Origin: Aureispira anguillae
Lineage (GTDB): Bacteria > Bacteroidota > Bacteroidia > Chitinophagales > Saprospiraceae
Assembly (NCBI RefSeq): GCF_026000115.1
Contig: NZ_AP026867.1
Coordinates: 4,211,716 to 4,275,715 of the forward strand
DNA length: 64,000 bases
Direction: 5' to 3'
Positions 1 through 64,000 of the stretch are shown here, one piece after another. The notes under the pieces are model-generated. The model had not been told where the DNA came from and made no database searches. It saw nothing but the letters and a program-made list of their open reading frames with translations. Position 1 is the first letter of the stretch. Each line of letters opens with the position of its first letter. The position numbers and the translations under genes are program-made.

Positions 1-284
1 CCGCTATTGTCAAAACGGATACCCTCAGCAAAAAGGCACACTTTGAGCCTAAAATTGACATTCGTGGAATGCGTTATGAGGATGCTTTAGAACGCATTCA
101 GGAGTTTATGGACAATGCCTTGATGGCTAGTGCCAATGAGGTCCGAATTATCCATGGCAAAGGCTCTGGTGCTTTGCGTAAGGTGGTCACTAAAAAACTA
201 AGAGAATACAAAAACATTGTTCGTTCTTATCATCCTGAACCGCATCAAGGTGGCAATGGAATGACGATTGTTGAGTTGGGGTAA
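1..284 (+). CDS. mutS2: MutS2 C-terminal end (Smr domain), partial
   Basis: Only the last 90 or so codons are present; the reading frame is open from base 3 through the window edge, so the gene begins upstream. The visible part is an Smr domain: an IDIRGMR block where the family has LDLRG, followed by the signature HGKGSGALR and the ending NGMTIVEL. Smr domains are nuclease or nucleic-acid-binding modules found at the end of MutS2, which acts on recombination intermediates or collided ribosomes. The basic stretch just before the domain fits MutS2 rather than a stand-alone Smr protein, but the ATPase part is not visible, so the full-length identity is inferred. Confidence 0.8.
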   Translation, partial: AIVKTDTLSKKAHFEPKIDIRGMRYEDALERIQEFMDNALMASANEVRIIHGKGSGALRKVVTKKLREYKNIVRSYHPEPHQGGNGMTIVELG

Positions 285-378
285 ATTCGTAATCTCTACA
301 TCCTAAAAGGATTAATTGGAAGCGTTGAAGATATGATATTCGTATTTTTATAGCTTTCAATTCATCCTTATTGTAACC

Positions 379-2241
379 TCAAAAAGAATACACATAACCA
401 AAATGCACCTTGCTATTGTTAAATAAAATAGGATTCCCCTGTTGTGTTCCTAAGGCATAGCTTAAGGCAAAAATTCCCACCTTGGTCTCCAAGGCTACTC
501 CCACCCCAAAACCAATTGGAAAATCACTGTAAGCAGCACTACTAATCGTTTGTTTTTGAATATAAGCAAAGTCGCCAAATAAATAAGCGTATGAGTTCCG
601 CCCAAATAAAAATCGCCATTCGAGACTCAGTACATTATACCAAGTTGCCAATAAAGCTTCTTCGTCAAAACCTCTAAGTAATTTGTTCCCTCCGATACGA
701 AAAGTCTCATTGTCATAAATTGGATCTTTAGAGATAATAACCCCTCCCTTAAATCGAGCCATTAATGTACTCCATTTCAACAGTTGAAAGAAATGACTAT
801 GTTCTACTAAAAACCGATACTGAAAGGTATTGGGTACAATGGTATCGTATAAGGAAGCAAAGTTAAAAGTGCTGTCTAGAGGATCTGAAATTTCCTCTAT
901 GGTGTTGTTTTTTCGAACTCTCTTAAGAGAAAAGCTTGCTACTAATTTTGTTTCAAAGCCCTTGCGAGGATTGTATTTATAATCCAAATTATCATAATAA
1001 AAGGCTAACCCAAATGAAGTGTTGTCTATATCCAACATTGCAGGAAGTCGGCGAGTACTTTTAATCGTATTGGTGTCTATATTGATAAGATTGGTATTGG
1101 TATTGACCCAAAATGCCTTGATATAACTATTCCCATTAAATAAATACTGCAATCCAACATCTGTTATAATATCAATATAGGCAGAGTCTCGTTTGTACAA
1201 TTTAAAGGCTAAATCTACTCCTAAGGGCGTTTTTAATAAATAAGGCCACCCAAAACGCACCAACAAATCAGAAGTTCCTAAACTCAATTGTTGCCATTTA
1301 AACTGCAAGCGTTTTCCTGTTCCCAAAGGATTTATCAAATCAATATCAATATTCCCTGTAAAATCGAATTTCTGTTGTCCTGTAACAGCATCTTTGGTTG
1401 GTAAAAAACCCAGCAAGACATCAATTTTACTAGAAGGACGATCCATCAAAAAAAGATTAAGTTCGGCCTTTCTATCTCGAAAAATAACATAGGGGGTCTG
1501 ATAATTATTTAGATAGCGCAAGGCATTGATTCTGTTCTGAACTTTTTTGACCAACTTTTCGCTGTATAATTTATCCTTTCGAATGCCCAAATAACTCGCC
1601 ATAAATCCAGGAGTAATTCGCACCTTTTTTTTCTTATTTTGCCGCTTGGGGTTTCGGCTCCTACCTTTAATTTTAAGAGCATCAAAAAAAATCAACGGTC
1701 CTTTTTCAAAATAGATTTTTGCAGCGATTTCTGAAGCTTCAATTCGGACACTATCAATGTATACCTGTGCAAAAGGATAACCATGGTTTTCTAAATAGGT
1801 CAATAGCTTCTCTTGCAATTGCACGACCTCTTTATAATAAAAGGGCTGATTGGTATATAGACGTTCTCTAAAGCCAATTGCCGACAAAAATGCAGGAGCT
1901 ACATTGCCATTGGTCAAACTAGCCCATTCATAGCGTTCTCCAACAAAAAAATAAGCCGTATAATTGTTCTCATCTTGAAATAAGGTATCAACAGACGCCG
2001 TTAAATAAGCGCTACCATGAAGTTGTTTCAGAATATCATAGAGTTGCTTTTGTACTTGACTAGAATCTTGTACACGATATTCAAACTTAATGCGTTGCTG
2101 CTTAAAAAATTTCTTTTCCTTATCTAAAGGTTGGATGGTTAACAGACCAGGTGCTGTAGTAAGCGTACTGTCTCCTTTTTGTGCTGACAACAAAAAAGGG
2201 AGATAAAAGATGAAGAGGAAAAATGCGACCTTTTTTATCAA
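379..2241 (-). CDS. BamA/TamA-like outer-membrane beta-barrel protein
   Basis: A 620-residue secreted protein with an N-terminal signal peptide ending near LLSAQ. A POTRA-like segment lies at about residues 130-200 (paired strands around HGYPFAQVYIDSV). A long C-terminal barrel includes YNPRKGFE and a conserved RIGGNKLLRGFDEE-type turn, and the protein ends in an aromatic residue (GYVYSF), as Omp85 barrels do. The family (bacterial surface antigen D15) inserts or exports proteins at the outer membrane. It is shorter than BamA and has few POTRA repeats, so it resembles TamA or the Bacteroidota-specific accessory Omp85 proteins. The start is TTG: an in-frame stop lies four codons upstream and no ATG is available. 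Confidence 0.8.
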   Translation of the reverse strand: MIKKVAFFLFIFYLPFLLSAQKGDSTLTTAPGLLTIQPLDKEKKFFKQQRIKFEYRVQDSSQVQKQLYDILKQLHGSAYLTASVDTLFQDENNYTAYFFVGERYEWASLTNGNVAPAFLSAIGFRERLYTNQPFYYKEVVQLQEKLLTYLENHGYPFAQVYIDSVRIEASEIAAKIYFEKGPLIFFDALKIKGRSRNPKRQNKKKKVRITPGFMASYLGIRKDKLYSEKLVKKVQNRINALRYLNNYQTPYVIFRDRKAELNLFLMDRPSSKIDVLLGFLPTKDAVTGQQKFDFTGNIDIDLINPLGTGKRLQFKWQQLSLGTSDLLVRFGWPYLLKTPLGVDLAFKLYKRDSAYIDIITDVGLQYLFNGNSYIKAFWVNTNTNLINIDTNTIKSTRRLPAMLDIDNTSFGLAFYYDNLDYKYNPRKGFETKLVASFSLKRVRKNNTIEEISDPLDSTFNFASLYDTIVPNTFQYRFLVEHSHFFQLLKWSTLMARFKGGVIISKDPIYDNETFRIGGNKLLRGFDEEALLATWYNVLSLEWRFLFGRNSYAYLFGDFAYIQKQTISSAAYSDFPIGFGVGVALETKVGIFALSYALGTQQGNPILFNNSKVHFGYVYSF

Positions 2242-2365
2242 TTGATAGGATTATTTTGCTTGCGCTAATGGATAGATATTTCTGAGACTAATTTTAGTTC
2301 TTACACCATAAAACGACGCTAAGGTAAAAATACGTTGGAATAAAATGTTAAAATGCTAGTGTAAT

Positions 2366-2398
2366 AAAAAAAGTCATCCTCGAAACTTCGGGGATGAC
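2366..2398 (-). terminator. Rho-independent terminator after the DUF547 gene
   Basis: A 10-bp stem (GTCATCCTCG against CGGGGATGAC, one G-U pair) with a 6-nt loop is followed on the minus strand by seven T residues. It lies 37 bp past the stop of the DUF547 gene and so separates it from the Omp85 gene. Confidence 0.85.
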
Positions 2399-2434
2399 CT
2401 TCTATTTTTTCTGTTGACCAAAAGGGCAAAGCTA

Positions 2435-3541
2435 TTATTGTTTGTTCAATTTCCAGTCGTACGTTTTAAATTTTACTTTAGCATTCCCATTGATTTCTAT
2501 TTCTGAATATTTTTGGAAATAAGCCACAACCTTGTCACTTCCTCCAAAGTCACCAGCATACCAATTAAATATCTGCGAAATTTCAAGTGATTTAGCGCTG
2601 ATGGAGTTGTATTTGGCATTGTTAATAAAAGCCTTTGTTTGTTTGGCTAAATAACGTTGTACATTATCTTCCGTCCAAGCCTTATTCAACAATGGAGGAC
2701 AAGAGGCAGCCGCACAATTAACAGCAAAATGTACTCTAGGCTCCTTGAAGCGCTTTAATAATTTTTCTTTTTCTATATCATTTAAGGTTAAGCTTTTGCC
2801 ACCAATAACAATTTTCTTTTTATCCCAAACTTTTCCCCCTTCCAAGTCCATTATGCTACTTACAGGGTATTTTTCTACGATCGCATAAATTGTAAACGCA
2901 TTGTACAAGTTTATCCAATAAGCTATTTCTTTATTTTTAGACCAACTGCTTTGAGGAGCGTTCTTTTTTAGCAAGTCTAAGTAGGCAGCCAATGTTGCTT
3001 TTTCTTTTTGAAAACCACTGTAATTTACACCTCCACTACTGTTGACATATTTGCGTAGCAATTGATCAAATCCATCATGGCTCAATTCAATCTTTTTCTC
3101 AACTGGTTTTGTAGCAGTTGTAACGTTTGCATTAGCGACTGGATTCGTGGTTGGAGTTACTGTTGTTTTAGGTGCTTCACTAGTCGTAGAGGTAGGCGCT
3201 GGAGTTGGCTCAGAGCTTACCATTGATTCTTTAGGCAAGTCAGGCTTAACTTCGGGCGTTGGAGTCGAGCTAGCAGGAACCGCTTTTGCCTCCGCAGAAG
3301 GGGTAGACTCCTTAGGTGCTTCTTTTTTTTCTGTTGCCTTATTAATAGAAGCAGGACTTGTTACTTCGGTCAATGCAACAGATTCTACAGTGTTTTTTTC
3401 CAATACAGGATCATCCATAGATGCCATAGTAGAATTGGTATTTTCGGTGTTCTCGGTTACGGTTTCTTGTGAAGTTCTTCCGTTAGAGCAAGCAAGGATT
3501 AATGTTGCCACAATAAGCGAGCTAAAGCATAGATGTCTCAT
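2435..3541 (-). CDS. DUF547 domain lipoprotein
   Basis: A 368-residue protein with a lipoprotein signal (hydrophobic segment ending LILAC). A long Pro/Thr/Ala/Glu-rich linker spans about residues 20-150, and a DUF547 domain fills the C-terminal 210 residues. Domain hallmarks are YWINLYNAFTIYAI, HFAVNCAAASCPPL and the closing FNWYAGDF. DUF547 proteins look like papain-fold or transglutaminase-related enzymes, but their reaction is unknown. The linker probably holds the domain away from the membrane. Start is ATG. The gene is isolated by terminators on both sides. Confidence 0.85.
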   Translation of the reverse strand: MRHLCFSSLIVATLILACSNGRTSQETVTENTENTNSTMASMDDPVLEKNTVESVALTEVTSPASINKATEKKEAPKESTPSAEAKAVPASSTPTPEVKPDLPKESMVSSEPTPAPTSTTSEAPKTTVTPTTNPVANANVTTATKPVEKKIELSHDGFDQLLRKYVNSSGGVNYSGFQKEKATLAAYLDLLKKNAPQSSWSKNKEIAYWINLYNAFTIYAIVEKYPVSSIMDLEGGKVWDKKKIVIGGKSLTLNDIEKEKLLKRFKEPRVHFAVNCAAASCPPLLNKAWTEDNVQRYLAKQTKAFINNAKYNSISAKSLEISQIFNWYAGDFGGSDKVVAYFQKYSEIEINGNAKVKFKTYDWKLNKQ

Positions 3542-3951
3542 AAAATAGATATTGATTTTTAACCACCCCTAACCTATCTAATAAAAATAGGTTATAAGAT
3601 TTTGATAATAAAATAAGTGAATCTGGGGAAAATCTTATTAGAACGTGTCCTTCGTTCCTTAACTAGGTAAAAGATAATACTTTATTTCTAGTCTAACCAT
3701 AAACTATCCTATATTGTTCTTAAACAAGAAGAATAATTCAACTTTTTCTTAGCGAATTCTATTCCAAATCTTGGTTTATAAAAAAGGATTGCTGTATTAG
3801 TGCTGCCATTGCATGCATTTTGGGTTTAAAGAAAAATAGAGATTGCCCCAACTGAGACAATCTCTATTAACATACGTCTTACAATGAAACACTAAGCACG
3901 AGTTAACTCTTGCAATGAAAATTCTTTTTTGTAATCTGAAGCACTTACTAT
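3542..3951. other. Intergenic region between DUF547 and mutS genes
   Basis: About 410 bp without a credible gene. It contains the mutS terminator stem-loop at 3835-3868 and otherwise AT-rich sequence, presumably including the promoter of the DUF547 gene. No repeat or RNA gene was recognised. Confidence 0.6.
3835..3868 (-). terminator. Terminator after mutS
   Basis: An 11-bp perfect stem (AATAGAGATTG against CAATCTCTATT) with a 12-nt loop lies 84 bp beyond the mutS stop. It is followed on the minus strand by a T-rich stretch. Confidence 0.65.
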
Positions 3952-6579
3952 TTAATCCAACAATTTCTTCAATTCATCCAACTTCAACATACACTCAATA
4001 GGCGTTAAACGATTGAGATCAACCTCTTCAAGCTGTTCTTTAAGTTCAGTCAAAACAGGATCGGGCGCTGCATCAAAAAAGCTCAACTGCATAGCAGGAG
4101 CCGCAATTTTTTTGACTTTTTCATCTAAATTACCAGCATCAATGCTCTTTTGCTCCAATTGACCTAAAATTTCATTGGCACGTTCTACTACATAGCGTGG
4201 CATCCCTGCCATTTTGGCCACGTGAATTCCAAAACTATGTTTAGAGCCACCTTCCTGCAATTTACGCAAGAAAATAACCTTATGATTAAGCTCTTTGGTT
4301 GCAACATTAAAATTTTTAATCCTTGGAAAACGATCGGCCAACTCATTCAACTCGTGATAATGCGTTGCAAAAAGCGTTTTAGGCGTTGCAATGGTATTGT
4401 TATGCAAAAATTCTGCAATAGACCAAGCAATAGAAATGCCATCATAAGTACTTGTTCCACGTCCAATTTCATCCAATAAAATCAAACTGCGCTCCGAGAT
4501 ATTGTTGAGAATAGAAGCTGTTTCGTTCATTTCTACCATAAAAGTAGATTCTCCAGAAGAAATATTATCGGAAGCCCCCACTCTAGTAAATACCTTATCA
4601 ATCATGCCTAATTTTGCTTCCCTTGCTGGTACAAATGATCCCATCTGAGCCATCAAACAAATCAAAGCAGTCTGGCGCAACAAAGCCGATTTACCAGACA
4701 TATTAGGTCCCGTTATCATAATGATTTGTTGCCCATTATTGTCCAAATAAATATCATTAGGCACGTACTCTTCTCCCAATTTAAGTTGCTTCTCAATAAC
4801 AGGGTGGCGCCCTTCTTTTACGTCTATTTCCAAACTATCATTCATCTGTGGACGACAATAATTATTCATAATAGCCACTTTAGCAAAAGAAGCCAGACAG
4901 TCCAACTGAGCAATCAAAGCAGCATTCATTTGAACAGGGCTAATGTATTCAGTTAGCGCAAAAACCAAGTCTTGAAACAAGCGATTTTCTAAGGCTAAGA
5001 TTTTTTCCTCTGCGCCCAATATCTTTACTTCTAATTTTTTTAAATCATCTGTGATATAACGCTCTGCATTGGTTAGGGTTTGTTTGCGCACCCAATGGTC
5101 GGGAACTAGCCCCTTATTTTTATATTTATTGGTTACTTCCAAATAATATCCAAATACATTATTAAAACCTATTTTTAGGTTGTCAATGCCTGTAGAAGAA
5201 GCCTCTTGTTGTTGAATATTCAGCAAATGTTGCTTGCTATTTTTGATAATATCTCGCAACTCGTCCAATTCTTCAGAAATACCATCTGCCATAACGCCCC
5301 CTTTATCCATTTTTACGGGAGGCTCTGCGACTAGTTCTCGCCCTATTCGCTCTCTGATAATACCACACAACTGAAGACGTTCACCGATAGATTGCAACTG
5401 TTTATTGTCAGCCGTTTCAAGAGCAGCTTTGATCGGTTCCAACGCAATCAAAGCACGTTCCAACTGTTTTACCTCTCTAGGGTTAATTTTTCCCAAGGGC
5501 ACTTTAGAAATCAACCGTTCTAAATCTCCAATTTGGCGAATTTGTGTTTCTACCAACTCTGCGATTTCACTATTATCAATAAAATGACGCACCACCTGAT
5601 GACGAGCCGTTACGGCATTTTTGTCCTTTAATGGTAGAATAATCCATCGTTTGAGCAGTCGTGTTCCCATTGGAGAAACCGTTTGATCCAAAATATTGAC
5701 CAAAGGCACCCCTGAAGCATGAGGAGAATGCACCAACTCCAAATTCCGAACCGTAAATTTGTCCAACCAAACATAGCGATCTGGCTGAATGCGAGCAATG
5801 GTAGTAATGTGTTTGAGGTTGGTATTTTCAGTCGTTGCCACATAATGCAAAATTGAACCTGCGGCGATTTGTGCCAACTCTAATGCTTCTATTCCAAAAC
5901 CTTTCATAGAAGCTACTTCAAATTGCTGCAATAATTTCTCTTGGCTATAATCGGCGCTATAGACCCAATCGTCTATGCCATATTGATAGAACTTATCTCC
6001 AAAATGCTTGAGAATATCTTTTTGGCGAGTTTTTGCAAAAATAATTTCTGAGGGCTGAAAGCTCTGCAACAATTTATCAATATAAGTGCTTGTTCCTTCG
6101 CTGACCACAAACTCCCCTGTAGAAATATCTAAGAGTGCCAAACCAAATTGTCCCTTTTTGCCGAAATGAATAGCAGCGAGATAATTATTGCTTTTATGGT
6201 CTAAAATTTTATCATTAATGGTAACTCCAGGCGTAACCACTTCTGTCACTCCTCGCTTGACCAATTTTTTCAGTTTGCTTGGTTTTTCCAATTGGTCACA
6301 AACAGCAACTCGATAGCCCGCCTGAACCAACTTTGGCAAATAAGTATCCAAAGAATGATGCGGAAAACCAGCCAACTCTACTTTAGAAGAACCATTATTT
6401 CGAGCAGTCAAAACAATTCCCAACACATTAGATGCGGTAATGGCATCGGTAGAAAAGGTTTCGTAAAAATCACCTACTCGAAACAATAAAATAGCATCTG
6501 AATATTTTGATTTCAACTCTTCATATTGTGCCATTAATGGCGTTTGTTTTCTTGCCTTCGTAACTTTCTTTTTTGCCAA
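3952..6579 (-). CDS. mutS: DNA mismatch repair protein MutS
   Basis: An 875-residue MutS, the usual length. It opens with the conserved KQTPLMAQY segment and the mismatch-reading F-x-E motif in VGDFYETF. It ends with the ATPase: Walker A GPNMSGKS near residue 622, Walker B region DEIGRGTSTYDG, and THYHEL. The QLSFFD sequence near the C-terminus is typical of the family. It recognises mismatches and small loops as a clamp with MutL. The start is TTG: an in-frame stop lies five codons upstream, and the first internal ATG would cut into the conserved N-terminus. A -7-like TATTTTTG on the minus strand at 6722-6729 may be its promoter. It stands alone between two terminators. Confidence 0.97.
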   Translation of the reverse strand: MAKKKVTKARKQTPLMAQYEELKSKYSDAILLFRVGDFYETFSTDAITASNVLGIVLTARNNGSSKVELAGFPHHSLDTYLPKLVQAGYRVAVCDQLEKPSKLKKLVKRGVTEVVTPGVTINDKILDHKSNNYLAAIHFGKKGQFGLALLDISTGEFVVSEGTSTYIDKLLQSFQPSEIIFAKTRQKDILKHFGDKFYQYGIDDWVYSADYSQEKLLQQFEVASMKGFGIEALELAQIAAGSILHYVATTENTNLKHITTIARIQPDRYVWLDKFTVRNLELVHSPHASGVPLVNILDQTVSPMGTRLLKRWIILPLKDKNAVTARHQVVRHFIDNSEIAELVETQIRQIGDLERLISKVPLGKINPREVKQLERALIALEPIKAALETADNKQLQSIGERLQLCGIIRERIGRELVAEPPVKMDKGGVMADGISEELDELRDIIKNSKQHLLNIQQQEASSTGIDNLKIGFNNVFGYYLEVTNKYKNKGLVPDHWVRKQTLTNAERYITDDLKKLEVKILGAEEKILALENRLFQDLVFALTEYISPVQMNAALIAQLDCLASFAKVAIMNNYCRPQMNDSLEIDVKEGRHPVIEKQLKLGEEYVPNDIYLDNNGQQIIMITGPNMSGKSALLRQTALICLMAQMGSFVPAREAKLGMIDKVFTRVGASDNISSGESTFMVEMNETASILNNISERSLILLDEIGRGTSTYDGISIAWSIAEFLHNNTIATPKTLFATHYHELNELADRFPRIKNFNVATKELNHKVIFLRKLQEGGSKHSFGIHVAKMAGMPRYVVERANEILGQLEQKSIDAGNLDEKVKKIAAPAMQLSFFDAAPDPVLTELKEQLEEVDLNRLTPIECMLKLDELKKLLD

Positions 6580-6730
6580 AACTTGGGTATTTTATATGTT
6601 CAAACAATTTTAATAGGCACACCATCCAATTCAACAAGTCTAACTTCATGATTTTAACACCATTGAGACTTGCTAAAGTTTTAGATTTTAACATTAAATA
6701 GGTGGGCATAAATAGTAATTTGCAAAAATA

Positions 6731-6757
6731 AAAAAAATCCACCTGTATGGTGGATTT
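6731..6757 (-). terminator. Terminator after the sugar permease gene
   Basis: A 9-bp perfect stem (AAATCCACC against GGTGGATTT) with a 5-nt loop is followed on the minus strand by a T-rich tract. It lies 51 bp past the permease stop. Confidence 0.85.
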
Positions 6758-6807
6758 ATAAGTTTTTATTTTAGATCAAAATGAGTGCTATTTTAGCAGC
6801 GAATGTA

Positions 6808-8262
6808 TTAAGAGCTTGTCCGATGCCCCACCAAGCCATAAAACAAGATATAGGCATAGCAGATGATCGGCGTTAAAAAAGACATTTGTACCCCAACAAG
6901 ATCAATCATTGCTCCCTGCAACAGTGGCATAAATGCTCCTCCAACAATTGCCATTACCAACAAAGAAGAACCTTGACTGGTATATACCCCTAAATCTTTA
7001 ATCGCTAGCGTAAATATATTAGACCACATAATAGAATTAAATAATCCGATACTGAGTAAGGCCCACAAAGCAACTGTTCCAGTCCCTCCAAAAACTCCCA
7101 GTAATAACAACGTAATTACGACGATACAAAAAATACTTAACGTTCGTGCAGCATTGGATTTTCCTAAGAAAAATCCAATATAGTTAAACGCTAAAAACAA
7201 CAGGTAAAAAGCAACTTCCGTCAGCTCTAAACCAATAAAGCTGATTGTTCCATCATCCAATAATTTTAAGCCTGTTACCAAGTAAATAAATCCAAATACG
7301 CCAATAGAAATAATTGCCATTAAAGGGTATTTTTTATTGCTTGGGATTTCATCATTAAACGATACTGCGCCCAACAAACGCCCAATCATAGCTCCCCCCC
7401 AATAAAAAGCCAAATAAGCTCCTGCTTTGGTGGGTTCAAAACCAAATACATCTTCCATAAAAGGCATTAACCAGCTTCCTATGGCCACTTCTCCTCCTAC
7501 ATAAAAAAAGATGGCTCCAATCCCCCATTTGAGTTGAGAGAATTTTAATACTCCCAAACCTCCTTCTACCTTTTCGGCATTGGTATACGCTGGCATATCT
7601 GCCATCCAAACAATAATGGCCAAAATTAAAAACAAGGAGCCTGTAATTAAGTAAGTAGATGAAATTGCGCTCAAAGTAGGTTCTGAACCGTTTGTAAAAA
7701 CCTTAAAGATTAACAAAGAAGCTGCCAAAGGAGCAATAGTTGTTCCCAAAGAATTAAATCCCTGCGCTAAATTCAAGCGACTAGACGCTGTCTCACTGCT
7801 CCCCATAATAGCTGCATAAGGGTTGGCACAAATCTGTAGTAAGGTAATGCCCGATGCCAGAATAAATAAAGACATTAAAAACATAGGGTAAGATTCTGCC
7901 AAGGCAGAAGGATAAAAAGCAAAACAACCTAAACTACAAACGCCCAAACTAAAAGACATTCCTTTTTTGTAGCCTATTTTATTAATAGGATCTTCGCCAC
8001 TCGTTGAAGAAATCAAAAAATAAACGAGAGAGACTACAAAAAAAGCAATAAAAAAAGCAGACTGCACCAAACTAGCATGAAAGGCTTTGAGCTCAAATAT
8101 TTTTTTAAATGCAGAAATCAAAGGATCATTAACAACGGTAATAAATCCCCACATAAAAAACAGGGACGTTAATAGAGCAAAGGCACTTTTATAATTTTTT
8201 GAATCACCTTGTACACCTGATTGATCATCTAAAATTGGATTACTGGGAACTTGACCTGCCAT
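6808..8262 (-). CDS. FucP/GluP-type sugar:proton symporter (MFS)
   Basis: A 484-residue major facilitator protein with about 12 membrane segments. It opens with the family signature SLFFMWGFITVVNDPL, and the motifs ICANPYAAIMG and SSRLNLAQGFNSLGT are diagnostic of the fucose / glucose-galactose permease branch. The likely role is inner-membrane uptake of a hexose or deoxyhexose with protons. A loop of about 20 residues after the sixth helix (NAEKVEGGLGVLKF) is typical. No sugar kinase or isomerase lies nearby, so the substrate cannot be inferred from context. Start is ATG and transcription is monocistronic. Confidence 0.9.
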   Translation of the reverse strand: MAGQVPSNPILDDQSGVQGDSKNYKSAFALLTSLFFMWGFITVVNDPLISAFKKIFELKAFHASLVQSAFFIAFFVVSLVYFLISSTSGEDPINKIGYKKGMSFSLGVCSLGCFAFYPSALAESYPMFLMSLFILASGITLLQICANPYAAIMGSSETASSRLNLAQGFNSLGTTIAPLAASLLIFKVFTNGSEPTLSAISSTYLITGSLFLILAIIVWMADMPAYTNAEKVEGGLGVLKFSQLKWGIGAIFFYVGGEVAIGSWLMPFMEDVFGFEPTKAGAYLAFYWGGAMIGRLLGAVSFNDEIPSNKKYPLMAIISIGVFGFIYLVTGLKLLDDGTISFIGLELTEVAFYLLFLAFNYIGFFLGKSNAARTLSIFCIVVITLLLLGVFGGTGTVALWALLSIGLFNSIMWSNIFTLAIKDLGVYTSQGSSLLVMAIVGGAFMPLLQGAMIDLVGVQMSFLTPIICYAYILFYGLVGHRTSS

Positions 8263-8397
8263 AGTTTTTTTATTTAAAAGAAATTAAACATTAAACAAAT
8301 TCGCATCTAAAATTTATCCTTTTTGTTCACTTCCTATCCTTAATTAATTCCGTACATTGAGCAAAATAGCAAAAGCCCTTAAATTATAATTAAAATA

Positions 8398-8955
8398 ATG
8401 GATAATAATTTTAAAATAGCGCATAGAGGTTTCCTTTTTATCGACCTTCAAGCCTCAATGGAACAAGTTGACCGCCTAGGGCTGATTCCCTATAGTCAAT
8501 TTATTACTTATTGTTTTGAACTGCTAGAAGAACTTCGAGTAGATTTTCCGCTAATAGAAACGCATCAATATGCTGGCGATGGTGTTATTTTTACATGGGA
8601 AGCGCCCAATACCACAGGTCAGGCAATTCGTTTTTTTCAGGAATACCTTAACATGTTGGAACAGCATCGGGGATTTTTAGAAAAGACGTTTAACATCTTT
8701 CCCTACTTTTCGGCAGCCATTAATTTAGGCGACGTTGTGATCAATCATCTCAATGGCTTTCGTGTATTTTATGGCAACGTTATCAATAGTACTGCTAGAT
8801 TGCAAGGGCTATGCAAGCATTATGATCAACAGTTGATTCTTAGCGAAGCGGTGCATTTAGCTTGCCCTGAATTAAAATTAGATTACCTCAACCGAGTTTA
8901 TCTAAAAGGCTTAAGTACAGCCATGGAGATTTATGGTTTGCCTAATGCAAATTAA
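8398..8955 (+). CDS. Stand-alone class III nucleotidyl cyclase-like domain
   Basis: A 185-residue protein that aligns along its whole length with the class III adenylate/guanylate cyclase catalytic domain. Both metal aspartates appear present: D16 in LFIDLQAS and D61 in YAGDGVIFTW. The transition-state Asn-x3-Arg pair is also present (N130/R134 in NVINSTARL). The adenine-specifying Lys and Asp positions are not obviously conserved: the residues before AGDGV are HQY, and GNVIN replaces the usual GDTVN. It has no sensor, HAMP or membrane segment. It may be an active soluble cyclase of altered specificity, or a regulatory homologue. Confidence 0.75.
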   Translation: MDNNFKIAHRGFLFIDLQASMEQVDRLGLIPYSQFITYCFELLEELRVDFPLIETHQYAGDGVIFTWEAPNTTGQAIRFFQEYLNMLEQHRGFLEKTFNIFPYFSAAINLGDVVINHLNGFRVFYGNVINSTARLQGLCKHYDQQLILSEAVHLACPELKLDYLNRVYLKGLSTAMEIYGLPNAN

Positions 8956-9000
8956 TTTGAAGATTTGAACAAGTGTCATCTGTTCAAATCTTCAAATTAA
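8952..9000. terminator. Long inverted repeat between convergent genes (bidirectional terminator)
   Basis: A perfect 20-bp AT-rich stem with a 9-nt loop sits between the convergent cyclase-like and pgk genes. The upstream arm contains the cyclase-like stop codon. There is no pronounced T-run, but the position and symmetry suit a bidirectional terminator. Confidence 0.6.
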
Positions 9001-9017
9001 AACAATACTGCCCCTTA

Positions 9018-10244
9018 TTACTCAACAGTCAATTCATCTGTAATGGCAGCTACGCCAGGTAATACGCCTCCCTCTAATAATTTGAGCATAGCACCACCAC
9101 CTGTAGAAACAAAACTCACCTGATCTGCTTTCCCAGCTTTATTAATTGCTGCTACCGAATCACCACCACCAATCAATGAAAAGGCTCCTTTTTGTGTTGC
9201 TTCAACTACAGCTTCTGCAATTTGGGCTGTTCCATTAGCAAAACTAGACATTTCAAACACTCCCATTGGACCATTCCAAACCAAACTTTTAGAATTGGTT
9301 ACCACTGCTGCAAATTTCTCGATTGCTTGGTTCCCAATATCTAAGCCCATCCATCCTTCAGGAATAGCCTTGCTAGCTATGATTTGAGTCTTGGCATTAT
9401 TATCAAAGGCATCGGCTACGACAGAATCTTCAGGGAGCAAAATTTCCACTCCTTTTTCAGCAGCTTTTGCCAACAAAGCACGAGCTACCTCCAGTTTATC
9501 TTCCTCCAACAAAGAACTACCAACCGTTCCGCCTTGTGCCTTAATCAAGGTATACGCCATTCCGCCACCTATAATAATGTGGTCAACAGAATCGACTAAT
9601 TTTTCCAACAGTAGAATTTTGTCCGATACTTTAGCGCCACCAACAATTGCCGTAAAAGGACGAGCAGGGTTATTGGTCAATTTTTGTGCGCTCTCCAATT
9701 CTTTTTTGATTAAAAAACCAAAACCTCTATGTGCCTTATCAAAAAATTGGGCAACAGTACAGGTTGAAGCATGTGCTCTATGAGCTGTTCCAAAAGCATC
9801 ATTGATATAAACATCTGCCAAATCGGCCAATTGTCTAGCAAATTCTTGATCGCCTTTCTTTTCTTCTTGGTAAAAACGAGTATTTTCTAAGATTAAAACC
9901 TCTCCCATATTGAGTGCTTCAACAGCATCTTTGGCAACTTTACCAATTGTATCGCCTGCAAAAGCAACGGGCTGCCCTAGCAATTTTGACAAACAAGCTA
10001 CTGTATGGTTTAAAGTAAAACGCTCTTTATCCACCGTGCCATCTTCTTTGGTTTTCTTTTGAGGGCGTCCTAAATGTGACATTAAAACAACAGCCGCTCC
10101 TTGTTTCAGAATATACTCAATCGTTGGCAATGCACTACGAATTCGAGTATCATCTGTTACTTTATACTCTTTGTTTAATGGTACATTAAAATCTACTCGT
10201 ACCAATACTTTTTTACCTTTCAACTCAATATTTTCTAAATACAT
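9018..10244 (-). CDS. pgk: Phosphoglycerate kinase
   Basis: A 408-residue PGK counted from the ATG at 10244, which gives the family-like opening MYLENIELKGKKVLVRVDFN. An upstream in-frame non-ATG start at 10283 would add 13 residues without similarity. Catalytic features are VDFNVPLN, SHLGRP, GGAKVSDK, NGPMGVFE and the nucleotide-binding IGGGDSVAAINKAG near the end. It interconverts 1,3-bisphosphoglycerate and 3-phosphoglycerate with ATP in cytosolic glycolysis. It is not linked to gap here, as is common in Bacteroidota. Confidence 0.97.
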   Translation of the reverse strand: MYLENIELKGKKVLVRVDFNVPLNKEYKVTDDTRIRSALPTIEYILKQGAAVVLMSHLGRPQKKTKEDGTVDKERFTLNHTVACLSKLLGQPVAFAGDTIGKVAKDAVEALNMGEVLILENTRFYQEEKKGDQEFARQLADLADVYINDAFGTAHRAHASTCTVAQFFDKAHRGFGFLIKKELESAQKLTNNPARPFTAIVGGAKVSDKILLLEKLVDSVDHIIIGGGMAYTLIKAQGGTVGSSLLEEDKLEVARALLAKAAEKGVEILLPEDSVVADAFDNNAKTQIIASKAIPEGWMGLDIGNQAIEKFAAVVTNSKSLVWNGPMGVFEMSSFANGTAQIAEAVVEATQKGAFSLIGGGDSVAAINKAGKADQVSFVSTGGGAMLKLLEGGVLPGVAAITDELTVE

Positions 10245-10474
10245 TTTTTTTGAATTATTGGCAGCAAGGGACAACAAAAACAACTGCTTAAAAATCAGTA
10301 ATTTACACTAAAATCATCCCTAAATCTTTATGTTAAAAATAAATTCCCAAAACAATAGCAGTTTTGATCTTCTCAATAATAATCCTACGAAAATAGGAAA
10401 TTTTCGTAGATTCTATTACCTATGTTTCATGATTTTTGGTAACTTACAAGAAACGCAAATCAAAGTAAGATAAT

Positions 10475-11056
10475 ATGACTTTTAAAGAGTATACCCAAAA
10501 TTCTCTTGGCTATGCCACCCCTACTATTCTAGTCGATTTATTAACTTTTGAAAATAACAATGCGATCAGAGATGATTATTCTGAAAGTTTTGCACTGATT
10601 ATAGATGATAAGTATGGGTTGAGCACTTGGTCCCAAGAGCCTGATTTTCTAAACCAACTGATTCCTTTTGCACAAGCAGACCACGTTGGTTCTTTTTACG
10701 CTATTTGGTTAAACAAAAACCATGATATTAATAATGCACCAATTGTTGTCTTTGGCAGTGAAGGTGATTACCATGTCGTAACCCGTAATTTATTAGAACT
10801 TTTACAACTGATTAGTTTAGATGTAGAACCTATGGTTGATGACGATGGCGTTTATTATTATAAAGATGAAGAAAACTACGAACCAAGTCCTAATTTGAGA
10901 AAATATAAAAAATGGTTACGTGAGTATTGTCATCTATCACCAATTTCTACTAATTTTGCAGCAGAGCGGCTAGTCGATAATGCTCAAGAGTATTATCAAG
11001 AGATTTTTTTAGACTGGATGGCTCCTTTTGTAGAAAAAAAATTCTCTTATAACTAG
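10475..11056 (+). CDS. SUKH-like (SMI1/KNR4 superfamily) protein, tentative
   Basis: A 193-residue acidic soluble protein. The central part (residues 40-115: IPFAQADHVGSFYAIWL, a hydrophobic run ending VVFGSEGDYHVVTRN, then LLELLQLIS) has the pattern of SUKH domains: a small-residue turn, a P(I/V)VxxGxEG strand, and a following helix. SUKH proteins are often immunity proteins against polymorphic toxins, but many are stand-alone regulators. No toxin gene is adjacent. The downstream DUF721 gene starts 22 bp after the stop and is probably co-transcribed. The assignment is by eye only and needs a profile search. Confidence 0.5.
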   Translation: MTFKEYTQNSLGYATPTILVDLLTFENNNAIRDDYSESFALIIDDKYGLSTWSQEPDFLNQLIPFAQADHVGSFYAIWLNKNHDINNAPIVVFGSEGDYHVVTRNLLELLQLISLDVEPMVDDDGVYYYKDEENYEPSPNLRKYKKWLREYCHLSPISTNFAAERLVDNAQEYYQEIFLDWMAPFVEKKFSYN

Positions 11057-11078
11057 TCTAAACATCAGCAGATTGCAC

Positions 11079-11408
11079 ATGAACTTTGACATCAAAAAAG
11101 AAAACCAAAAACTTCGTTATCGCAAGACCAATGATGAGCCTGTTGGTAATGTAGTTTTGCGTATGTTAAAGGCTTATGGCATCCAAGACAAATATTTTGA
11201 AGCTCGTGCAAAACAATTATGGCACGAAACAATGGGTCCCACGATCAGTGGTTACACTCAAAATATTTATGTCAAAAATCGAAAGCTTTATATTACGATA
11301 TCCTCTTCGTCATTGAGACAGGAAATTTCTTTTTCTAAAGAAAAAATCAAAAATTTTATCAATGAAGGAATTGGACATGATTTTATCCAAGCAGTTATGA
11401 TTTGGTAA
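11079..11408 (+). CDS. DUF721 (DciA-like) protein
   Basis: A 109-residue protein with the DUF721 fold pattern: a helical segment with LKAYGIQDKY, then W at LWHETMGPTISGYTQ, then a short-strand region ending LYITISSSSLRQEISF. DUF721 includes DciA, the ancestral loader of the replicative helicase DnaB. In Bacteroidota these short versions are the best DciA candidates because DnaC and DnaI are missing. ATG at 11079 is preferred over an in-frame TTG two codons earlier. It is probably co-transcribed with the gene upstream. Confidence 0.75.
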   Translation: MNFDIKKENQKLRYRKTNDEPVGNVVLRMLKAYGIQDKYFEARAKQLWHETMGPTISGYTQNIYVKNRKLYITISSSSLRQEISFSKEKIKNFINEGIGHDFIQAVMIW

Positions 11409-11730
11409 ACAAACGGTCTTTCATTGAATATTATCCTCCTTTCTTTGAAAATGAAAGGCATATATCTGTTTTTTGTTTTATATTAATTATCGTTAATTAA
11501 TAGAGATTTGGTATATCTAAAGAGATCCTTAATGCCTCTAGTACTCTTTCTCAAAAATTGAGAAAGAGTACTTTTGTACACTCCAATGTATTCAGTCCAA
11601 TTTTATATTTTTGCTTTACGTATAACATTAAGTAAAATGCATTTATTTCTCTTATGGTGTAACCATCTAATACTTTGTGGAGCGGTTGCAATTCTTCATG
11701 AAGTAGTAATCCTTCTAAAACAAAAAACAA
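11409..11730. other. Intergenic region before the flavin monooxygenase
   Basis: About 320 bp. It contains the terminator at 11540-11575 and AT-rich sequence that presumably carries the monooxygenase promoter. No other structure was seen. Confidence 0.6.
11540..11575 (+). terminator. Terminator after the SUKH-like/DUF721 pair
   Basis: A 15-bp perfect stem (AGTACTCTTTCTCAA and its complement) with an AAA loop and a short T tail. It lies 131 bp past the DUF721 stop, so the transcript has a long 3' UTR. Confidence 0.7.
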
Positions 11731-13335
11731 ATGAATGTATCCAAAATTCCCGTCATCATTATTGGAGCTGGTCCCACTGGCTTGATGGCTGCCGCCCAAC
11801 TACAACGATTTAATATTCCTTACCGAATTATAGAAAAAAGAAAAGGCACTACTGCTTTTTCTAAGGCACTAGGCGTACAAGCCCGAACCATGGAAATCTA
11901 TGATCAAATGGGAATTGCAGAAAAGGCTATCTCATTGGGTTTAGCAGTTAAAGAAGTACAAATTATGGCAAAGGGACAATATGTACAGACGATGCCCCTA
12001 TCAAAAGCTGGGATCAATTTTACTCCCTTTCCCTATTTATTCATATTAGAACAGAGCCGCAATGAAGAACTTATTCATGAATACATCCAATCTAGAGGAG
12101 GTAAGGTAGAATGGCAGACAGAAATGACTCATTTTGAGGTACAGAAAAATGGAGCTTATGTTTGCATAAAAAAACAAGATGGTAGCGAAGAGCACATTCA
12201 CGCTGATTGGGTAATTGCAGCAGATGGAGGTCGTAGTCCTGTTCGGCATGCCTTAAATATCCCTTTCAAGGGAGATACCTACAAAAATGTATTTTATGTC
12301 GTGGATACAGAGGTCAACTGGGAGAAAGATCATAATAGCTTGCATATGAATTTGGCGGATAATAATTTTACCGCATTTTTTCCTATTACAGATGAAAAGG
12401 GAACTCGCTTTCGATTGGTTGGTATTTTGCCTGAGCATTTTTATGATAAAAAAGACATTAGCTTTGAAGATATTCAACAAAATATTCAAGCGTTGCAACA
12501 CTTAGATTTGACCTTTGGAAAAACGCATTGGTTCTCTGTTTATCGAGTTCATCATCGCTGTATTGATAATTTTAGGATGGGTCCTGTCTTTTTTGCAGGA
12601 GATGCCGCTCATGTACACAGTCCTGCTGGCGGTCAAGGAATGAATACAGGATTACAAGATGCCTATAATTTGGCTTGGAAATTGGCTTTAGTCGTATCCA
12701 ATAAAGCTCCAAAGACCTTATTAGACAGCTATCATAAAGAACGATGGCCTTTTGCCAATCAGCTTGTTAATACAACGGATCGAGCATTTACGAGTGTTGT
12801 AAAAAAAGGCACACTCATCAATTGGGTTCGTCTAAATATCATGCCCTTTTTAATCAGTCGCTTGATGGGCATTAGTAAAGTACAGCAACGTGCATTTCGC
12901 ATTGTCTCACAAACTGGAATTAGTTACCCAGAGAGTCCCATTGCTGTGGGAGCTGTTTATTTGAGCAAAAAAGCTCCTCATCCTGGCGATCGCCTGCCTT
13001 TTCTTAAGGTTTATAATACAACAACCGCTCAACAAGAAAGTCTATATCATCGACTAGGCGAACAGTTTTTTCATGCGATTGTTTGGCTTAAAGCTAGCGA
13101 TAAGCAATTAGACGCTGTTGTTCAAGATTTAAAACAGTACCTAGATGATCGCTATCCTAATCTATTTCAAACCCATATTATTTCAGAACGGGCAGAAAAT
13201 ACTGCTGTTTTCCAACAATTAGACCTAGATCAATCGCTCCTATTTATTGTTCGTCCCGATAATTACATAGGTTATATTGGAAAAATCAACGACCAACAAG
13301 CCTTGGAAAATTATTTGAATTTAATTCTACTATAA
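11731..13335 (+). CDS. FAD-dependent aromatic-type monooxygenase
   Basis: A 534-residue class A flavoprotein monooxygenase (PheA/TfdB/RdmE branch, FAD_binding_3). The dinucleotide fold IIGAGPTGLMAA is at residues 9-20, and the second FAD/NADPH motif ADGGRSPVR is near residue 167. The GD motif GDAAHVHSPAGGQGMNTG is near residue 290, and a thioredoxin-like C-terminal domain fills the last 130 residues. Such enzymes hydroxylate phenolic or polyketide substrates with NAD(P)H and oxygen. No ring-cleavage or polyketide genes are nearby, so the substrate is unknown. A 16-bp inverted repeat lies 94 bp downstream. Confidence 0.88.
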   Translation: MNVSKIPVIIIGAGPTGLMAAAQLQRFNIPYRIIEKRKGTTAFSKALGVQARTMEIYDQMGIAEKAISLGLAVKEVQIMAKGQYVQTMPLSKAGINFTPFPYLFILEQSRNEELIHEYIQSRGGKVEWQTEMTHFEVQKNGAYVCIKKQDGSEEHIHADWVIAADGGRSPVRHALNIPFKGDTYKNVFYVVDTEVNWEKDHNSLHMNLADNNFTAFFPITDEKGTRFRLVGILPEHFYDKKDISFEDIQQNIQALQHLDLTFGKTHWFSVYRVHHRCIDNFRMGPVFFAGDAAHVHSPAGGQGMNTGLQDAYNLAWKLALVVSNKAPKTLLDSYHKERWPFANQLVNTTDRAFTSVVKKGTLINWVRLNIMPFLISRLMGISKVQQRAFRIVSQTGISYPESPIAVGAVYLSKKAPHPGDRLPFLKVYNTTTAQQESLYHRLGEQFFHAIVWLKASDKQLDAVVQDLKQYLDDRYPNLFQTHIISERAENTAVFQQLDLDQSLLFIVRPDNYIGYIGKINDQQALENYLNLILL

Positions 13336-13428
13336 ACTAAATGACTCAACAAATGCACTTGTTGTTCCGCACTTAAAAATTTAGCATTCGTAATCATTCC
13401 TTCGTAAAAATTCCATAAATTAGATTGT

Positions 13429-13480
13429 GAAGTTGTAAAATAGAGACGGCAGACAAAGCAGCTGTCTATTTTGCAACTTC
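13429..13480 (+). terminator. Inverted repeat after the monooxygenase, possible terminator
   Basis: A 16-bp stem (GAAGTTG plus AAAATAGA paired with the complementary 3' arm, one G-T wobble) has a loop of about 20 nt that can fold further. There is no T-run, so it may be a processing or structural hairpin instead. Confidence 0.5.
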
Positions 13481-13567
13481 AATCCTATTCACTAAAATTT
13501 AAATGGATTGAACAATTTAAAACTACTGCTGTATTCCTTTCTACTAAGTAAATGGGCAAAAATAATT

Positions 13568-14818
13568 ATGAGTAAATTGAGCGTCTTTTTCCACCCTAAC
13601 TGCGTTAAAAATCTTCGCTTTAGCCCGCTAAAGCTTCAGTTTTTGCCTAGTCTAAAAAAATACAGGTCAATTAATAGTATACTACTTTTGTCCATCTACT
13701 TATCCTTATTTTTTGCTGCCTGCCAAAACAGTTCTAACGAAACAGATCCAGCGCCAATAGATAGTACCCAAACTTCGAATTCTTCACCTGCTGTTATTTC
13801 GATTCAAGGTCATCCTATTTCCCTAGTTATTATAACAGAACAGGCTATTATCAGGGAAAATCCTTCAATAGAAGCAACCGAAATTGCTCGCTTAGTCAAA
13901 GGAGATAGTCTTATATTTACGAATAAAATTAGCAATTTTAATACGGCTATTAAACTAGAGGGGATTGCTTATAATGAACCTTGGTTACGAGTTATTTTAG
14001 CCAATAATAAAATGGGCTGGGTTTATGGTGGCTGTATCAATTTTGATGCAAGGCAACAGCGTCAACTAAAAGAAAAAACCTTGGATCAACGAGTCGTTAC
14101 GCTATTTGGGCAATCCTTGGCAAAACAAATTTCGATCTACCAAAAAGAACTGCAATCCACCAGTACCACACCTGGTTTTCGTAGTTTGTATTCTAGAGCC
14201 CAAAGCATCAAAGATAGCCTAGAACATCAAATTGCAATCCACCTTCATGCTAGCAACAAAAGCCAGTTGCCCAATTTCTTTTGGCTCAACGAATTAATGG
14301 ATGGGTTAATTGTTCATTATATTCCTGAGCAGCACCGCTATTATTTATTTAGAGATTTAAAACGTTGGCAAGCACTTAGTTTAAAAACCACTGGCACAGA
14401 AGACGATCAATTTATAGAGACTTTATTAGCAAGCTATCCTTCTGACAGTATTGTTTTTCATTTTTATGGTTGGCAATTGCCAATTGATAGCACAACCACT
14501 TGCAGTCTTTTGGGCAGCCAAATACATTCTAAGGTACTAGAAAAAATTAGTGCGGCATTAGACAGCAATAGCAATGGTTATTTTAAGCAAGAAATTATTG
14601 CGTTAAAGCAAGCAATTGTAGATGATATTTCGGTCTCTAATCATTATTGGTTATCTTTAGAATCCATTCAAAGTGAACTGGATGCCATTATTGAACGACA
14701 GTATCCTTTTTTTACCACAAGTGATAGAGTAGCGCTAAAGACACGCCGCCAAATGATTGGTAATTACACTCAAAATAACATCGTAATCAATCTCTTTGAA
14801 GGACAAGCATCAACTTAA
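13568..14818 (+). CDS. SH3b-domain lipoprotein
   Basis: A 416-residue protein from ATG 13568. A positively charged N-terminus of about 35 residues precedes a hydrophobic stretch ending LFFAAC, a plausible lipobox. Residues of about 80-150 form a bacterial SH3 domain (AIIRENPSIEATEIARL, then a W-V strand ending MGWVYGG). The remaining 270 residues are helical and unrecognised. SH3b domains bind peptidoglycan or peptides in the envelope. The patatin gene starts 34 bp downstream in the same direction, so the two are almost certainly one operon and possibly functional partners. An in-frame TTG at 13508 is a less likely start. Confidence 0.75.
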   Translation: MSKLSVFFHPNCVKNLRFSPLKLQFLPSLKKYRSINSILLLSIYLSLFFAACQNSSNETDPAPIDSTQTSNSSPAVISIQGHPISLVIITEQAIIRENPSIEATEIARLVKGDSLIFTNKISNFNTAIKLEGIAYNEPWLRVILANNKMGWVYGGCINFDARQQRQLKEKTLDQRVVTLFGQSLAKQISIYQKELQSTSTTPGFRSLYSRAQSIKDSLEHQIAIHLHASNKSQLPNFFWLNELMDGLIVHYIPEQHRYYLFRDLKRWQALSLKTTGTEDDQFIETLLASYPSDSIVFHFYGWQLPIDSTTTCSLLGSQIHSKVLEKISAALDSNSNGYFKQEIIALKQAIVDDISVSNHYWLSLESIQSELDAIIERQYPFFTTSDRVALKTRRQMIGNYTQNNIVINLFEGQAST

Positions 14819-14852
14819 ATAGAACGTTTTTTTGACCCAAACAAACAACACA

Positions 14853-17408
14853 ATGGCAAAAATATTACGATTAGGATTTATAATGGGGGGCGGAGTATCG
14901 CTTGGCACCTTTTCTGGAGCAGCACTTTCCGAAGCCATTAAGCAACAAATTGTGTATGGTCAATATGACACAGGAAAAAAAGACGCAAACAATCAACCTA
15001 TCTATGCACCTTATGAAAAGGTAGAGATTGATGTTTTTAGTGGGGCTAGTGCAGGGGCGATTTCCTTAGCGATTATGCTGCGTTTTTTGGTCAATCCAAA
15101 AGACAAATACCGTTTTTTGGGGTATCGTTCGTATCAAGAGTTGAAAACAGCCTTGGAACAAAAACTATCAAAACAATTTGAGGGGAAGCTGATTGAACTA
15201 AAAATGCAATATCCTGAGAAATATGAGCAACTACTGGCCGCACAGACTATTCAGGAGTTCCAAGATAAGGTTTGGTCTAAAGAGGTCGATGTAGATCGTT
15301 TTTTGGGAACGGGATCTTTTGATAAAGATCTAACCGAAAATCCGAGTTTCATGGATAGAGGCATTGTAGATCAATTGGGGGTTGATTTATTTCAATTTCA
15401 AATTCCAAGTGCTGAACGATTAAAAAATCGCATCTTATTAGGAGATAGAATTTTGTTTGGCTGTACGTTGGCCAATCTAAGCCATACCCTCCAAAAATCT
15501 AAACGAACGCATTTTAGCGACGATAAAAAACCTTCATTGATACAAGCACTTAATGACAGCTCTGTAGATAGAATACATAGCGAACTGAGAGTTTTTGATC
15601 TTAATTTTACGCCCATCAAGGCCAATGAAGGCCGTTATTATCCCCTTCGTTGGGTACAATATCACGAAGGAGCGGATCTTATATTGGAACAAAAAGACAA
15701 CAAAGGTACTCGCTATCAAAAAGAAGTGAAAAATTTAGCTAACAATGATGTTTGGCGAGAAATTACAGCTACAGCAATTGCTTCTGCTGCGGTTCCTTTT
15801 GCCTTTGAACCTGTTGTATTAAATCGTTATAACTACGAATTTGGTCCCGAATGGGCCGATGAACTCAAACATAAAACAAGCTATCCTTTTACCTACGTAG
15901 ATGGCGGCTTATTTAATAATGAACCCGTCAAAGAAGCTATGCGCTTGGCCTCTTATATTGATACCACGAATGAAAATAAAAATTTTGAACGGCAACTCAT
16001 TTTTGTTGATCCTGATGTAACAGAGCTAGAAAATCAATTTAAGATTCATGCACATGAGAAACTAAGTATTGGGCGATCTATTTTTTCTAGCAAAACAAAA
16101 GTCTCGACCAAACCAACCGTTTTGCGTTTGTTTAGTGGTATGACGCATATTTTGGGCGCAATTCTCAATGAGGCTCAAAGCATAGAAGTTGGGAAAATAT
16201 CTGCCATACTCGATCAATTTGAGCATCGCAAACAAATGCGTCAATTTTATCGTGCGACGATCAAAGGCATCCCCTCCGATCAGCAAATTGTCAGCATGCG
16301 AAATTTTGCGATGGCAGAACTAAGTAAGGTTCGCTCTAAGCTTAATTTGCCAGATAATACCTTGCAGATACAACATGAATTTTTGCGTATTATTAAAGAG
16401 GAGCATGATTTTTTAGACAATTATATCCCACTGGAAGATGAGCGTTTCTTGGTAGATGAAATCAATAAATTTGTCTATTTACCAACGCCTTCGGAATTAG
16501 AACATATTGGGTATTGGGTATTTATTTTGTCTTGTTTGACCTTAGATATTGCTATGAATTTGGTAGGAAAAACATCGCATACCAAATTAATTCCAATTGC
16601 TCCGTTTAACTTTTATGAAAAAGGTGAAGGCTTTCGCCTAATGCCACTTCCAGGAAAAGGAATGGCTGGTTTTACAGGCTTTGCTTCTGTAGAAGCAAGT
16701 AGTTATGAAGTCGCTTATGGAAAATATTGCGCAAAGCGCATTTTGCAAGAATTGAATTTAATTGCCGATAAACAACAACAACTCCCCTGCCCTCCTCGCT
16801 TTGATTACAGCCAATTTGATCACCTGCTCAAAAATAATGTTCGGACTTCGATTGTTAAACGGGTAAAAGAAATGGTTCCTAGTGGTTTTTCTACGCTTAT
16901 GCCCTTTCTGGGTGGCTATTTGAATGAATCTGTTCAAAACTTTGTCAATAGCAACCTACATGGCAATGCCCATACAAGTAGTTTTGAATTTAGAATTCGT
17001 ATTTCGAGTGATCTTTATGTGCTCAAAGGCTTCTCTCCTAACGGAACAACAGCCAACAAAAAAAGCTTGCAAGCAACCGCTATTCACGGTGATTATTATC
17101 TAATTACTAAGTTGTTTTATGATTTTGAAGAGGAACAATGGAAAGGTACTCATACTAATTTTATGCAAAGTGTTTACATTGACCAATCTAAGTTTTTTGA
17201 GGACATTGCTGTATTGAGCATAGAATTACCTGCCATGTCACTCAATAGTGATGCTTATTTGTCTCCGAATCCTATTTTTGTAGCAGATGTTCGAGCAGGA
17301 TTAAATACTCCTGGCTATAAGGAGTTGTCGGCTAAAAATTGGGAGCTTATTTCGGATATTTCACCTCTTGATCAGCATCTTTGGGGCAAAGATAAATGGC
17401 TAGACTAG
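14853..17408 (+). CDS. Large patatin-like phospholipase
   Basis: An 851-residue protein with a complete patatin catalytic set: the oxyanion loop MGGGVSLGTFSG (residues 11-22), the nucleophile elbow GASAG with Ser66, and the catalytic Asp350 in VDGGLFNNEP. Patatins are Ser-Asp lipid acyl hydrolases. The inserts between the motifs and a C-terminal region of about 450 residues are far longer than the core domain; the end (FEFRIRISSDLYVLKGF onward) looks beta-rich. There is no signal peptide, so it acts in the cytosol or is exported by an unrecognised route. ATG at 14853 is preferred over a TTG seven codons earlier. It is in an operon with the SH3b lipoprotein. Confidence 0.85.
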   Translation: MAKILRLGFIMGGGVSLGTFSGAALSEAIKQQIVYGQYDTGKKDANNQPIYAPYEKVEIDVFSGASAGAISLAIMLRFLVNPKDKYRFLGYRSYQELKTALEQKLSKQFEGKLIELKMQYPEKYEQLLAAQTIQEFQDKVWSKEVDVDRFLGTGSFDKDLTENPSFMDRGIVDQLGVDLFQFQIPSAERLKNRILLGDRILFGCTLANLSHTLQKSKRTHFSDDKKPSLIQALNDSSVDRIHSELRVFDLNFTPIKANEGRYYPLRWVQYHEGADLILEQKDNKGTRYQKEVKNLANNDVWREITATAIASAAVPFAFEPVVLNRYNYEFGPEWADELKHKTSYPFTYVDGGLFNNEPVKEAMRLASYIDTTNENKNFERQLIFVDPDVTELENQFKIHAHEKLSIGRSIFSSKTKVSTKPTVLRLFSGMTHILGAILNEAQSIEVGKISAILDQFEHRKQMRQFYRATIKGIPSDQQIVSMRNFAMAELSKVRSKLNLPDNTLQIQHEFLRIIKEEHDFLDNYIPLEDERFLVDEINKFVYLPTPSELEHIGYWVFILSCLTLDIAMNLVGKTSHTKLIPIAPFNFYEKGEGFRLMPLPGKGMAGFTGFASVEASSYEVAYGKYCAKRILQELNLIADKQQQLPCPPRFDYSQFDHLLKNNVRTSIVKRVKEMVPSGFSTLMPFLGGYLNESVQNFVNSNLHGNAHTSSFEFRIRISSDLYVLKGFSPNGTTANKKSLQATAIHGDYYLITKLFYDFEEEQWKGTHTNFMQSVYIDQSKFFEDIAVLSIELPAMSLNSDAYLSPNPIFVADVRAGLNTPGYKELSAKNWELISDISPLDQHLWGKDKWLD

Positions 17409-17549
17409 GATGCTCTAATAGACGACTTATTTCCTTTTATTTTTAGCCTGAATAAAAGTTAATCCTCAAAAAAATCGTTTCCTAACAAATGTTAAGGCAG
17501 TTGCTTGCTTAGTAGCTTTTATTTGTATTTCACTAAAAATATAAAACAG

Positions 17550-18650
17550 ATGAAAGTTATTTTTTTTGCCAAAACAACATTTACAATCCTTACATTTGGC
17601 TTTTTTGCCAACCTACTAGTGCAAGCTTGTAGCCTGAAACCACTGGCATGGACTCCGCCCAACAAACCTGCTTTTAAGGGAGCAATTGCCAAAAATGAAT
17701 TATTAAGTACCACCACTTGGATTGACCTAGAAGGCTGGTATGGTCCAGAAGATATTGCTGTTGACAAAAAGGGCAATTTATATTGTGGCGTACACCCTAA
17801 ACGGACCAATTTTGAAAGTGGTAGAATTTTAAAAATTGATACTCAAGGTATTATTTCTACTTTTTGCAATACAGGGGCTTGGGTTACAGGCTTACATTTT
17901 GACCAAAACGAAAATCTTATTGCCTGCGATCAAAAAAGAGGATTAATCCGTATTGATCCAGAAGGAAATATCCAAGTTCTTGCCAATAAAGACGAAAAGG
18001 GGCGCCCTATTTTGATGCCCAATGATGTAGACATTGCCTCTGATGGTATGATTTACTTTTCGAATACTTCTTCTCAACTGCGATTTAGTAGGCGCAATGC
18101 TCGAAAGATTCTATTGGAAGTAAAACCCGATGGTGGGCTTTATCGCTACAATCCTACAACCTTAAAGGTTGAAACCTTAATTGATAGTTCTTTTTTTGGC
18201 AATGGTGTTGCTGTTTCTAAAAACGATGATTTTGTACTCATGGTGGATCTAGCCAAATATCGAATTTTAAGATATTGGCTAAAAGGCGAGAAAAAAGGAA
18301 AAATTGACCAATTCATTGACAATCTACCAGGCTTACCCAATGGTATTTCGAGAAGAAAAGATGGCAGTTTTTGGCTGGGATTCACAACTCAAAGAAGCGA
18401 TGTGCTAGATGATCTACAGCCCAAAATTGGAATGAAAAAATTTGTCTATGGTATCCCGCTTTGGTTACAACCCAAACAAGAAGCTTTTGGGATGATTATG
18501 CATTTAAGCGAAACAGGAGAAATACTCCAAACACTTTATGATACGACTGGTCAACGTGTTTCTGAGGCAAGTTCTATAGAAGAACACAATGGAATACTAT
18601 ACCTAGGTGGAGATTTGACAGATCACATTGGCAAGTATCAATTTGATTAA
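17550..18650 (+). CDS. Strictosidine synthase-like / SMP-30-type beta-propeller lipoprotein
   Basis: A 366-residue protein from ATG 17550, with a signal ending NLLVQAC (lipobox). The rest is a six-bladed propeller of the strictosidine-synthase-like / gluconolactonase group: GPEDIAVDKKGNLYCG, GLHFDQNENLIACD, MPNDVDIASDGMIYFS, GLPNGISRRKDGSFWLG. Bacterial and animal members are usually esterases or lactonases, not Pictet-Spengler enzymes. The active site is not identifiable with confidence. It is separated from the patatin gene by 141 bp and probably has its own promoter. Confidence 0.82.
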   Translation: MKVIFFAKTTFTILTFGFFANLLVQACSLKPLAWTPPNKPAFKGAIAKNELLSTTTWIDLEGWYGPEDIAVDKKGNLYCGVHPKRTNFESGRILKIDTQGIISTFCNTGAWVTGLHFDQNENLIACDQKRGLIRIDPEGNIQVLANKDEKGRPILMPNDVDIASDGMIYFSNTSSQLRFSRRNARKILLEVKPDGGLYRYNPTTLKVETLIDSSFFGNGVAVSKNDDFVLMVDLAKYRILRYWLKGEKKGKIDQFIDNLPGLPNGISRRKDGSFWLGFTTQRSDVLDDLQPKIGMKKFVYGIPLWLQPKQEAFGMIMHLSETGEILQTLYDTTGQRVSEASSIEEHNGILYLGGDLTDHIGKYQFD

Positions 18651-18674
18651 CCGCCTTTTTGACTTGACATTAAA

Positions 18675-18711
18675 ATGCTAGCTCCTATCAAGCTTTGACA
18701 GGGGTTAGCAT
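18675..18711. terminator. Bidirectional terminator-like hairpin
   Basis: A stem of about 16 bp with one mismatch and a 3-nt GCT loop lies between the convergent propeller gene and the first HTH gene of the array. It has no strong T-run on the plus strand. Confidence 0.55.
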
Positions 18712-18807
18712 CTAAAAGCATCGCCTTAATTGTTCCTTCGTAATTTCTGTGTATACGAATGCTTATTATGCAGTTATTCTAGGGCTAGTTTTAGACGCTG
18801 AATGTTG

Positions 18808-19251
18808 CTATCCCTCCAAATATTTTTCGAGCAGCTCAATCGTCTTTTGCTTGGTTGCACTCAGCTCTTGTTGTAAACTAATAATCAATTCATCCTTTTT
18901 CTGTAAGTCCAATAAATGTTGGTTCTGGCTGCGTTCCAATTCGTTTTTGTATTCCTTGACCCTATCCTGAATCATATCCTTAATTCTAGGATCAGCCTCA
19001 ACCTCTATTACATTTTTTATCATAACACCTGTACCTGTTAGCAACCAATGATAGTTTACTTTATCAGGATAATGAGTAGCAATTTTTGCTACTAAATTTA
19101 AGTTAGGTATTGTTTTTCGTCTATAAATATTGGATATATTCTGACTATTAACTCCTAAGCCTCTGGCAAATTTACTTACGTTTTTATCACAGCCTAGATA
19201 ATTTAGAACTGTAATTAGTCGACTATGTAGCTTTATATCTCCTTCCTTCAT
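18808..19251 (-). CDS. HTH repressor-like protein with coiled-coil tail, array copy 1
   Basis: A 147-residue protein. The N-terminal HTH (KFARGLGVNSQNISNIYRRKTIPNL) is followed by the VNYHWLLTGTGVM linker, a pattern common in phage and conjugative-element CI-type repressors of Bacteroidota. The S24 peptidase/dimerisation domain is absent, replaced by a charged coiled coil (residues of about 95-147, ending KTIELLEKYLEG). ATG at 19251 is used; a TTG lies directly before it. It is the first of three tandem paralogues, and its upstream region is also duplicated (see 19323-19463). The role is probably autorepression from the operator-like dyad at 19325-19340. Confidence 0.8.
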   Translation of the reverse strand: MKEGDIKLHSRLITVLNYLGCDKNVSKFARGLGVNSQNISNIYRRKTIPNLNLVAKIATHYPDKVNYHWLLTGTGVMIKNVIEVEADPRIKDMIQDRVKEYKNELERSQNQHLLDLQKKDELIISLQQELSATKQKTIELLEKYLEG

Positions 19252-19324
19252 CAAACCAAAAATTGTTGTTTTCTTTTATGAATGCTTGTACTTTTTTCAA
19301 ATCAATTATCTGTTCCAATTAAAC

Positions 19325-19340
19325 TGTAAACAACTCTACA
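19325..19340. promoter_or_regulatory. Operator-like dyad, array copy 1
   Basis: TGTAAACAACTCTACA has TGTA/TACA ends and is repeated exactly at 20069-20084, although surrounding bases have diverged. It lies between the putative -7 element at 19361-19368 and the HTH start, the right place for autoregulation. Operator function is inference. Confidence 0.5.
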
Positions 19341-19360
19341 TCAATATAAAATAATAGAAA

Positions 19361-19368
19361 CAAATGTA
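19361..19368 (-). promoter_or_regulatory. Candidate -7 promoter element for array copy 1
   Basis: The minus strand reads TACATTTG, matching the Bacteroidota -7 consensus TAnnTTTG about 110 nt upstream of the HTH start. The same element sits at 20105-20112 upstream of copy 2. No clear -33 element was found. Confidence 0.45.
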
Positions 19369-19373
19369 AATAT

Positions 19374-19463
19374 ATGAAAAAAAGTAGTAGTGCAGGTATA
19401 GACGAACACAAAAAGCTAAAGGCTAAATCTGTTCTCTCTAATTTAACAGAATCATATTTGTAA
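19374..19463 (+). pseudogene. 29-codon remnant of the divergent partner gene, copy 1
   Basis: A short ORF (start MKKSSSAGIDEHKKLKAKSV) sits immediately after the shared promoter block, divergent from the HTH gene. Its start context (AAATGTAAATATATGAAAAAAA) and its MKK...KKLKAK residues match the beginning of the intact 75-residue gene at 20997-21224, after which it stops. It may be a decayed partner gene or a leader peptide. Confidence 0.4.
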
Positions 19464-19549
19464 AAGGGAGTTAAAAAAAGGACAAACTGAGCGCTAACCC
19501 AGTATAAAATCTAGATGGCATTAGACCTTGAATTGCTGTAAATTTGTAG

Positions 19550-19993
19550 TTATTGCTCTAACTGTTTTTCTAAAAGGTCGATGGTCTTTTGTTTAGTAGC
19601 ACTTAGCTCTTGCTGTAAACGAATGATTTGTTCGTCCTTTTTTTGCAAGTTTAATAAATACAAATTTTGGTTGCACTCTATTTCGCTTTTGTACTTTTCG
19701 ATGCGGTCATGGATAATATCTTTAGCTCTAGATTTTACATCAACCTCTACCACATCTTTTATCATCGCACCTGTACCCGTTAGCAACCAATGATAGTTTA
19801 CTTTATCAGGATAATGAGTGGCAATTTTTTCCATCAACTTTAGATTAGGAATTGTTTTTCGCTTATATATATTTGATATATTCTGATTATTAACTCCTAA
19901 GCCTCTCGCAAATTTGCTTATATTTTTATCGCACTCTAGATAATTTAGTACTGCAATTAGTCGCTTATGTAGCTTTACATCTGCTTCCTTCAT
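19550..19993 (-). CDS. HTH repressor-like protein with coiled-coil tail, array copy 2
   Basis: A 147-residue paralogue, very close to copy 1 throughout: KFARGLGVNNQNISNIYKRK, HWLLTGTGAM, and the coiled-coil end QQELSATKQKTIDLLEKQ. The HTH and linker are nearly identical between the copies, while the region of about residues 80-120 is more diverged. The start is ATG 19993, again preceded by TTG. Promoter and dyad are duplicated with the gene (20069-20112). It is likely a recent tandem duplication giving repressors that could heterodimerise or share operators. Confidence 0.8.
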   Translation of the reverse strand: MKEADVKLHKRLIAVLNYLECDKNISKFARGLGVNNQNISNIYKRKTIPNLKLMEKIATHYPDKVNYHWLLTGTGAMIKDVVEVDVKSRAKDIIHDRIEKYKSEIECNQNLYLLNLQKKDEQIIRLQQELSATKQKTIDLLEKQLEQ

Positions 19994-20068
19994 CAAATCA
20001 AAATTGTTGTTTTCTTGTGTTAATTCTTATGCTTTTTTCAAAAATTCAATCAATTGTTTCAATTAAAC

Positions 20069-20084
20069 TGTAAACAACTCTACA
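20069..20084. promoter_or_regulatory. Operator-like dyad, array copy 2
   Basis: An exact second copy of the TGTAAACAACTCTACA dyad, at the same spacing from the -7-like element (20105-20112, minus strand) and the HTH start as in copy 1. Confidence 0.5.
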
Positions 20085-20104
20085 TCAATAGAGAACAATA
20101 GAAA

Positions 20105-20112
20105 CAAATGTA
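20105..20112 (-). promoter_or_regulatory. Candidate -7 promoter element for array copy 2
   Basis: The minus strand reads TACATTTG, matching TAnnTTTG, in the same context as copy 1. Confidence 0.45.
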
Positions 20113-20117
20113 AATAT

Positions 20118-20252
20118 ATGAAAAAAATGCAGTAGTGAAGCGAATAGACCAGCATAAAAAGATAAAAGCTAAATCTGTTGCGACAAATTTAGCAGTGCTA
20201 GGTTACTTGATGTTTTGTAAGGGAGTAAAGAAGTTGCCTCTAAAATAGATTA
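20118..20252 (+). pseudogene. Frameshifted remnant of the divergent partner gene, copy 2
   Basis: The ATG at 20118 is followed by a stop after five codons. A two-base length difference relative to copy 1 shifts the frame, after which IDQHKKIKAKSVATNL continues in another frame, aligned with IDEHKKLKAKSVLSNL of copy 1. This looks like a decayed gene rather than a functional one. The 3' limit is uncertain. Confidence 0.4.
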
Positions 20253-20660
20253 CTGTTTTAGATTTTTTTCTAAGAGATCAATGGCTTTTTGTTGTGCTTT
20301 ACTTAAGTCACTTTGTAGGGCTATGATGAGTTGATTTTTTTCCTTCAACTCCGTTAAGTAAGCTATTTCCAATTCATTAGTACGATTATAATCGCTGCCG
20401 TCCTTTTCTATTCCAACTGTATTATCCAACATTTTCCCCATTCCTGTTAATAACCAATGGTAATTAACTTGATTGGGATATTGAGTCGCAATTTTTGAAA
20501 TTAAGTTCAATTTAGGGATCGTATTATTATTGTAAATATTAGATATATTTTGGCTATTAACCCCCAATCCCTTGGCAAATTTCCTTTTATTTTTATCACA
20601 ATCTAAATAATTCAAGACCGCAATTAATCGACGATGTAATTTAATATCTGCTTCTTTCAT
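20250..20660 (-). CDS. HTH repressor-like protein with coiled-coil tail, array copy 3
   Basis: A 136-residue, more diverged paralogue of the two preceding genes. It keeps KFAKGLGVNSQNISNIY and VNYHWLLTGMGKM and a shorter coiled-coil tail ending QQKAIDLLEKNLKQ. The recognition segment differs (IYNNNTIPKL against IYRRKTIPNL), so it may bind a different operator. Its upstream region does not carry the dyad of copies 1 and 2 but has a near-palindrome at 20684-20699. ATG 20660 is the start. It faces the intact divergent HTH gene at 20997, as in a CI/Cro pair. Confidence 0.8.
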   Translation of the reverse strand: MKEADIKLHRRLIAVLNYLDCDKNKRKFAKGLGVNSQNISNIYNNNTIPKLNLISKIATQYPNQVNYHWLLTGMGKMLDNTVGIEKDGSDYNRTNELEIAYLTELKEKNQLIIALQSDLSKAQQKAIDLLEKNLKQ

Positions 20661-20996
20661 TGAAATTTAAAATGTTAATATTTTGTTAAAATTTTTACAT
20701 TAATTTCAAAACATTAATCTTTATTTGTATTTTTAAATATATAAATACGATCCTCACTTAATTGGCAATCTTTAATTTATAAATATTTCAAATATGGTTA
20801 AGTAAATGATGGCTATTGCTCTTTTGTTACAGAAAGAGCAACGACTAGGGTTATTTTGTTTTTGTAGTATTCAGAGTACCCACACTATTTACAGCATATA
20901 AACAATTGGTTTTGTTTATTTAATGCCTTTTGTTCTTATTGATAAATTGAGCATGATTGCCACTTAATGTCCTATAATAGACAGAAATGTAAATCT
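20661..20996. other. Divergent regulatory region of array copy 3
   Basis: About 335 bp between the divergent HTH genes. It holds the near-palindrome TGTTAAAATTTTTACA (20684-20699) and a 9-bp hairpin (TTGCTCTTT against AAAGAGCAA) at 20816-20841. A block just before 20997 resembles the sequence next to the remnants of copies 1 and 2. No ORF was credible. Confidence 0.55.
20684..20699. promoter_or_regulatory. Operator-like near-palindrome, array copy 3
   Basis: TGTTAAAATTTTTACA is a near-perfect dyad 24 bp upstream of the copy 3 start. It keeps the TGT/ACA ends of the dyads in copies 1 and 2 with a different centre, consistent with the changed recognition helix. This is inference. Confidence 0.4.
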
Positions 20997-21224
20997 ATGA
21001 AAAAAACAGAAGTGAAGCTAACCAAGGAGCAGAAAAAATTAAAAGCAAAGTTAGAGTATGGAGACATCGGAAACCTTTGCCGTGTATTAGAAGTGTCTAG
21101 AATGACGTTTTGGAAAACCCTTAATGGAAGGCGAAAGTCTCCATATATTTGGGATGCTATACGACGCCTAACAGAGCAACGAGATGCTAAAAGGGCTCGT
21201 AACATAACTCATTTAACTCCATAA
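20997..21224 (+). CDS. Small Cro-like HTH protein, divergent partner of the array
   Basis: A 75-residue basic protein. A lysine-rich N-terminus (KLTKEQKKLKAKLEYG) leads into a HTH-like helix pair (IGNLCRVLEVSRMTFWKTLNG) and a basic tail. Its size and divergent orientation recall Cro opposite CI. ATG 20997 is chosen over the in-frame ATG at 20967 because the sequence around 20997 matches that around the remnant starts at 19374 and 20118. Family membership beyond HTH is not recognised. Confidence 0.65.
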   Translation: MKKTEVKLTKEQKKLKAKLEYGDIGNLCRVLEVSRMTFWKTLNGRRKSPYIWDAIRRLTEQRDAKRARNITHLTP

Positions 21225-21631
21225 TTATCAACATACTGTATCCGTCCTATCGTCGATCCTCTTTCACGAATTTAACTATATTTATCATCTATATAGCTGC
21301 TAATTTAGTTAAATAATAGCTTGTGTTTTAGCAAAATTTCAATGTTTTGTCCCACCATTTTTAGCTGCACAATCTATTGACTAAAGCGTCTCTAAAATTA
21401 TATTTTAGAGCGCTTTAGTTATTGTGTCATTAGAGGCTCTAATTATACGCTACTGAGATACGGTCTTGCTATTGTTCTAAAAGCACCTCGTATATACTAA
21501 GGTTCTAACTAAAACTACTTTCTCAAATACCAATGAGAGAACCTCCCCCACACGCCATAAAATAGGGTAAGCCAAACCAATGACCTACCCTGTACTCTAT
21601 TTTTGAAAAACATCAAAAAGTACTAAATACA
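21225..21631. other. Intergenic region between Cro-like and LRR genes
   Basis: About 405 bp between convergent genes. It contains the strong hairpin at 21380-21419 and a weaker stem near 21565-21590 that could end the LRR transcript. No gene was seen. Confidence 0.6.
21380..21419. terminator. 18-bp hairpin between convergent genes
   Basis: Stem ACTAAAGCG plus CTCTAAAAT paired to the complementary arm, with a single bulged T and a 3-nt loop. It has no T-run. It could be a bidirectional terminator or an extragenic palindrome. Confidence 0.55.
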
Positions 21632-23161
21632 CTATTCTTTGATAATTGTTAAGCTTGACGTTCCTACTTGAGTTTGTACAGTTATACCATAAACACCTGT
21701 TGTTAGCGTCTTCAGATTTAAAGTCAATTCTTTGGCATTGGTGTATTTCTGTACCCAAACAGTTGTTCCTGTGGCATTGGTAACCTTTATTATTACTTCC
21801 TCATATATTTTATCCAAATTAAGGTTTAAATTTTCTGTAGTTGGATTAGGAAACGCTTCCATTACTGGAGCAGCCGATGAAAGTCTATCCACACTATTAA
21901 AAACAGGGCAATTGGTACTAAAAGATGCCGTAGCATCTACAAAAGACGACCAATTGGCTGTAGCATAAGAAACATCATCCACTTCAATACAAGTTAAATT
22001 AGGATTAAAGAGTGAAATCATCCCCGCAAAAGCCGTATTGTTTCCATTCGCTACATTCAAATAAGCCAAGGCATTCCCCGCACAAAGCAAATACATCAAA
22101 TTGGCATTGCCGCTTACATCTAAAGATACAATTTGGTTCATTGGGCAAATTAATAACTCTAGGGCGGTATTGGTTGTCAAGTCTAATGAAGTGAGTTGAT
22201 TGTCGCTACAATTAATAGAACTAATCCAAGTATGGTTGGCTACATCCAAATTACTTAGTTGATTGCCTGCACAACTCAAAAAGGTAAGGCTATCGATTGC
22301 GCTTAAATCCAAACTTGCTAGTGAGTTGGTATCACAATTAACAGACAATAAATTGGTATTCGTACTTAGGTTTAAACTGCTTAATTGGTTATGATTACAG
22401 ACTAATGCCCCCAGATCAAGATTATTGCTGATGTCTAGGCTTGCAATTTGGTTATTAGGACAAGATAGGGTTATCAATAAACTATGCGTACTCACATCTA
22501 GACTTGACAATTGATTGTTGGCACAGTATAAAGTATGCAAAACCGTATTAGCAATGTTTAAGGTAGTCAATTGATTATTTTCGCAATAAATTACCTGTAA
22601 ATTTGAATTGTTGCTGGCGTCTAGGGCGGTTAGTTGGTTATTGCTACAATTAATTTCATTAAAACCTATAGTATTGTGGGGCAAATCCAATGTTGTCAAT
22701 AAATTGTCGCTGCATCTTACAGCGGTCAAACCATGACAAGCACTTACATCCAAAGAAGTCAATTGGTTTTCACGGCAGGTCACATAATTAAGAGCTGTTA
22801 AGCCCGTAATATTCAGCGTAGTCAACTGATTTTTAGAACAATCTAGATTCTGCAAGAGGGTATTGTGCGTCAAATCTAGTGTTGTCAACTGATTTCTATT
22901 GCAATTTAAGGAAGTAATTGAATCAAAAGCCTCTATTCCTGTAAGGTCAGCAATATTTTTTGAATTGGTAAATGTGGACCCCACATCAATTCCTCCTTGA
23001 TAATGCTTCGCTTCTGCACTATCAATTTCGGCATCTCCATTGGTATTAATGGCATTGTTGGCAATCAACTCTGCTTTGAAATTGGCATCGGGAATATGAA
23101 TGTATTGCGCCTGTGTTTGGGTGTAGTAGAAGGTCGCTAATAATAGTATTAATGTTCTCAT
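21632..23161 (-). CDS. Leucine-rich-repeat T9SS cargo protein
   Basis: A 509-residue secreted protein with a signal peptide ending TQTQAQ. A cap resembling other Bacteroidota LRR proteins (IHIPDANFKAELIAN) precedes about 15 repeats of roughly 21-22 residues built on L-x-x-L-x-C-x-x-N-Q-L-x-x-L-D. A type A T9SS sorting domain follows (EAFPNPTTENLNLNL to the end TSSLTIIKE). The Cys and Asn positions stack as ladders in LRR folds. It is predicted to sit on the cell surface after T9SS export and act as an adhesin or protein binder. The ligand is unknown. Confidence 0.88.
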   Translation of the reverse strand: MRTLILLLATFYYTQTQAQYIHIPDANFKAELIANNAINTNGDAEIDSAEAKHYQGGIDVGSTFTNSKNIADLTGIEAFDSITSLNCNRNQLTTLDLTHNTLLQNLDCSKNQLTTLNITGLTALNYVTCRENQLTSLDVSACHGLTAVRCSDNLLTTLDLPHNTIGFNEINCSNNQLTALDASNNSNLQVIYCENNQLTTLNIANTVLHTLYCANNQLSSLDVSTHSLLITLSCPNNQIASLDISNNLDLGALVCNHNQLSSLNLSTNTNLLSVNCDTNSLASLDLSAIDSLTFLSCAGNQLSNLDVANHTWISSINCSDNQLTSLDLTTNTALELLICPMNQIVSLDVSGNANLMYLLCAGNALAYLNVANGNNTAFAGMISLFNPNLTCIEVDDVSYATANWSSFVDATASFSTNCPVFNSVDRLSSAAPVMEAFPNPTTENLNLNLDKIYEEVIIKVTNATGTTVWVQKYTNAKELTLNLKTLTTGVYGITVQTQVGTSSLTIIKE

Positions 23162-23359
23162 TTTCTATCTTTTAGAGTTTATAAAATCATACGCATCAAT
23201 AAGTCGTATCAACTCCAAAGATAAGGGAGAAAAATGATCTTTTTAGGTAAAAAAAAATGAATCGACCAACAATCTAACGAATGAAGCCAATCAAGCTATG
23301 AAGGTATCATTTTAGCTAACGTTTGACCTATTTTTATTTAGCTAATATTAGTCATTATC

Positions 23360-23395
23360 AAAAAAAAAGTGCCATTCTCTGAGAGAACAGCACTT
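23360..23395 (-). terminator. Terminator after the acyl-CoA dehydrogenase
   Basis: Stem AAGTGC/GCACTT with an inner TTCTC/GAGAA stem, followed on the minus strand by a run of T. It lies 36 bp after the stop. Confidence 0.85.
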
Positions 23396-23430
23396 AATTA
23401 TTATCGTGTTATTAGTTCTAAAACAATAGA

Positions 23431-24612
23431 CTAATGAACTTTTTGCAAATTGGTAACAGGAACATACAATTGTCCTTTCTCATTGCATCTGCCAATAACA
23501 ATGCGTTGCACCTCAGAAGTTCCTTCGTAAATTTGAGTAATCTTAGCATCTCTCATCAAACGCTCTACATGATATTCTTTTACAAAACCATATCCGCCAT
23601 GTACTTGTACCGCCTCAACAGTGGTACGCATAGCAACTTCAGAAGCGTATAATTTAGCTTGAGATCCTGCCAAATCATAGTCCATGTGTTGGTCTTTTAA
23701 CCAAGCAGAACGATATACCAACATCTTGGCAGCTTCAATTTCAGTAGCCATAGTAGCCAATTTAAAGCTAACCCCTTGATGCTTGATAATTGGTTTACCA
23801 AAGGCCTTACGCTCTTTAGCATAAGCAGAAGCCAATTCGTAAGCACCACCAGCAATACCCAAAGCTTGTGCAGCAATTCCAATACGACCACCTGACAAGG
23901 TTTTCATAGCAAATTTGAACCCAAAACCATCCTCTCCAATACGATTCTTCTTAGGTACTTTTACATCATTGTACATAATTGTGTGTGTATCCGATGAACG
24001 AATGCCTAATTTATCTTCTTTGGCACCAATCACAACACCTTCCCAATCGGTTTCTACAATAAATGCATTAATACCTCTATGGCCTTTCTCTACATCTGTT
24101 TGAGCAATAACCAAATGTACGCTTGACGTTCCACCATTGGTAATCCAGTTTTTGGTACCATTCAAAATATAATGGTCGCCCATATCAATTGCTGTTGTAC
24201 GCTGAGAGGTAGCATCAGAGCCTGCTTCTGGTTCAGACAAACAAAAAGCACCAATCCATTCGCCAGTAGCTAATTTAGTTAGGTATTTTTGTTTTTGCTC
24301 CTCAGAACCATACTCTTCTAATCCCCAACATACCAATGAGTTATTAACAGACATACATACAGAACAAGAGTTATCTACCTTAGAAATCTCCTCCATTGCC
24401 AATACATAAGAAAGTGCGTCCATTCCTCCTCCCCCATACTTAGGGTCAACCATCATACCTAAAAACCCAAGCTCTCCCATTTTTTTGAGTTGCTCAGTAG
24501 CATGTATCATTTTAGAATCACGCTCAATAACGCCTGGTAATAATTCTTGTTGTGCAAAATCACGAGCAGCTTCTTTTACCGCTAAATGCTCTTCGGTCAG
24601 TTCAAAATTCAT
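23431..24612 (-). CDS. Acyl-CoA dehydrogenase
   Basis: A 393-residue enzyme of normal family length. Motifs are FCLSEPEAGSDA (FAD/substrate contact), KNWITNGG, and the C-terminal IYEGTSEVQR that carries the catalytic base Glu near residue 360 in short/medium-chain members. It catalyses FAD-dependent alpha-beta desaturation of acyl-CoA, passing electrons to ETF. It is most like the butyryl/short-chain group of Bacteroidota. It is transcribed alone; the minus strand carries TATCTTTG at 24681-24688, 69 nt upstream of the start. Confidence 0.93.
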   Translation of the reverse strand: MNFELTEEHLAVKEAARDFAQQELLPGVIERDSKMIHATEQLKKMGELGFLGMMVDPKYGGGGMDALSYVLAMEEISKVDNSCSVCMSVNNSLVCWGLEEYGSEEQKQKYLTKLATGEWIGAFCLSEPEAGSDATSQRTTAIDMGDHYILNGTKNWITNGGTSSVHLVIAQTDVEKGHRGINAFIVETDWEGVVIGAKEDKLGIRSSDTHTIMYNDVKVPKKNRIGEDGFGFKFAMKTLSGGRIGIAAQALGIAGGAYELASAYAKERKAFGKPIIKHQGVSFKLATMATEIEAAKMLVYRSAWLKDQHMDYDLAGSQAKLYASEVAMRTTVEAVQVHGGYGFVKEYHVERLMRDAKITQIYEGTSEVQRIVIGRCNEKGQLYVPVTNLQKVH

Positions 24613-24680
24613 AAACCTTGTGTTCTATATCGTATAGCTCCTAATTGGCTATTACTGGTTAGTAAAAAGGATTTGCCCTG

Positions 24681-24688
24681 CAAAGATA
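24681..24688 (-). promoter_or_regulatory. Candidate -7 promoter element of the acyl-CoA dehydrogenase gene
   Basis: The minus strand reads TATCTTTG, an exact and favoured form of TAnnTTTG. No clear -33 element was seen. Confidence 0.5.
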
Positions 24689-24783
24689 AAATTTTAATTA
24701 AATTTTTAGTCGGAAATTCAGCAATTTTAAACGCTGAAAAGCACACATAGATAAATTTAAAGAAAACTTAAAGGGCAATGTAT

Positions 24784-25845
24784 TTAGTTTCTTTTTCTGA
24801 GTTTTAATAAAGTATGATAGGAATCTCCAATCAATTCAAACGTATCAACCACTTCAAAACCAGTATCTACGGACATTTTTTTCATTTCTTCAGAATGATA
24901 CATCTTACTATTTCCATTGGCAATGCAAGTAAAATAAAGAGAAGTTCCTACCAAGCAGAACTCACTAGCAGGGAATCGTTGATTGTCCCAAAAAGGCTCT
25001 AAAATATAGACAAAAGCCTGGTCGTCAACTGCTTCATATACTCGTTGCAAGATAGATAAAATTTCATCTGAGCCAAAGCAGTCCAAAAACTGACTCATCC
25101 AAACCGTATCTGCTCCTTTAGGAATCGCTTGTTGATCGTCTAATAAATCAATTTCAAAATAACTGACCCTATCGCTATATGTTTCTTTGGCTATATTTTC
25201 TTTGGCAACATTCAACTGCCCAGGCAAGTCGAGCATTTTAACCTTTACTTCGCTGTTGTATTCACAACACGCTTTTGCCCATTTTCCAGTATTACCACCA
25301 ATATCAAACAAGGTTTTAACAGGTTCTTTAAACACCAACTCCAAAGCATGTGGGAACGCATCGTCTGAATAAAAATGATCAAATTCAAACCAAGATTTTT
25401 TTACCTGCTCAGGCAATTGAGACAACCCTTCATAAACCGTTGGCCAATCCCCAAAAACTTTTAGCCCCTCAGGTTTCCCTGTAACAATTGACTCCTTTAG
25501 ATTCGTTAGCCCTTCATAACAAACATCCTTCGCAAAATTCATATTCACCTCTGTCATTCTATCCGAACGAATAAAACGCCCTACTGTAGTTACTAAGTAT
25601 TTGCCTTCTTCTGTTTGTTCTACCAAATCAATACAAGACCCCGCTTCTAATAAAACCTTGACCCCATATTCTGATAATTTTGTTTGCTCAATGATTTCTT
25701 CCAAAAAAAGCCCTGTTCTTGACCTAGCAATGACATCTAGTATACCCAACTCTTTGAGTGAGACAGCAGCATGAAAGTAAATAGGTGCAAATGCAATTTT
25801 CTGTGCTTCATACTTTGCTTCCAAAGCAGACATTCGTTTAGACAT
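24784..25845 (-). CDS. SAM-dependent O-methyltransferase-like protein
   Basis: A 353-residue protein from ATG 25845. An N-terminal winged-helix/dimerisation region (residues of about 10-100) precedes a Rossmann methyltransferase domain with SAM motif I LFDIGGNTGKWA near residue 190. Acidic residues follow at VKMLDLPGQ, and a TVWMSQFLDCF motif IV-like segment comes later. The architecture matches plant and bacterial small-molecule O-methyltransferases of the hydroxyneurosporene/COMT type. The substrate is unknown and no biosynthetic neighbours are present. A TTG start at 25884 would add 13 poorly supported residues. Confidence 0.82.
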   Translation of the reverse strand: MSKRMSALEAKYEAQKIAFAPIYFHAAVSLKELGILDVIARSRTGLFLEEIIEQTKLSEYGVKVLLEAGSCIDLVEQTEEGKYLVTTVGRFIRSDRMTEVNMNFAKDVCYEGLTNLKESIVTGKPEGLKVFGDWPTVYEGLSQLPEQVKKSWFEFDHFYSDDAFPHALELVFKEPVKTLFDIGGNTGKWAKACCEYNSEVKVKMLDLPGQLNVAKENIAKETYSDRVSYFEIDLLDDQQAIPKGADTVWMSQFLDCFGSDEILSILQRVYEAVDDQAFVYILEPFWDNQRFPASEFCLVGTSLYFTCIANGNSKMYHSEEMKKMSVDTGFEVVDTFELIGDSYHTLLKLRKRN

Positions 25846-26390
25846 ATATTTATATTTTAAGTTTCTTGATTTATATCGGTGCAATAATGTCCAATAACAA
25901 CCTAGTTTATTATTTATTTGAGGGTAGCGATAATCAACTGTTAACTAATATGTAGTAAGTCATTCTCTTTTTAAGTATAAACACACAACATATTACTCAA
26001 AATCACTAAAGATTTAAGCTCCTCCTCCCTCTTAAACTCCAATTATAAAAACATGACACCTTAAGTAACGCAGCAAAACTAATAATTATAAATTTAAGCC
26101 ATTCTGCTTTGTTACATATCTCAAAAAACGATTTAAGAATAGCCAACAAAGGTAAATAACTATTACGGATCTTAGTTATAATGAGGCTCTTTTAAGAAAA
26201 AAAATCGTCTACTCAGAAATTTATATAGATCAAATCCTTTTATTTATCCCTGTTTAGGTATTCTATAGGAACAATTCTTTAACTATTTTCTTAAAAGATC
26301 AATTCCTTACCAATCATTTATGGCAACCTTTTTGAGCAATGTTTTGCAATAAAACATGCGATCACTATTTCTTAATACTACATAACAACT
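25846..26390. other. Long divergent intergenic region
   Basis: About 545 bp between the methyltransferase and the large CHU_C protein genes. It is very AT-rich and presumably holds both promoters. No ORF, repeat or strong hairpin was recognised. Confidence 0.55.
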
Positions 26391-29300
26391 ATGCTATTTC
26401 GTTTAATTGTTTTGGCAATAAGTCTGGGATTCTGTATCCCTACATTCGCCCAACCCTCCAATGATGATTGTCACAACGCTATTACGCTGCCCATAAGTAG
26501 CAATTGGTGTTCTGCTGTTGGAGCTTATACCAATGTAAATGCTACGCCATCCAATTTTCCTCCTGCTCCTTGTTTTGGTAATACGGGTGGTGATGTTTGG
26601 TTTCGTTTTACGGCAGTAGGAACCGATCTAAATATTACGATTATTGGAGATCAAGCGCCTAGTGCTGGCGGTAGTTTGCAACGCCCTCAGGTTGCCTTAT
26701 ATTCAGGAACTTGCACCAGCTCAGGAGGTAATCTATCCCTATGGCAATGTAGAAGTGCCACAGGCGTAAATAACATTGTAGATCTATACAAGGGAGCCTT
26801 AGTTATTGGACAAAGCTATCTCATCCGAGTGCAAGGCAATTTTAATAATACAGGAACTTTTCAAATTTGCGCACAAAATTACAATGCCCCTGCCCTTCCT
26901 GGTTCTGACTGTAATACAGCCTCTGTACTCTGTGACAAGTCGTCTTTTGTTGTACAAAGTGTTGTAGGAGCAGGAAATGATCCTGATGAGGCAGCAAGTA
27001 GTTGTCTAGGAGGCTTGGGTGGCAACTCTGAGTCCAATTCAACTTGGTTCAAATGGACTTGTGACCAAGCAGGCTCTTTAAGTTTTACCCTAACGCCGAA
27101 CAACCCTTCTGATGATTTGGATTTTGTTTTGTATGAATTGCCCAATGGAATTAACAATTGTGCAGGCAAAAATATTTTGCGTTGTATGGCAGCAGGAGAA
27201 TCGCTCAACAATTACCCCAGCCCTTGCCATGGTCCAACAGGTCTAAATTTTACCGCAACCGATGTCACCGAAACTTCTGGTTGTGCCTTAGGGCAAGACA
27301 ATTGGCTTTCGGCAGTTAATCTGATTGCAGGAAGAAGCTATGCGTTGGTCGTCAATAATTTTTCGGCAACAGGGAATGGCTTTCAAATGGATTTTGGTGG
27401 AACGGCTACTTTTCAAGGCCCTACGGCAGACTTTACAGTGAATAATCCGCCCAACGGCTGCGCCAGTGAAACATGGACGTTTACGGATAATTCTAGTTTT
27501 GCATTTGGCAACTTAACCGCATGGTCTTGGACCTTTGGTACGGGGGCTAGCCCTGCTACTGCCAATACGCAGGGACCGCACCAAGTAACCTATAATACCC
27601 CTGGTCAAAAATCGGTGGTTTTATCGGTCGAAACCAATGAGGGCTGCTTGGTGACTCATGTTGTCCTCATCCAAGTTGATTCTTGTTGCCAAACCGTGAA
27701 TGCCTTACAATATACCACCGCTGCCACGGATGTATTGTGCCGAGACAATCCAAACGGAACGGTCAATGTTACACCTAGCACAACCCATTTAACGCCCTAT
27801 TCTTATCGTTGGTCCACAGGAAATACCAACAGCAGTTTAAATAACCTCTTAGTTGGAAATTATAGCGTGACCATCTCAAATGGCATTTGTAATAGCATTG
27901 ATACCTTAAGCGTTGGCGGGCCTCCTCCTTGGGAACTAACGGACAGTATTACTCGTCCAACCTGTGATGGCGGTACAGACGGTGCCATTCAGGTATTAAC
28001 CGCCAATGGTTCTAATGGAGCCCCATATCAATACAATTGGAACAATACAGGTTTTAACAGCAATGCTTCTTATACGAATCTCTCAAATGGTGTTTATAGT
28101 CTTGTATTGCAAGATGCACAAGGTTGCGATACTACTATTAGCTATACCGTACACGAATTAGAGCTCGAATTGGATTCTATAGGATCTGGAATTATTCACC
28201 CTAGCTGTCACGGCTATTCAGATGGCAGTATACAAGTAGCAGGGCAAAATGGTCTAGCACCTTATTCTTATATTTGGAATCACAATGCAACAGGTGCTTT
28301 TCTCTATAATTTGCCCGCAGGTACTTATTATTTAGATACGATTTGGGATGCCAATCGTTGCCGAAATTGGGCTCCCTTTTCCTTCACCTTAACGGCTCCT
28401 GATTCTATTCAAATTGTTCTGGATAGTGTTTCGGTAAGTTGTACGGGCAACCCTGACGGGCAACTCATTCCAATCGTTACAGGAGGCACCTATGCTTATC
28501 AATATCAATGGTCTAATTTTCAGCAAGACTCTATGGCTACTCATTTAGGGGCAGGGAATTATAACTTAACAGTAACCGATGCGCATAATTGCACTAAAAC
28601 CATCGCTGCATCCTTGACAGAGCCTCCCTTACTAAAGGTTGATTATGAAGTTCGAGATGTCAGTTGTTATGGTTATTCCAATGGCTTAATTCGTATAAAA
28701 GGACAAGGAGGAACCCCCGACCCTAATGGGCTTTATACTTATTCTATGAGCCCTAACAATTTTAGTGCGCTCGATAGTTTTGAAGTGGCAGCAGGTACTT
28801 CCTACAGCCTATATGTTCAAGATGCCGCAGGTTGCATTGCCAATTATAGTCCCGTTGTGGTTAATGAACCTGACCTATTAATCGTTGATGCAGGTCCTGA
28901 CACAACCATCCAATTAGGCGACCATTTTGATGTTGAAGCACAGCTTAGTTTCTTTGATTACTACGATTATCAATGGTCTATCAATACAGGGGATATAGCC
29001 TGTCCTACTTGTCGCAAAACAAGCATTCAACCTGTAGAAGACCAAAAATATTATTCCATCTTAGTAACAACAGCAGCAGGTTGCACAGCAACAGATTCTT
29101 TATTAGTAACGGTAGAAAAAGAACGAAATTTGTTTATTCCTAATGCCTTTTCGCCCAATGGAGATGGAAACAATGATTATCACGATGTTTATACGGGCGA
29201 AGATGTCTATCAAATTAAGAAATACTTAGTTTTTGATCGTTGGGGGAACATGGTTTGTAACAAACAAAATATTCCTAGACATTGGAAAAACTTTGGTTGG

Positions 29301-29417
29301 GATGGTAGATTTAGAGGGCAAGATATGCAAACAGGTGTTTACGTTTATATGATTGAGGTAGAATTTATTGATGGTGTAATTGTTCGCTATTCTGGAGACT
29401 TGTCTTTGTTTAATTGA
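26391..29417 (+). CDS. Giant T9SS type B cargo with PKD and SprB-like repeats
   Basis: A 1008-residue secreted protein. A signal peptide ends at TFAQ, followed by two Cys-rich lectin-like segments (residues of about 25-165 and 170-340, each with a VWFRFT/STWFKWT strand). A PKD domain lies near residues 345-430 (TADFTVNN to FGTGASPATANTQGPHQ). About five SprB-type repeats follow (VLCRDNPNGTVNV, CDGGTDGAIQV, CHGYSDGSIQVAG, CTGNPDGQL, CYGYSNGLIRIKG). The protein ends in the gliding-motility-associated CHU_C domain (IPNAFSPNGDGNNDYH, FDRWGN, GWDGRFRGQ, GVYVYMI). It is exported by T9SS and anchored at the surface; an adhesin or gliding role is likely but not proven. Monocistronic. Confidence 0.9.
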   Translation: MLFRLIVLAISLGFCIPTFAQPSNDDCHNAITLPISSNWCSAVGAYTNVNATPSNFPPAPCFGNTGGDVWFRFTAVGTDLNITIIGDQAPSAGGSLQRPQVALYSGTCTSSGGNLSLWQCRSATGVNNIVDLYKGALVIGQSYLIRVQGNFNNTGTFQICAQNYNAPALPGSDCNTASVLCDKSSFVVQSVVGAGNDPDEAASSCLGGLGGNSESNSTWFKWTCDQAGSLSFTLTPNNPSDDLDFVLYELPNGINNCAGKNILRCMAAGESLNNYPSPCHGPTGLNFTATDVTETSGCALGQDNWLSAVNLIAGRSYALVVNNFSATGNGFQMDFGGTATFQGPTADFTVNNPPNGCASETWTFTDNSSFAFGNLTAWSWTFGTGASPATANTQGPHQVTYNTPGQKSVVLSVETNEGCLVTHVVLIQVDSCCQTVNALQYTTAATDVLCRDNPNGTVNVTPSTTHLTPYSYRWSTGNTNSSLNNLLVGNYSVTISNGICNSIDTLSVGGPPPWELTDSITRPTCDGGTDGAIQVLTANGSNGAPYQYNWNNTGFNSNASYTNLSNGVYSLVLQDAQGCDTTISYTVHELELELDSIGSGIIHPSCHGYSDGSIQVAGQNGLAPYSYIWNHNATGAFLYNLPAGTYYLDTIWDANRCRNWAPFSFTLTAPDSIQIVLDSVSVSCTGNPDGQLIPIVTGGTYAYQYQWSNFQQDSMATHLGAGNYNLTVTDAHNCTKTIAASLTEPPLLKVDYEVRDVSCYGYSNGLIRIKGQGGTPDPNGLYTYSMSPNNFSALDSFEVAAGTSYSLYVQDAAGCIANYSPVVVNEPDLLIVDAGPDTTIQLGDHFDVEAQLSFFDYYDYQWSINTGDIACPTCRKTSIQPVEDQKYYSILVTTAAGCTATDSLLVTVEKERNLFIPNAFSPNGDGNNDYHDVYTGEDVYQIKKYLVFDRWGNMVCNKQNIPRHWKNFGWDGRFRGQDMQTGVYVYMIEVEFIDGVIVRYSGDLSLFN

Positions 29418-29436
29418 TCCCTCTAGCTGTTTGATA

Positions 29437-29476
29437 GAATGGGCTAATTGGAAATGCCTTTTTAATTAGCCCATTC
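29437..29476. terminator. Bidirectional terminator between convergent genes
   Basis: A perfect 13-bp stem (GAATGGGCTAATT and complement) with a T-rich loop, 20 bp after the giant cargo gene and just before the end of the papain-fold gene on the other strand. Confidence 0.75.
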
Positions 29477-29481
29477 AACAC

Positions 29482-30198
29482 TTATTTTCGCATTGCTATA
29501 GGCGTACCTTTGATCCAATGATTAATCAAATCTTTATTTCCCAATAAATCCCCCACAACAAATAATTTAGATTTTCCCAATACAATAGATGTATTCCACA
29601 GTTCCCTACTTACTTGTTTATTCCCAGAATAACTGGCGTGTACAAAATACAACTGAGTCGCTGTTTTCCACAAATAGCCAACATGGGTATCTAAGCCCAC
29701 AATATAGAGACCTTCTTCCTGCTTATCCATATAAGTTTTTAAATGTGCCAATTTGTTAAATACTTGAATGCTCTTTGAGGCACATAAACTTCTAATAATA
29801 ATAGAAGCAGCCTGTTGCGCCAACTTAACACGAGGCAAAGAGAAACCACAATGTTCTAAGGTGGTTGTAACAAAATAACCACAAGCAATTTTCCCTTTTC
29901 TCGGTTGCTCGGTTATCCCGTTAAAATCCCATGTGGTACCATACCAATACCCAAAAACACTATCAGTTAAGTTTTTGTACAAATATTCTTTTGCCATTTT
30001 TTGGAGCAGGGGCAATTTTTGAGGGCTTTTTTTCCAATCTTTTTCGTAAGAGAATCTCTTTTGGTGAATTCTATTTCTCGTTTCACCATAAGCGACCAAA
30101 TGGTTTGTCACATCAAACTGTTTATAAGCAACATATTCTTTGATGACGATACAAATAGCAATACTAAGTATTGTTGTCCAAATTAAGATTCTATTCAT
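29482..30198 (-). CDS. Predicted papain-fold (NlpC/P60-like) membrane-anchored protein
   Basis: A 238-residue protein with one N-terminal membrane segment (residues 4-20). The rest suggests a papain-like hydrolase: C106 at the start of a helix after GKIAC (GYFVTTTLEHCGFSLPRV), H172 in GLDTHVGYLWK, and a second strand with YFVHAS (H187). That order, Cys helix then His strand, is the NlpC/P60 and YiiX pattern. The family is not certain. It begins 13 bp after the CapA-like gene stops, so the two form an operon, suggesting a joint envelope function. Confidence 0.55.
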   Translation of the reverse strand: MNRILIWTTILSIAICIVIKEYVAYKQFDVTNHLVAYGETRNRIHQKRFSYEKDWKKSPQKLPLLQKMAKEYLYKNLTDSVFGYWYGTTWDFNGITEQPRKGKIACGYFVTTTLEHCGFSLPRVKLAQQAASIIIRSLCASKSIQVFNKLAHLKTYMDKQEEGLYIVGLDTHVGYLWKTATQLYFVHASYSGNKQVSRELWNTSIVLGKSKLFVVGDLLGNKDLINHWIKGTPIAMRK

Positions 30199-30211
30199 GT
30201 TTTATTACGTC

Positions 30212-31513
30212 TTACTTTTTGTATTGAGTCCTCTTTTTTTTGGGAGTTAATGGGAGTACAGCCCCCAAATCCTCCAACGTTACTTTTCGTTCTTTGCTCT
30301 GCCACCGCCCCAAATGTTTACGCATTCGCTGGGCAGTTGCTTTCATGGAGTGCCACTGTCGATCCATCATCAATAGATGCTTTTTGGGTGCATTTTCAAA
30401 AGCAGTAACAGGGATCACAGCATAGGTCCAATCAAAGCCTCTTTTTAATTTAAAATTATACCTTCCTTGGATGTAACGCCAAGCCAACACGTAATCGTGT
30501 TGCCCTATAATCGTTTGATTGGTTCGGCTATTTTTGATCAATTCTAACTCAAAAATCAACCCTATATCTGTATTGGTTTTGTATTGATTAGAAATAAAAT
30601 TCCCTAAGGAATAAGCCACCAAAACCTCTCTAAACTGTGTTGAGTCTTCTTGCCACAAGGTATCTGTCTTGATGGGTTCTATCACATGAGGATGTGCGCC
30701 AATGACTACATCTACCCCATTTTCCCACAAAAACCGTGCGTAAGCAGCCTGTCTTTGGTTTTCTTCCAATTTGTACTCATCTCCCCAATGCATGATGGCA
30801 ATAATCATGTCGGGTTGCGCTTCTTTTGCTTTTACAATGTCCTTATAAATTTGGTTTTGTTCAATCAAATTCACAACGCAAGGTTTGCGTGTACGCACCC
30901 CATTGGTCGCATAAGTATAGTTCAAAAATGCCAATTTAAAATTGGCACCATCTACTTTTTTTTCGACAATTAATGGATACAAATCATCTCGTTCTGCTTG
31001 ATTTTTAAAGGTTCCTGTATGTAAGATCCCCAAAGAATCCAAAACATCAATGGTGTGTGTCACACCATAAGCAAGGTTATCATTAGAATGATTATTGCAG
31101 GTTGTCAACAAATCGAAACCTGCATCTTTTAGATAAGTTGCCAAAGCATCTGGCGAACGAAACATAGGGAACCCCGTATAACGCCCTTTATCATTAAGGG
31201 TAAGCTCTAAGTTTCCAATGGTCAAATCGGCTGCTTCTAAAATTGGTTTTACATAGCGAAAACAAGTTTCATAATTGAAGTCGCTCATATCCGTACTCTT
31301 CATATTCGAAGCCGTCCCTGCTGCCGAATGGAGCTGGCTTTTATGCCCCATTATATCCCCAACAAAAGAAAGTTTTAACCGATGAATACTATCTTTAGAA
31401 CTTATAGCAATACCTTTAGGGCTTGGTTTCAAACGAATACTTGCTGAAGAATCGCTAGAATCTATGCACGAAATCCCTACCAATACTAGTAATATAGAAA
31501 ATATCGTTCTCAT
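30212..31513 (-). CDS. CapA-family (poly-gamma-glutamate synthesis type) lipoprotein
   Basis: A 433-residue protein with a lipoprotein signal (VLVGISC). The calcineurin-like CapA domain shows LSFVGDIMGH, TIGNLELTL, TTCNNHSNDN, AIMHWGDEY and VVIGAHPHVIEP, which supply the metal-binding Asp, Asn and His residues. CapA proteins act in poly-gamma-glutamate capsule handling in Bacillus, but most homologues are uncharacterised metallophosphatase-fold proteins. There is no capB or capC nearby. A -7-like TAAGTTTG lies on the minus strand at 31537-31544. Confidence 0.85.
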   Translation of the reverse strand: MRTIFSILLVLVGISCIDSSDSSASIRLKPSPKGIAISSKDSIHRLKLSFVGDIMGHKSQLHSAAGTASNMKSTDMSDFNYETCFRYVKPILEAADLTIGNLELTLNDKGRYTGFPMFRSPDALATYLKDAGFDLLTTCNNHSNDNLAYGVTHTIDVLDSLGILHTGTFKNQAERDDLYPLIVEKKVDGANFKLAFLNYTYATNGVRTRKPCVVNLIEQNQIYKDIVKAKEAQPDMIIAIMHWGDEYKLEENQRQAAYARFLWENGVDVVIGAHPHVIEPIKTDTLWQEDSTQFREVLVAYSLGNFISNQYKTNTDIGLIFELELIKNSRTNQTIIGQHDYVLAWRYIQGRYNFKLKRGFDWTYAVIPVTAFENAPKKHLLMMDRQWHSMKATAQRMRKHLGRWQSKERKVTLEDLGAVLPLTPKKKRTQYKK

Positions 31514-31536
31514 AATTGATATTAATTAGGAATCGA

Positions 31537-31544
31537 CAAACTTA
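31537..31544 (-). promoter_or_regulatory. Candidate -7 promoter element of the CapA-like operon
   Basis: The minus strand reads TAAGTTTG, matching TAnnTTTG, 24 nt from the start codon. A TTTTTG lies 24 nt further upstream, slightly far for the -33 element. Confidence 0.4.
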
Positions 31545-31652
31545 ATCATATTCTTTTTAGTTCTTGTTCAAAAAGTTAAATTTTATCCTTTAGTACAAAT
31601 TTCTAAATACTTTTTAATCGAGTCTTTTAGCGATCTTCTTTTTCAAATTTTC

Positions 31653-31676
31653 GCCTTGATAGCGTTGCTATCAGGC
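31653..31676. repeat. Extragenic palindrome, family member 1
   Basis: A stem of GCC plus TGATAGC paired with GCTATCA plus GGC, with one bulged T and a 3-nt loop, inside a TTC...AAA...TCGCC context also seen at 37485-37500. It resembles the hairpin at 58946-58968. Confidence 0.5.
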
Positions 31677-31771
31677 TGTAATTTTCATCGAATCTCATCT
31701 AAAACGCTCTGTAAAAACCATCCATAACTTTTGTTACACTATATTTAGTAATCACTCATACCCTATTATAA

Positions 31772-31805
31772 AGCATCCTGAATTTTAGTTAAAATTCAGG
31801 ATGCT
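31772..31805 (-). terminator. Terminator after the 31834-32367 gene
   Basis: A perfect 16-bp stem with a 2-nt loop. It lies 29 bp beyond the stop of the minus-strand gene; T-rich sequence occurs on both sides. Confidence 0.7.
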
Positions 31806-31833
31806 TGTTTTTTACTTGCTTTACAGATTGCTT

Positions 31834-32367
31834 TTAACGATAAGTAATGGTATACCAATTGTCTTCATAGCCTTCCCCTACAGAAGATTTTTCATCATCT
31901 CTAGTCGTTCTCACACCAACTCGGAACAAACGGATAAAAGCGGTTAAAAATCCTCTTGTAAAATCACTAGCATAAGGAGTATAAGATTGTACGATAATCT
32001 TTTTTTCTTCTACATTATGGCTTACAATCTTTAAAAAACCAACGTACCCATTTCGATGATTCATATCATAAGTCATTGGCAAAGCAGCTAACAGTTTTTC
32101 GAGCGTATCCAAACCATCTGGAAGCACAGCCGTTTCAGGAACGGCTTTTCCCAAATCAAAAAGGGTATTGGGACCATATTGTTTCAGTACTTTTTGATAA
32201 AAATTAGCTAATTTTTGTGTACTGTACCAGCCCATCACTTGAGGATCTATAATCCCTTCTTCGGCAAAAATGTTTAATAGGTTTTTCTTCACAAAAGTAG
32301 GTCTTGCAAAAATAGAGGGAAAGACGGCTGCACCTACAAATTCAGCAGTAGCATCAAATGTTTTCAT
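31834..32367 (-). CDS. Conserved hypothetical protein
   Basis: A 177-residue soluble protein with no signal or membrane segment that I could not assign to a family. The pattern of a helical segment with WYSTQKLANFYQKVL, then GPNTLFDLGKAVPE, then a later RNGYVGFL strand and a beta end resembles, loosely, the heme-NO-binding/DUF2378 type of small alpha-beta sensor proteins. That is only an impression. It stands alone, with a strong terminator. Confidence 0.6.
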   Translation of the reverse strand: MKTFDATAEFVGAAVFPSIFARPTFVKKNLLNIFAEEGIIDPQVMGWYSTQKLANFYQKVLKQYGPNTLFDLGKAVPETAVLPDGLDTLEKLLAALPMTYDMNHRNGYVGFLKIVSHNVEEKKIIVQSYTPYASDFTRGFLTAFIRLFRVGVRTTRDDEKSSVGEGYEDNWYTITYR

Positions 32368-32594
32368 TATCCTAGGGTTTATTCCATCAAATATTCTTTA
32401 AAAGAATACAAAAATAAAAAAACATTCTGCATTTTAAATAAAAAGCAATATTTACATCTAACTATTTAAGCAAAATTCCATCTAAGGTTTGGCTGCTTTT
32501 TGATTTTGATGGAGCATATAAAATTCATAACTATACACATAATCAATAGCAACATCCTCAAAAAAGCAATTTATCCAATATCTCCCCCTAACCG

Positions 32595-33548
32595 TCATTC
32601 CTTCGCTTCAAATACCTGCTTGAATTCTTCTAGCAGTTCAGATACTTCCTTTTTTTTATATTTTCGAGAGAAGTGAACAGGAATTGCTATTTTAACCGCT
32701 GCTTCACGCATCACCTTAGCAGACATAGAAGCATAGCTATGAAAATTAAGTTTTGCCTGCTCTTGGTCTTCATTTTTATAAAAACTTTCAATAAATACTT
32801 TTTCACATTGAAAGAAATGCTGTTTTATCTTAGCGTGATTGGCAGCATTGGCAGCATGATCCATGATAATTCCTAAAGAGTCACCTTTTTGTACATATAA
32901 AAGATGAAATAAATCTTCTGCCTTATGTGCTTTTCCCTCTATTAAAATGGATTGATTTTTTAATTTTTGTTCAAAGGCGACCTTAAGTTCTTTGATCCAC
33001 TGCCCCCCACCAAAATTACTCTTTGTCAAATCTATTTTTATGGTATCCCTTTCTTTAAATTGATAGGCAATCGATGGCGTTTTATGATCCAAAATAAGAC
33101 AAGAAACCACAAACGAGGAGTCATCAAAGATTGTATTGCCTACCATCATGCCCACCTCTTTCAAATCCCACAAGGGAGGTACCACTTCAAAAACTTTAAT
33201 TGCTTGTTCGGATTGAATTTCTCTAATCTCATACACAATCGCTCCTGCATCAACAAGATTCCAAGTATACCCCTTAAGTTTTGCCTGAACCTGCGCAGCA
33301 ATGCCCTTGGGTCCACAGACAATCACTCTCCTTTGGATGCCAATCTGATGCCGAATAATCGTATCAAAATTAATAAAATGATCAATATGGGTATGACTGA
33401 TAAAGATTGCCTTGGTATTCTGTACCTCTTTAACGGTTAAATCACTAGCATCTCCACATTCACAAATATAATTCCATGGATGATTGTCTTTTTTGACCAA
33501 AATGGAAATATCTTCTCCCATTTTACTCTTTATTTCTGATTTGAACAT
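32595..33548 (-). CDS. RNase Z-like metallo-beta-lactamase-fold hydrolase
   Basis: A 317-residue MBL-fold protein. The metal motif is SHTHIDHF at residues 51-58 (H52, H54, D56, H57). Later candidate ligands are in MDHAANAANH and in the C-terminal IPVHFSRKY, where RNase Z proteins have their last His. The N-terminal signature of true RNase Z is not obvious. It may process tRNA 3' ends or hydrolyse another phosphodiester or ester. A second Met at residue 10 (MGEDISILV) could be the real start. Confidence 0.75.
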   Translation of the reverse strand: MFKSEIKSKMGEDISILVKKDNHPWNYICECGDASDLTVKEVQNTKAIFISHTHIDHFINFDTIIRHQIGIQRRVIVCGPKGIAAQVQAKLKGYTWNLVDAGAIVYEIREIQSEQAIKVFEVVPPLWDLKEVGMMVGNTIFDDSSFVVSCLILDHKTPSIAYQFKERDTIKIDLTKSNFGGGQWIKELKVAFEQKLKNQSILIEGKAHKAEDLFHLLYVQKGDSLGIIMDHAANAANHAKIKQHFFQCEKVFIESFYKNEDQEQAKLNFHSYASMSAKVMREAAVKIAIPVHFSRKYKKKEVSELLEEFKQVFEAKE

Positions 33549-33663
33549 AGGGTTTATTTTTATTCGTTTTCAATTTTTCATCTCTCCATTATTAAGGGCA
33601 ATCGATGGCATAAAAGTTCCTTGTCCCCTTAGTAAAACATGAAAAATCATTCGACAAGTTAAA

Positions 33664-33694
33664 AGCCTCACAAAGCAAGTTACTTTGTAAGGCT
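33664..33694 (-). terminator. Terminator after the 33734-37186 gene
   Basis: An 11-bp stem with one mismatch (AGCCT and ACAAAG arms) and a 7-nt loop, 40 bp after the stop. The T tract on the minus strand is short. Confidence 0.55.
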
Positions 33695-33733
33695 CTTAAA
33701 TAGAAAGCGACTGAACAAACACGTTTAATCCAA

Positions 33734-36700
33734 TTATTGTTTAATCACTTTTTGAGTAATGTATTTTTGAGCGTTTCCTATTGTTACAAAATAAACTCCA
33801 ACAGGATATTCGCTTAAATCTATACCCATTTTCTTTTGAGTAGTATTGGTTGTTAATAAGGTTCGTCCCATATTATCCAATATTTTCACTTCAATTGCTT
33901 CAACAAAGGCTTTTTCAATGTATAACCATCCATTTGTTGGATTAGGATAACAAGTGAGTCCTAATTCTTCTTTTAATTGGTTAATAGCAATAACATTTAC
34001 ATTGGTGCAAGTTGAGGTAATAGAATTGATGCCATCGCTAATCATCACGGCATAATTTCCATTCGCTGTTGGGGTAAAACTCTGCCCTGTTGCTCCCATG
34101 ATAAAGGAATTTCCATTGCCACAATCAATCCATTGGTAAATAATATTAGGACCTGCTTCCTGAGCCGTTAGGGTCGTTCCATTTTGAGTTATAACAGCGT
34201 TCAACGTATTGGTACAACAACTCAAAGCTGCAATCATATTATTTGGACAAATACCCGATCCACCTAAGGCACGCACCAGAATTTGATAACAAGTTCCTTG
34301 CAATAATCCATTTACTAACAAAGAGCTATCTTGCAAAGGAACAGTCGTCCATGTTACCCCAGAGTCCAAGCTATATTCCCAAGCCGTTGCTCCCATTACT
34401 TGCCCCCACTCAAAAAGAACAGCACTCGTTGGCGTTGTAGCCAAACCACAATTCATGATAGGAGCGCTAAGATCACTCAATACTGTAATCTCAATAGAAT
34501 CTGTCCTTACACAGCCCCCTTCATCAACTACTACCTTATAATTAGTTGTTCCAAATGGATTGGCATTAGGATTGTAAATGGAGGAATTATTTAAACTATT
34601 ACTAGGCATCCAATTATAGGTAATAGGTCCAAAAGAAGCTGTATTGTTAGGCGTAAAACGATAAGCGTCATTAGTCGCTGACCAAACGCTTCCATTCCTT
34701 CCTGGCACTGCCAGTCCCATGGTTCCATCTATATTTTCAATTCCTTGGGTGGTTGCTCCATCTGGCAAAACACTAATGGTGTATATGTCAATAAGATTGG
34801 TTGATTCGTGCAAGACAATTTGAGCGGTAACAGCATTGGCACCTCCAAACCTAGATACATTCGTAAAATTAATCACCAATTGGCGATTAGGGCTAGTCCC
34901 TACTGTAAAATAGTCTATTGCTCCTCCATTGCTAGGATTTAAGTCTTCCCAAGCAAGTGCAATTAGATTATTAGGTATAGAAGCATCGGGCAATACTTGT
35001 CCAGCACAACATCCAGTACTACTAGCACTCGTGCCAGCCAAATCAAAAGTAATAAAACCATTGGAGCTAATTCTGAATTGATTATAGGTATTACAATAAA
35101 AATCAAAATCAAATCCTATGGGTAAATTTGCAGAAAAAGCATCGTCCCCTAATGATACATTCGTCCCAGTTCCCACAACAGGCGCAAAGAGAATAGAGTC
35201 TACCTGATAATTATTGCACCCCATCGAGTCTATAGAGAAAAGAGTATCGGTAAGCACTGCCATTAACGGTATGGTATCTCCAGAACAAACGGTATCAGCA
35301 CTAGTCGTTAATTGCAAGAAGCCTGGTCGCCAATATAAGGTTATATCCGCAGAGTCTACACACAGACCATTGGCATAATTAACCTGATAGGTAACCGAAT
35401 CATTGGGGTTGCCGCTCAATATTGCCAAAGAGGTAGCACTATTAGTATTCGTCAAGCTAGTTAGATAATTAGCAGGTGTCGCCGTCCAAGTATAACTACC
35501 TCCCAATGCATTACCATTGGCAAAATCGGTAGACAATAAAACGCTATCTTGTTGTCCATTGGGACACAAAACAACACTCGATGAATTTAGAATCAAACCT
35601 AATGGTAAATTTTCAAAATAAATAACGACTTCATCTGTAACCACACAAGTCCCCGAAGTATAAGTAACCTCTAAAACAATAGAATCGCCGTTTTGAGTAG
35701 TTGTAGGGATATGAACAATAGGATTGGCAATGGTACTATCAGAAAAGGTAACCGCAACGCCACTAACTTGCCCCCAGCTATATGTTCCCATTCCATTAGA
35801 ACTAACGGCTTTGCTATTAAGTGGAATACTCAGCGCTCCTCCTGGACAATAAGTATCAACAATAGCAGCTGCGGGTGCTGAACAATCTGTTATCGTGTCT
35901 ATTTCTCTTTTATCAATAAAGCTTTTTATCCCCATTACATTCAAACCATAATTTAATAGTTGTGCACCTTTAAAAGGGGCTGCATTATCGGTGAGCGTTA
36001 TAGTTATAACATTAGAACCTACCTGAGCTGTTGAGGTATTGATTTGTATCAAAGCTCGAACACTATCAGGGCGATATCCTCCCGCTGTATCCAGTACAAT
36101 GCTCCAGTTTCCCGCACCAACCATACGGTCTAAATTGGTATTGCTAGAATCTATTAAAACAGGATTCCCTTCTGGATCGTACGCTATTATTTCAAAAGAA
36201 AGCGCCTGCCCAGCACAAACTTCAAAAGAATTATTAGCTACATTATAGGTGCCGCCAGAAACTGCATTGGGGCTTGTAGCAACAGCAACGGGAGCATTAG
36301 CTATGGCATTATTATAAACGATAAATGCGGCATCCCGTTGAACATAACCAATGGTATCCCCATTCAAAATTTGATAGACCGTTATGGCAGTTATGGCAAA
36401 TTGCGATTGACTAGAATCTAAACAAAAGGTCATTTGCCCTGTGCTTTGATCAAATCCCAGAGAATTGGCAGGATTTGTATAAAAGGGCTGAGTAGGAGAT
36501 AAACCAGCAATATTAGAAATACAGTTGTTAGCGCCTTGCAATGGACAAGTCAAGGCATAATGTAAGCTATCACCTTCGGGGTCCAGTACGCCATAACTAT
36601 AATTGTAACATTCTCCTGCTTCCAAATAAGCAATTGGACTAATCGTAAAAACAGGAGAACTATTGCAAATGGTATTGTTAATCATTGCCTCGATATACAT

Positions 36701-37186
36701 ATTTCCTGTACTGGTTAAGTTAGAGATAGAACTATTTCGGCAGCAACTAGACCAACTCACCATCCAATCTGTGCAAGTCTGGGGTAAAGTAACAATCCCA
36801 CAGTAAATATAAACTTCTGTGCCAGGGAGCATGCCGCCAGAACAAGTAGTCGCCCAGCCTGGGCAAGCACAGGTTTGAGGGGCAAATACTTCGTACATGG
36901 TATCCAAAGATAACGTAACATTGCCTAAAGAAGCTCCACAATTTGCAGAGTTAATGTTGATGGTCTCTTGAGTCGGCATCCCAACACCACTGCAATCTCT
37001 ATACAATGACAACTTGATTCGATATTGGTCGTTCCCTAGACATTCATAGGAAAATTCACCACCTGAAATATGAGTCGCTTGAATGGTTCCTGTTCCTAAG
37101 AAAAAAAAACAGCTAGTAAAAAGGAAGCATAGACGAATACAGCCCCAATAACTTGGCGCTATCGTTAAGATTTTTTTGTAATTCAT
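33734..37186 (-). CDS. Giant T9SS type A cargo protein
   Basis: An 1150-residue secreted protein from ATG 37186. The signal peptide ends near GTIQA and is followed by the THISGGEFSYECLGNDQYRI opening seen in many Bacteroidota surface proteins. Ig-like and PKD-like beta domains follow. One segment near residue 650 (FDFYCNTYNQFRISSNGFITF) matches a nidogen-like or similar surface-protein module, and a fibronectin-like piece lies near residue 960. The C-terminal type A sorting domain begins at LTCYPNPTNGWLYIE and ends ITQKVIKQ. The role is probably adhesive. TTG at 37195 is less likely than the ATG. Confidence 0.88.
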   Translation of the reverse strand: MNYKKILTIAPSYWGCIRLCFLFTSCFFFLGTGTIQATHISGGEFSYECLGNDQYRIKLSLYRDCSGVGMPTQETININSANCGASLGNVTLSLDTMYEVFAPQTCACPGWATTCSGGMLPGTEVYIYCGIVTLPQTCTDWMVSWSSCCRNSSISNLTSTGNMYIEAMINNTICNSSPVFTISPIAYLEAGECYNYSYGVLDPEGDSLHYALTCPLQGANNCISNIAGLSPTQPFYTNPANSLGFDQSTGQMTFCLDSSQSQFAITAITVYQILNGDTIGYVQRDAAFIVYNNAIANAPVAVATSPNAVSGGTYNVANNSFEVCAGQALSFEIIAYDPEGNPVLIDSSNTNLDRMVGAGNWSIVLDTAGGYRPDSVRALIQINTSTAQVGSNVITITLTDNAAPFKGAQLLNYGLNVMGIKSFIDKREIDTITDCSAPAAAIVDTYCPGGALSIPLNSKAVSSNGMGTYSWGQVSGVAVTFSDSTIANPIVHIPTTTQNGDSIVLEVTYTSGTCVVTDEVVIYFENLPLGLILNSSSVVLCPNGQQDSVLLSTDFANGNALGGSYTWTATPANYLTSLTNTNSATSLAILSGNPNDSVTYQVNYANGLCVDSADITLYWRPGFLQLTTSADTVCSGDTIPLMAVLTDTLFSIDSMGCNNYQVDSILFAPVVGTGTNVSLGDDAFSANLPIGFDFDFYCNTYNQFRISSNGFITFDLAGTSASSTGCCAGQVLPDASIPNNLIALAWEDLNPSNGGAIDYFTVGTSPNRQLVINFTNVSRFGGANAVTAQIVLHESTNLIDIYTISVLPDGATTQGIENIDGTMGLAVPGRNGSVWSATNDAYRFTPNNTASFGPITYNWMPSNSLNNSSIYNPNANPFGTTNYKVVVDEGGCVRTDSIEITVLSDLSAPIMNCGLATTPTSAVLFEWGQVMGATAWEYSLDSGVTWTTVPLQDSSLLVNGLLQGTCYQILVRALGGSGICPNNMIAALSCCTNTLNAVITQNGTTLTAQEAGPNIIYQWIDCGNGNSFIMGATGQSFTPTANGNYAVMISDGINSITSTCTNVNVIAINQLKEELGLTCYPNPTNGWLYIEKAFVEAIEVKILDNMGRTLLTTNTTQKKMGIDLSEYPVGVYFVTIGNAQKYITQKVIKQ

Positions 37187-37754
37187 TTCTAACAATTTAG
37201 TGGATTAAATAATAGCGTTCCTTTTCATTCCCTAAAGAAAATGAAGGTAGAAGCTCCCACAATAATTTACAGATTGCTGAAAAATAGAATAAAGGAGAAG
37301 TACCTTGGTCATCATTTAGTTTCTAATCTGGAGGGAAAAGAGTTTGATGAGCGAGGCATTTATTCTAAGGACAATCACTAGATACCGCTATCTATTGCCT
37401 TTATTGTAGATAAATATGAAATCACAATTAGTTTATAATATATTTAAGAGACTTTCTGCTTCCTATTTCGTTAAAAATACTCGCCGTAGCTAAGGCTACG
37501 TCTGCGTTTTTTGCCTCATAGCAAACAAAAATTCTAGATAAATGTGATTTAAACTAATCATAACTCCATACTTATATAAATATATACTTTATAAGCCATA
37601 ACAAAAAATTATATGATTTATAAGTTCCTATAATTTTCAAACTGAAGATTTCAAGTACGCTGATTCACTTTTTTTTTGTAAATTCGCAACATTCTATAAA
37701 AAATGAAGGACGATTCCTTTTGATCAGTCTATTGATTATAAATAATTTAAGTTT
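37187..37754. other. Divergent intergenic region upstream of biotin carboxylase
   Basis: About 568 bp. It holds the extragenic palindrome at 37485-37500 and a TAAATTCG (-7-like variant) at 37679-37686 on the plus strand. A 46-codon ORF at 37241-37381 has no recognisable family and was not accepted. Confidence 0.55.
37485..37500. repeat. Extragenic palindrome, family member 2
   Basis: CGTAGC-TAAG-GCTACG hairpin in the same flanking context (TTC...AAA...TCGCC upstream, TCTGCG downstream) as the element at 31653. Confidence 0.5.
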
Positions 37755-39239
37755 ATGAAAAAGATACTTGTCGCCAATCGAGGAGAAATTGCCATGCGTG
37801 TTATGCGTACTTGCCGTGAAATGGGCATCAAAACGGTTGCAGTTTATTCTGAAGCCGATCGAAATGCACCACATGTTCGCTATGCTGATGAAGCAATTTG
37901 TTTAGGGCCTGCCCCATCCAATCAATCTTATCTTCTTGGTGACAAAATCATATCCGTAGCCAAAGAATTAGGAGTTGAAGGAATTCACCCTGGATATGGT
38001 TTCTTGAGTGAGAATGCTGTTTTTGCTCAACAAGTAACAGATGCAGGAATTGCTTTTATTGGTCCCAAGCCACATGCCATTGAAATGATGGGTAGCAAAC
38101 TCGCCGCCAAGGAAGCAGCAAAAGCCAATAATATTCCCTTGGTTCCTGGTACAGAAGAAGCAATAGAAGATCCTGAGTTGGCCAAAAAGATTGCCTTAGA
38201 AATAGGTTTTCCTATTCTGATAAAAGCATCTGCTGGTGGTGGTGGAAAAGGGATGCGTGTTGTAAAAAACATTGAGGAACTAGACGAACAAATGGAACGT
38301 GCGATTTCTGAAGCCTTGTCTGCTTTTGGAGATGGTTCTGTTTTTATTGAGAAATATGTTACTTCTCCTCGCCATATTGAGATACAAGTACTAGCCGACA
38401 GCCATGGCAATGTAATTCATTTATTTGAACGAGAATGCTCGATTCAACGTCGTCACCAAAAAGTGATTGAAGAAGCACCATCTATTGTTTTGACCCCAGA
38501 ACTGCGTCAAGCAATGGGCGAATGTGCCGTTCGTGTTGCTCAACTTTGCGATTATGTTGGTGCTGGTACCGTTGAGTTTTTGCTGGAAGATAACACCAAC
38601 TTCTATTTCCTAGAAATGAATACTCGTTTGCAGGTAGAACATCCTGTAACTGAATTGATTTCGGGCGTAGACTTGGTTAAGCAGCAAATTTTGATTGCGA
38701 GAGGAGAAGTTTTGAGCATCCAGCAAGAAGAATTAAAAATCTTAGGGCATTCTCTTGAATTGCGTGTTTATGCAGAGGATCCTACCAATAATTTCTTGCC
38801 TAGTATTGGTAAGTTAAGCACCTACGAAATTCCTAAAGGAACAGGTGTCCGAGTTGATGATGGATTTGAGGAAGGCATGGACATTCCAATTTATTACGAT
38901 CCTATGATTGCCAAATTGATTACCTATGGCAAAGATAGAGAAGAAGCCATACAACGTATGTTGCGTGCTATTGAAGAGTACCATATTGATGGCTGCGAAA
39001 CTACGCTTTCTTTTGGTACTTATGTACTACAGCACGATGCCTTTGTTTCTGGTAATTTTGACACGAATTTTGTGAACAAACACTTTGATCCAGAAACACT
39101 CAAACAATCCAATGAAGGAGAAGCTCAATTAGCCGCTCAATTAGCCGCTTATTTGATGGATAATAATAAACAACAAGCTGTTGAAACAGTTGATTCTAAT
39201 AATAAAAGTTCTAAATGGGCAGCTCGTAGATGGAGCTAA
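37755..39239 (+). CDS. accC: Biotin carboxylase subunit of an acyl-CoA carboxylase
   Basis: A 494-residue protein of the AccC type. Motifs are the N-terminal ILVANRGEIAMRVMRTC, GIHPGYGFLSEN, the ATP-grasp glycine loop IKASAGGGGKGMR, HLFERECSIQRRHQKVIEE, and EMNTRLQVEHPVTE. It carboxylates biotin on a partner BCCP using ATP and bicarbonate. The Ser/Asn-rich tail of about 40 residues ending in WAARRWS is beyond the core. No accB or carboxyltransferase gene adjoins it, so acetyl-CoA versus propionyl- or methylcrotonyl-CoA use cannot be decided. Confidence 0.9.
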   Translation: MKKILVANRGEIAMRVMRTCREMGIKTVAVYSEADRNAPHVRYADEAICLGPAPSNQSYLLGDKIISVAKELGVEGIHPGYGFLSENAVFAQQVTDAGIAFIGPKPHAIEMMGSKLAAKEAAKANNIPLVPGTEEAIEDPELAKKIALEIGFPILIKASAGGGGKGMRVVKNIEELDEQMERAISEALSAFGDGSVFIEKYVTSPRHIEIQVLADSHGNVIHLFERECSIQRRHQKVIEEAPSIVLTPELRQAMGECAVRVAQLCDYVGAGTVEFLLEDNTNFYFLEMNTRLQVEHPVTELISGVDLVKQQILIARGEVLSIQQEELKILGHSLELRVYAEDPTNNFLPSIGKLSTYEIPKGTGVRVDDGFEEGMDIPIYYDPMIAKLITYGKDREEAIQRMLRAIEEYHIDGCETTLSFGTYVLQHDAFVSGNFDTNFVNKHFDPETLKQSNEGEAQLAAQLAAYLMDNNKQQAVETVDSNNKSSKWAARRWS

Positions 39240-39247
39240 ATGCCCAG

Positions 39248-39309
39248 TTGAAGGGTTGAAAAACGATAAAATTCAGGTCTATTTTCAACCCTTCAAACGA
39301 GCTTTTTTT
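39248..39309 (+). terminator. Terminator after the biotin carboxylase gene
   Basis: A perfect 15-bp stem (TTGAAGGGTTGAAAA and complement) with a 19-nt loop, followed shortly by seven T residues. Confidence 0.85.
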
Positions 39310-39385
39310 ACAAGCTAACCTTGATACATTTCCTCCTTCTAAGTCCATTAATAAGGCAACTCCTGTGACGTTCTAAAACACTTAT

Positions 39386-40165
39386 TTATTTTACTTCTTG
39401 TAGTTTTCTAATTTGTGTCAATAAGGTCTTTTTGGGAGTAAATGGAATCATAGAAATCATTATTTTTTGAGGAAAGGTTAGCCCTGAAATTACATCTAAG
39501 GTTCCTTTTAGCATTCCTTTATACCCCTCTTCTGCTACGACTCTAGCACTTATTGCTTTTTCAAACAAAGAAGTTTTATTCATACCAGAAACCTGCCCAA
39601 ACTCTGTTGCTGTTGCCCCAGGCATCAAATTAGTAACGCTAATATTGGTATCGTGCAATTCCTCTGCGATTGCATTTGAAAAGAAGGTTACATACGCTTT
39701 TGTAGCATAATAAACCGCTTGCAAAGGGCCAGGCATTAGGCTAGCTGTAGAAGAAACATTGAGTATTTTTCCGCTGTTGCGTTTAACAAAATCAGGCAAA
39801 AATAATCGAGTCAATGCCGTCAATGCAACAATATTTAAATTAATCATTGCTAGATCTTTTTCCCATTCTCGTTCATGAAATTTGCCCAATCCTCCAAAAC
39901 CTGCGTTGTTGATTAAATAATCAATTTCCACTCCTACTTGTTTTAGTTCATCATAGATTTCTTGGGCGGCATTAGGAAGCGTTAAATCTTTTGCAATAAC
40001 AGTAACTTTAATGTTATATGTCGCTTCTAATTTATGTTTAAGTTCCATTAATTTATCCGCTCTCCTAGCCACTAAAACCAAATTTCCTTTTTGCTCTGCA
40101 TGGATACAGGCCAACTCTTTTCCGATGCCACTGCTTGCGCCAGTGATTAATGCTGTCTTTGCCAT
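39386..40165 (-). CDS. Short-chain dehydrogenase/reductase
   Basis: A 259-residue classical SDR from ATG 40165. It has the cofactor motif TGASSGIGKE, the NNAG motif in LINNAGFGG, Ser in LNVSSTAS, and the YATK catalytic pair. The Arg-rich stretch VARRADK after strand 2 suggests NADP(H). The DltE/YqjQ-like group is the closest by pattern; the substrate is unknown. A TATCTTTG -7 element lies about 100 nt upstream, so it can be transcribed independently of the AraC gene behind it. Confidence 0.9.
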   Translation of the reverse strand: MAKTALITGASSGIGKELACIHAEQKGNLVLVARRADKLMELKHKLEATYNIKVTVIAKDLTLPNAAQEIYDELKQVGVEIDYLINNAGFGGLGKFHEREWEKDLAMINLNIVALTALTRLFLPDFVKRNSGKILNVSSTASLMPGPLQAVYYATKAYVTFFSNAIAEELHDTNISVTNLMPGATATEFGQVSGMNKTSLFEKAISARVVAEEGYKGMLKGTLDVISGLTFPQKIMISMIPFTPKKTLLTQIRKLQEVK

Positions 40166-40266
40166 ATCTTTTGATTTAATTTTTATTATTTTGACTAAAT
40201 ACAATCATGCTTTAATCTAGCTATTGTTTGTTTTGTACTCAATTAGTTTGATTAAAATTGATATTA

Positions 40267-40274
40267 CAAAGATA
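40267..40274 (-). promoter_or_regulatory. Candidate -7 promoter element of the SDR gene
   Basis: The minus strand reads TATCTTTG, an exact TAnnTTTG match, between the AraC-type gene and the SDR gene. Confidence 0.5.
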
Positions 40275-40335
40275 AGGCATTGATGAACTAAGGGTTTGTC
40301 TATTACCGTCAACTTTACTTGTCAAAAACAGTCAC

Positions 40336-41169
40336 CTAGTGAGCCATTTTTTTTATCTCGGAAGGATTTTCGCCAAAATACTTCTTAAAAGAGCGGCTAA
40401 AATGCGCTAAGTCTTCAAAGCCTACCTCTAAGTACACATCCGAGGGCATTTTATGCGTTTGAAGCAATAAGCTTCTTGCCAATTCCAAACGCTGTTGTTT
40501 AATCCACTGATGAGGCGGTTTTTGAAAAAGCGCTTTAAAATCTCTATTAAATGTAGAAAGGCTTCGACCAGACATCTTTGCCAGTTTCTCCAAGGAGATA
40601 TTATACATAAAATTATGTCGTACAAAGTTTTCTAAATCGGCTCGCTCTACTCTTGTATAATCTTTTAAAATAGGCACCAAATCGGGGCGAGACTGAGTGA
40701 CGGCCAACAAAGCTTCCATTGTTTTTAACTCAACCATAGAACGATCCAATTGTAAATTACCTTCTATATAAGTCCAAATAGAATCCATCAACCCTTTTAA
40801 TAAGACATTATAAGGTAGGTCAACAATTTGCTCGACAGGCGCTAATTTTGTTGGCTTTACTCCTACCTTTTCTATTACCTTTTGCAAAAATTCATCTTGT
40901 AAAATAAAGGCAATCATCTTGGCACTACCTTCATTTTCTCCCCATGTTTTAAAACATTGCCCATGCGTATATTTTCGAATCAATGCAAAAGCTCCTTTTT
41001 TTATGGTGTGTAACTTCTGATTGACTTCTAAATTTAGTTGTCCTCGTTGCACATAAAATAAAACATTGCTTGGATAATAAATAGAATGCGGTTCTACAAC
41101 ATGTGCTTCTACAGAGGCAGCAATTTGCATATTCTGGCAATCTATGGTTGTAATTGTTGTCTTTTCCAT
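40336..41169 (-). CDS. AraC-family transcriptional regulator
   Basis: A 277-residue regulator. The N-terminal cupin-like sensor domain (HSIYYPSNVLFYVQRGQL) is followed by the AraC double HTH in the last 100 residues, with KLAKMSGRSLSTFNRDFKAL and the closing VYLEVGFEDLAHFSRSFKK. It probably controls the SDR gene 171 bp downstream in the same orientation; AraC-SDR pairs of this kind are frequent in Bacteroidota. The ligand is unknown. Confidence 0.9.
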   Translation of the reverse strand: MEKTTITTIDCQNMQIAASVEAHVVEPHSIYYPSNVLFYVQRGQLNLEVNQKLHTIKKGAFALIRKYTHGQCFKTWGENEGSAKMIAFILQDEFLQKVIEKVGVKPTKLAPVEQIVDLPYNVLLKGLMDSIWTYIEGNLQLDRSMVELKTMEALLAVTQSRPDLVPILKDYTRVERADLENFVRHNFMYNISLEKLAKMSGRSLSTFNRDFKALFQKPPHQWIKQQRLELARSLLLQTHKMPSDVYLEVGFEDLAHFSRSFKKYFGENPSEIKKMAH

Positions 41170-41266
41170 AAATTAAAGATAATAATTTATCTGTTTACTT
41201 CGTACACTATAAAGCAATTATAGCTCAACAGTATCGTCACAACAACAACGGTCTTACTTGGATATA

Positions 41267-41301
41267 ATTTCAGCATTGAGTTTTGAACTCAACGCTGAAA
41301 T
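41267..41301 (-). terminator. Terminator after the DsbA-like gene
   Basis: A 15-bp stem with one A-C mismatch (ATTTCAGC and TTGAGTT arms) and a 3-nt loop, 14 bp past the stop. Confidence 0.6.
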
Positions 41302-41314
41302 GCTTATACATTAG

Positions 41315-42037
41315 TTATTGATTCAAGTAATTACTTAACCTTTTCTCCAATTCATCATACTTGACATAACCACTGGACAGTAAAATTCGCTTCTCCTTAG
41401 TTACTAATACAACAGCAGGAAAACCACTAAGACCTTCTGCCTCCCAAGTTTCAAAGTCTTGCATTGCTTTTTGTTGATAAATAGGATCCAATAACTTTTG
41501 GTAAAAGTCGGCAGAGTCTAATCCTATTTGAGCCGCATAGTTAGAATAGGTTGCCCAGTCTTCTATCTCCATTCCATCTCTATAAATTGCCTTTTGTAAA
41601 AGACTTGAAAATTCCATTGTTTTTGATGGATAATGCTCTTTTACAACGCATAGAGCAGTGGCGGGATATAGAGAATTTAAGACCATCGTTCCGCTCTCTA
41701 AAGGTCCTTCTAAAAAAGCCTTGCCAAATTTAACCCCTGTTAATGCTTCTACTTGTTTATAAGCTCCTGCCTTGATATAGGGAGCAACTTGACCAATTGC
41801 CCCTACTCGATCCCCTAAAAACAAACCGCCACTCACCACATCAAAATCCATTTTTTGGTGGTATTTTCCATAAATTTCGCTCATAACAGGACTAAAACCA
41901 TAACACCAACCACAAAGGGCATCGTAATAATAAATCAATTGATAATTTTTCATTTTTTTTTCTTTCGTAAAGCAAGTTGTCGTTGTAAAAACAAGGAAAA
42001 TTAAGGCTACCCTTCCCAATTGATAGATGCTACCCAT
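41315..42037 (-). CDS. DsbA/FrnE-family thiol-disulfide protein
   Basis: A 240-residue thioredoxin-fold protein with active site C42-GW-C45 in YYYDALCGWCYGF. It has the helical insertion of the DsbA/FrnE family and a cis-Pro at GFPAV. The N-terminal 22 residues (LGRVALIFLVFTTTTC) look like a lipoprotein or membrane signal, which is unusual for the cytosolic FrnE group. If the Met at residue 29 (position 41953) were the start, the protein would be cytosolic. The first ATG overlaps the end of the NmrA-like gene by 31 bp, so translation is probably coupled. Confidence 0.85.
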   Translation of the reverse strand: MGSIYQLGRVALIFLVFTTTTCFTKEKKMKNYQLIYYYDALCGWCYGFSPVMSEIYGKYHQKMDFDVVSGGLFLGDRVGAIGQVAPYIKAGAYKQVEALTGVKFGKAFLEGPLESGTMVLNSLYPATALCVVKEHYPSKTMEFSSLLQKAIYRDGMEIEDWATYSNYAAQIGLDSADFYQKLLDPIYQQKAMQDFETWEAEGLSGFPAVVLVTKEKRILLSSGYVKYDELEKRLSNYLNQ

Positions 42038-42888
42038 TCTGTTAATGTTTGCGGTCTAACGGACAATAAGGTTTGTGTTTGAGCGAAGCCTTTGGCTATA
42101 ATTCGTTCGTAATTCTTCCTTAAATAACGATACAAATTTGAAATTTCCTTGGCAGGGACAGCACCAAAAGCAGGTAATAGCTGCTGCTCAAAATCATCTG
42201 CTGACAATCCAACAAATTTGATTTCCTTATTTATTTTCTTGCCAATGGCTGCTGCAATCTCTTCTCCTGTCCATAGATTTCCACCTATTGCTAAGGTTTC
42301 TCCTGCCAATTCTGGTCGTTGGAGGGCTGCCACTACATAATTTGCCAAATCAACATGACTCAACCAAGGTATCTTAGTTTGAGTAGGAATAGGATAAGGC
42401 AAAATCCCATGCTCTAAAATTACGGGAATTGACCAAGGAGCCGCTAGATTATCAATATAAACATCTGGCATCAATGTGATGACCTTGAGGTTAGAAGCAT
42501 CAAAAAGAGCTTTGATTTCAAGCTTGAGGTCAAGAGCAAGCAACCCTGTTTTTTCCTTGGGCAAATCAAAACCTGTATTAAAGACCACTAAATCGACCGC
42601 ATTCTTTTCGCAAGATTGAATAAAATTTTGGGTATAACTGATCGCTTTTTCTAACTCAAAGATTAGAGGAAAGGTGTATACAGCCGCCTTGACATCTTTT
42701 AATGCATTCGATAAATCATGGGCATCTGCCCAATCTCCTATGTGCACCTCAATCCCCTCTCGCTCAAAATCATTGGTTTCTTTTTTACGTGCTAAAGTAC
42801 GAATAGAATAACCTTGTTCTATTAAACTTGAAGCAATAGCCCCACCTTGGAATCCTGTTGCAGCAGCAACAAATACTTTTTTGTTCAT
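42007..42888 (-). CDS. NmrA-like NAD(P)-binding protein
   Basis: A 293-residue atypical SDR (NmrA/quinone-oxidoreductase-like). The Rossmann motif ATGFQGGAIASSL is at residues 10-22, with IRTLARKK after strand 2, which favours NADP(H). It lacks the YxxxK catalytic pair. Relatives sense the redox state of NADP or reduce quinones. It is divergent from an HxlR regulator and overlaps the DsbA-like gene, forming a two-gene unit. Confidence 0.85.
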   Translation of the reverse strand: MNKKVFVAAATGFQGGAIASSLIEQGYSIRTLARKKETNDFEREGIEVHIGDWADAHDLSNALKDVKAAVYTFPLIFELEKAISYTQNFIQSCEKNAVDLVVFNTGFDLPKEKTGLLALDLKLEIKALFDASNLKVITLMPDVYIDNLAAPWSIPVILEHGILPYPIPTQTKIPWLSHVDLANYVVAALQRPELAGETLAIGGNLWTGEEIAAAIGKKINKEIKFVGLSADDFEQQLLPAFGAVPAKEISNLYRYLRKNYERIIAKGFAQTQTLLSVRPQTLTEWVASINWEG

Positions 42889-42899
42889 TTTTTTTAGTT

Positions 42900-43035
42900 T
42901 AATACTCCGCTGATTAGTTCCCTACGGTCATGAGATAGTTTTTTAGTTTTTAACAACTAAAGCATAGCGCTCACGAAGTAAAAAACATAAAAAAGCATCT
43001 TGTATCAATTTGATACGATTTTCTAGCGGAGTAAT
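42900..43035. repeat. MITE-like inverted-repeat element, copy A
   Basis: An element of about 136 bp with terminal inverted repeats TACTCCGCT/AGCGGAGTA. It shares a core (AAAAAACATAAAAAAGCATC) and end sequences with copy B at 55274-55418. It lies in the divergent promoter region between NmrA-like and HxlR genes and encodes nothing. Confidence 0.6.
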
Positions 43036-43178
43036 GTTAGTTTTAAATCCTTTGTTATTTTTTCAATCAAGTACAAAATTATACCTTTACTATAGATTCC
43101 ACAAGTACCTACCTTTTAGTAAGTAACGTACTAAAAAGTATGAAAAACTCATTATCAAGGAGATTGAAGTAAAAAAAA

Positions 43179-43502
43179 ATGAAAAATAAAATAGAGCCAT
43201 GCCCTGTTACAGAGGCAATAAAAATAATTGGTGGTAAATGGCGGTTACAAATTATTTATCAGATTGGGTATGAAAAGAGAAGATTTGGAGAACTGAAACG
43301 TTTAATTCCTACAATTAGCGAAAAAATGCTAATCCAAGAGCTTAAGAAATTGACAGAATTTGGGATTATACATAGAAAGGCCTATCGAGAAATTCCACCT
43401 AGAGTAGAATATTCTATAACAGAATTAGGAATGGATATTTTCCCAATTATAGAACAAATAAAAACCTTTGGGCAAAAAAGAATTGAACTAAACAATCCAT
43501 AA
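43179..43502 (+). CDS. HxlR-family transcriptional regulator
   Basis: A 107-residue winged-helix protein with the HxlR pattern: C8 in EPCPVTEAIKIIGGKWRLQI, RFGELKRLIPTISEKML, and the wing YREIPPRVEYSITELG. The N-terminal Cys is the redox- or quinone-sensing residue in QorR and HypR relatives. Its divergent position indicates that it controls the NmrA-like/DsbA-like pair, probably in response to electrophile or disulfide stress. A MITE-like element lies between the two promoters. Confidence 0.93.
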   Translation: MKNKIEPCPVTEAIKIIGGKWRLQIIYQIGYEKRRFGELKRLIPTISEKMLIQELKKLTEFGIIHRKAYREIPPRVEYSITELGMDIFPIIEQIKTFGQKRIELNNP

Positions 43503-43558
43503 TTGGATAAGACAACTACTCCCCTTTCTCCAAAGGATTTTGCAGTAAATAATCAAGT

Positions 43559-43930
43559 TTAAGCTCTTTCTATTGCTTTAAGTTTGACCTGTTGCCTAGT
43601 TACGGTCGCAAAATGCCCCAACAATTGAGCATTGTTCTCATCAATAGCTTCCAAAACTACTCTAGTTTTGGCATAAATATTATCTGCTTTTACGTCAACC
43701 AAGATAATTCCCGACTGGACTCGGTTGTTTCTAAACAAATCTTGGGCAAATTCTTTATCTCCTGTTAATAAGATGTATTGCTCTCCATTTGCTTTTCGGC
43801 AAAGCGCTTCTTCTGAGGTGTCCCCATCTGCTTCTGTAGCATAATAAACTTCGTGCTGGTTGTTACGCATAGCGGAAATAAGTTCTGACTCTACTGATCG
43901 ATAAGCTATAAATTTATGTGACATAGGCAT
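43559..43930 (-). CDS. DUF5615 PIN-like protein, probably catalytically altered
   Basis: A 123-residue protein with the DUF5615 layout: an N-terminal strand, the HEVYYATEADGDTSEEAL region, and the LLTGDKEFAQ motif (D58, F61) followed by a GIILVDV strand. DUF5615 proteins are PIN-nuclease-like, often toxins paired with DUF433. The usual N-terminal acidic LADE/N motif is FIAYRSV here, so a metal-binding Asp seems lost. No DUF433 partner is adjacent. ATG at 43930, or the second ATG two codons later. Confidence 0.7.
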   Translation of the reverse strand: MPMSHKFIAYRSVESELISAMRNNQHEVYYATEADGDTSEEALCRKANGEQYILLTGDKEFAQDLFRNNRVQSGIILVDVKADNIYAKTRVVLEAIDENNAQLLGHFATVTRQQVKLKAIERA

Positions 43931-43965
43931 TTGCTGGTTAGAATGAACGAATACTTTTTAAACTG

Positions 43966-43998
43966 AAAAAGGCTAGTACTTGTTGCACTAGCCTTTTT
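43966..43998. terminator. Terminator after the fused E1 gene
   Basis: A perfect 12-bp stem (AAAAAGGCTAGT and complement) with a 9-nt loop and T-rich ends in both directions, 33 bp past the E1 stop. Confidence 0.85.
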
Positions 43999-44031
43999 AT
44001 TTATTATAAATCTATGGTTCAAATTACAATA

Positions 44032-46458
44032 CTACATACAATATAAAGGAGGAAAACGATTGGGCTGTGCTTCTTGCAGCAATCCGTAAACCTTCTCAAA
44101 AACATCCTCTATGCTTGGTTTAGTGAAATAATCTCCATCAGAACCATAAGGAGGGCGAACATCTGCTGCACAAATGGTAACAGGCTCAGAATCTAAAGAA
44201 TAATAACCTTTTTGCTCTACCAAGATCTTTTGCATCATATAAGCCGTTGCACCTCCAGCAAAGTCTTCATCAAACAAAACCAAACGATTGGTCTTTTTCA
44301 AGGAATCAAGAATCACATGATTGACATCAAAAGGCATCAATGACTGAACATCGATCAACTCTACAGAGATACCTTCCTCTTCCAATTTTTGGATAGCAGC
44401 CTGTGCAATTCTAATACAAGAGCCATAAGTTACCAAAGTCACATCTGTTCCCTCTTGCAATATTTCTGGCACCCCAACAGGAACCGTAAATTCGTGTACA
44501 TTATCAGGCAATTGCTCCTTCAGACGGTATCCATTCAAGCACTCTATAATCAATGCAGGGTCATCCGCTTGTAACATGGTATTATAAAAACCAGCAGCCT
44601 GTGTCATATTTCTAGGCACCAACAAACAAATCCCTTTCAAACTATTAAGCAACAAACCAATAGGTGATCCAGAATGCCAAATTCCTTCTAATCGATGCCC
44701 TCTAGTACGAATAATGGCGGGTGATTTTTGAATGGCATTAGAACGATAGCGAACGGTTGCCAAGTCGTCTGATAAGGCAGACAAACTATAAATCAAATAA
44801 TCTAAATACTGAATCTCTGCGATAGGACGCAAACCACGCATTGACATACCAATCGCTTGCCCCATAATGGTCCACTCACGGATTCCAGTATCAAATACTC
44901 GTTCGACCCCATGTTTTGCTTGAAGTCCAGCAAAGCCTTGGTTAACATCTCCAATATGTCCTACATCCTCCCCAAAAGCAAACAAACTCGGATTTTGTGT
45001 TAGATGATGATCAAAGCAAGTATTTAGAATTTCAAAACCATTTTTGAGGGGCGAATTACTACTGTACTGAGCAGGAACTTCTGCGACATTCATAGCCGAA
45101 TATTGAGAAGCACTATACAAATTAGAAGTATATAAATTGGTATTATGGTCAATCAATTCTTTTGCCCATTGCCCCAGTTCATTAATTGCTGTTCCTTGCT
45201 CATTTTTTACAATGTGCAACACTTGACGAACCGTGCGAACAACATCCTTGTGAGTTGGGTCCAAGCTCTTCGCTAATTTATCTTTGAGTGCAGTGATTTT
45301 ATCGCTATATTGACTTTCACTCGCCGCTCTTTCTAATAATTCTTGCGCTTTAGTAAGGTTCCCTTTAATGGAATCATTAAAAGCATTCCAAGCCTTTTTA
45401 ATAGCAGCCCGCACTTCTTTTTTGGCATCCTTCTGAATAGCATCTAAAGCTTCTTCTGTTGCAAAGCCTTCCTTGATCAGCCATTGCTTCATTTGTACGA
45501 TGCCATCTTGCTCTTTTTCAAATTGTAGGCGTGCTTCGTCCTTGTAGCGTTCATGAGAACCAGATGTAGAATGACCTTGCGGTTGTGTCACTTCTTCTAC
45601 GTGAAACAAACAAGGAACATGGTTGTTTCTTGTGTGCTCAATTCCCTTTTCGAAAACGGCACGCATATCAGCATAATTCCAACCTTTTGTTTTATAGATT
45701 TCAACACCATTTTCTCCTTCTTCCTTGGGTTGGAATCCAGCCAATGCCTCAGAAATACTCCCCTTAGTCGTTTGATATTTTTTAGGAACCGATATTCCAT
45801 AGCCATCGTCCCAAACAAAAACAGCCAAAGGTACTTGCATTACTCCAGCAGCATTCAAGGTTTCCCAAAATACACCTTCTGAAGTACTCGCATCCCCTAT
45901 ACAACAAAAAGAAACCTCATTTCCTTGATTTGAAAAAGGGGTTCCTTCTTTTAGGTCTGGTGATTGTCTATATTTTTTAGACGCAAGCGCAAGTCCCAAA
46001 GCACGAGCCATTTGACCCGCTGTAGGAGAAATATCTGCACTAACGTTTTTTAATTCTTTATGATTTAACCACTCTCCTTTTTCATCTACCAAAGGAGTCG
46101 CAAAATGAGAGTTCATTTGACGCCCTGCTGAGAAAGGATCATGTTTGGGGTCTGCATGAGCATATAACTGAGCATATAGATTTTCAACTGTTGCCAAACC
46201 TGCTGCCAACATAAATGTTTGTCCTCTATAATATCCAGAACGAAAATCTCCATTCTTAAAAACCCTTGCCATGGCTAGCTGAGCAACTTCTTTTCCTGCC
46301 CCAAATATTCCAAATTTAGCTTTTCCAGTCAACACTTCTTTTCTCCCCATTAAACTTGCTTCTCGACTAATACATGCTGTCTTGAAATCTTCTAAAGCCT
46401 CTTCTTGAAATTTTTTCGAATACTTAGGAGAAGTTTTTTTTATTTTAGTTTGACTCAT
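44032..46458 (-). CDS. Fused E1 alpha-beta subunit of a 2-oxoacid dehydrogenase
   Basis: An 808-residue thiamine-diphosphate enzyme in which E1-alpha (residues of about 1-380, ThDP motif CIGDASTSEGVFWETLN) and E1-beta (about 470-790, FAFGEDVGHIGDVNQGF and LVLFDEDFAGGATAYM) are joined by a helical linker. This fusion is common in Bacteroidota, where it serves as the branched-chain 2-oxoacid (or pyruvate-like) dehydrogenase E1. It decarboxylates the 2-oxoacid and acylates the lipoyl domain of E2. E2 and E3 are not in this window. A -7-like TATTTTTG lies on the minus strand at 46657-46664. Confidence 0.92.
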   Translation of the reverse strand: MSQTKIKKTSPKYSKKFQEEALEDFKTACISREASLMGRKEVLTGKAKFGIFGAGKEVAQLAMARVFKNGDFRSGYYRGQTFMLAAGLATVENLYAQLYAHADPKHDPFSAGRQMNSHFATPLVDEKGEWLNHKELKNVSADISPTAGQMARALGLALASKKYRQSPDLKEGTPFSNQGNEVSFCCIGDASTSEGVFWETLNAAGVMQVPLAVFVWDDGYGISVPKKYQTTKGSISEALAGFQPKEEGENGVEIYKTKGWNYADMRAVFEKGIEHTRNNHVPCLFHVEEVTQPQGHSTSGSHERYKDEARLQFEKEQDGIVQMKQWLIKEGFATEEALDAIQKDAKKEVRAAIKKAWNAFNDSIKGNLTKAQELLERAASESQYSDKITALKDKLAKSLDPTHKDVVRTVRQVLHIVKNEQGTAINELGQWAKELIDHNTNLYTSNLYSASQYSAMNVAEVPAQYSSNSPLKNGFEILNTCFDHHLTQNPSLFAFGEDVGHIGDVNQGFAGLQAKHGVERVFDTGIREWTIMGQAIGMSMRGLRPIAEIQYLDYLIYSLSALSDDLATVRYRSNAIQKSPAIIRTRGHRLEGIWHSGSPIGLLLNSLKGICLLVPRNMTQAAGFYNTMLQADDPALIIECLNGYRLKEQLPDNVHEFTVPVGVPEILQEGTDVTLVTYGSCIRIAQAAIQKLEEEGISVELIDVQSLMPFDVNHVILDSLKKTNRLVLFDEDFAGGATAYMMQKILVEQKGYYSLDSEPVTICAADVRPPYGSDGDYFTKPSIEDVFEKVYGLLQEAQPNRFPPLYCM

Positions 46459-46656
46459 ACCTTTTTCGTTTTTGTTATGACAGTTAGTAACATCGAACCC
46501 GCAGCCTCAATCAACACAAAATACTCATTACCAATAAACTAACAAACACTTTCATGTCTTTTTTTAACGATTAGTAATGGCTATAATTTTGCTGAATTAT
46601 TCCCTATGTCAAACAATGTTCTGAAATCATTTGTTCTAAATCCTTGAATATGGGTG

Positions 46657-46664
46657 CAAAAATA
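46657..46664 (-). promoter_or_regulatory. Candidate -7 promoter element of the fused E1 gene
   Basis: The minus strand reads TATTTTTG, matching TAnnTTTG, about 200 nt upstream of the start codon. Confidence 0.4.
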
Positions 46665-46831
46665 TAACAAAAAGTTGGTCTGAAAGAAGTGATTCCAAAA
46701 ATAAATCAAAAAAAATTGACAATCTAAGTTTTTTTGGCACAGCCTTGGTTATAGTAGAATTGGAAGTTTAGGTCGAACTAATCTTTTAGTTAAAAAAGAT
46801 TCATTAGCTATGAAGTTGGTTCAGAATTTTA

Positions 46832-46839
46832 TACCTTTG
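46832..46839 (+). promoter_or_regulatory. Candidate -7 promoter element of the first DUF1573 gene
   Basis: TACCTTTG followed by C, an exact TAnnTTTG match, 75 nt upstream of the start codon. Confidence 0.45.
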
Positions 46840-46914
46840 CTTAGCAAAGTAGCTTAAAACATACTTTGTGTACATTTCACTCATATCTCAAACCATTAAA
46901 TAAACTATTTTGAC

Positions 46915-47409
46915 ATGAGAAAGCTATTTAATCTATTTGCTATCTTACTACTATCAGTGGCGGCTGCCTCTGCTCAAGACATTAAATTTGAATTATACAA
47001 AGGTGAAAAAGCGGAAGCTAAAGATCTAAAAACGGCGGATGAACAACAAGGTGCCAAATTATCTCAATCAGGAACAGCAACAGACTGGAACTATGGAAAA
47101 ATTGAAAAGGCTTCTACTGGAGTTCGCTTTTTTAAGTTTACCAACACAGGAGCTGCTCCCCTAGTTATTTCGGCAGCAAAAGGAAGTTGTGGTTGTACCG
47201 TTCCTTCTTATCCTAAAGAACCAATTATGCCTGGTGAAGCAGGTTATATCAAAGTAAAATATGATACCAAACGAGTTGGGGCGTTTACTAAATATGTAAC
47301 GTTAACCACCAATGCAACTTCTTCATCTACTACTCGCCTAAAAATTAATGGTACTGTAGAAGCTGAAGCAGCACCAACTCCAGCCAAAGAAAAAACAATG
47401 TTTAACTAG
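46915..47409 (+). CDS. Secreted DUF1573 protein, tandem copy 1
   Basis: A 164-residue exported protein with a signal peptide ending ASAQ. It carries a short Lys/Asp/Glu-rich linker and a DUF1573 domain: WNYGKIEKASTG, FFKFTNTGAAPLVIS, SCGCTVPSYPKEPIMPGE, KVKYDTKRVGAF. DUF1573 is an Ig-like (ASH/MSP-type) fold of unknown function, usually periplasmic or surface-located. The C-x-C pair in SCGC could bind metal or form a disulfide. It is the first of three paralogues in a row. Confidence 0.9.
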   Translation: MRKLFNLFAILLLSVAAASAQDIKFELYKGEKAEAKDLKTADEQQGAKLSQSGTATDWNYGKIEKASTGVRFFKFTNTGAAPLVISAAKGSCGCTVPSYPKEPIMPGEAGYIKVKYDTKRVGAFTKYVTLTTNATSSSTTRLKINGTVEAEAAPTPAKEKTMFN

Positions 47410-47418
47410 AACGATCAA

Positions 47419-47460
47419 TTAATAGTCCATTAACTAAAATTTTAGTTAATGGACTATTAA
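47419..47460 (+). terminator. Perfect 42-bp palindrome after DUF1573 copy 1
   Basis: Two 21-nt arms are exact complements with no loop nucleotides between them; the tip is ...CTAAAATTTTAG.... It lies 10 bp after the stop. In RNA it would form a long hairpin ending in an AT-rich tip, a strong candidate terminator or 3' stabiliser. Confidence 0.7.
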
Positions 47461-47578
47461 AATTCTAGGAATTCTAATTTTTTCCACTTATATTCGTAAA
47501 CAAGTTAGAGTAAACATACGTTTTTGAATTACTCAACTCTATCTATATTGATTATTCTCAACATAAAATTAACATAAA

Positions 47579-48076
47579 ATGAAAAAGATATTTTCCCTAT
47601 TAGCAATCTTGCTTGTAACGATTTCCTTTGCATCTGCTCAAGAGATTCATTTTGACAATTATGAAGGAGGAGATTATACCAAAGCAGCTTCTGCTGATGA
47701 AAAAGCAGGCGCAAAAATGAGCCAACCAGGTACTACTGCAACAGAGTGGAACTATGGCTCTATCAAGAATGCCTCTACTGGATATCGTTATTTCAAGTTT
47801 ACCAATACAGGAAAAGGTCCTTTGGTTATTTCTGCAGCAAAAGGAAGTTGCGGTTGTACGGTTCCTTCTTATCCTAAAGAGCCAATTATGCCTGGACAAA
47901 GTGAATTCATTAAAGTAAAATATGATACTAAGCGCCCTGGTGCTTTTACTAAATATGTAACACTAACCACAAACGCTCAAACTAATACAACTACTCGTCT
48001 AAAAATCTTTGGTACAGTAGGTGCAGCTGCTTCTGCTCCTGCCTCTAAAACACCTGTTGCTGCGCCAAAAGGATAA
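47579..48076 (+). CDS. Secreted DUF1573 protein, tandem copy 2
   Basis: A 165-residue paralogue, close to copy 1 over the whole mature domain (SAAKGSCGCTVPSYPKEPI is identical), with signal peptide FASAQ. It differs mainly in the linker after the signal and in the Ala/Pro-rich C-terminal tail. Its own terminator follows, suggesting each copy is an independent unit. Confidence 0.9.
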   Translation: MKKIFSLLAILLVTISFASAQEIHFDNYEGGDYTKAASADEKAGAKMSQPGTTATEWNYGSIKNASTGYRYFKFTNTGKGPLVISAAKGSCGCTVPSYPKEPIMPGQSEFIKVKYDTKRPGAFTKYVTLTTNAQTNTTTRLKIFGTVGAAASAPASKTPVAAPKG

Positions 48077-48102
48077 AATATAGACTATAACAATTAGTCA
48101 CT

Positions 48103-48132
48103 CCCATAGCTTAATTGCTGTGGGATTTTTTT
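48103..48132 (+). terminator. Terminator after DUF1573 copy 2
   Basis: An 8-bp stem (CCCATAGC against GCTGTGGG, one G-U) with a 6-nt loop, followed by A and seven T residues. Confidence 0.88.
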
Positions 48133-48193
48133 CACTCACATTAACTAAGTTTTTAGTTAAATAACTATTTACTTAGTTTAAAAACCACTTCTT

Positions 48194-48604
48194 ATGAAAA
48201 TGAAATTCATGTTAGCCACCATTCTATTTCTTTTAATGAGTAATAGCTATGCCCAAGAAATTAAATTTGAAACACAAAAAATTGATTATGGTACCGTATC
48301 TCAAAATAGCGATGGTACCCGACACTTTTCTTTTACCAATACAGGTTCAGCCCCTCTTATCATCCAAAATGCACAAAAAAGTTGTGGCTGTACGGTTCCC
48401 ACTTGGCCAAAAGAACCAATTATGCCTGGTGAAAGTGCTAAAATTACGGTTAAGTACAATACCACTAAATTGGGTGCTTTTAGCAAGTATGTTACAATTA
48501 CTAGTAATGATACCAAAACCCCCAGTACTAGATTACAAATAGTAGGCACTATTGTTCAAGAAGCACCAGCCGTCCCTCTAAAGGATCATACTGTTTTTAA
48601 GTAA
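48194..48604 (+). CDS. Secreted DUF1573 protein, tandem copy 3
   Basis: A 136-residue, shorter and more diverged member with signal peptide SYAQ. It lacks the charged linker and goes straight into the domain (KIDYGTVSQNSDGTRHFSF, SCGCTVPTWPKEPIMPGE). The C-terminal tail (VPLKDHTVF) again resembles the end of copy 1 (KEKTMF). It is convergent with the DUF3298 gene. Confidence 0.9.
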   Translation: MKMKFMLATILFLLMSNSYAQEIKFETQKIDYGTVSQNSDGTRHFSFTNTGSAPLIIQNAQKSCGCTVPTWPKEPIMPGESAKITVKYNTTKLGAFSKYVTITSNDTKTPSTRLQIVGTIVQEAPAVPLKDHTVFK

Positions 48605-48631
48605 GGGAACTGATAAAACTTTTTTTTGCAC

Positions 48632-48657
48632 AGTTCAACTAAGTTCTTAGTTAAACT
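48632..48657. terminator. Terminator-like hairpin between DUF1573 copy 3 and the DUF3298 gene
   Basis: Stem AGTT-AACTAAG/CTTAGTT-AACT with one mismatch and a 2-nt loop, overlapping the end of the minus-strand gene. Its core resembles the TTAACTAA/TTAGTTAA core of the palindromes after copies 1 and 2. Confidence 0.55.
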
Positions 48658-49585
48658 CTAGGCTACTTTCCTTTTTTGGGGAAGTAGCTTTGTATTTAAT
48701 AGGTTCTAGTTCTAGGATATTAGTGTTGATAATAGAACGAATTTTTTGGTAAGGTATTTTAAAGGAAATTGCTCCTAGTGCAAAAGGCCCCAAATCATAA
48801 GGGTTATAATGAAAATGCAAGCCTGTTGATCCTATTGAAAAATTAGGTGGCAGCATAAAATCTCCTGCATTAAATTCATAATGCGTTTCAATTAAATTGG
48901 TATCTGCATCCAAATTTACTTTTTGTTTAAAAGCAGCTTCGGAGATAGCTAATAATTCTGTTTGATAGTTTTCTAAAAACAAATCGTCCAAGCTCAACAC
49001 CTCCCCTGTCTTTAAATTTAAATTGAGATAACTCGTCCAAGTATTGGCATGTGCTCCACCTGTAAATTCTAGTTTATGAATTTTCAAAGACATCAGTGTA
49101 GGTGTATTTAATAGTACATCGATAGTCATTTCAAACACCCAATTGCCTGAAGGCAAATCAAACTCCTCCATTTCTTTTTTGTGCTCCTTGTACTCCTCCA
49201 TAAATTGCGTCATCCGAGCTTCCAAATCTTTTGCACTCTTTTGCCCAATGCCATCTTGTAACAATAACGTTTCGATTCTATCCCTAATAGAATCTAGTAC
49301 GGCGTTTTGTTGCGGCAGAGTATCTATGATGGGATATGAAAAAACAATCTTTGTAATATCTTTCTGGGTATGATCTTTTGCATTTTTTTCCAACTTATAA
49401 TCTAATTGAATCGAATAATTAAACGTATCCAAATTAGAAACAAGCTGATAAGGGAGTTCTTCAGCTTCAGTCAAGGTACCCTGAATGGCTGTTTGTTCGA
49501 CCTCCCTAGTGGTTTTATTGTCTATACAAGCAATAACCACTGCCAAACTAAAAACACAAATACTAATGGCTCCCCATTTATTCAT
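48647..49585 (-). CDS. DUF3298/PdaC-like lipoprotein
   Basis: A 312-residue protein with lipobox VVIAC. An N-terminal DUF4163-like part (about 45-150) precedes a C-terminal DUF3298 domain (about 160-285) with LEFTGGAHANTWTSYLNL, LSLDDLF and LGPFALGAISFKIPY. This domain pair occurs in peptidoglycan deacetylase PdaC and in anti-sigma factor RsiV, which binds lysozyme. No deacetylase or sigma gene is adjacent, so an envelope ligand-binding role is the most that can be said. Confidence 0.85.
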   Translation of the reverse strand: MNKWGAISICVFSLAVVIACIDNKTTREVEQTAIQGTLTEAEELPYQLVSNLDTFNYSIQLDYKLEKNAKDHTQKDITKIVFSYPIIDTLPQQNAVLDSIRDRIETLLLQDGIGQKSAKDLEARMTQFMEEYKEHKKEMEEFDLPSGNWVFEMTIDVLLNTPTLMSLKIHKLEFTGGAHANTWTSYLNLNLKTGEVLSLDDLFLENYQTELLAISEAAFKQKVNLDADTNLIETHYEFNAGDFMLPPNFSIGSTGLHFHYNPYDLGPFALGAISFKIPYQKIRSIINTNILELEPIKYKATSPKKESSLEFN

Positions 49586-50062
49586 TATAAAATTTTATAT
49601 ACTAAGAAAAGTCGTCTAAAAGAAGTCTTTGTATTTGTAAATTAATCGATTAACCTCTTTTAAAAGCTGAGACTACAATTTAATCCATTTTAAAGAGATA
49701 GTGAAGTTTCCTGCAAAAAAATATCAGTTTGCATTCAAAAGCTGAGTATAGGACAAAGCACATAAAAAATGCTGATACAAGTACCGTACAAGCTAAAACC
49801 TATATTTCGATCTTAAATGCTAGATCGAAATTCATAAAATAGCTTGACACCTCCCTTATGTAAAAAAGCGCACCGTTCTAAGACCTATAGCCAAACTTGT
49901 AATAGTTGTACTATAAATTAAACTTTCCACACGATTTACTTCGTGATAGAGTTGTCAAAGAACGCATTTTTTTACTAAATTTACAGGCAATTTTATTGTA
50001 TCCTATCTTTTTGCACAATACTAACGCTTGTAAATTTAAGTAGCTACTATTCTCAATATACT
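49586..50062. other. Divergent intergenic region with nested hairpin
   Basis: About 477 bp. Apart from the nested inverted repeats at 49790-49845 it shows no gene or repeat. Confidence 0.55.
49790..49845. repeat. Nested inverted repeats in intergenic space
   Basis: The inner perfect 10-bp stem ATTTCGATCT/AGATCGAAAT has an 8-nt loop. It is enclosed by AAGCTA/TAGCTT, separated by 8-nt internal loops. It may be a structured RNA, an old insertion end or an operator. Confidence 0.45.
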
Positions 50063-50641
50063 ATGAAAACACCTAAAGAAATACAATTGGCCACCCTAAC
50101 TTTTCTTCGTGCATTCAAAGATCAAAAAGCATCAGAGTTAGAGGGTACATTTATTCCTTTTGATCCTGTTTTTCTGTACAAACAATATCAAGTTTATTTG
50201 GGAGGCACGATTTTATTTACGGTCTTATTTCTTTTCCTTCTTTATAATGCGTGGTTTATTGATGCCATCTATTATTGGCACATAGATTTTCCTGTAATTC
50301 TTGGCTTCCTTGTTATTGGCTTTTTCTTAGTGGTCTCTATCGTCTTAGCTAATAAGACCATAAAAACCAATAGAGAAATACAATTTGTGCTCAAGAATCC
50401 CAATAAAGCCCCTTATGGTGTTTTAATTACAGAGGAATACTATTTTGAAAATGCCCCTAATGCCCATCACATTATTCCTAGAGAAAATATTATCAAAATA
50501 GACTACGAAGAATTGAATCCTAATAACGAAATCTATCTTGAATTGTTATTAGATACTGGTAATCATTATGAAGTTAGGGGGATTACTTATAAAGCCGAAG
50601 AATATGATCTAAAATCATGGATAAAGGCTACCAATAGCTAA
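50063..50641 (+). CDS. Two-TM membrane protein with PH-like cytosolic part
   Basis: A 192-residue protein with two membrane helices (residues of about 45-65 and 78-100) and a C-terminal region of alternating strands and one final helix. The region (APYGVLITEEYYFEN to GITYKAEEYDLKSWI) looks like a bacterial PH/YcxB-type domain. No family was recognised with certainty. It is convergent with the next small membrane protein gene, with 41 bp between. Confidence 0.65.
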   Translation: MKTPKEIQLATLTFLRAFKDQKASELEGTFIPFDPVFLYKQYQVYLGGTILFTVLFLFLLYNAWFIDAIYYWHIDFPVILGFLVIGFFLVVSIVLANKTIKTNREIQFVLKNPNKAPYGVLITEEYYFENAPNAHHIIPRENIIKIDYEELNPNNEIYLELLLDTGNHYEVRGITYKAEEYDLKSWIKATNS

Positions 50642-50682
50642 GCTGTCTTGGAGGCTAAAATAAGCATCGATATATTCCCCTA

Positions 50683-50982
50683 TTAATACTTTAACGTATC
50701 TTTAACAGCCGCTTTATTTAGGTGTGGATTGCTATTTTGTAGCACGCTAGAAGGGCTATCATTGTCTAGTTTATTTAGGTCAATTTTGCCTGTGCTAATC
50801 CCATAAAGAGCAAGCCCACCAACCAGTATTAAACCTATAAGCGAAATAAATGAAAATTTCCAGCCCCAAATATTGCCCAAATATTCATCTTTAAAATCAC
50901 CAAAAACTAGCTTTCTTGCTCTTGCCCTTCTTTCCTTTCTGCTGAGTTCAATGAATGTTTTTTTGTCATCTTCTTTTTCCAT
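50683..50982 (-). CDS. Small single-TM membrane protein
   Basis: A 99-residue protein with a charged Lys/Arg-rich N-terminus (ELSRKERRARARKLV), one membrane helix (about 44-63) and a short polar C-terminus. No family was recognised. It has a normal ATG start and typical codon use. Confidence 0.6.
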   Translation of the reverse strand: MEKEDDKKTFIELSRKERRARARKLVFGDFKDEYLGNIWGWKFSFISLIGLILVGGLALYGISTGKIDLNKLDNDSPSSVLQNSNPHLNKAAVKDTLKY

Positions 50983-51438
50983 AAGTCAACTTTTCTACTA
51001 TTAAATGCGTATAATTAAGGCTAAATATGTTTAAGAGAACAATTCTTATGTAGAATAGTTTTTATTTTGAATGAATATACAGATCGAGAAATTCACCTTT
51101 GGCTCTATTTTTTGTCAAAAAATCTTTTATATTCTCTTTGTGGAATTCATTGGTGATAAAATGTTTATCGCCTTATAAAAATACTATTGTACGGTGAAGT
51201 TGTTTAATTATTAAAGCCTAAAATTAATCAATTGTTCTTGAATCATGTTTATTAGTAGTCTGTTGATTTTTCAGTTTTTTATTGGATGTTGATTCTATAA
51301 CGATTAAAATTGCTTGATTGACAACTTTTCCATCTGCTACCTGTTTTTTAACTTAACTAATTCATCCTGCTTAGCCTATAAATCTACCAATAGGATGAAC
51401 GACCAAAATAGTCCTTGTTCAAAGAAAAATTAAAACTT
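50983..51438. other. Divergent intergenic region upstream of htrA
   Basis: About 456 bp, very AT-rich. No gene, repeat or strong hairpin was recognised. It presumably contains the htrA promoter. Confidence 0.55.
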
Positions 51439-52878
51439 ATGAAGAATGTCATAATGGTACTTGCCATTTCCATATTGAGTTCTGGATTAACCCTAGGGAT
51501 TTACAAATTCTGTATAGAAAAGCCAGTATCACCTGTTCGAGATGTCATCATAAAAGAAGCATCTTATGCCAAACAAGTTAACAATCCTAACTATTATCCT
51601 GACATTACTAATGTGTCCTCCTTTAAAGACGCTGCTGATTTAGTCCGTCCTACTGTGGTACACATTCACAGCAATACAGGAGGGCGCTATGAACGTTTAT
51701 TTGGCGGAGAATCTTCTGGTTCAGGGGTTATTGTATCTGAGGATGGCTATATTGTCACCAATAATCATGTCATCAGTGGCGCTGAAGAGGTCACTGTAAC
51801 ACTCAATAACAAACGAACCTATGAAGCCAAAATCATTGGTACTGATAAAACAACAGACTTGGCCGTAATTAAAATCAAAAAACGTGACTTGAAAGAAGCA
51901 AAGCTTCCCATGCTCCAATTTGGAAATTCAGACGATGTTTTTGTTGGTGAATGGGTTCTAGCAGTTGGAAATCCTTTTAACTTAACTTCTACTGTCACAG
52001 CAGGGATTGTTAGTGCCAAAGGAAGAAATATTGATATTTTAGATGGTGCTTATGATATAGAATCATTTATCCAAACCGATGCTGTTGTTAATCCTGGTAA
52101 TAGTGGTGGTGCATTGGTCGATACGGATGGTAATTTGATTGGGATCAATACTGCTATCATTACTCGTTCTGGACGTTATGAAGGCTATTCTTTTGCTGTT
52201 CCCGCCAATCTAGTAAAAAAGGTCATGCAAGATTTGATTGAATTTGGCGAGGTTCAACGTGGTTTTCTGGGGGTTACCATCAAAGACATTTCGGATGAGA
52301 TTGCAGACGAAAATGATCTTGAATCAATGAATGGCGTCTATATCCAAGGTGTGGGCGAAGAAAGTGCCGCTGAAGAAGCGGGTCTTGAACAAGGCGACGT
52401 AATTGTTAGGGTCAATGGAATTGATGTCAAAAGCTCTCCTGAATTGCAAGAGCAGGTAGGTTTGTTCCGTCCTGGAGAAAAAATAGCTGTTATTTTCTTG
52501 CGTGCAGGCAAACTAAAATCTACAGAGGTAACGCTAAAAAATGGCTCAAATACTATTTCTCTAGGCGAAAAACGCAATGCCACTCAATTGGCTTCTAAAA
52601 GCACCTTGCTCAGCGAGTTAGGTATTGAAGCGAAAACACTAGCAGATAAAGAGCTAAAAAGCACCAATGGGGTTATTATTACCAAAATTGAAAAAGATGG
52701 TATTATTGAACATACCAATATGGAGCGTGAGTTCATTGTTACAGCAGTTAATAATACCAAAATAGCTAATTTAGATGAATTTATGGAGGCTATTTTGGAA
52801 GCTGAGGGCGAAGTGGTATTAGACGGTTTTTACAAAAAATACCCTGGGGAGTATAGCTATGTCTTTGACAAAGATTAG
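51439..52878 (+). CDS. htrA: HtrA/DegP-type periplasmic serine protease
   Basis: A 479-residue protein from ATG 51439 with an N-terminal membrane anchor or signal. The trypsin-like domain has its catalytic triad at about H109 (IVTNNHVISG), D139 (TTDLAVIKI) and S221 (NPGNSGGAL). The first PDZ domain follows (RGFLGVTIKDI to VIFLRAGK), then a second, degenerate PDZ. It degrades or refolds misfolded envelope proteins. ATG 51439 is chosen over a TTG eight codons upstream because it gives a cleaner signal. Monocistronic. Confidence 0.95.
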   Translation: MKNVIMVLAISILSSGLTLGIYKFCIEKPVSPVRDVIIKEASYAKQVNNPNYYPDITNVSSFKDAADLVRPTVVHIHSNTGGRYERLFGGESSGSGVIVSEDGYIVTNNHVISGAEEVTVTLNNKRTYEAKIIGTDKTTDLAVIKIKKRDLKEAKLPMLQFGNSDDVFVGEWVLAVGNPFNLTSTVTAGIVSAKGRNIDILDGAYDIESFIQTDAVVNPGNSGGALVDTDGNLIGINTAIITRSGRYEGYSFAVPANLVKKVMQDLIEFGEVQRGFLGVTIKDISDEIADENDLESMNGVYIQGVGEESAAEEAGLEQGDVIVRVNGIDVKSSPELQEQVGLFRPGEKIAVIFLRAGKLKSTEVTLKNGSNTISLGEKRNATQLASKSTLLSELGIEAKTLADKELKSTNGVIITKIEKDGIIEHTNMEREFIVTAVNNTKIANLDEFMEAILEAEGEVVLDGFYKKYPGEYSYVFDKD

Positions 52879-52975
52879 TCAAAAGACTATAAAAATATAA
52901 AACCACAGTTGATAGAATTATAAAAATATCTGGACAGTTTTTACATTTGTAATATTCTTGCCGGAAGAGCATAAC

Positions 52976-53021
52976 ATCCATTACTCCTCCTTTATTTTTA
53001 GCAGGGGTAATGGATTTTTTA
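52976..53021 (+). terminator. Terminator after htrA
   Basis: A stem of 9 plus 3 bp (ATCCATTAC and TCC arms, one wobble) with a loop of about 16 nt, followed by six T residues. Confidence 0.82.
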
Positions 53022-53079
53022 TTCGAAGTTGTTAAAAAGTAAAACAACTCTAAATACGTTCCTAGCCAAAACCAATACT

Positions 53080-53469
53080 ATGAAAGTCAAATTTATTTCC
53101 AGTATACTGCTTATTGCTGCCTTTTTTGCTTGTGAAAAAAAAGACACCGTTTATACCAAAAATATTCATAACAAAAGTGCTAAAACCATCCACTTTTATC
53201 TTTATGGTAATTTTAATCCCCAAACGTATGGTGATACAATTACGGTAAATGCAGGGGAATTAAAAGAGATCCATTCTTATACCGAAGAAAACAGTGCCGT
53301 AGGAGTCCAGCAGCCTTGTCGTATTTACGATGATTCTATTCGTGTTGTAGTAGATGGAGGAGGAACACTTCAAAAAAAATTAACCCATGATAACGATTGG
53401 ATTTTTTCATCCAATAATTCAACGGTTCAAACCTGTACTTTTGAGATTACAGACGCAGACATACTTTAA
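53080..53469 (+). CDS. Small lipoprotein of unknown function
   Basis: A 129-residue protein from ATG 53080 with signal MKVKFISSILLIAAFFAC and the lipid-attachment Cys directly after. The mature part is beta-rich (TIHFYLYGNFNPQTYGDTITV) with two later Cys residues (QQPCRIYD, VQTCTFEI) that may form a disulfide. No family was recognised. It ends 6 bp before the glucosaminidase gene, with which it must be co-transcribed. Confidence 0.7.
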   Translation: MKVKFISSILLIAAFFACEKKDTVYTKNIHNKSAKTIHFYLYGNFNPQTYGDTITVNAGELKEIHSYTEENSAVGVQQPCRIYDDSIRVVVDGGGTLQKKLTHDNDWIFSSNNSTVQTCTFEITDADIL

Positions 53470-53475
53470 TTAAAA

Positions 53476-54078
53476 ATGTGGAAGATCATAGGAATCCCCC
53501 TGTTGCTTTATCTAATTTTTGTACTCTATATCTATCAACCAGCCAAGTCTGCTCCGATCCCGATCGCAGAGCTAATTAAACAAATGCCTATTGATACAGT
53601 AGAGTTGTACATTAAGACACATGCTAAATTAGCTGTTCAGGAAATGCAACGAGCAAAGATCCCTGCTAGTATTACCTTGGGACAAGCAGTTTTGGAATCT
53701 AAATATGGCACAAGTGAACTTGCTTTGCAGGCCAACAACCATTTTGGTATAAAATCAGAAGCTCAATGGGATAGTTCTGATCGTCATTGTATTTACTCTT
53801 ATGAATGGAGTGAGAAAAAACAACGCATGTATCCCGTGTTGTCTTGTTTTAGGCAATATGCTTCTATCCAAGATTGTTTTCGAGGACATTCCGACTTTTT
53901 AGTTCAACGTCCTTATTATACAGAACTGTTTACCCTAGATATTGCTGATTTCGAAGCTTGGGCACATGGCTTACAAAAAGCAGGTTATGCTACAGATCCT
54001 AATTATGCCGCCAAACTGATTGCAATTATCAATCGCTATCAATTGCAGAAATACGATACGCAAGAATTTGTCCATTAG
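53476..54078 (+). CDS. Glucosaminidase (GH73-like) peptidoglycan hydrolase
   Basis: A 200-residue protein with an N-terminal membrane anchor (residues 4-20) and a FlgJ/LytG-type glucosaminidase domain. The catalytic Glu is in QAVLESKYGTSEL (near residue 76), followed by ANNHFGIK, the FRQYASIQDCFRGHSDFL segment and GYATDPNYAAKLI near the end. It cleaves the GlcNAc-MurNAc bond, remodelling the cell wall. The tightly linked lipoprotein upstream may be a regulator or partner. Confidence 0.9.
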   Translation: MWKIIGIPLLLYLIFVLYIYQPAKSAPIPIAELIKQMPIDTVELYIKTHAKLAVQEMQRAKIPASITLGQAVLESKYGTSELALQANNHFGIKSEAQWDSSDRHCIYSYEWSEKKQRMYPVLSCFRQYASIQDCFRGHSDFLVQRPYYTELFTLDIADFEAWAHGLQKAGYATDPNYAAKLIAIINRYQLQKYDTQEFVH

Positions 54079-54117
54079 CTTAACCCTAAGATGCTTAAAA
54101 TCTCCCAAGAACTTTGT

Positions 54118-54125
54118 TATCTTTG
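54118..54125 (+). promoter_or_regulatory. Candidate -7 promoter element of gldC
   Basis: TATCTTTG followed by C, an exact favoured form of the Bacteroidota -7 element, 73 nt upstream of the gldC start. Confidence 0.55.
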
Positions 54126-54198
54126 CAGTTTACAACTAAAAAACAAGTCGTTTTTTGACGCACAATCAATAAATTAGTATAAAATACCAACAATCCTT

Positions 54199-54558
54199 AT
54201 GGAAAATAATAACGTGGTGAAAACAAGTGATATTACTTGTAGAATAGGTCTGGATGATCAAAACGTTCCAGTTAAAATAGAATGGCAAGCTCAAGACTCT
54301 CCTGACACCCCTGAGTTCAAAGAATCTAAGGCAATGCTTTTGGCACTTTTTGACAAAGACTATAGAGATACTTACAAAATTGACCTTTGGACAAGTGAGC
54401 TACAAGTTGCTGAGATGAATAAGTTTATGTACCAAACACTTCGTGGATTAGCAGATACTTATTTTCGTGCCACCAACAATAAAGAAATGGCAAACGATAT
54501 GCGAAAGTTCGTTCAATATTTTGGCGAAAAAACAGAAGTAACCGCTCCAGAAGAATAG
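54199..54558 (+). CDS. gldC: Gliding motility protein GldC
   Basis: A 119-residue soluble protein matching GldC end to end: VKIEWQAQDSP, the acidic KESKAMLLALFD and TYKIDLWTSELQVAEMN. GldC is a cytoplasmic protein that stimulates gliding and T9SS function in Flavobacterium. It fits with the T9SS cargo elsewhere in the window. gldB, often its neighbour in Flavobacterium, is absent here. It has its own promoter and terminator. Confidence 0.93.
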   Translation: MENNNVVKTSDITCRIGLDDQNVPVKIEWQAQDSPDTPEFKESKAMLLALFDKDYRDTYKIDLWTSELQVAEMNKFMYQTLRGLADTYFRATNNKEMANDMRKFVQYFGEKTEVTAPEE

Positions 54559-54578
54559 AAGCGTAAACCTTGCCTTAT

Positions 54579-54627
54579 AAAATCACTCGCTTGTTTTACA
54601 ATTAAGCTATTATAAGCGAGTGATTTT
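54579..54627 (+). terminator. Terminator after gldC
   Basis: A perfect 14-bp stem (AAAATCACTCGCTT and complement) with a 21-nt loop, 20 bp past the stop. The 3' arm ends in TTTT. Confidence 0.75.
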
Positions 54628-54645
54628 CTCTCAACACTATCAAAA

Positions 54646-55221
54646 ATGGATGTACTACGCCAAGCGATACACCAACAAGTCCCTATTCAAGATACGGACT
54701 GGCAGTTGCTCACCCAACATTGGGTGATTCCTAAGTCGCTTCAACGCAATGAATACCTTTATGACCTTGGATCGATCGGAAAACACTTGTATTGGGTGCT
54801 TAAAGGAACGCTAAAAATCTGTTATATTAATAAAGGCGAAGAAATCTGTGCTGGTTTTTGTTATCCAGATACCTTAGCCTGTTCCTACCCTTCTTTTATT
54901 TCCAACAAACCTACCCAATATTGCATTCAAGCTATTACTCCTTGCCAATTGGTTGGCATCAGTCGCCAACATTTTTATGAAGCCATTGAACAGAACATTC
55001 GCCTAGAACGTGCTTGGCGAAAAATTACAGAACAGGTATTATTGGGCAAAATAGAACGAGAAATGGACTTGATTACTGCCAGTCCAGAAGAGCGTTTTAC
55101 TAGATTATGGAAACGTAGCCCGCATTTGTTTCAACTGGTTCCTCAACGTTATATCGCCTCCTACTTGCGCATGACACCAGAAACATTTAGTCGGATCAAA
55201 AGTCGAGTCTGGAAACCTTGA
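54646..55221 (+). CDS. Crp/Fnr-family transcriptional regulator
   Basis: A 191-residue protein. The cyclic-nucleotide-binding-like beta roll covers about residues 30-115 (HLYWVLKGTLKICY), and a C-terminal HTH has YIASYLRMTPETFSRIKSR. There is no iron-sulfur Cys set, so it is not an oxygen-sensing Fnr. In Bacteroidota this subfamily usually lacks a known ligand. Whether the cyclase-like protein at 8398 supplies a ligand is speculative. Confidence 0.9.
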   Translation: MDVLRQAIHQQVPIQDTDWQLLTQHWVIPKSLQRNEYLYDLGSIGKHLYWVLKGTLKICYINKGEEICAGFCYPDTLACSYPSFISNKPTQYCIQAITPCQLVGISRQHFYEAIEQNIRLERAWRKITEQVLLGKIEREMDLITASPEERFTRLWKRSPHLFQLVPQRYIASYLRMTPETFSRIKSRVWKP

Positions 55222-55250
55222 TTTCAATCAAGATTTTTTTGCTTTTTTTT
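55217..55250 (+). terminator. Terminator overlapping the end of the Crp/Fnr gene
   Basis: Hairpin CTTGATT-TC-AATCAAG includes the stop codon and is followed by seven T, GC, and eight more T residues. Confidence 0.88.
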
Positions 55251-55273
55251 ATTGACCTTTGTTTTATTACATT

Positions 55274-55418
55274 AATACTCCGTTGATTACCTGCGGTGCT
55301 ACTGCGTGGTTTTTAGTTTTTTAGTTCGCTATGCTCATGAGAATAGTTAATAAAAAACATAAAAAAGCATCTTGCATCATATTATTGCATGAGTGCTGCG
55401 ATTTTTCAACGGAGTAAT
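55274..55418. repeat. MITE-like inverted-repeat element, copy B
   Basis: An element of about 145 bp with terminal repeats TACTCCGTTGA/TCAACGGAGTA and the same AAAAAACATAAAAAAGCATC core as copy A (42900-43035). It lies between the Crp/Fnr terminator and the DinB gene. Confidence 0.6.
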
Positions 55419-55449
55419 GATTACATCACATCAATAGACAACATAAAGC

Positions 55450-55998
55450 ATGAAATCCGTAGATTTGTTAACGCAAGTTCAAAAACAAAGTCAGGCAATT
55501 CGGCAAATTGCTCAACAACGTTTTCTCCCTCTCTCCTCACAAGAGCTCAATCAAAAACCTAGTCCACAACAATGGAGCATTGCTGAATGCTTAGAACACC
55601 TCAACTATTACTCCTCCTATTATAACAAAGCAATCAAAGCAGCCATCCAAACTGCTGAGCACAAAGGTTGGAGTGCGGTGCCTGCTTTTTCTTCGAGCTG
55701 GCTGGGCAAAAAATCGATTGAATCGGTCGATCCTAATAATCTAAAGCCCATGAAAGCCAAAAAGAACTTGAACCCTTCCTTAAGTACAGTTCATCCAGAT
55801 GTTGTTCAGCGTTTTATAAAGGGGCAAGACGAATTTTTAGCACTAGCAGAGTTGGCAAAAAAGGTTAACCTTAATAAAGCAAAAGTGCGTATTGAGGTAA
55901 TGAAATTGCTCAAATTGCGTTTAGGGGATATTTTTTTATTTATGGTCACTCATCATCAACGCCATTGTAATCAAGCCTTGCGCATTTTAGAAGCATAA
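55450..55998 (+). CDS. DinB-superfamily protein
   Basis: A 182-residue four-helix-bundle protein of the DinB/YfiT group. The metal-binding His residues are in AECLEHLNYY (near residue 50) and in the closing THHQRHCNQALRIL (near 170). Family members include thiol-dependent S-transferases (bacillithiol, mycothiol) and uncharacterised proteins. The start lies only 31 bp after a MITE-like repeat, so its promoter may lie within that repeat. Confidence 0.85.
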   Translation: MKSVDLLTQVQKQSQAIRQIAQQRFLPLSSQELNQKPSPQQWSIAECLEHLNYYSSYYNKAIKAAIQTAEHKGWSAVPAFSSSWLGKKSIESVDPNNLKPMKAKKNLNPSLSTVHPDVVQRFIKGQDEFLALAELAKKVNLNKAKVRIEVMKLLKLRLGDIFLFMVTHHQRHCNQALRILEA

Positions 55999-56006
55999 TT
56001 TAACCT

Positions 56007-56046
56007 TTATAAGTCGTAAGTTAATACACCAACTTACGACTTATAA
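56007..56046. terminator. Bidirectional terminator between DinB and TonB receptor genes
   Basis: A perfect 16-bp stem with an 8-nt loop, 8 bp after the DinB stop and 16 bp beyond the end of the TonB receptor gene on the other strand. Confidence 0.75.
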
Positions 56047-56062
56047 TCAATGCTTCCTCCCA

Positions 56063-58768
56063 TTACCAGCTTCGAGTATAGCTAATGGAAGGCATAATTG
56101 GCAAAATACTAATTTGGAACAACTTTAAGGAGCCATCTGCTTGCTCTCTAGGTACCACCATATAAGGATTGAGTTGATTGTAAACATTATAAACTCCTAA
56201 ACTCAAAGTTTGGGCACCATGCTTTAGTTTTTTATGCCAATTAACCGTAATATCCATCCGATGATAGGCGGGCATTCTAAAGTTATTACGATCTACAATA
56301 TTGGTAATATCAGAAATAATAGCACCAGTACTAAATGTTCCACTCTGCATATCCATTTGGGTTTGAATGGGCGTATAACGTTCTAAACCTAAGGTTACAG
56401 GATGCCCTGTTCCATAAACCCAAACTACACCAACATCCCAATTGTCATTAAATTTATAATTCAAGGCAATGCTTACATCATGTCTTCTATCGTAACGATA
56501 GGGAAAAGGATTTCCTCGATTGATGCGCTCAAACATTCTCCAAGACCAAGATAAGGTATACGTGACCCAGCCTGTAAATTTGCCCCTACTTCGTTGTAAC
56601 ATGACTTCTGCTCCATAGCTTGTGCCTCTACCTATTTCTACCAAAGATTCCCAAGAACGTTTATTTTGCAAAAAGTTTGTTGAAGGATTGTACTCTAACA
56701 AATTTTCCATGATTTTATAAAACCCTTCTAAGGTAAATTCTAAATCAAATGGAAAATCTTGGGTTAGCCCTAACGTCCATTGGTGCGAATGCTCTGGGGG
56801 GACATCTTCTGTAGTAGGGAGCCACAAATCGGTAGGAAGTCCAATTCCAGGGTTGGTCAATAGATGTACAAACTGCGTCATTCTCGAATAAGAAGCTTTG
56901 ATAGAGGTATACTTCGCTGCTAGCAGATTGATTGATAACCGAGGCTGTACAGAAAAGTAGTTTTTGCCTTCCAACAGAAAGTCCGCAATATGAATACCTG
57001 GGTTAATTTTTAAAACCTTCCCAATGCGAATATCATCTTCAATAAATGCATTAAACTCATGAATCTTGCTAAAGGTATTTAATTCATTTTCGTTCCCCCC
57101 TCCCATAAAACTAAAGGTAGACTTACTAATTTCAGGTCTGAACAGGTGGTGCGTATATCCTAATCCAAAACGAATATAATGCTTATTGTGTGGAACATAA
57201 TCAAAATTCACCTTTGCTCCTATGTCGTGAATGGGAGTGCGTCCTTCTGATTCAAATTCATCCTCTTGGTAAACATAATTTTGACTACTTTTTAGAAGCG
57301 CATAATTACTCGTACTTGATTCGTAAAAATAATTACTATAATTAGCCGTAAGTGTCATAAATAATTTATGGTTGAGCTCTGAATGCCAATGCAAGCTAAC
57401 AATCTTATTGCCCCATTGCAACTTATCGTTGTTTTGAATGTATTTGCTCAGACTATCTGAAACCATCTTAAATTTTAGGTTATCGGTCTGTTTATAATCC
57501 AAAAAATCATCGCCAAAATAACCGCTTAACACCAAATAATTTTTATCGGAAAATTTATGTTTCAATTTGACATTAATGTCATAAAAACTATAATTAATCA
57601 CATTCCCTACCCCTCCATTATTATCGACAATAGCTTGCTGAATAGGCACCCCAAAAAGATCGACCCACGAACGTCTTCCTGTTATTAAAAACGAGGTTTT
57701 ACCTTTCCATATCGGTCCTTCGATAGATGCCCCAGCAGATAGTAACCCTATAGAAACTTCGCCGTGAAACTTCTGCATATCTCCCGTTCTAGTATGAATA
57801 TCTAACACAGAAGACAACCTCCCACCGTAACGAGCAGGAAATCCGCCTTTTATAATCGTTGCCTTTTTAACAATTTTGCTATCAAAAATAGAGACAAAGC
57901 CAAATAGATGATTGGCATTATAAACGGGTGCTCCATCAATCAAAAAGAGGTTTTGGTCGGGTCCTCCTCCTCTTACAAACAACCCACTAGCCCCTTCACT
58001 ACCAGACTGTACTCCTGGCAACAATTGCATCGCTTTGATTACATCTACTTCCCCCAACATACTTGGTAAGCTCTTAATGGTCTCAATGTCCATAGTATGA
58101 CTACTGATTACATTAAGATCATGTCTTGAGTCACTGTGTTTAGAAGATTCTACCACGACTTCTTCCATCTCTTCCCCTGCATCCAAATTTAGATTAAGTT
58201 TCACATTGCCCGACAAATCCAACACTTTGCTAACCGACTGATAACCGATATAAGAACAAATAATCTGATGCTTTCCTTTAGGAAGCGTTAAGCTATAAAA
58301 CCCCTCTATATTGGTCGTGGTACCTCTGGAAGTTATGGGTTCAAAAATCGTTGCCCCAATTAATGGATCTTGGGTTTTCTCATCCACCAAATAGCCACTA
58401 ATTGTATACTGAGGGGGGGCTGGTTGTACTTTCTTGGGATTGTTAAACAACGTAATTTGGCTTCCAAACACCTTAAAATCAATTGGTGTCCCTGCCAATA
58501 CTTGTTCTAAAACCCAACCCAATTTTTGATTTTTAAACGTTAGGTTGACTCTATGATCTAATGGAATTTTGGATTCGTCAAAGACAAAGTTAATGGATGC
58601 AACTTTTTCTTCCAGTAGTTTCAGAGCAGCATTGATGCTACGGTTTTTGAGTTGGATACTAATTTTTTCGTCTAAAAAGTTTTTTTCTTGTGCCCAAGTA
58701 TTAAAACTAATCCCCAAACAAACTAAAAGCAGAATAAAGTGGTATGTGGTAAACCGATGTAAATGCAT
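56063..58768 (-). CDS. TonB-dependent receptor with STN signalling domain
   Basis: A 901-residue outer-membrane receptor from ATG 58768. Order: signal peptide ending TWAQ; STN (secretin/TonB N-terminal) domain at about 30-105, where siderophore transducers contact FecR; a carboxypeptidase-like regulatory domain at about 115-200; plug with GSEGASGLFVRGGGPDQNLF; and a 22-strand barrel ending SISYTRSW. It imports a bulky ligand and can signal. There is no SusD partner, so this is not a typical polysaccharide locus. A promoter at 58791-58822 places the transcript start just upstream and supports ATG 58768. Confidence 0.92.
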   Translation of the reverse strand: MHLHRFTTYHFILLLVCLGISFNTWAQEKNFLDEKISIQLKNRSINAALKLLEEKVASINFVFDESKIPLDHRVNLTFKNQKLGWVLEQVLAGTPIDFKVFGSQITLFNNPKKVQPAPPQYTISGYLVDEKTQDPLIGATIFEPITSRGTTTNIEGFYSLTLPKGKHQIICSYIGYQSVSKVLDLSGNVKLNLNLDAGEEMEEVVVESSKHSDSRHDLNVISSHTMDIETIKSLPSMLGEVDVIKAMQLLPGVQSGSEGASGLFVRGGGPDQNLFLIDGAPVYNANHLFGFVSIFDSKIVKKATIIKGGFPARYGGRLSSVLDIHTRTGDMQKFHGEVSIGLLSAGASIEGPIWKGKTSFLITGRRSWVDLFGVPIQQAIVDNNGGVGNVINYSFYDINVKLKHKFSDKNYLVLSGYFGDDFLDYKQTDNLKFKMVSDSLSKYIQNNDKLQWGNKIVSLHWHSELNHKLFMTLTANYSNYFYESSTSNYALLKSSQNYVYQEDEFESEGRTPIHDIGAKVNFDYVPHNKHYIRFGLGYTHHLFRPEISKSTFSFMGGGNENELNTFSKIHEFNAFIEDDIRIGKVLKINPGIHIADFLLEGKNYFSVQPRLSINLLAAKYTSIKASYSRMTQFVHLLTNPGIGLPTDLWLPTTEDVPPEHSHQWTLGLTQDFPFDLEFTLEGFYKIMENLLEYNPSTNFLQNKRSWESLVEIGRGTSYGAEVMLQRSRGKFTGWVTYTLSWSWRMFERINRGNPFPYRYDRRHDVSIALNYKFNDNWDVGVVWVYGTGHPVTLGLERYTPIQTQMDMQSGTFSTGAIISDITNIVDRNNFRMPAYHRMDITVNWHKKLKHGAQTLSLGVYNVYNQLNPYMVVPREQADGSLKLFQISILPIMPSISYTRSW

Positions 58769-58790
58769 TGAATTATCATTTTTAGAATAG

Positions 58791-58822
58791 CAAAAATAGG
58801 GGGAAATATTTGCAGACACCAA
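58791..58822 (-). promoter_or_regulatory. Promoter of the TonB-dependent receptor gene
   Basis: The minus strand carries TTGG (58819-58822), a 20-nt spacer, then TATTTTTG (58791-58798). This matches both elements of the Bacteroidota sigma-ABfr promoter with good spacing, about 23 nt upstream of the ATG. Confidence 0.6.
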
Positions 58823-58940
58823 GGTACGAAAAAGATATTAGAGCTGCTATCCCTTCTAAAAAAATGACAGAGACTTAGCACACTATAAATTAAATATTGT
58901 TCATTTATACAGAGGGATTTGAATGAAAACCAAGGCGCCC

Positions 58941-59042
58941 CACTGCCTGATAGCCTTAGCTATCAAGGTGAGGATGCAACATGAGCATGAGCGTAACAAA
59001 CGAGCAGCTTGCTGTAGTACAGCAACAGGGCAGTGCAAACTG
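58941..59042. ncRNA. Candidate structured RNA or repeat unit
   Basis: CACTGCC (58941-58947) can pair with GGCAGTG (59029-59035), enclosing two hairpins: TGATAGC/GCTATCA (58948-58965) and TTGCTGT/ACAGCAA (59009-59025). An alternative hairpin CAGT-GCAA-ACTG (59031-59042) competes with the outer stem. Base composition is richer in G and C than the neighbouring intergenic DNA. The strand is undecided. Confidence 0.35.
58946..58968. repeat. Extragenic palindrome, family member 3
   Basis: CC-TGATAGC-CTTA-GCTATCA-(A)GG hairpin, the same stem as the element at 31653-31676 with a different loop. It forms part of the structured block above. Confidence 0.45.
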
Positions 59043-59141
59043 GGCAAGCTTGTATAAGATACAAAGGACTAGCCTGTTCGCCAAAAGGCTCACTTAGAAT
59101 TTAGATAGAATTTAGTTTATAGTTTACTTAGGTAAGTAGGC

Positions 59142-59179
59142 AAAAAAAATTAGCAATTAGGAACGACCTAATTGCTAAT
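59142..59179 (-). terminator. Terminator after the fecR-like gene
   Basis: A perfect 13-bp stem (ATTAGCAATTAGG and complement) with a 5-nt loop, followed on the minus strand by eight T residues. It ends the sigma/FecR unit before the TonB receptor gene. Confidence 0.88.
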
Positions 59180-59219
59180 CTAATAAAAGGAATAATTATA
59201 CTAATTTGGTTGGATTACG

Positions 59220-60233
59220 CTATTCATTGCTAATTCGATAATGCAAGTTAGGTTTAATGGCTTCTAATTTTAAGCCCGAAGCTAAGGTCAATGACTCTAG
59301 CATTGGTTGTACCTCCATTACATTAAAATTTCCTGTTGTTTGTCCTTGGGTTCCTTTAGCCACCTCTATTTTTACGTCATAAAACGTTTGCATCAAAATA
59401 GCAACCTTATCAATAGGAGTTTTGTAAAATTCAAATCTACCTGTTTTCCAAGCCAAATAATTAGGAGAAAAATTATCGAATTTCTCAATATTTCCATCGA
59501 TGACAAAAGCCTGTTCTCCCGCTTTCAAAGAGATTTCATTAATATCAGAAGCAATGACCTTAACCACTCCTTCTACCACTCTAATAATTGTTTTTTCTTT
59601 TTTGTGAGCAACGCTAAATTGTGTCCCAATAATCGAAACGGCAGCATTTTTGGTGTGCACCAAAAAAGGTTCTTGTTTATCCTTTTTTCTCGATTTTACA
59701 TCAAAAAAAGCTTCTCCTTTATGAATTTTCACCGCATAAGCACCTTCTTGATCTCCCATGTCCTCGATTTTGGTATTTTTATTTAACCAAACTTTATCCC
59801 CATTGGTCAAGGTCATGGCTTTTACTGCTCGCTGCGTGGTCATTTCTGTTCCTCTGACTGTAGAGTCAAACTCTTTGTTTAAACCTTCAACAAATAACTG
59901 GTCATTATCAATACTGGGGTTAATAAATTGACGAATTCCCAAAACACAAACTAAAAGTATTGCAGCAGCTACCGCCATTTTTTTCCATACAGCCATTCCT
60001 ACAACCTTTGTGGTTTGTGGGGAAGCATTATCGGTCAATTGAGGCTGTAATTCAGCCCAAGAAGCCTTAGCATCAAACTCAATATAATCAGTATCCTTAG
60101 ACAAAGACCAGATCATTTGCTGTTCTTTAAATTCGGCAGGATGTTCTTTTTTCCAAGCTTTCACCAAAGCATTTTCTTCAGTGGTACACTGCTTGTTAAA
60201 ATATTTGGGTAATATAGTATAGATATCTTCCAT
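59220..60233 (-). CDS. FecR-family anti-sigma factor
   Basis: A 337-residue protein from ATG 60233: a cytosolic anti-sigma head (about 1-85, including YFNKQCTTEENALVKAWKKE), one membrane helix (about 90-110), and a periplasmic FecR domain (MTLTNGDKVWLNKNTKI, HTKNAAVSIIGTQFSVAH). The Bacteroidota C-terminal DUF4974 domain follows (FYKTPIDKVAILMQTFYDVKIE). It holds the sigma factor until a TonB receptor signals through its STN domain. It lies 139 bp downstream of the sigma gene. Confidence 0.92.
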   Translation of the reverse strand: MEDIYTILPKYFNKQCTTEENALVKAWKKEHPAEFKEQQMIWSLSKDTDYIEFDAKASWAELQPQLTDNASPQTTKVVGMAVWKKMAVAAAILLVCVLGIRQFINPSIDNDQLFVEGLNKEFDSTVRGTEMTTQRAVKAMTLTNGDKVWLNKNTKIEDMGDQEGAYAVKIHKGEAFFDVKSRKKDKQEPFLVHTKNAAVSIIGTQFSVAHKKEKTIIRVVEGVVKVIASDINEISLKAGEQAFVIDGNIEKFDNFSPNYLAWKTGRFEFYKTPIDKVAILMQTFYDVKIEVAKGTQGQTTGNFNVMEVQPMLESLTLASGLKLEAIKPNLHYRISNE

Positions 60234-60372
60234 TTGATTTTCATTTAAAAGCGCAAAAATAAGCAAGCTTAGGGCAACATTATGGTCAATCTTGCTCCCA
60301 ATTAGCGCTTATCGACTAATATAATTTTCCTATTAATAAGTAGTAAGAGAAAGTCGATTCCCCTAAAAAAGA

Positions 60373-60921
60373 CTACAGAAAGTTAAGGAAAACTATAAAA
60401 ATCATCAGATCTGATAATTTTTGGCGCAAGAGTTTGAGGGCACGAGAAATTTGATTTTCTACTGTTTTGACAGAAATATCCATTTCTTCTGCAATTTCTT
60501 TATAAGTATATCCACTTGCTCTACTCAACATAAAAACCTGTCGGCATTTAGTGGGCAATTGAGCGATAGCATAAGACAACTGTTTTTTGCGTTCGTTCAT
60601 AGCAGCATCGTCTCCATCTTCTTCGGTATGCGGATGACTAGAAGGAGTCATTTTAGTCACATACTGTTGTTTGGTCTTGTCCTTACGAATAAAATCAATG
60701 GACTTAAACTTAACAGATCGAACTAAATAAGCCTCCAAAGAAGTTTTGATGGTCAATGTTTTTCGTTTATTCCACAAATCTAAAAATACATCCTGCACAA
60801 CATCTTTTGCAGCATCTTTATCGTTGAGAATGGAATAAGCATAATTTGCCAATCCGTTAAAGAATTGATGATAGATCTCTTGAAACGCCTTTTGATTGTT
60901 TATATTAATCCGTGTACTCAC
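60373..60921 (-). CDS. ECF sigma-70 factor (FecI-like)
   Basis: A 182-residue sigma factor with region 2 (KDAAKDVVQDVFLDLWNKR) and region 4 (LPTKCRQVFMLSRASGYTYKEIAEEMDISVKTVENQISRAL). The start appears to be GTG (MSTRINI); no ATG lies in frame nearby. With the FecR-like gene downstream and the STN-TonB receptor beyond it, it forms a cell-surface signalling set that probably drives the receptor gene. A hydrophobic end (LMIFIVFLNFL) is unusual for a soluble sigma factor. Confidence 0.93.
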   Translation of the reverse strand: MSTRININNQKAFQEIYHQFFNGLANYAYSILNDKDAAKDVVQDVFLDLWNKRKTLTIKTSLEAYLVRSVKFKSIDFIRKDKTKQQYVTKMTPSSHPHTEEDGDDAAMNERKKQLSYAIAQLPTKCRQVFMLSRASGYTYKEIAEEMDISVKTVENQISRALKLLRQKLSDLMIFIVFLNFL

Positions 60922-60949
60922 TTTTATAATTGAATTGTGGCATAAAGGA

Positions 60950-60987
60950 ATACAAGGTACATCTCAGAAAAAAGATGTACCTTGTAT
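60950..60987 (-). terminator. Terminator after the 61019-61243 gene
   Basis: A perfect 15-bp stem (ATACAAGGTACATCT and complement) with an 8-nt A-rich loop, 32 bp past the stop on the minus strand. It has no T-run. Confidence 0.6.
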
Positions 60988-61018
60988 TATAAATAATTTC
61001 AAATCAAACCAATGTACG

Positions 61019-61243
61019 TTATTGGCTGTTGATAAAGATCCAATACATTAACAACAATAACAAGCCAATACCAACAATTGAGTATAGGGCTAAATTTTTG
61101 ATTTGAACAGTATCTTCTTCTGTGGGTACTACTTCTTCTGTGGGCAATTGCGCTCTCTGCTCCTTCAATTGCTTTTGACGCTCTTTTTTAGAGACTTTTT
61201 TCTCATGCGTACTACCAGCAACTTTAAATTGTTTTCTAGACAT
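61019..61243 (-). CDS. Small tail-anchored membrane protein
   Basis: A 74-residue protein. Two thirds is highly charged and lysine-rich (KKVSKKERQKQLKEQRAQL), and one C-terminal membrane helix (LALYSIVGIGLLLLLMYWIF) has almost no residues after it. No family was recognised. ATG start. Confidence 0.6.
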   Translation of the reverse strand: MSRKQFKVAGSTHEKKVSKKERQKQLKEQRAQLPTEEVVPTEEDTVQIKNLALYSIVGIGLLLLLMYWIFINSQ

Positions 61244-61792
61244 GCTATAAAGAGTATTTTATGAATTGAAATTATTTAAGAATTGGAAATCAGCGAAGCT
61301 AATAGCCTTCCGTTGCGAACAAACTGAATAACAAAAAGCTTGCCCCCTCACCAACAAAGTAAGTATAAACATTAGCACTCATTATACTTGCCTGAGCTAG
61401 TTATAGGCTTGGTTCAACAGAACTGCGAAGCACTCACAACCTCAGCTTGCTAGCTCATAAGTAAAACGCATAACAAAGTAACTCCATTTTTTAAACAACT
61501 TCATTTTTTAGAATTAATAGAATTGTTTAGCCAAAATTAGAATTTGGTCCAATCCAATTACAAATATAATTGATTGCGCATACAATGAAGAAAATTTGTA
61601 TCAATTTCTATTGGTTTAGAATTAACATAGTCTATACTTTAGCCACAAAACAAACTTCTTCTCTTCTTCTAAAAATTAAATGGCTCCTTGCTTCTAAAAT
61701 TCCAGATTGACACATTTTGTCCAAGAATTACATTCTTAATAAAATTATTTTTATTTTTCATCTTTATTTATTATTGAATCCCCAGTCCTCCA
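61244..61792. other. Intergenic region upstream of the CHAT gene
   Basis: About 550 bp. The part 61288-61460 is richer in G and C than the flanks and has several short self-complementary stretches (for example GCTAGTTATAGGC...), but no convincing single fold. The remainder is AT-rich and presumably holds the promoter of the gene at 61793. Confidence 0.5.
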
Positions 61793-64000
61793 ATGATGTT
61801 CCTAAAGAAACACCTTTTACTAGTGGTCTACCTATCCTTCTGTTGCACGGCTATAATCGCACAAGACCAGGCCATCCAAACCCTTCACAATCGCCTTAAA
61901 AGCAAGCTTATTACAGTAGATAGTAGCGCCACTATTTATCGCCAACTCACCCGTCTATATGCCAAGAAACACAAGTATAACCAAGCATTAAATATTGCAA
62001 AAAAAGAAGCCAATATTCGGCGTAGAACTCAGCAAAAGCAAAAATTAGCAGAAGTATATTTTAACATCGCCAGTCTATATCGCACCACTGCGTTTTATCA
62101 GAAAGCACTCAATTGGGGACAAAAATCATTGTCGATTTATAAATCTATATTGGGTTCTAATCACAGTGAAAGTCTCAGTATTTATCGATTTTTAGCACAA
62201 ACGCATTATCTTCTAGAAGACTATACAACCGCTATTTTATTAGCAAAAAGGGCAATAACTGGCTACAAAAAAATACAACCAAGACAACCTAAAGCCGAAA
62301 TTAATTTGCAAATTTTATTGGGAAGCATACAAATTCAAAAAGCGACCTATTCCGCAGCTCAACAAACCTATGAATACGCCCAGAATCTTTATCGACAATT
62401 TGCTACAGAAGTTTCAGAAGAATTATTGGCCCGAATTTATACCAATCTAGCCTCCTTAAAAATTCAGCAAAAAGCAATACTTGAAGCCCTCGCCTATTAT
62501 CAAAAAGTGGTTGATATTCGCAAAAAACTGCGCCACGAAAATCATTTTACGATACAAACTACTTATACCAATATTGGTTTATGTTATTATCAACTGGGGG
62601 AGTTTAATAAAGCACTTACGTACCATCAAAAAAGCCTTGCTATCTTACACCAAACCTATGGACAACAGCATGACCTCATCGCCTTCTCTCACAATCACAT
62701 AGGAGCAACTTTCTTACAATTAACACAAAAAGATGCTGCCCATTATCATCTTAACCAAGCGATTAAAATTTACCAAAATTTATTTGGTTCCAATAGCACA
62801 CAAAGTATTGCTCCCCTATGGCAACTCGCCAAATTATTTCGCCAAAACAGCGCTTACAAACAAGCGGAACAATATTTCAAAAAAATCATCCACATTCATA
62901 AAACACATCACAATCACCGTCATCCCGATTTGGCAAAAATGTATCTTGATATGGCTTATTTGCACCAAGCGCAGCAACAATATGCTCTTGCTTATCACTA
63001 TACAAATCTAGCCTATCAAAGCAACCAATTGCAGCAACACCCACTCGATAAAATATTGATGCTAAAAATCATTGAACTAAAACTAAAAATCAGCTTGCAC
63101 TTGCCCCCCAAAGAACAGGAAGCCACCTTTTTGCTATTGGATCAAATCCAACCAATACTTGCCTTATTACAAACCAATTTGAATTACATCACAGATCAAC
63201 AAAATTTGATTCAAGAGCTTCGAAAAATTTGCGAACAGGGCTTAGAACTCTCTTACCAGTTGTACCAAAAACACCCCAAACTTACCTACCTATGCAAAGC
63301 ATTTCAACTCATGGAGTACAACAAAGCGGTGCTATTGTCCACTCAAATCAAACAAAGTTATTGGAACAATAAATTAGCACATTACAATGTTCATAAGCAG
63401 GAAAAGCAATTAGCCCAGCTTCGTTTTTTAGAACAAAAATGGAAAAAAGCAGAACACCAACAAAATAATGACCAAGCCCTTAAATTACGGCAAGAAATAT
63501 TCAAACAATATGAACTTTATCAAGAGCAGATGCATCGTACCAATCAACAACTACCTTATCACAGCCCCATAAAACTGACGAGTCTACAAAAACAACTCTC
63601 TGCTCAACAAATGCTCGTTAATTATTTTTATGGTCAACATACCATTTATATACTTGGCATCCAACAAGAACAATTATATTTTCAAAAAGCTAGTTTGGCA
63701 ATAAAAAAAGACATGGATCAATTTTCTAATGCGCTATTGTCACTTGAACATAGCAAAATAAAACTAAGCAATTCTTGCCAACAGTTTGATCTCGTAGCAG
63801 CTAAACTCTATGACATATTGTTACCCATTAATCCTCCCCATGAAGTCCTTATTATTCCAGATGGTCGGCTTTGTTACCTCCCCTTCGAATGCCTAACCAC
63901 CCAAATAAAACCCCAAGCCAAAGGGTATCATCAACTAAATTATGCCCTCCACAAACATACCATTAGCTATGCTTATTCTGCCACTTCTTATTATTACCAA
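61793..64000 (+). CDS. TPR-CHAT domain protein, partial
   Basis: The frame is open from ATG 61793 (a second ATG follows directly) to the window end, 736 codons, and continues beyond. A signal peptide (HLLLVVYLSFCCTAIIAQ) is followed by about ten TPR-like helical repeats of 40-42 residues (TNIGLCYYQLGEFNKALTYH, YKQAEQYFKKIIHIHKTH). A long coiled region comes next (about 500-600), then the start of a CHAT domain (MLVNYFYGQHTIYILGI, VLIIPDGRLCYLPFECL near residue 685). CHAT is a caspase-like protease fold. The catalytic His-Cys pair would lie beyond the window, so activity cannot be judged. Confidence 0.85.
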   Translation, partial: MMFLKKHLLLVVYLSFCCTAIIAQDQAIQTLHNRLKSKLITVDSSATIYRQLTRLYAKKHKYNQALNIAKKEANIRRRTQQKQKLAEVYFNIASLYRTTAFYQKALNWGQKSLSIYKSILGSNHSESLSIYRFLAQTHYLLEDYTTAILLAKRAITGYKKIQPRQPKAEINLQILLGSIQIQKATYSAAQQTYEYAQNLYRQFATEVSEELLARIYTNLASLKIQQKAILEALAYYQKVVDIRKKLRHENHFTIQTTYTNIGLCYYQLGEFNKALTYHQKSLAILHQTYGQQHDLIAFSHNHIGATFLQLTQKDAAHYHLNQAIKIYQNLFGSNSTQSIAPLWQLAKLFRQNSAYKQAEQYFKKIIHIHKTHHNHRHPDLAKMYLDMAYLHQAQQQYALAYHYTNLAYQSNQLQQHPLDKILMLKIIELKLKISLHLPPKEQEATFLLLDQIQPILALLQTNLNYITDQQNLIQELRKICEQGLELSYQLYQKHPKLTYLCKAFQLMEYNKAVLLSTQIKQSYWNNKLAHYNVHKQEKQLAQLRFLEQKWKKAEHQQNNDQALKLRQEIFKQYELYQEQMHRTNQQLPYHSPIKLTSLQKQLSAQQMLVNYFYGQHTIYILGIQQEQLYFQKASLAIKKDMDQFSNALLSLEHSKIKLSNSCQQFDLVAAKLYDILLPINPPHEVLIIPDGRLCYLPFECLTTQIKPQAKGYHQLNYALHKHTISYAYSATSYYYQ

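Follow-up and report, generated by a model that had tools for sequence, protein, structure and literature searches.

A possible phage-derived CI/Cro-type switch with a triplicated repressor in the chromosome of Aureispira anguillae

The decision switch of phages P2 and 186 is among the closest described counterparts of the locus presented here. Apl of phage 186 uses direct repeats that lie between the early promoters at intervals of one turn and needs three of them side by side, and the operators of Apl/Cox-type switch proteins are helically phased direct repeats (PMC7498355). The Aureispira locus likewise combines a repressor without an S24 match with a small partner, and in relatives direct repeats one helix turn apart lie between the two genes, degraded but in register in A. 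anguillae. Unlike the genes of Aureispira, which diverge, the promoters of 186 are convergent (PMC7498355); in addition, no integrase is found among the scanned neighbours of the Aureispira pair, and in A. anguillae the repressor is tripled. Bacteroidetes LexA (PMC8565304) is also a phage-type HTH repressor adopted by the chromosome, in which paralogues arise, but it has an S24 domain and binds the palindromes GGA-N5-TCC or CTAA-N5-TTAG. The head-to-tail wHTH oligomers of BldC and RdfS (PMC11963761) place one protein per DNA turn, which would suit a ladder of this kind; no relative of such a protein was identified at the locus of the Aureispira pair. The titles and abstracts searched yielded no literature on the locus or its array.

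The window, a 64,000-nucleotide stretch of DNA from the marine bacterium A. anguillae, holds three neighbouring minus-strand paralogues (Table 1). The original prediction described them as ORFs of 147, 147 and 136 residues sharing KFA.GLGVN.QNISNIY and VNYHWLLTG, and both statements were confirmed, with lengths counted from ATG; the ORF list extends copies 1 and 2 by one TTG codon. Copy 2 shares 76% identity with copy 1 and 58% with copy 3, and a 278-nt stretch occurs three times at spacings of 742 and 667 bp, with 78% and 72% identity to the reference copy. PHROG repressor families match the copies with E-values down to 9e-9, as is characteristic of a CI/Cro-type HTH. The Pfam HTH matches lie below the cut-off, NCBIfam gave matches far under its cut-off only, and both matches to solved structures are at chance level. 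The tails had been predicted to form a coiled coil in place of an S24 domain. The absence of S24 stood, as the tails of about 60-70 residues have no such match in Pfam and the C-terminal feature of a lambda-type CI is missing; the coiled coil was not confirmed, hydrophobic residues at heptad positions a and d showing no excess over shuffles in any of six sequences. At most one Pro or Gly occurs within the final 38 residues. PADLOC returned just weak HTH matches, and a defence system was rejected on this ground.

Table 1. Features at the repressor-partner locus (positions in the window; position 1 is its first letter)
Feature	Position	Strand	Remarks
CI-like repressor copy 1	18808..19254	-	147 aa, ATG at 19251
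TTGAAA, possible -33 element of copy 1	19295..19300	-	invariant in six aligned upstream regions; putative promoter role
Degraded array, five 10-bp units, stub 1 leader	19325..19374	+	relatives' unit matrix: 12.9 in register, -53 to -93 in nine others
Decayed Cro-like 5' stub, upstream of copy 1	19374..19426	+	alignment score vs shuffles
CI-like repressor copy 2	19550..19996	-	147 aa, ATG at 19993
TTGAAA, possible -33 element of copy 2	20036..20041	-	invariant in six aligned upstream regions; putative promoter role
Degraded array, five 10-bp units, stub 2 leader	20069..20118	+	relatives' unit matrix: 12.4 in register, -55 to -95 otherwise
Decayed Cro-like 5' stub, upstream of copy 2	20118..20172	+	alignment score vs shuffles
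CI-like repressor copy 3	20250..20660	-	136 aa; adjoins intact partner gene
TTGAAA, possible -33 element of copy 3	20704..20709	-	invariant in six aligned upstream regions; putative promoter role
Strongly degraded array, five 10-bp units, leader of intact Cro-like gene	20948..20997	+	-3.3 in register, -61 to -80 otherwise
Cro-like small HTH gene	20997..21224	+	75 aa from start kept in relatives

In four further Aureispira genomes, which amount to three independent sequences, one repressor and one partner adjoin the same patatin gene; counting A. anguillae, five genomes have the two genes intact next to patatin. Families of phage, integrase or conjugation proteins were absent from the 10 flanking window proteins scanned, the remaining window ORFs being viewed as translations, and likewise from 9 scanned neighbours in relatives; the window contains no tRNA, and no effector gene lies alongside the pair. 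A prophage or integrative element at this place was rejected, since no such family occurs among the scanned neighbours and the patatin place is kept. A tandemly duplicated chromosomal pair of CI/Cro type, as originally proposed, is supported by these scans and by the same patatin place in the four relatives, and the orthologues, judged by the neighbours scanned, lie outside prophages and integrative elements. Because the patatin neighbour is shared and the scanned neighbours include neither an integrase nor a phage gene, the sequences identify the pair as fixed in the chromosome and, in the window lineage, amplified through old duplications, with purifying selection acting on it.

More distantly related repressors lie inside integrative elements of Aureispira and are common in viral contigs, with at least 171 relatives among 600 candidates. 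The modules of the integrative elements (loci L123, L124 and L126-L131) resemble the chromosomal pair in having a homologous CI (hhalign 98.5%, E 2e-15), a divergent small HTH gene and TGTA-type decamers between the two. They differ in that their decamers read TGTARACNAA, usually in three units, their Cro-like partner is not homologous by profile (hhalign 2% against the 75-aa partner), and they carry an extra AlpA-like gene as well as an integrase in those cases where one is seen, neither of which accompanies the chromosomal pair in the stretches and neighbours scanned. The 75-aa partner also has no detectable homology to the AlpA-like set (hhalign 0.5%), and the winged-helix RDF that is the mark of the P2/186 type was not recognised in it. 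Five phage records, the RcapMu c repressor among them, match across the HTH at 31-37% identity.

Whichever two CI copies or two cro genes are compared, pN lies well below pS, a codon pattern that shows purifying selection on the three repressors and the intact partner. The full-length tree joins copies 1 and 2 as sisters with support 100/98; a tree of the HTH only leaves them unresolved. Copy 3 is marginally nearest to the relatives (64% to G003 vs 61% and 60% for the other copies). It had been credited with diverged specificity through a changed recognition segment and operator, which we find unsupported because the three copies and the relatives have one and the same QNISNIY helix. Directly after this helix copy 3 has NNN at 44-46, two residues being altered, and departs at R45, which the other five sequences retain; directly before it copy 2 alone is altered (S36N). 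The upstream DNA that copies 1 and 2 were noted to share was recovered as 85 nt at 91% identity, and a 27-mer from it has exactly two sites in the genome, allowing up to 3 mismatches. Copies 1 and 2 have the same third base in 65/84 codons of the HTH but in 29/63 of the tail (p 1e-4); therefore, the common upstream DNA may reflect recombination, that is gene conversion, rather than operator constraint.

The small HTH gene predicted to diverge from copy 3 is present, with its conserved start at ATG 20997 and not at 20967. The decayed 5' stubs of the same gene upstream of copies 1 and 2 had been overlooked in the original prediction. The score of stub 1 against each of three relatives' cro genes was reached by 0/500 shuffles and that against the window's own cro gene by 18/500; without its A-rich start stub 1 is not significant (912/1000 shuffles). 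For stub 2, 0/500 shuffles reached the score with each of four cro genes, and 2/1000 did so without the A-rich start. On these alignments the repeat unit is the repressor together with the beginning of the divergent partner.

The intergenic DNA of the relatives consists of about nine 10-bp direct repeats, TGTANMMMAW, that terminate at the Cro-like ATG, and in each of three independent relatives the periodicity at lags 10, 20 and 30 was reached by 0/1000 shuffles. A reading frame across the array is open in G001 and G006 and closed by a stop in G003; hence, the array was not taken as coding. For the window's own arrays the lag tests are weak and TGTA triplets occur at chance level (8 seen vs 7.7 expected), and the case rests on the register test, in which all three score far higher in register than in any other phase (Table 1). 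The exact dyad reported at 19325 and 20069 is real as a sequence, TGTA-N8-TACA; its arms are 4 bp long in AT-rich DNA, and it reads better as the opening units of the 10-bp direct-repeat array, which the original prediction had missed.

The explanation we favour, at roughly even chances, is a stand-alone two-gene switch derived from a phage and fixed in the Aureispira chromosome with an Apl/Cox-style operator. The CI-like repressor and the divergent 75-aa HTH protein would control each other by mutual repression through the common promoter region; in the partner's leader a ladder of 10-bp direct repeats would offer one site per helix turn. Cooperative occupation of the array would fall to one protein or the other, our first guess being the 75-aa one. 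In the window lineage the unit of repressor, promoter region and partner start would have been duplicated twice, after which the surplus partners were lost to decay and the three repressors retained, the extra ones possibly as added dosage or in mixed oligomers. Such a locus would represent a phage-type decision switch kept by a bacterial chromosome without its phage, and the natural series of one copy in relatives and three here, with partners partly decayed, would display the fate of a circuit in which only the repressor is amplified.

The repressors might instead be kept for superinfection immunity, silencing incoming related elements, with tandem copies widening the range of operators recognised. 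Homologous repressors do occur in resident elements and abound in viral contigs, but the invariant QNISNIY helix and the weak, HTH-only PADLOC matches speak against this, and several searches, one of them ending at 600 candidate stretches, found no element or virus combining the array with this CI subfamily; we consider it improbable. Pattern searches combined with tblastn, one of which covered 600 candidate stretches, gave no viral-contig relative of either the CI or the Cro of the window type. TGTA arrays were seen in seven viral contigs, six as nearly uniform tandem repeats and one less uniform, and no profile of the CI-, Cro- or AlpA-like type matched within 2 kb in any of the seven; the viral contigs contained no decamer triple of the element type. 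Decayed cro stubs and a degraded window array would also befit the relic of a mobile-element switch that has no present function, a reading made very improbable by the low pN relative to pS in three repressors and intact partner and by the intact gene pair adjoining patatin in five genomes.

OmpR/PhoB-type response regulators also use direct repeats of 10-11 bp, and a regulator of this class, or an RDF-like protein, acting from a distant gene could bind the array and have the CI/Cro pair among its targets. Arrays of the same consensus far from the pair, upstream of genes for a sensor histidine kinase and an injection system (both in relatives only) and for a lipoprotein, are consistent with this, as is the company of decamers and AlpA-like genes in integrative elements, where the gene is present at 12/13 loci with decamers vs 1/16 without. 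Against it, no arrays are longer than those of the CI/Cro locus, whose units keep register with the Cro-like ATG, and no AlpA-like profile match was found in the window or in eight other stretches, four of them holding the pair. An unlinked regulator of this sort is possible, if rather doubtful.

Returning to the switch, the phased ladder at further promoters in two of the relatives' lineages raises the hypothesis of a regulon. The pair would then be a host regulator, one protein binding TGTANMMMAW arrays at its own locus and at the kinase, contractile-injection-system and lipoprotein genes, which we regard as unlikely. Were it so, a phage-type bistable switch free of any phage would govern both signalling and the expression of the injection system in some Aureispira. 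The window lineage would have rewired this switch, its remote arrays gone, its own arrays degraded and its repressor tripled. Total counts at two mismatches gave no excess of the array over the backward control (G003 32 vs 33, G000 10 vs 6), a control regarded as contaminated because the arrays nearly match it too. The case for the remote arrays relies on exact matches and their computed expectation; the array upstream of the histidine kinase reaches 37/40.

The three minus-strand reading frames and the divergent plus-strand frame of the original prediction were found as described in the ORF listing. All three CI-like copies share a CI/Cro-type HTH and the VNYHWLLTG motif, with more variable tails. 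They match phage repressor families in PHROGs, with E-values as low as 9e-9; matches to Pfam HTH_3 and Phage_CI_repr stayed below cut-off. As predicted, no S24 domain was matched in any copy by the profile search. The predicted coiled-coil tails, still plausible, did not rise above shuffles in a heptad test. A diverged specificity of copy 3 was not borne out, as the QNISNIY helix is the same in all three copies and the changes are confined to residues beside it.

Positions of the genes in the window and of decamer arrays in stretches (L) fetched from other genomes of the genus
Feature	Location	Strand	Type
CI-like copy 1	18808-19254	minus	ORF
CI-like copy 2	19550-19996	minus	ORF
CI-like copy 3	20250-20660	minus	ORF
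Cro-like gene	ends at 21224	plus	ORF
TGTA decamer arrays upstream of 787-aa and 807-aa genes	L162 4943-5002, L163 4564-4633, L167 2529-2588		
Four-unit array upstream of 1255-aa sensor histidine kinase gene, G003 and G006	L164 5217-5256, L166 378-417		

With copy 2 as query, matches were found in 6 of 60 genomes, its own 7.8-Mb genome included. Five are strong and all from Aureispira (the window's genome, G000, and its relatives G001, G003, G006 and G008), while the sixth, from another family, is weak (E 8e-4) and lies in an unrelated long frame. The Cro-like profile matched the same five genomes and, weakly, one in another genus. In all four relatives one CI-like gene lies tail to tail with a patatin gene, and is transcribed divergently from the Cro-like gene; this single pair beside patatin, set against three repressor copies in the window, supports the proposed tandem amplification of a chromosomal switch. 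Between the end of patatin and the Cro-like stop, G003 and G008 are identical except at 4 of 2260 positions, hence the relatives provide three independent single-copy sequences. The locus in the window is flanked by patatin and acyl-CoA dehydrogenase genes; a strictosidine-synthase/SMP-30-like gene separates patatin from copy 1, and the Cro-like gene is followed by one for an LRR/T9SS protein. The CI-like protein had no match in four of the nine genus genomes: the two flanking genes are convergent neighbours in G005 and G007, enclose two small genes (one ParE-like) in G004, and in G002 patatin has a different neighbour. Phage, integrase and conjugation families were absent from the 10 neighbours scanned in the window and the 9 scanned in G003, G001 and G006, and within these the claim that no phage or integrase genes surround the locus holds.

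Remains of the start of a Cro-like gene were detected on the plus strand upstream of copies 1 and 2 (stubs 1 and 2; repeat families D3 and D4, and frames). The alignment score of stub 2 to each of the four intact Cro-like genes was reached by 0 of 500 shuffles. Stub 1 gave 0 of 500 against each of the three relatives' genes and 18 of 500 against the window's own gene. After removal of the A-rich start stub 2 was still significant (2 of 1000 shuffles) and stub 1 was not (912 of 1000), though direct similarity between the stubs (family D4, 79%) further ties stub 1 to stub 2. The stubs indicate that the duplicated unit comprised the repressor, its promoter region and the beginning, if not more, of the partner gene. 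A full-length tree of the six CI-like sequences joins copies 1 and 2 as sisters (support 100/98); an HTH-part tree with outgroups resolved neither this sisterhood nor the placement of copy 3. Substitution levels (pS 0.50 and pN 0.13 between copies 1 and 2; pS 0.78-0.79 and pN 0.26 between these and copy 3) point to old duplications and to constraint on every copy. Copies 1 and 2 resemble each other more in the HTH and upstream DNA than in the tail, third positions included (p 1e-4), suggesting partial gene conversion between them. Another local tandem amplification lies at 46915-48604, where three tandem genes encode similar small secreted proteins of 164, 165 and 136 aa that carry a KGSCGCTVPSYP-like motif.

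In the relatives, the DNA up to the Cro-like ATG is filled with 10-bp direct repeats. The last 130 nt matched themselves at lags of 10, 20 and 30 better than any of 1000 dinucleotide shuffles in all three independent relatives, and the window's three leaders gave weak signals in the same test. A matrix built on 24 repeat units from the relatives, its register set by the Cro-like ATG, scored 12.9 in the window's leader of stub 1, 12.4 in that of stub 2 and -3.3 in that of the intact gene; shifted to any of the 27 other registers it gave -53 to -95, which argues that the window keeps degraded arrays in the ancestral register. The dyad noticed earlier is present as sequence but, given these scores, is better read as the beginning of two such arrays. 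On the CI strand TTGAAA is invariant across six promoters. The Bacteroidota -7 consensus, TAnnTTTG, precedes the array on the other strand, the match being perfect in G001 and G006 and one base off in G003, so that the array would sit within the Cro leader.

Integrative elements in G000 and G003 combine a CI-like with a small Cro-like gene and with a third that we label AlpA-like, its Pfam HTH_17 match being below cut-off. They form a prophage-like family (L123, L124, L126-L131) with TGTAGACNAA decamers and further genes mostly uncharacterised; a tyrosine integrase is Pfam-confirmed in L123, with look-alike frames in five other elements. The sequence TGTMRACNNATGTMRAC occurs 46 times, in G000, G003 and G008, and was found neither in the other six genus genomes nor in a backward control. 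Of 34 CI-like loci (L012-L045), 29 remained once the four with a single pair and another that proved not to be CI-like were set aside; 13 of the 29 have decamers. The fetched stretch included an AlpA-like gene at 12 of the 13 decamer loci versus 1 of the 16 without (p 3e-6), or 10 of 11 versus 1 of 15 once identical copies were merged (p 2e-5), and a Cro-like gene at 13 of 13 versus 13 of 16 (p 0.23); both profiles were built from decamer-carrying elements, six of them among the 13 loci. L131 has a second decamer pair 73 bp ahead of its integrase-like gene. In L125 (G000:C1:1551000-1570000) the decamer pairs TGTCAACAAATGTAGAC occur at three sites, accompanied by transposase-like genes; no neighbouring CI-like gene was recognised.

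Phage 186 Apl recognises direct repeats spaced by one turn, both at att and in the region between the early promoters (PMC7498355), and RdfS, Cox and BldC assemble head to tail into oligomers (PMC11963761). That the element decamers track the AlpA-like gene fits recombination directionality factors such as Apl. The window's CI is homologous to that of the elements; its Cro-like partner has no detectable homology to their Cro-like or AlpA-like proteins. We give about even chances to the locus being a two-gene switch that derives from a phage, stands alone and uses a phased operator in the style of Apl/Cox. Such a switch would have become fixed in part of Aureispira, and in the window's genome its repressor would have been amplified. 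In this reading a protein would bind the array, the two genes may repress each other, and the pair might have a regulon.

The nine genus genomes were searched for four TGTA at 10-bp steps (at most 2 mismatches, positions 5-10 left free). Apart from those at the CI/Cro loci, exact or one-mismatch arrays lie upstream of a 787-aa gene inside a contractile-injection-system cluster (PAAR, baseplate and tube families) in G003 and G008, and upstream of an 807-aa gene in G006, the two proteins sharing ~90 N-terminal residues (44%). Others precede the sensor histidine kinase gene of both G003 and G006 (the G008 array there has two mismatches), and lie between hemA and a lipoprotein gene in G003 and G008, the only two genomes with that lipoprotein gene. 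What remains at one mismatch is element decamers of G000 and G003, two matches in G005, and single ones in G002 and G008 (C159). The number of exact arrays expected in G003 was computed as 0.007. The kinase arrays of G003 and G006 agree at 37 of 40 positions, whereas their flanks have diverged, agreeing without gaps at 25 of 60 positions ahead of the array and 19 of 60 behind it. Although positions 5-10 were free in the search, 24 remote units from five arrays of G003 and G006 have the same preferences as the 24 locus units, position 6 being exclusively A or C and position 9 A in 24 of 24 in both sets, units within one array being non-independent. This set excludes G008 near-copies, the G005 array of other consensus and two degenerate end units, with which position 9 is A in 25 of 26.

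Several observations count against a regulon, and the remote arrays may instead have originated as dispersed repeats. Arrays are patchy: 3 of 9 kinase genes have one (G001 is masked and the G007 upstream not readable), as do 3 of the 9 genes matching the 787-aa family. A genome search at ≤1 mismatch found no array of the locus consensus in the window's genome, nor does one occur in the 300 nt inspected at the gene there that most resembles the 787-aa one (38%). G005 has an array yet lacks the CI/Cro pair; that array (L165 3723-3782) has six 10-bp units of a YGTATNCGWT-like consensus. The kinase promoter of the window's genome holds an inverted repeat: where relatives have the array, L174 carries a long one (GTATTCGATTGATTATTAA and its complement), possibly a small mobile repeat.
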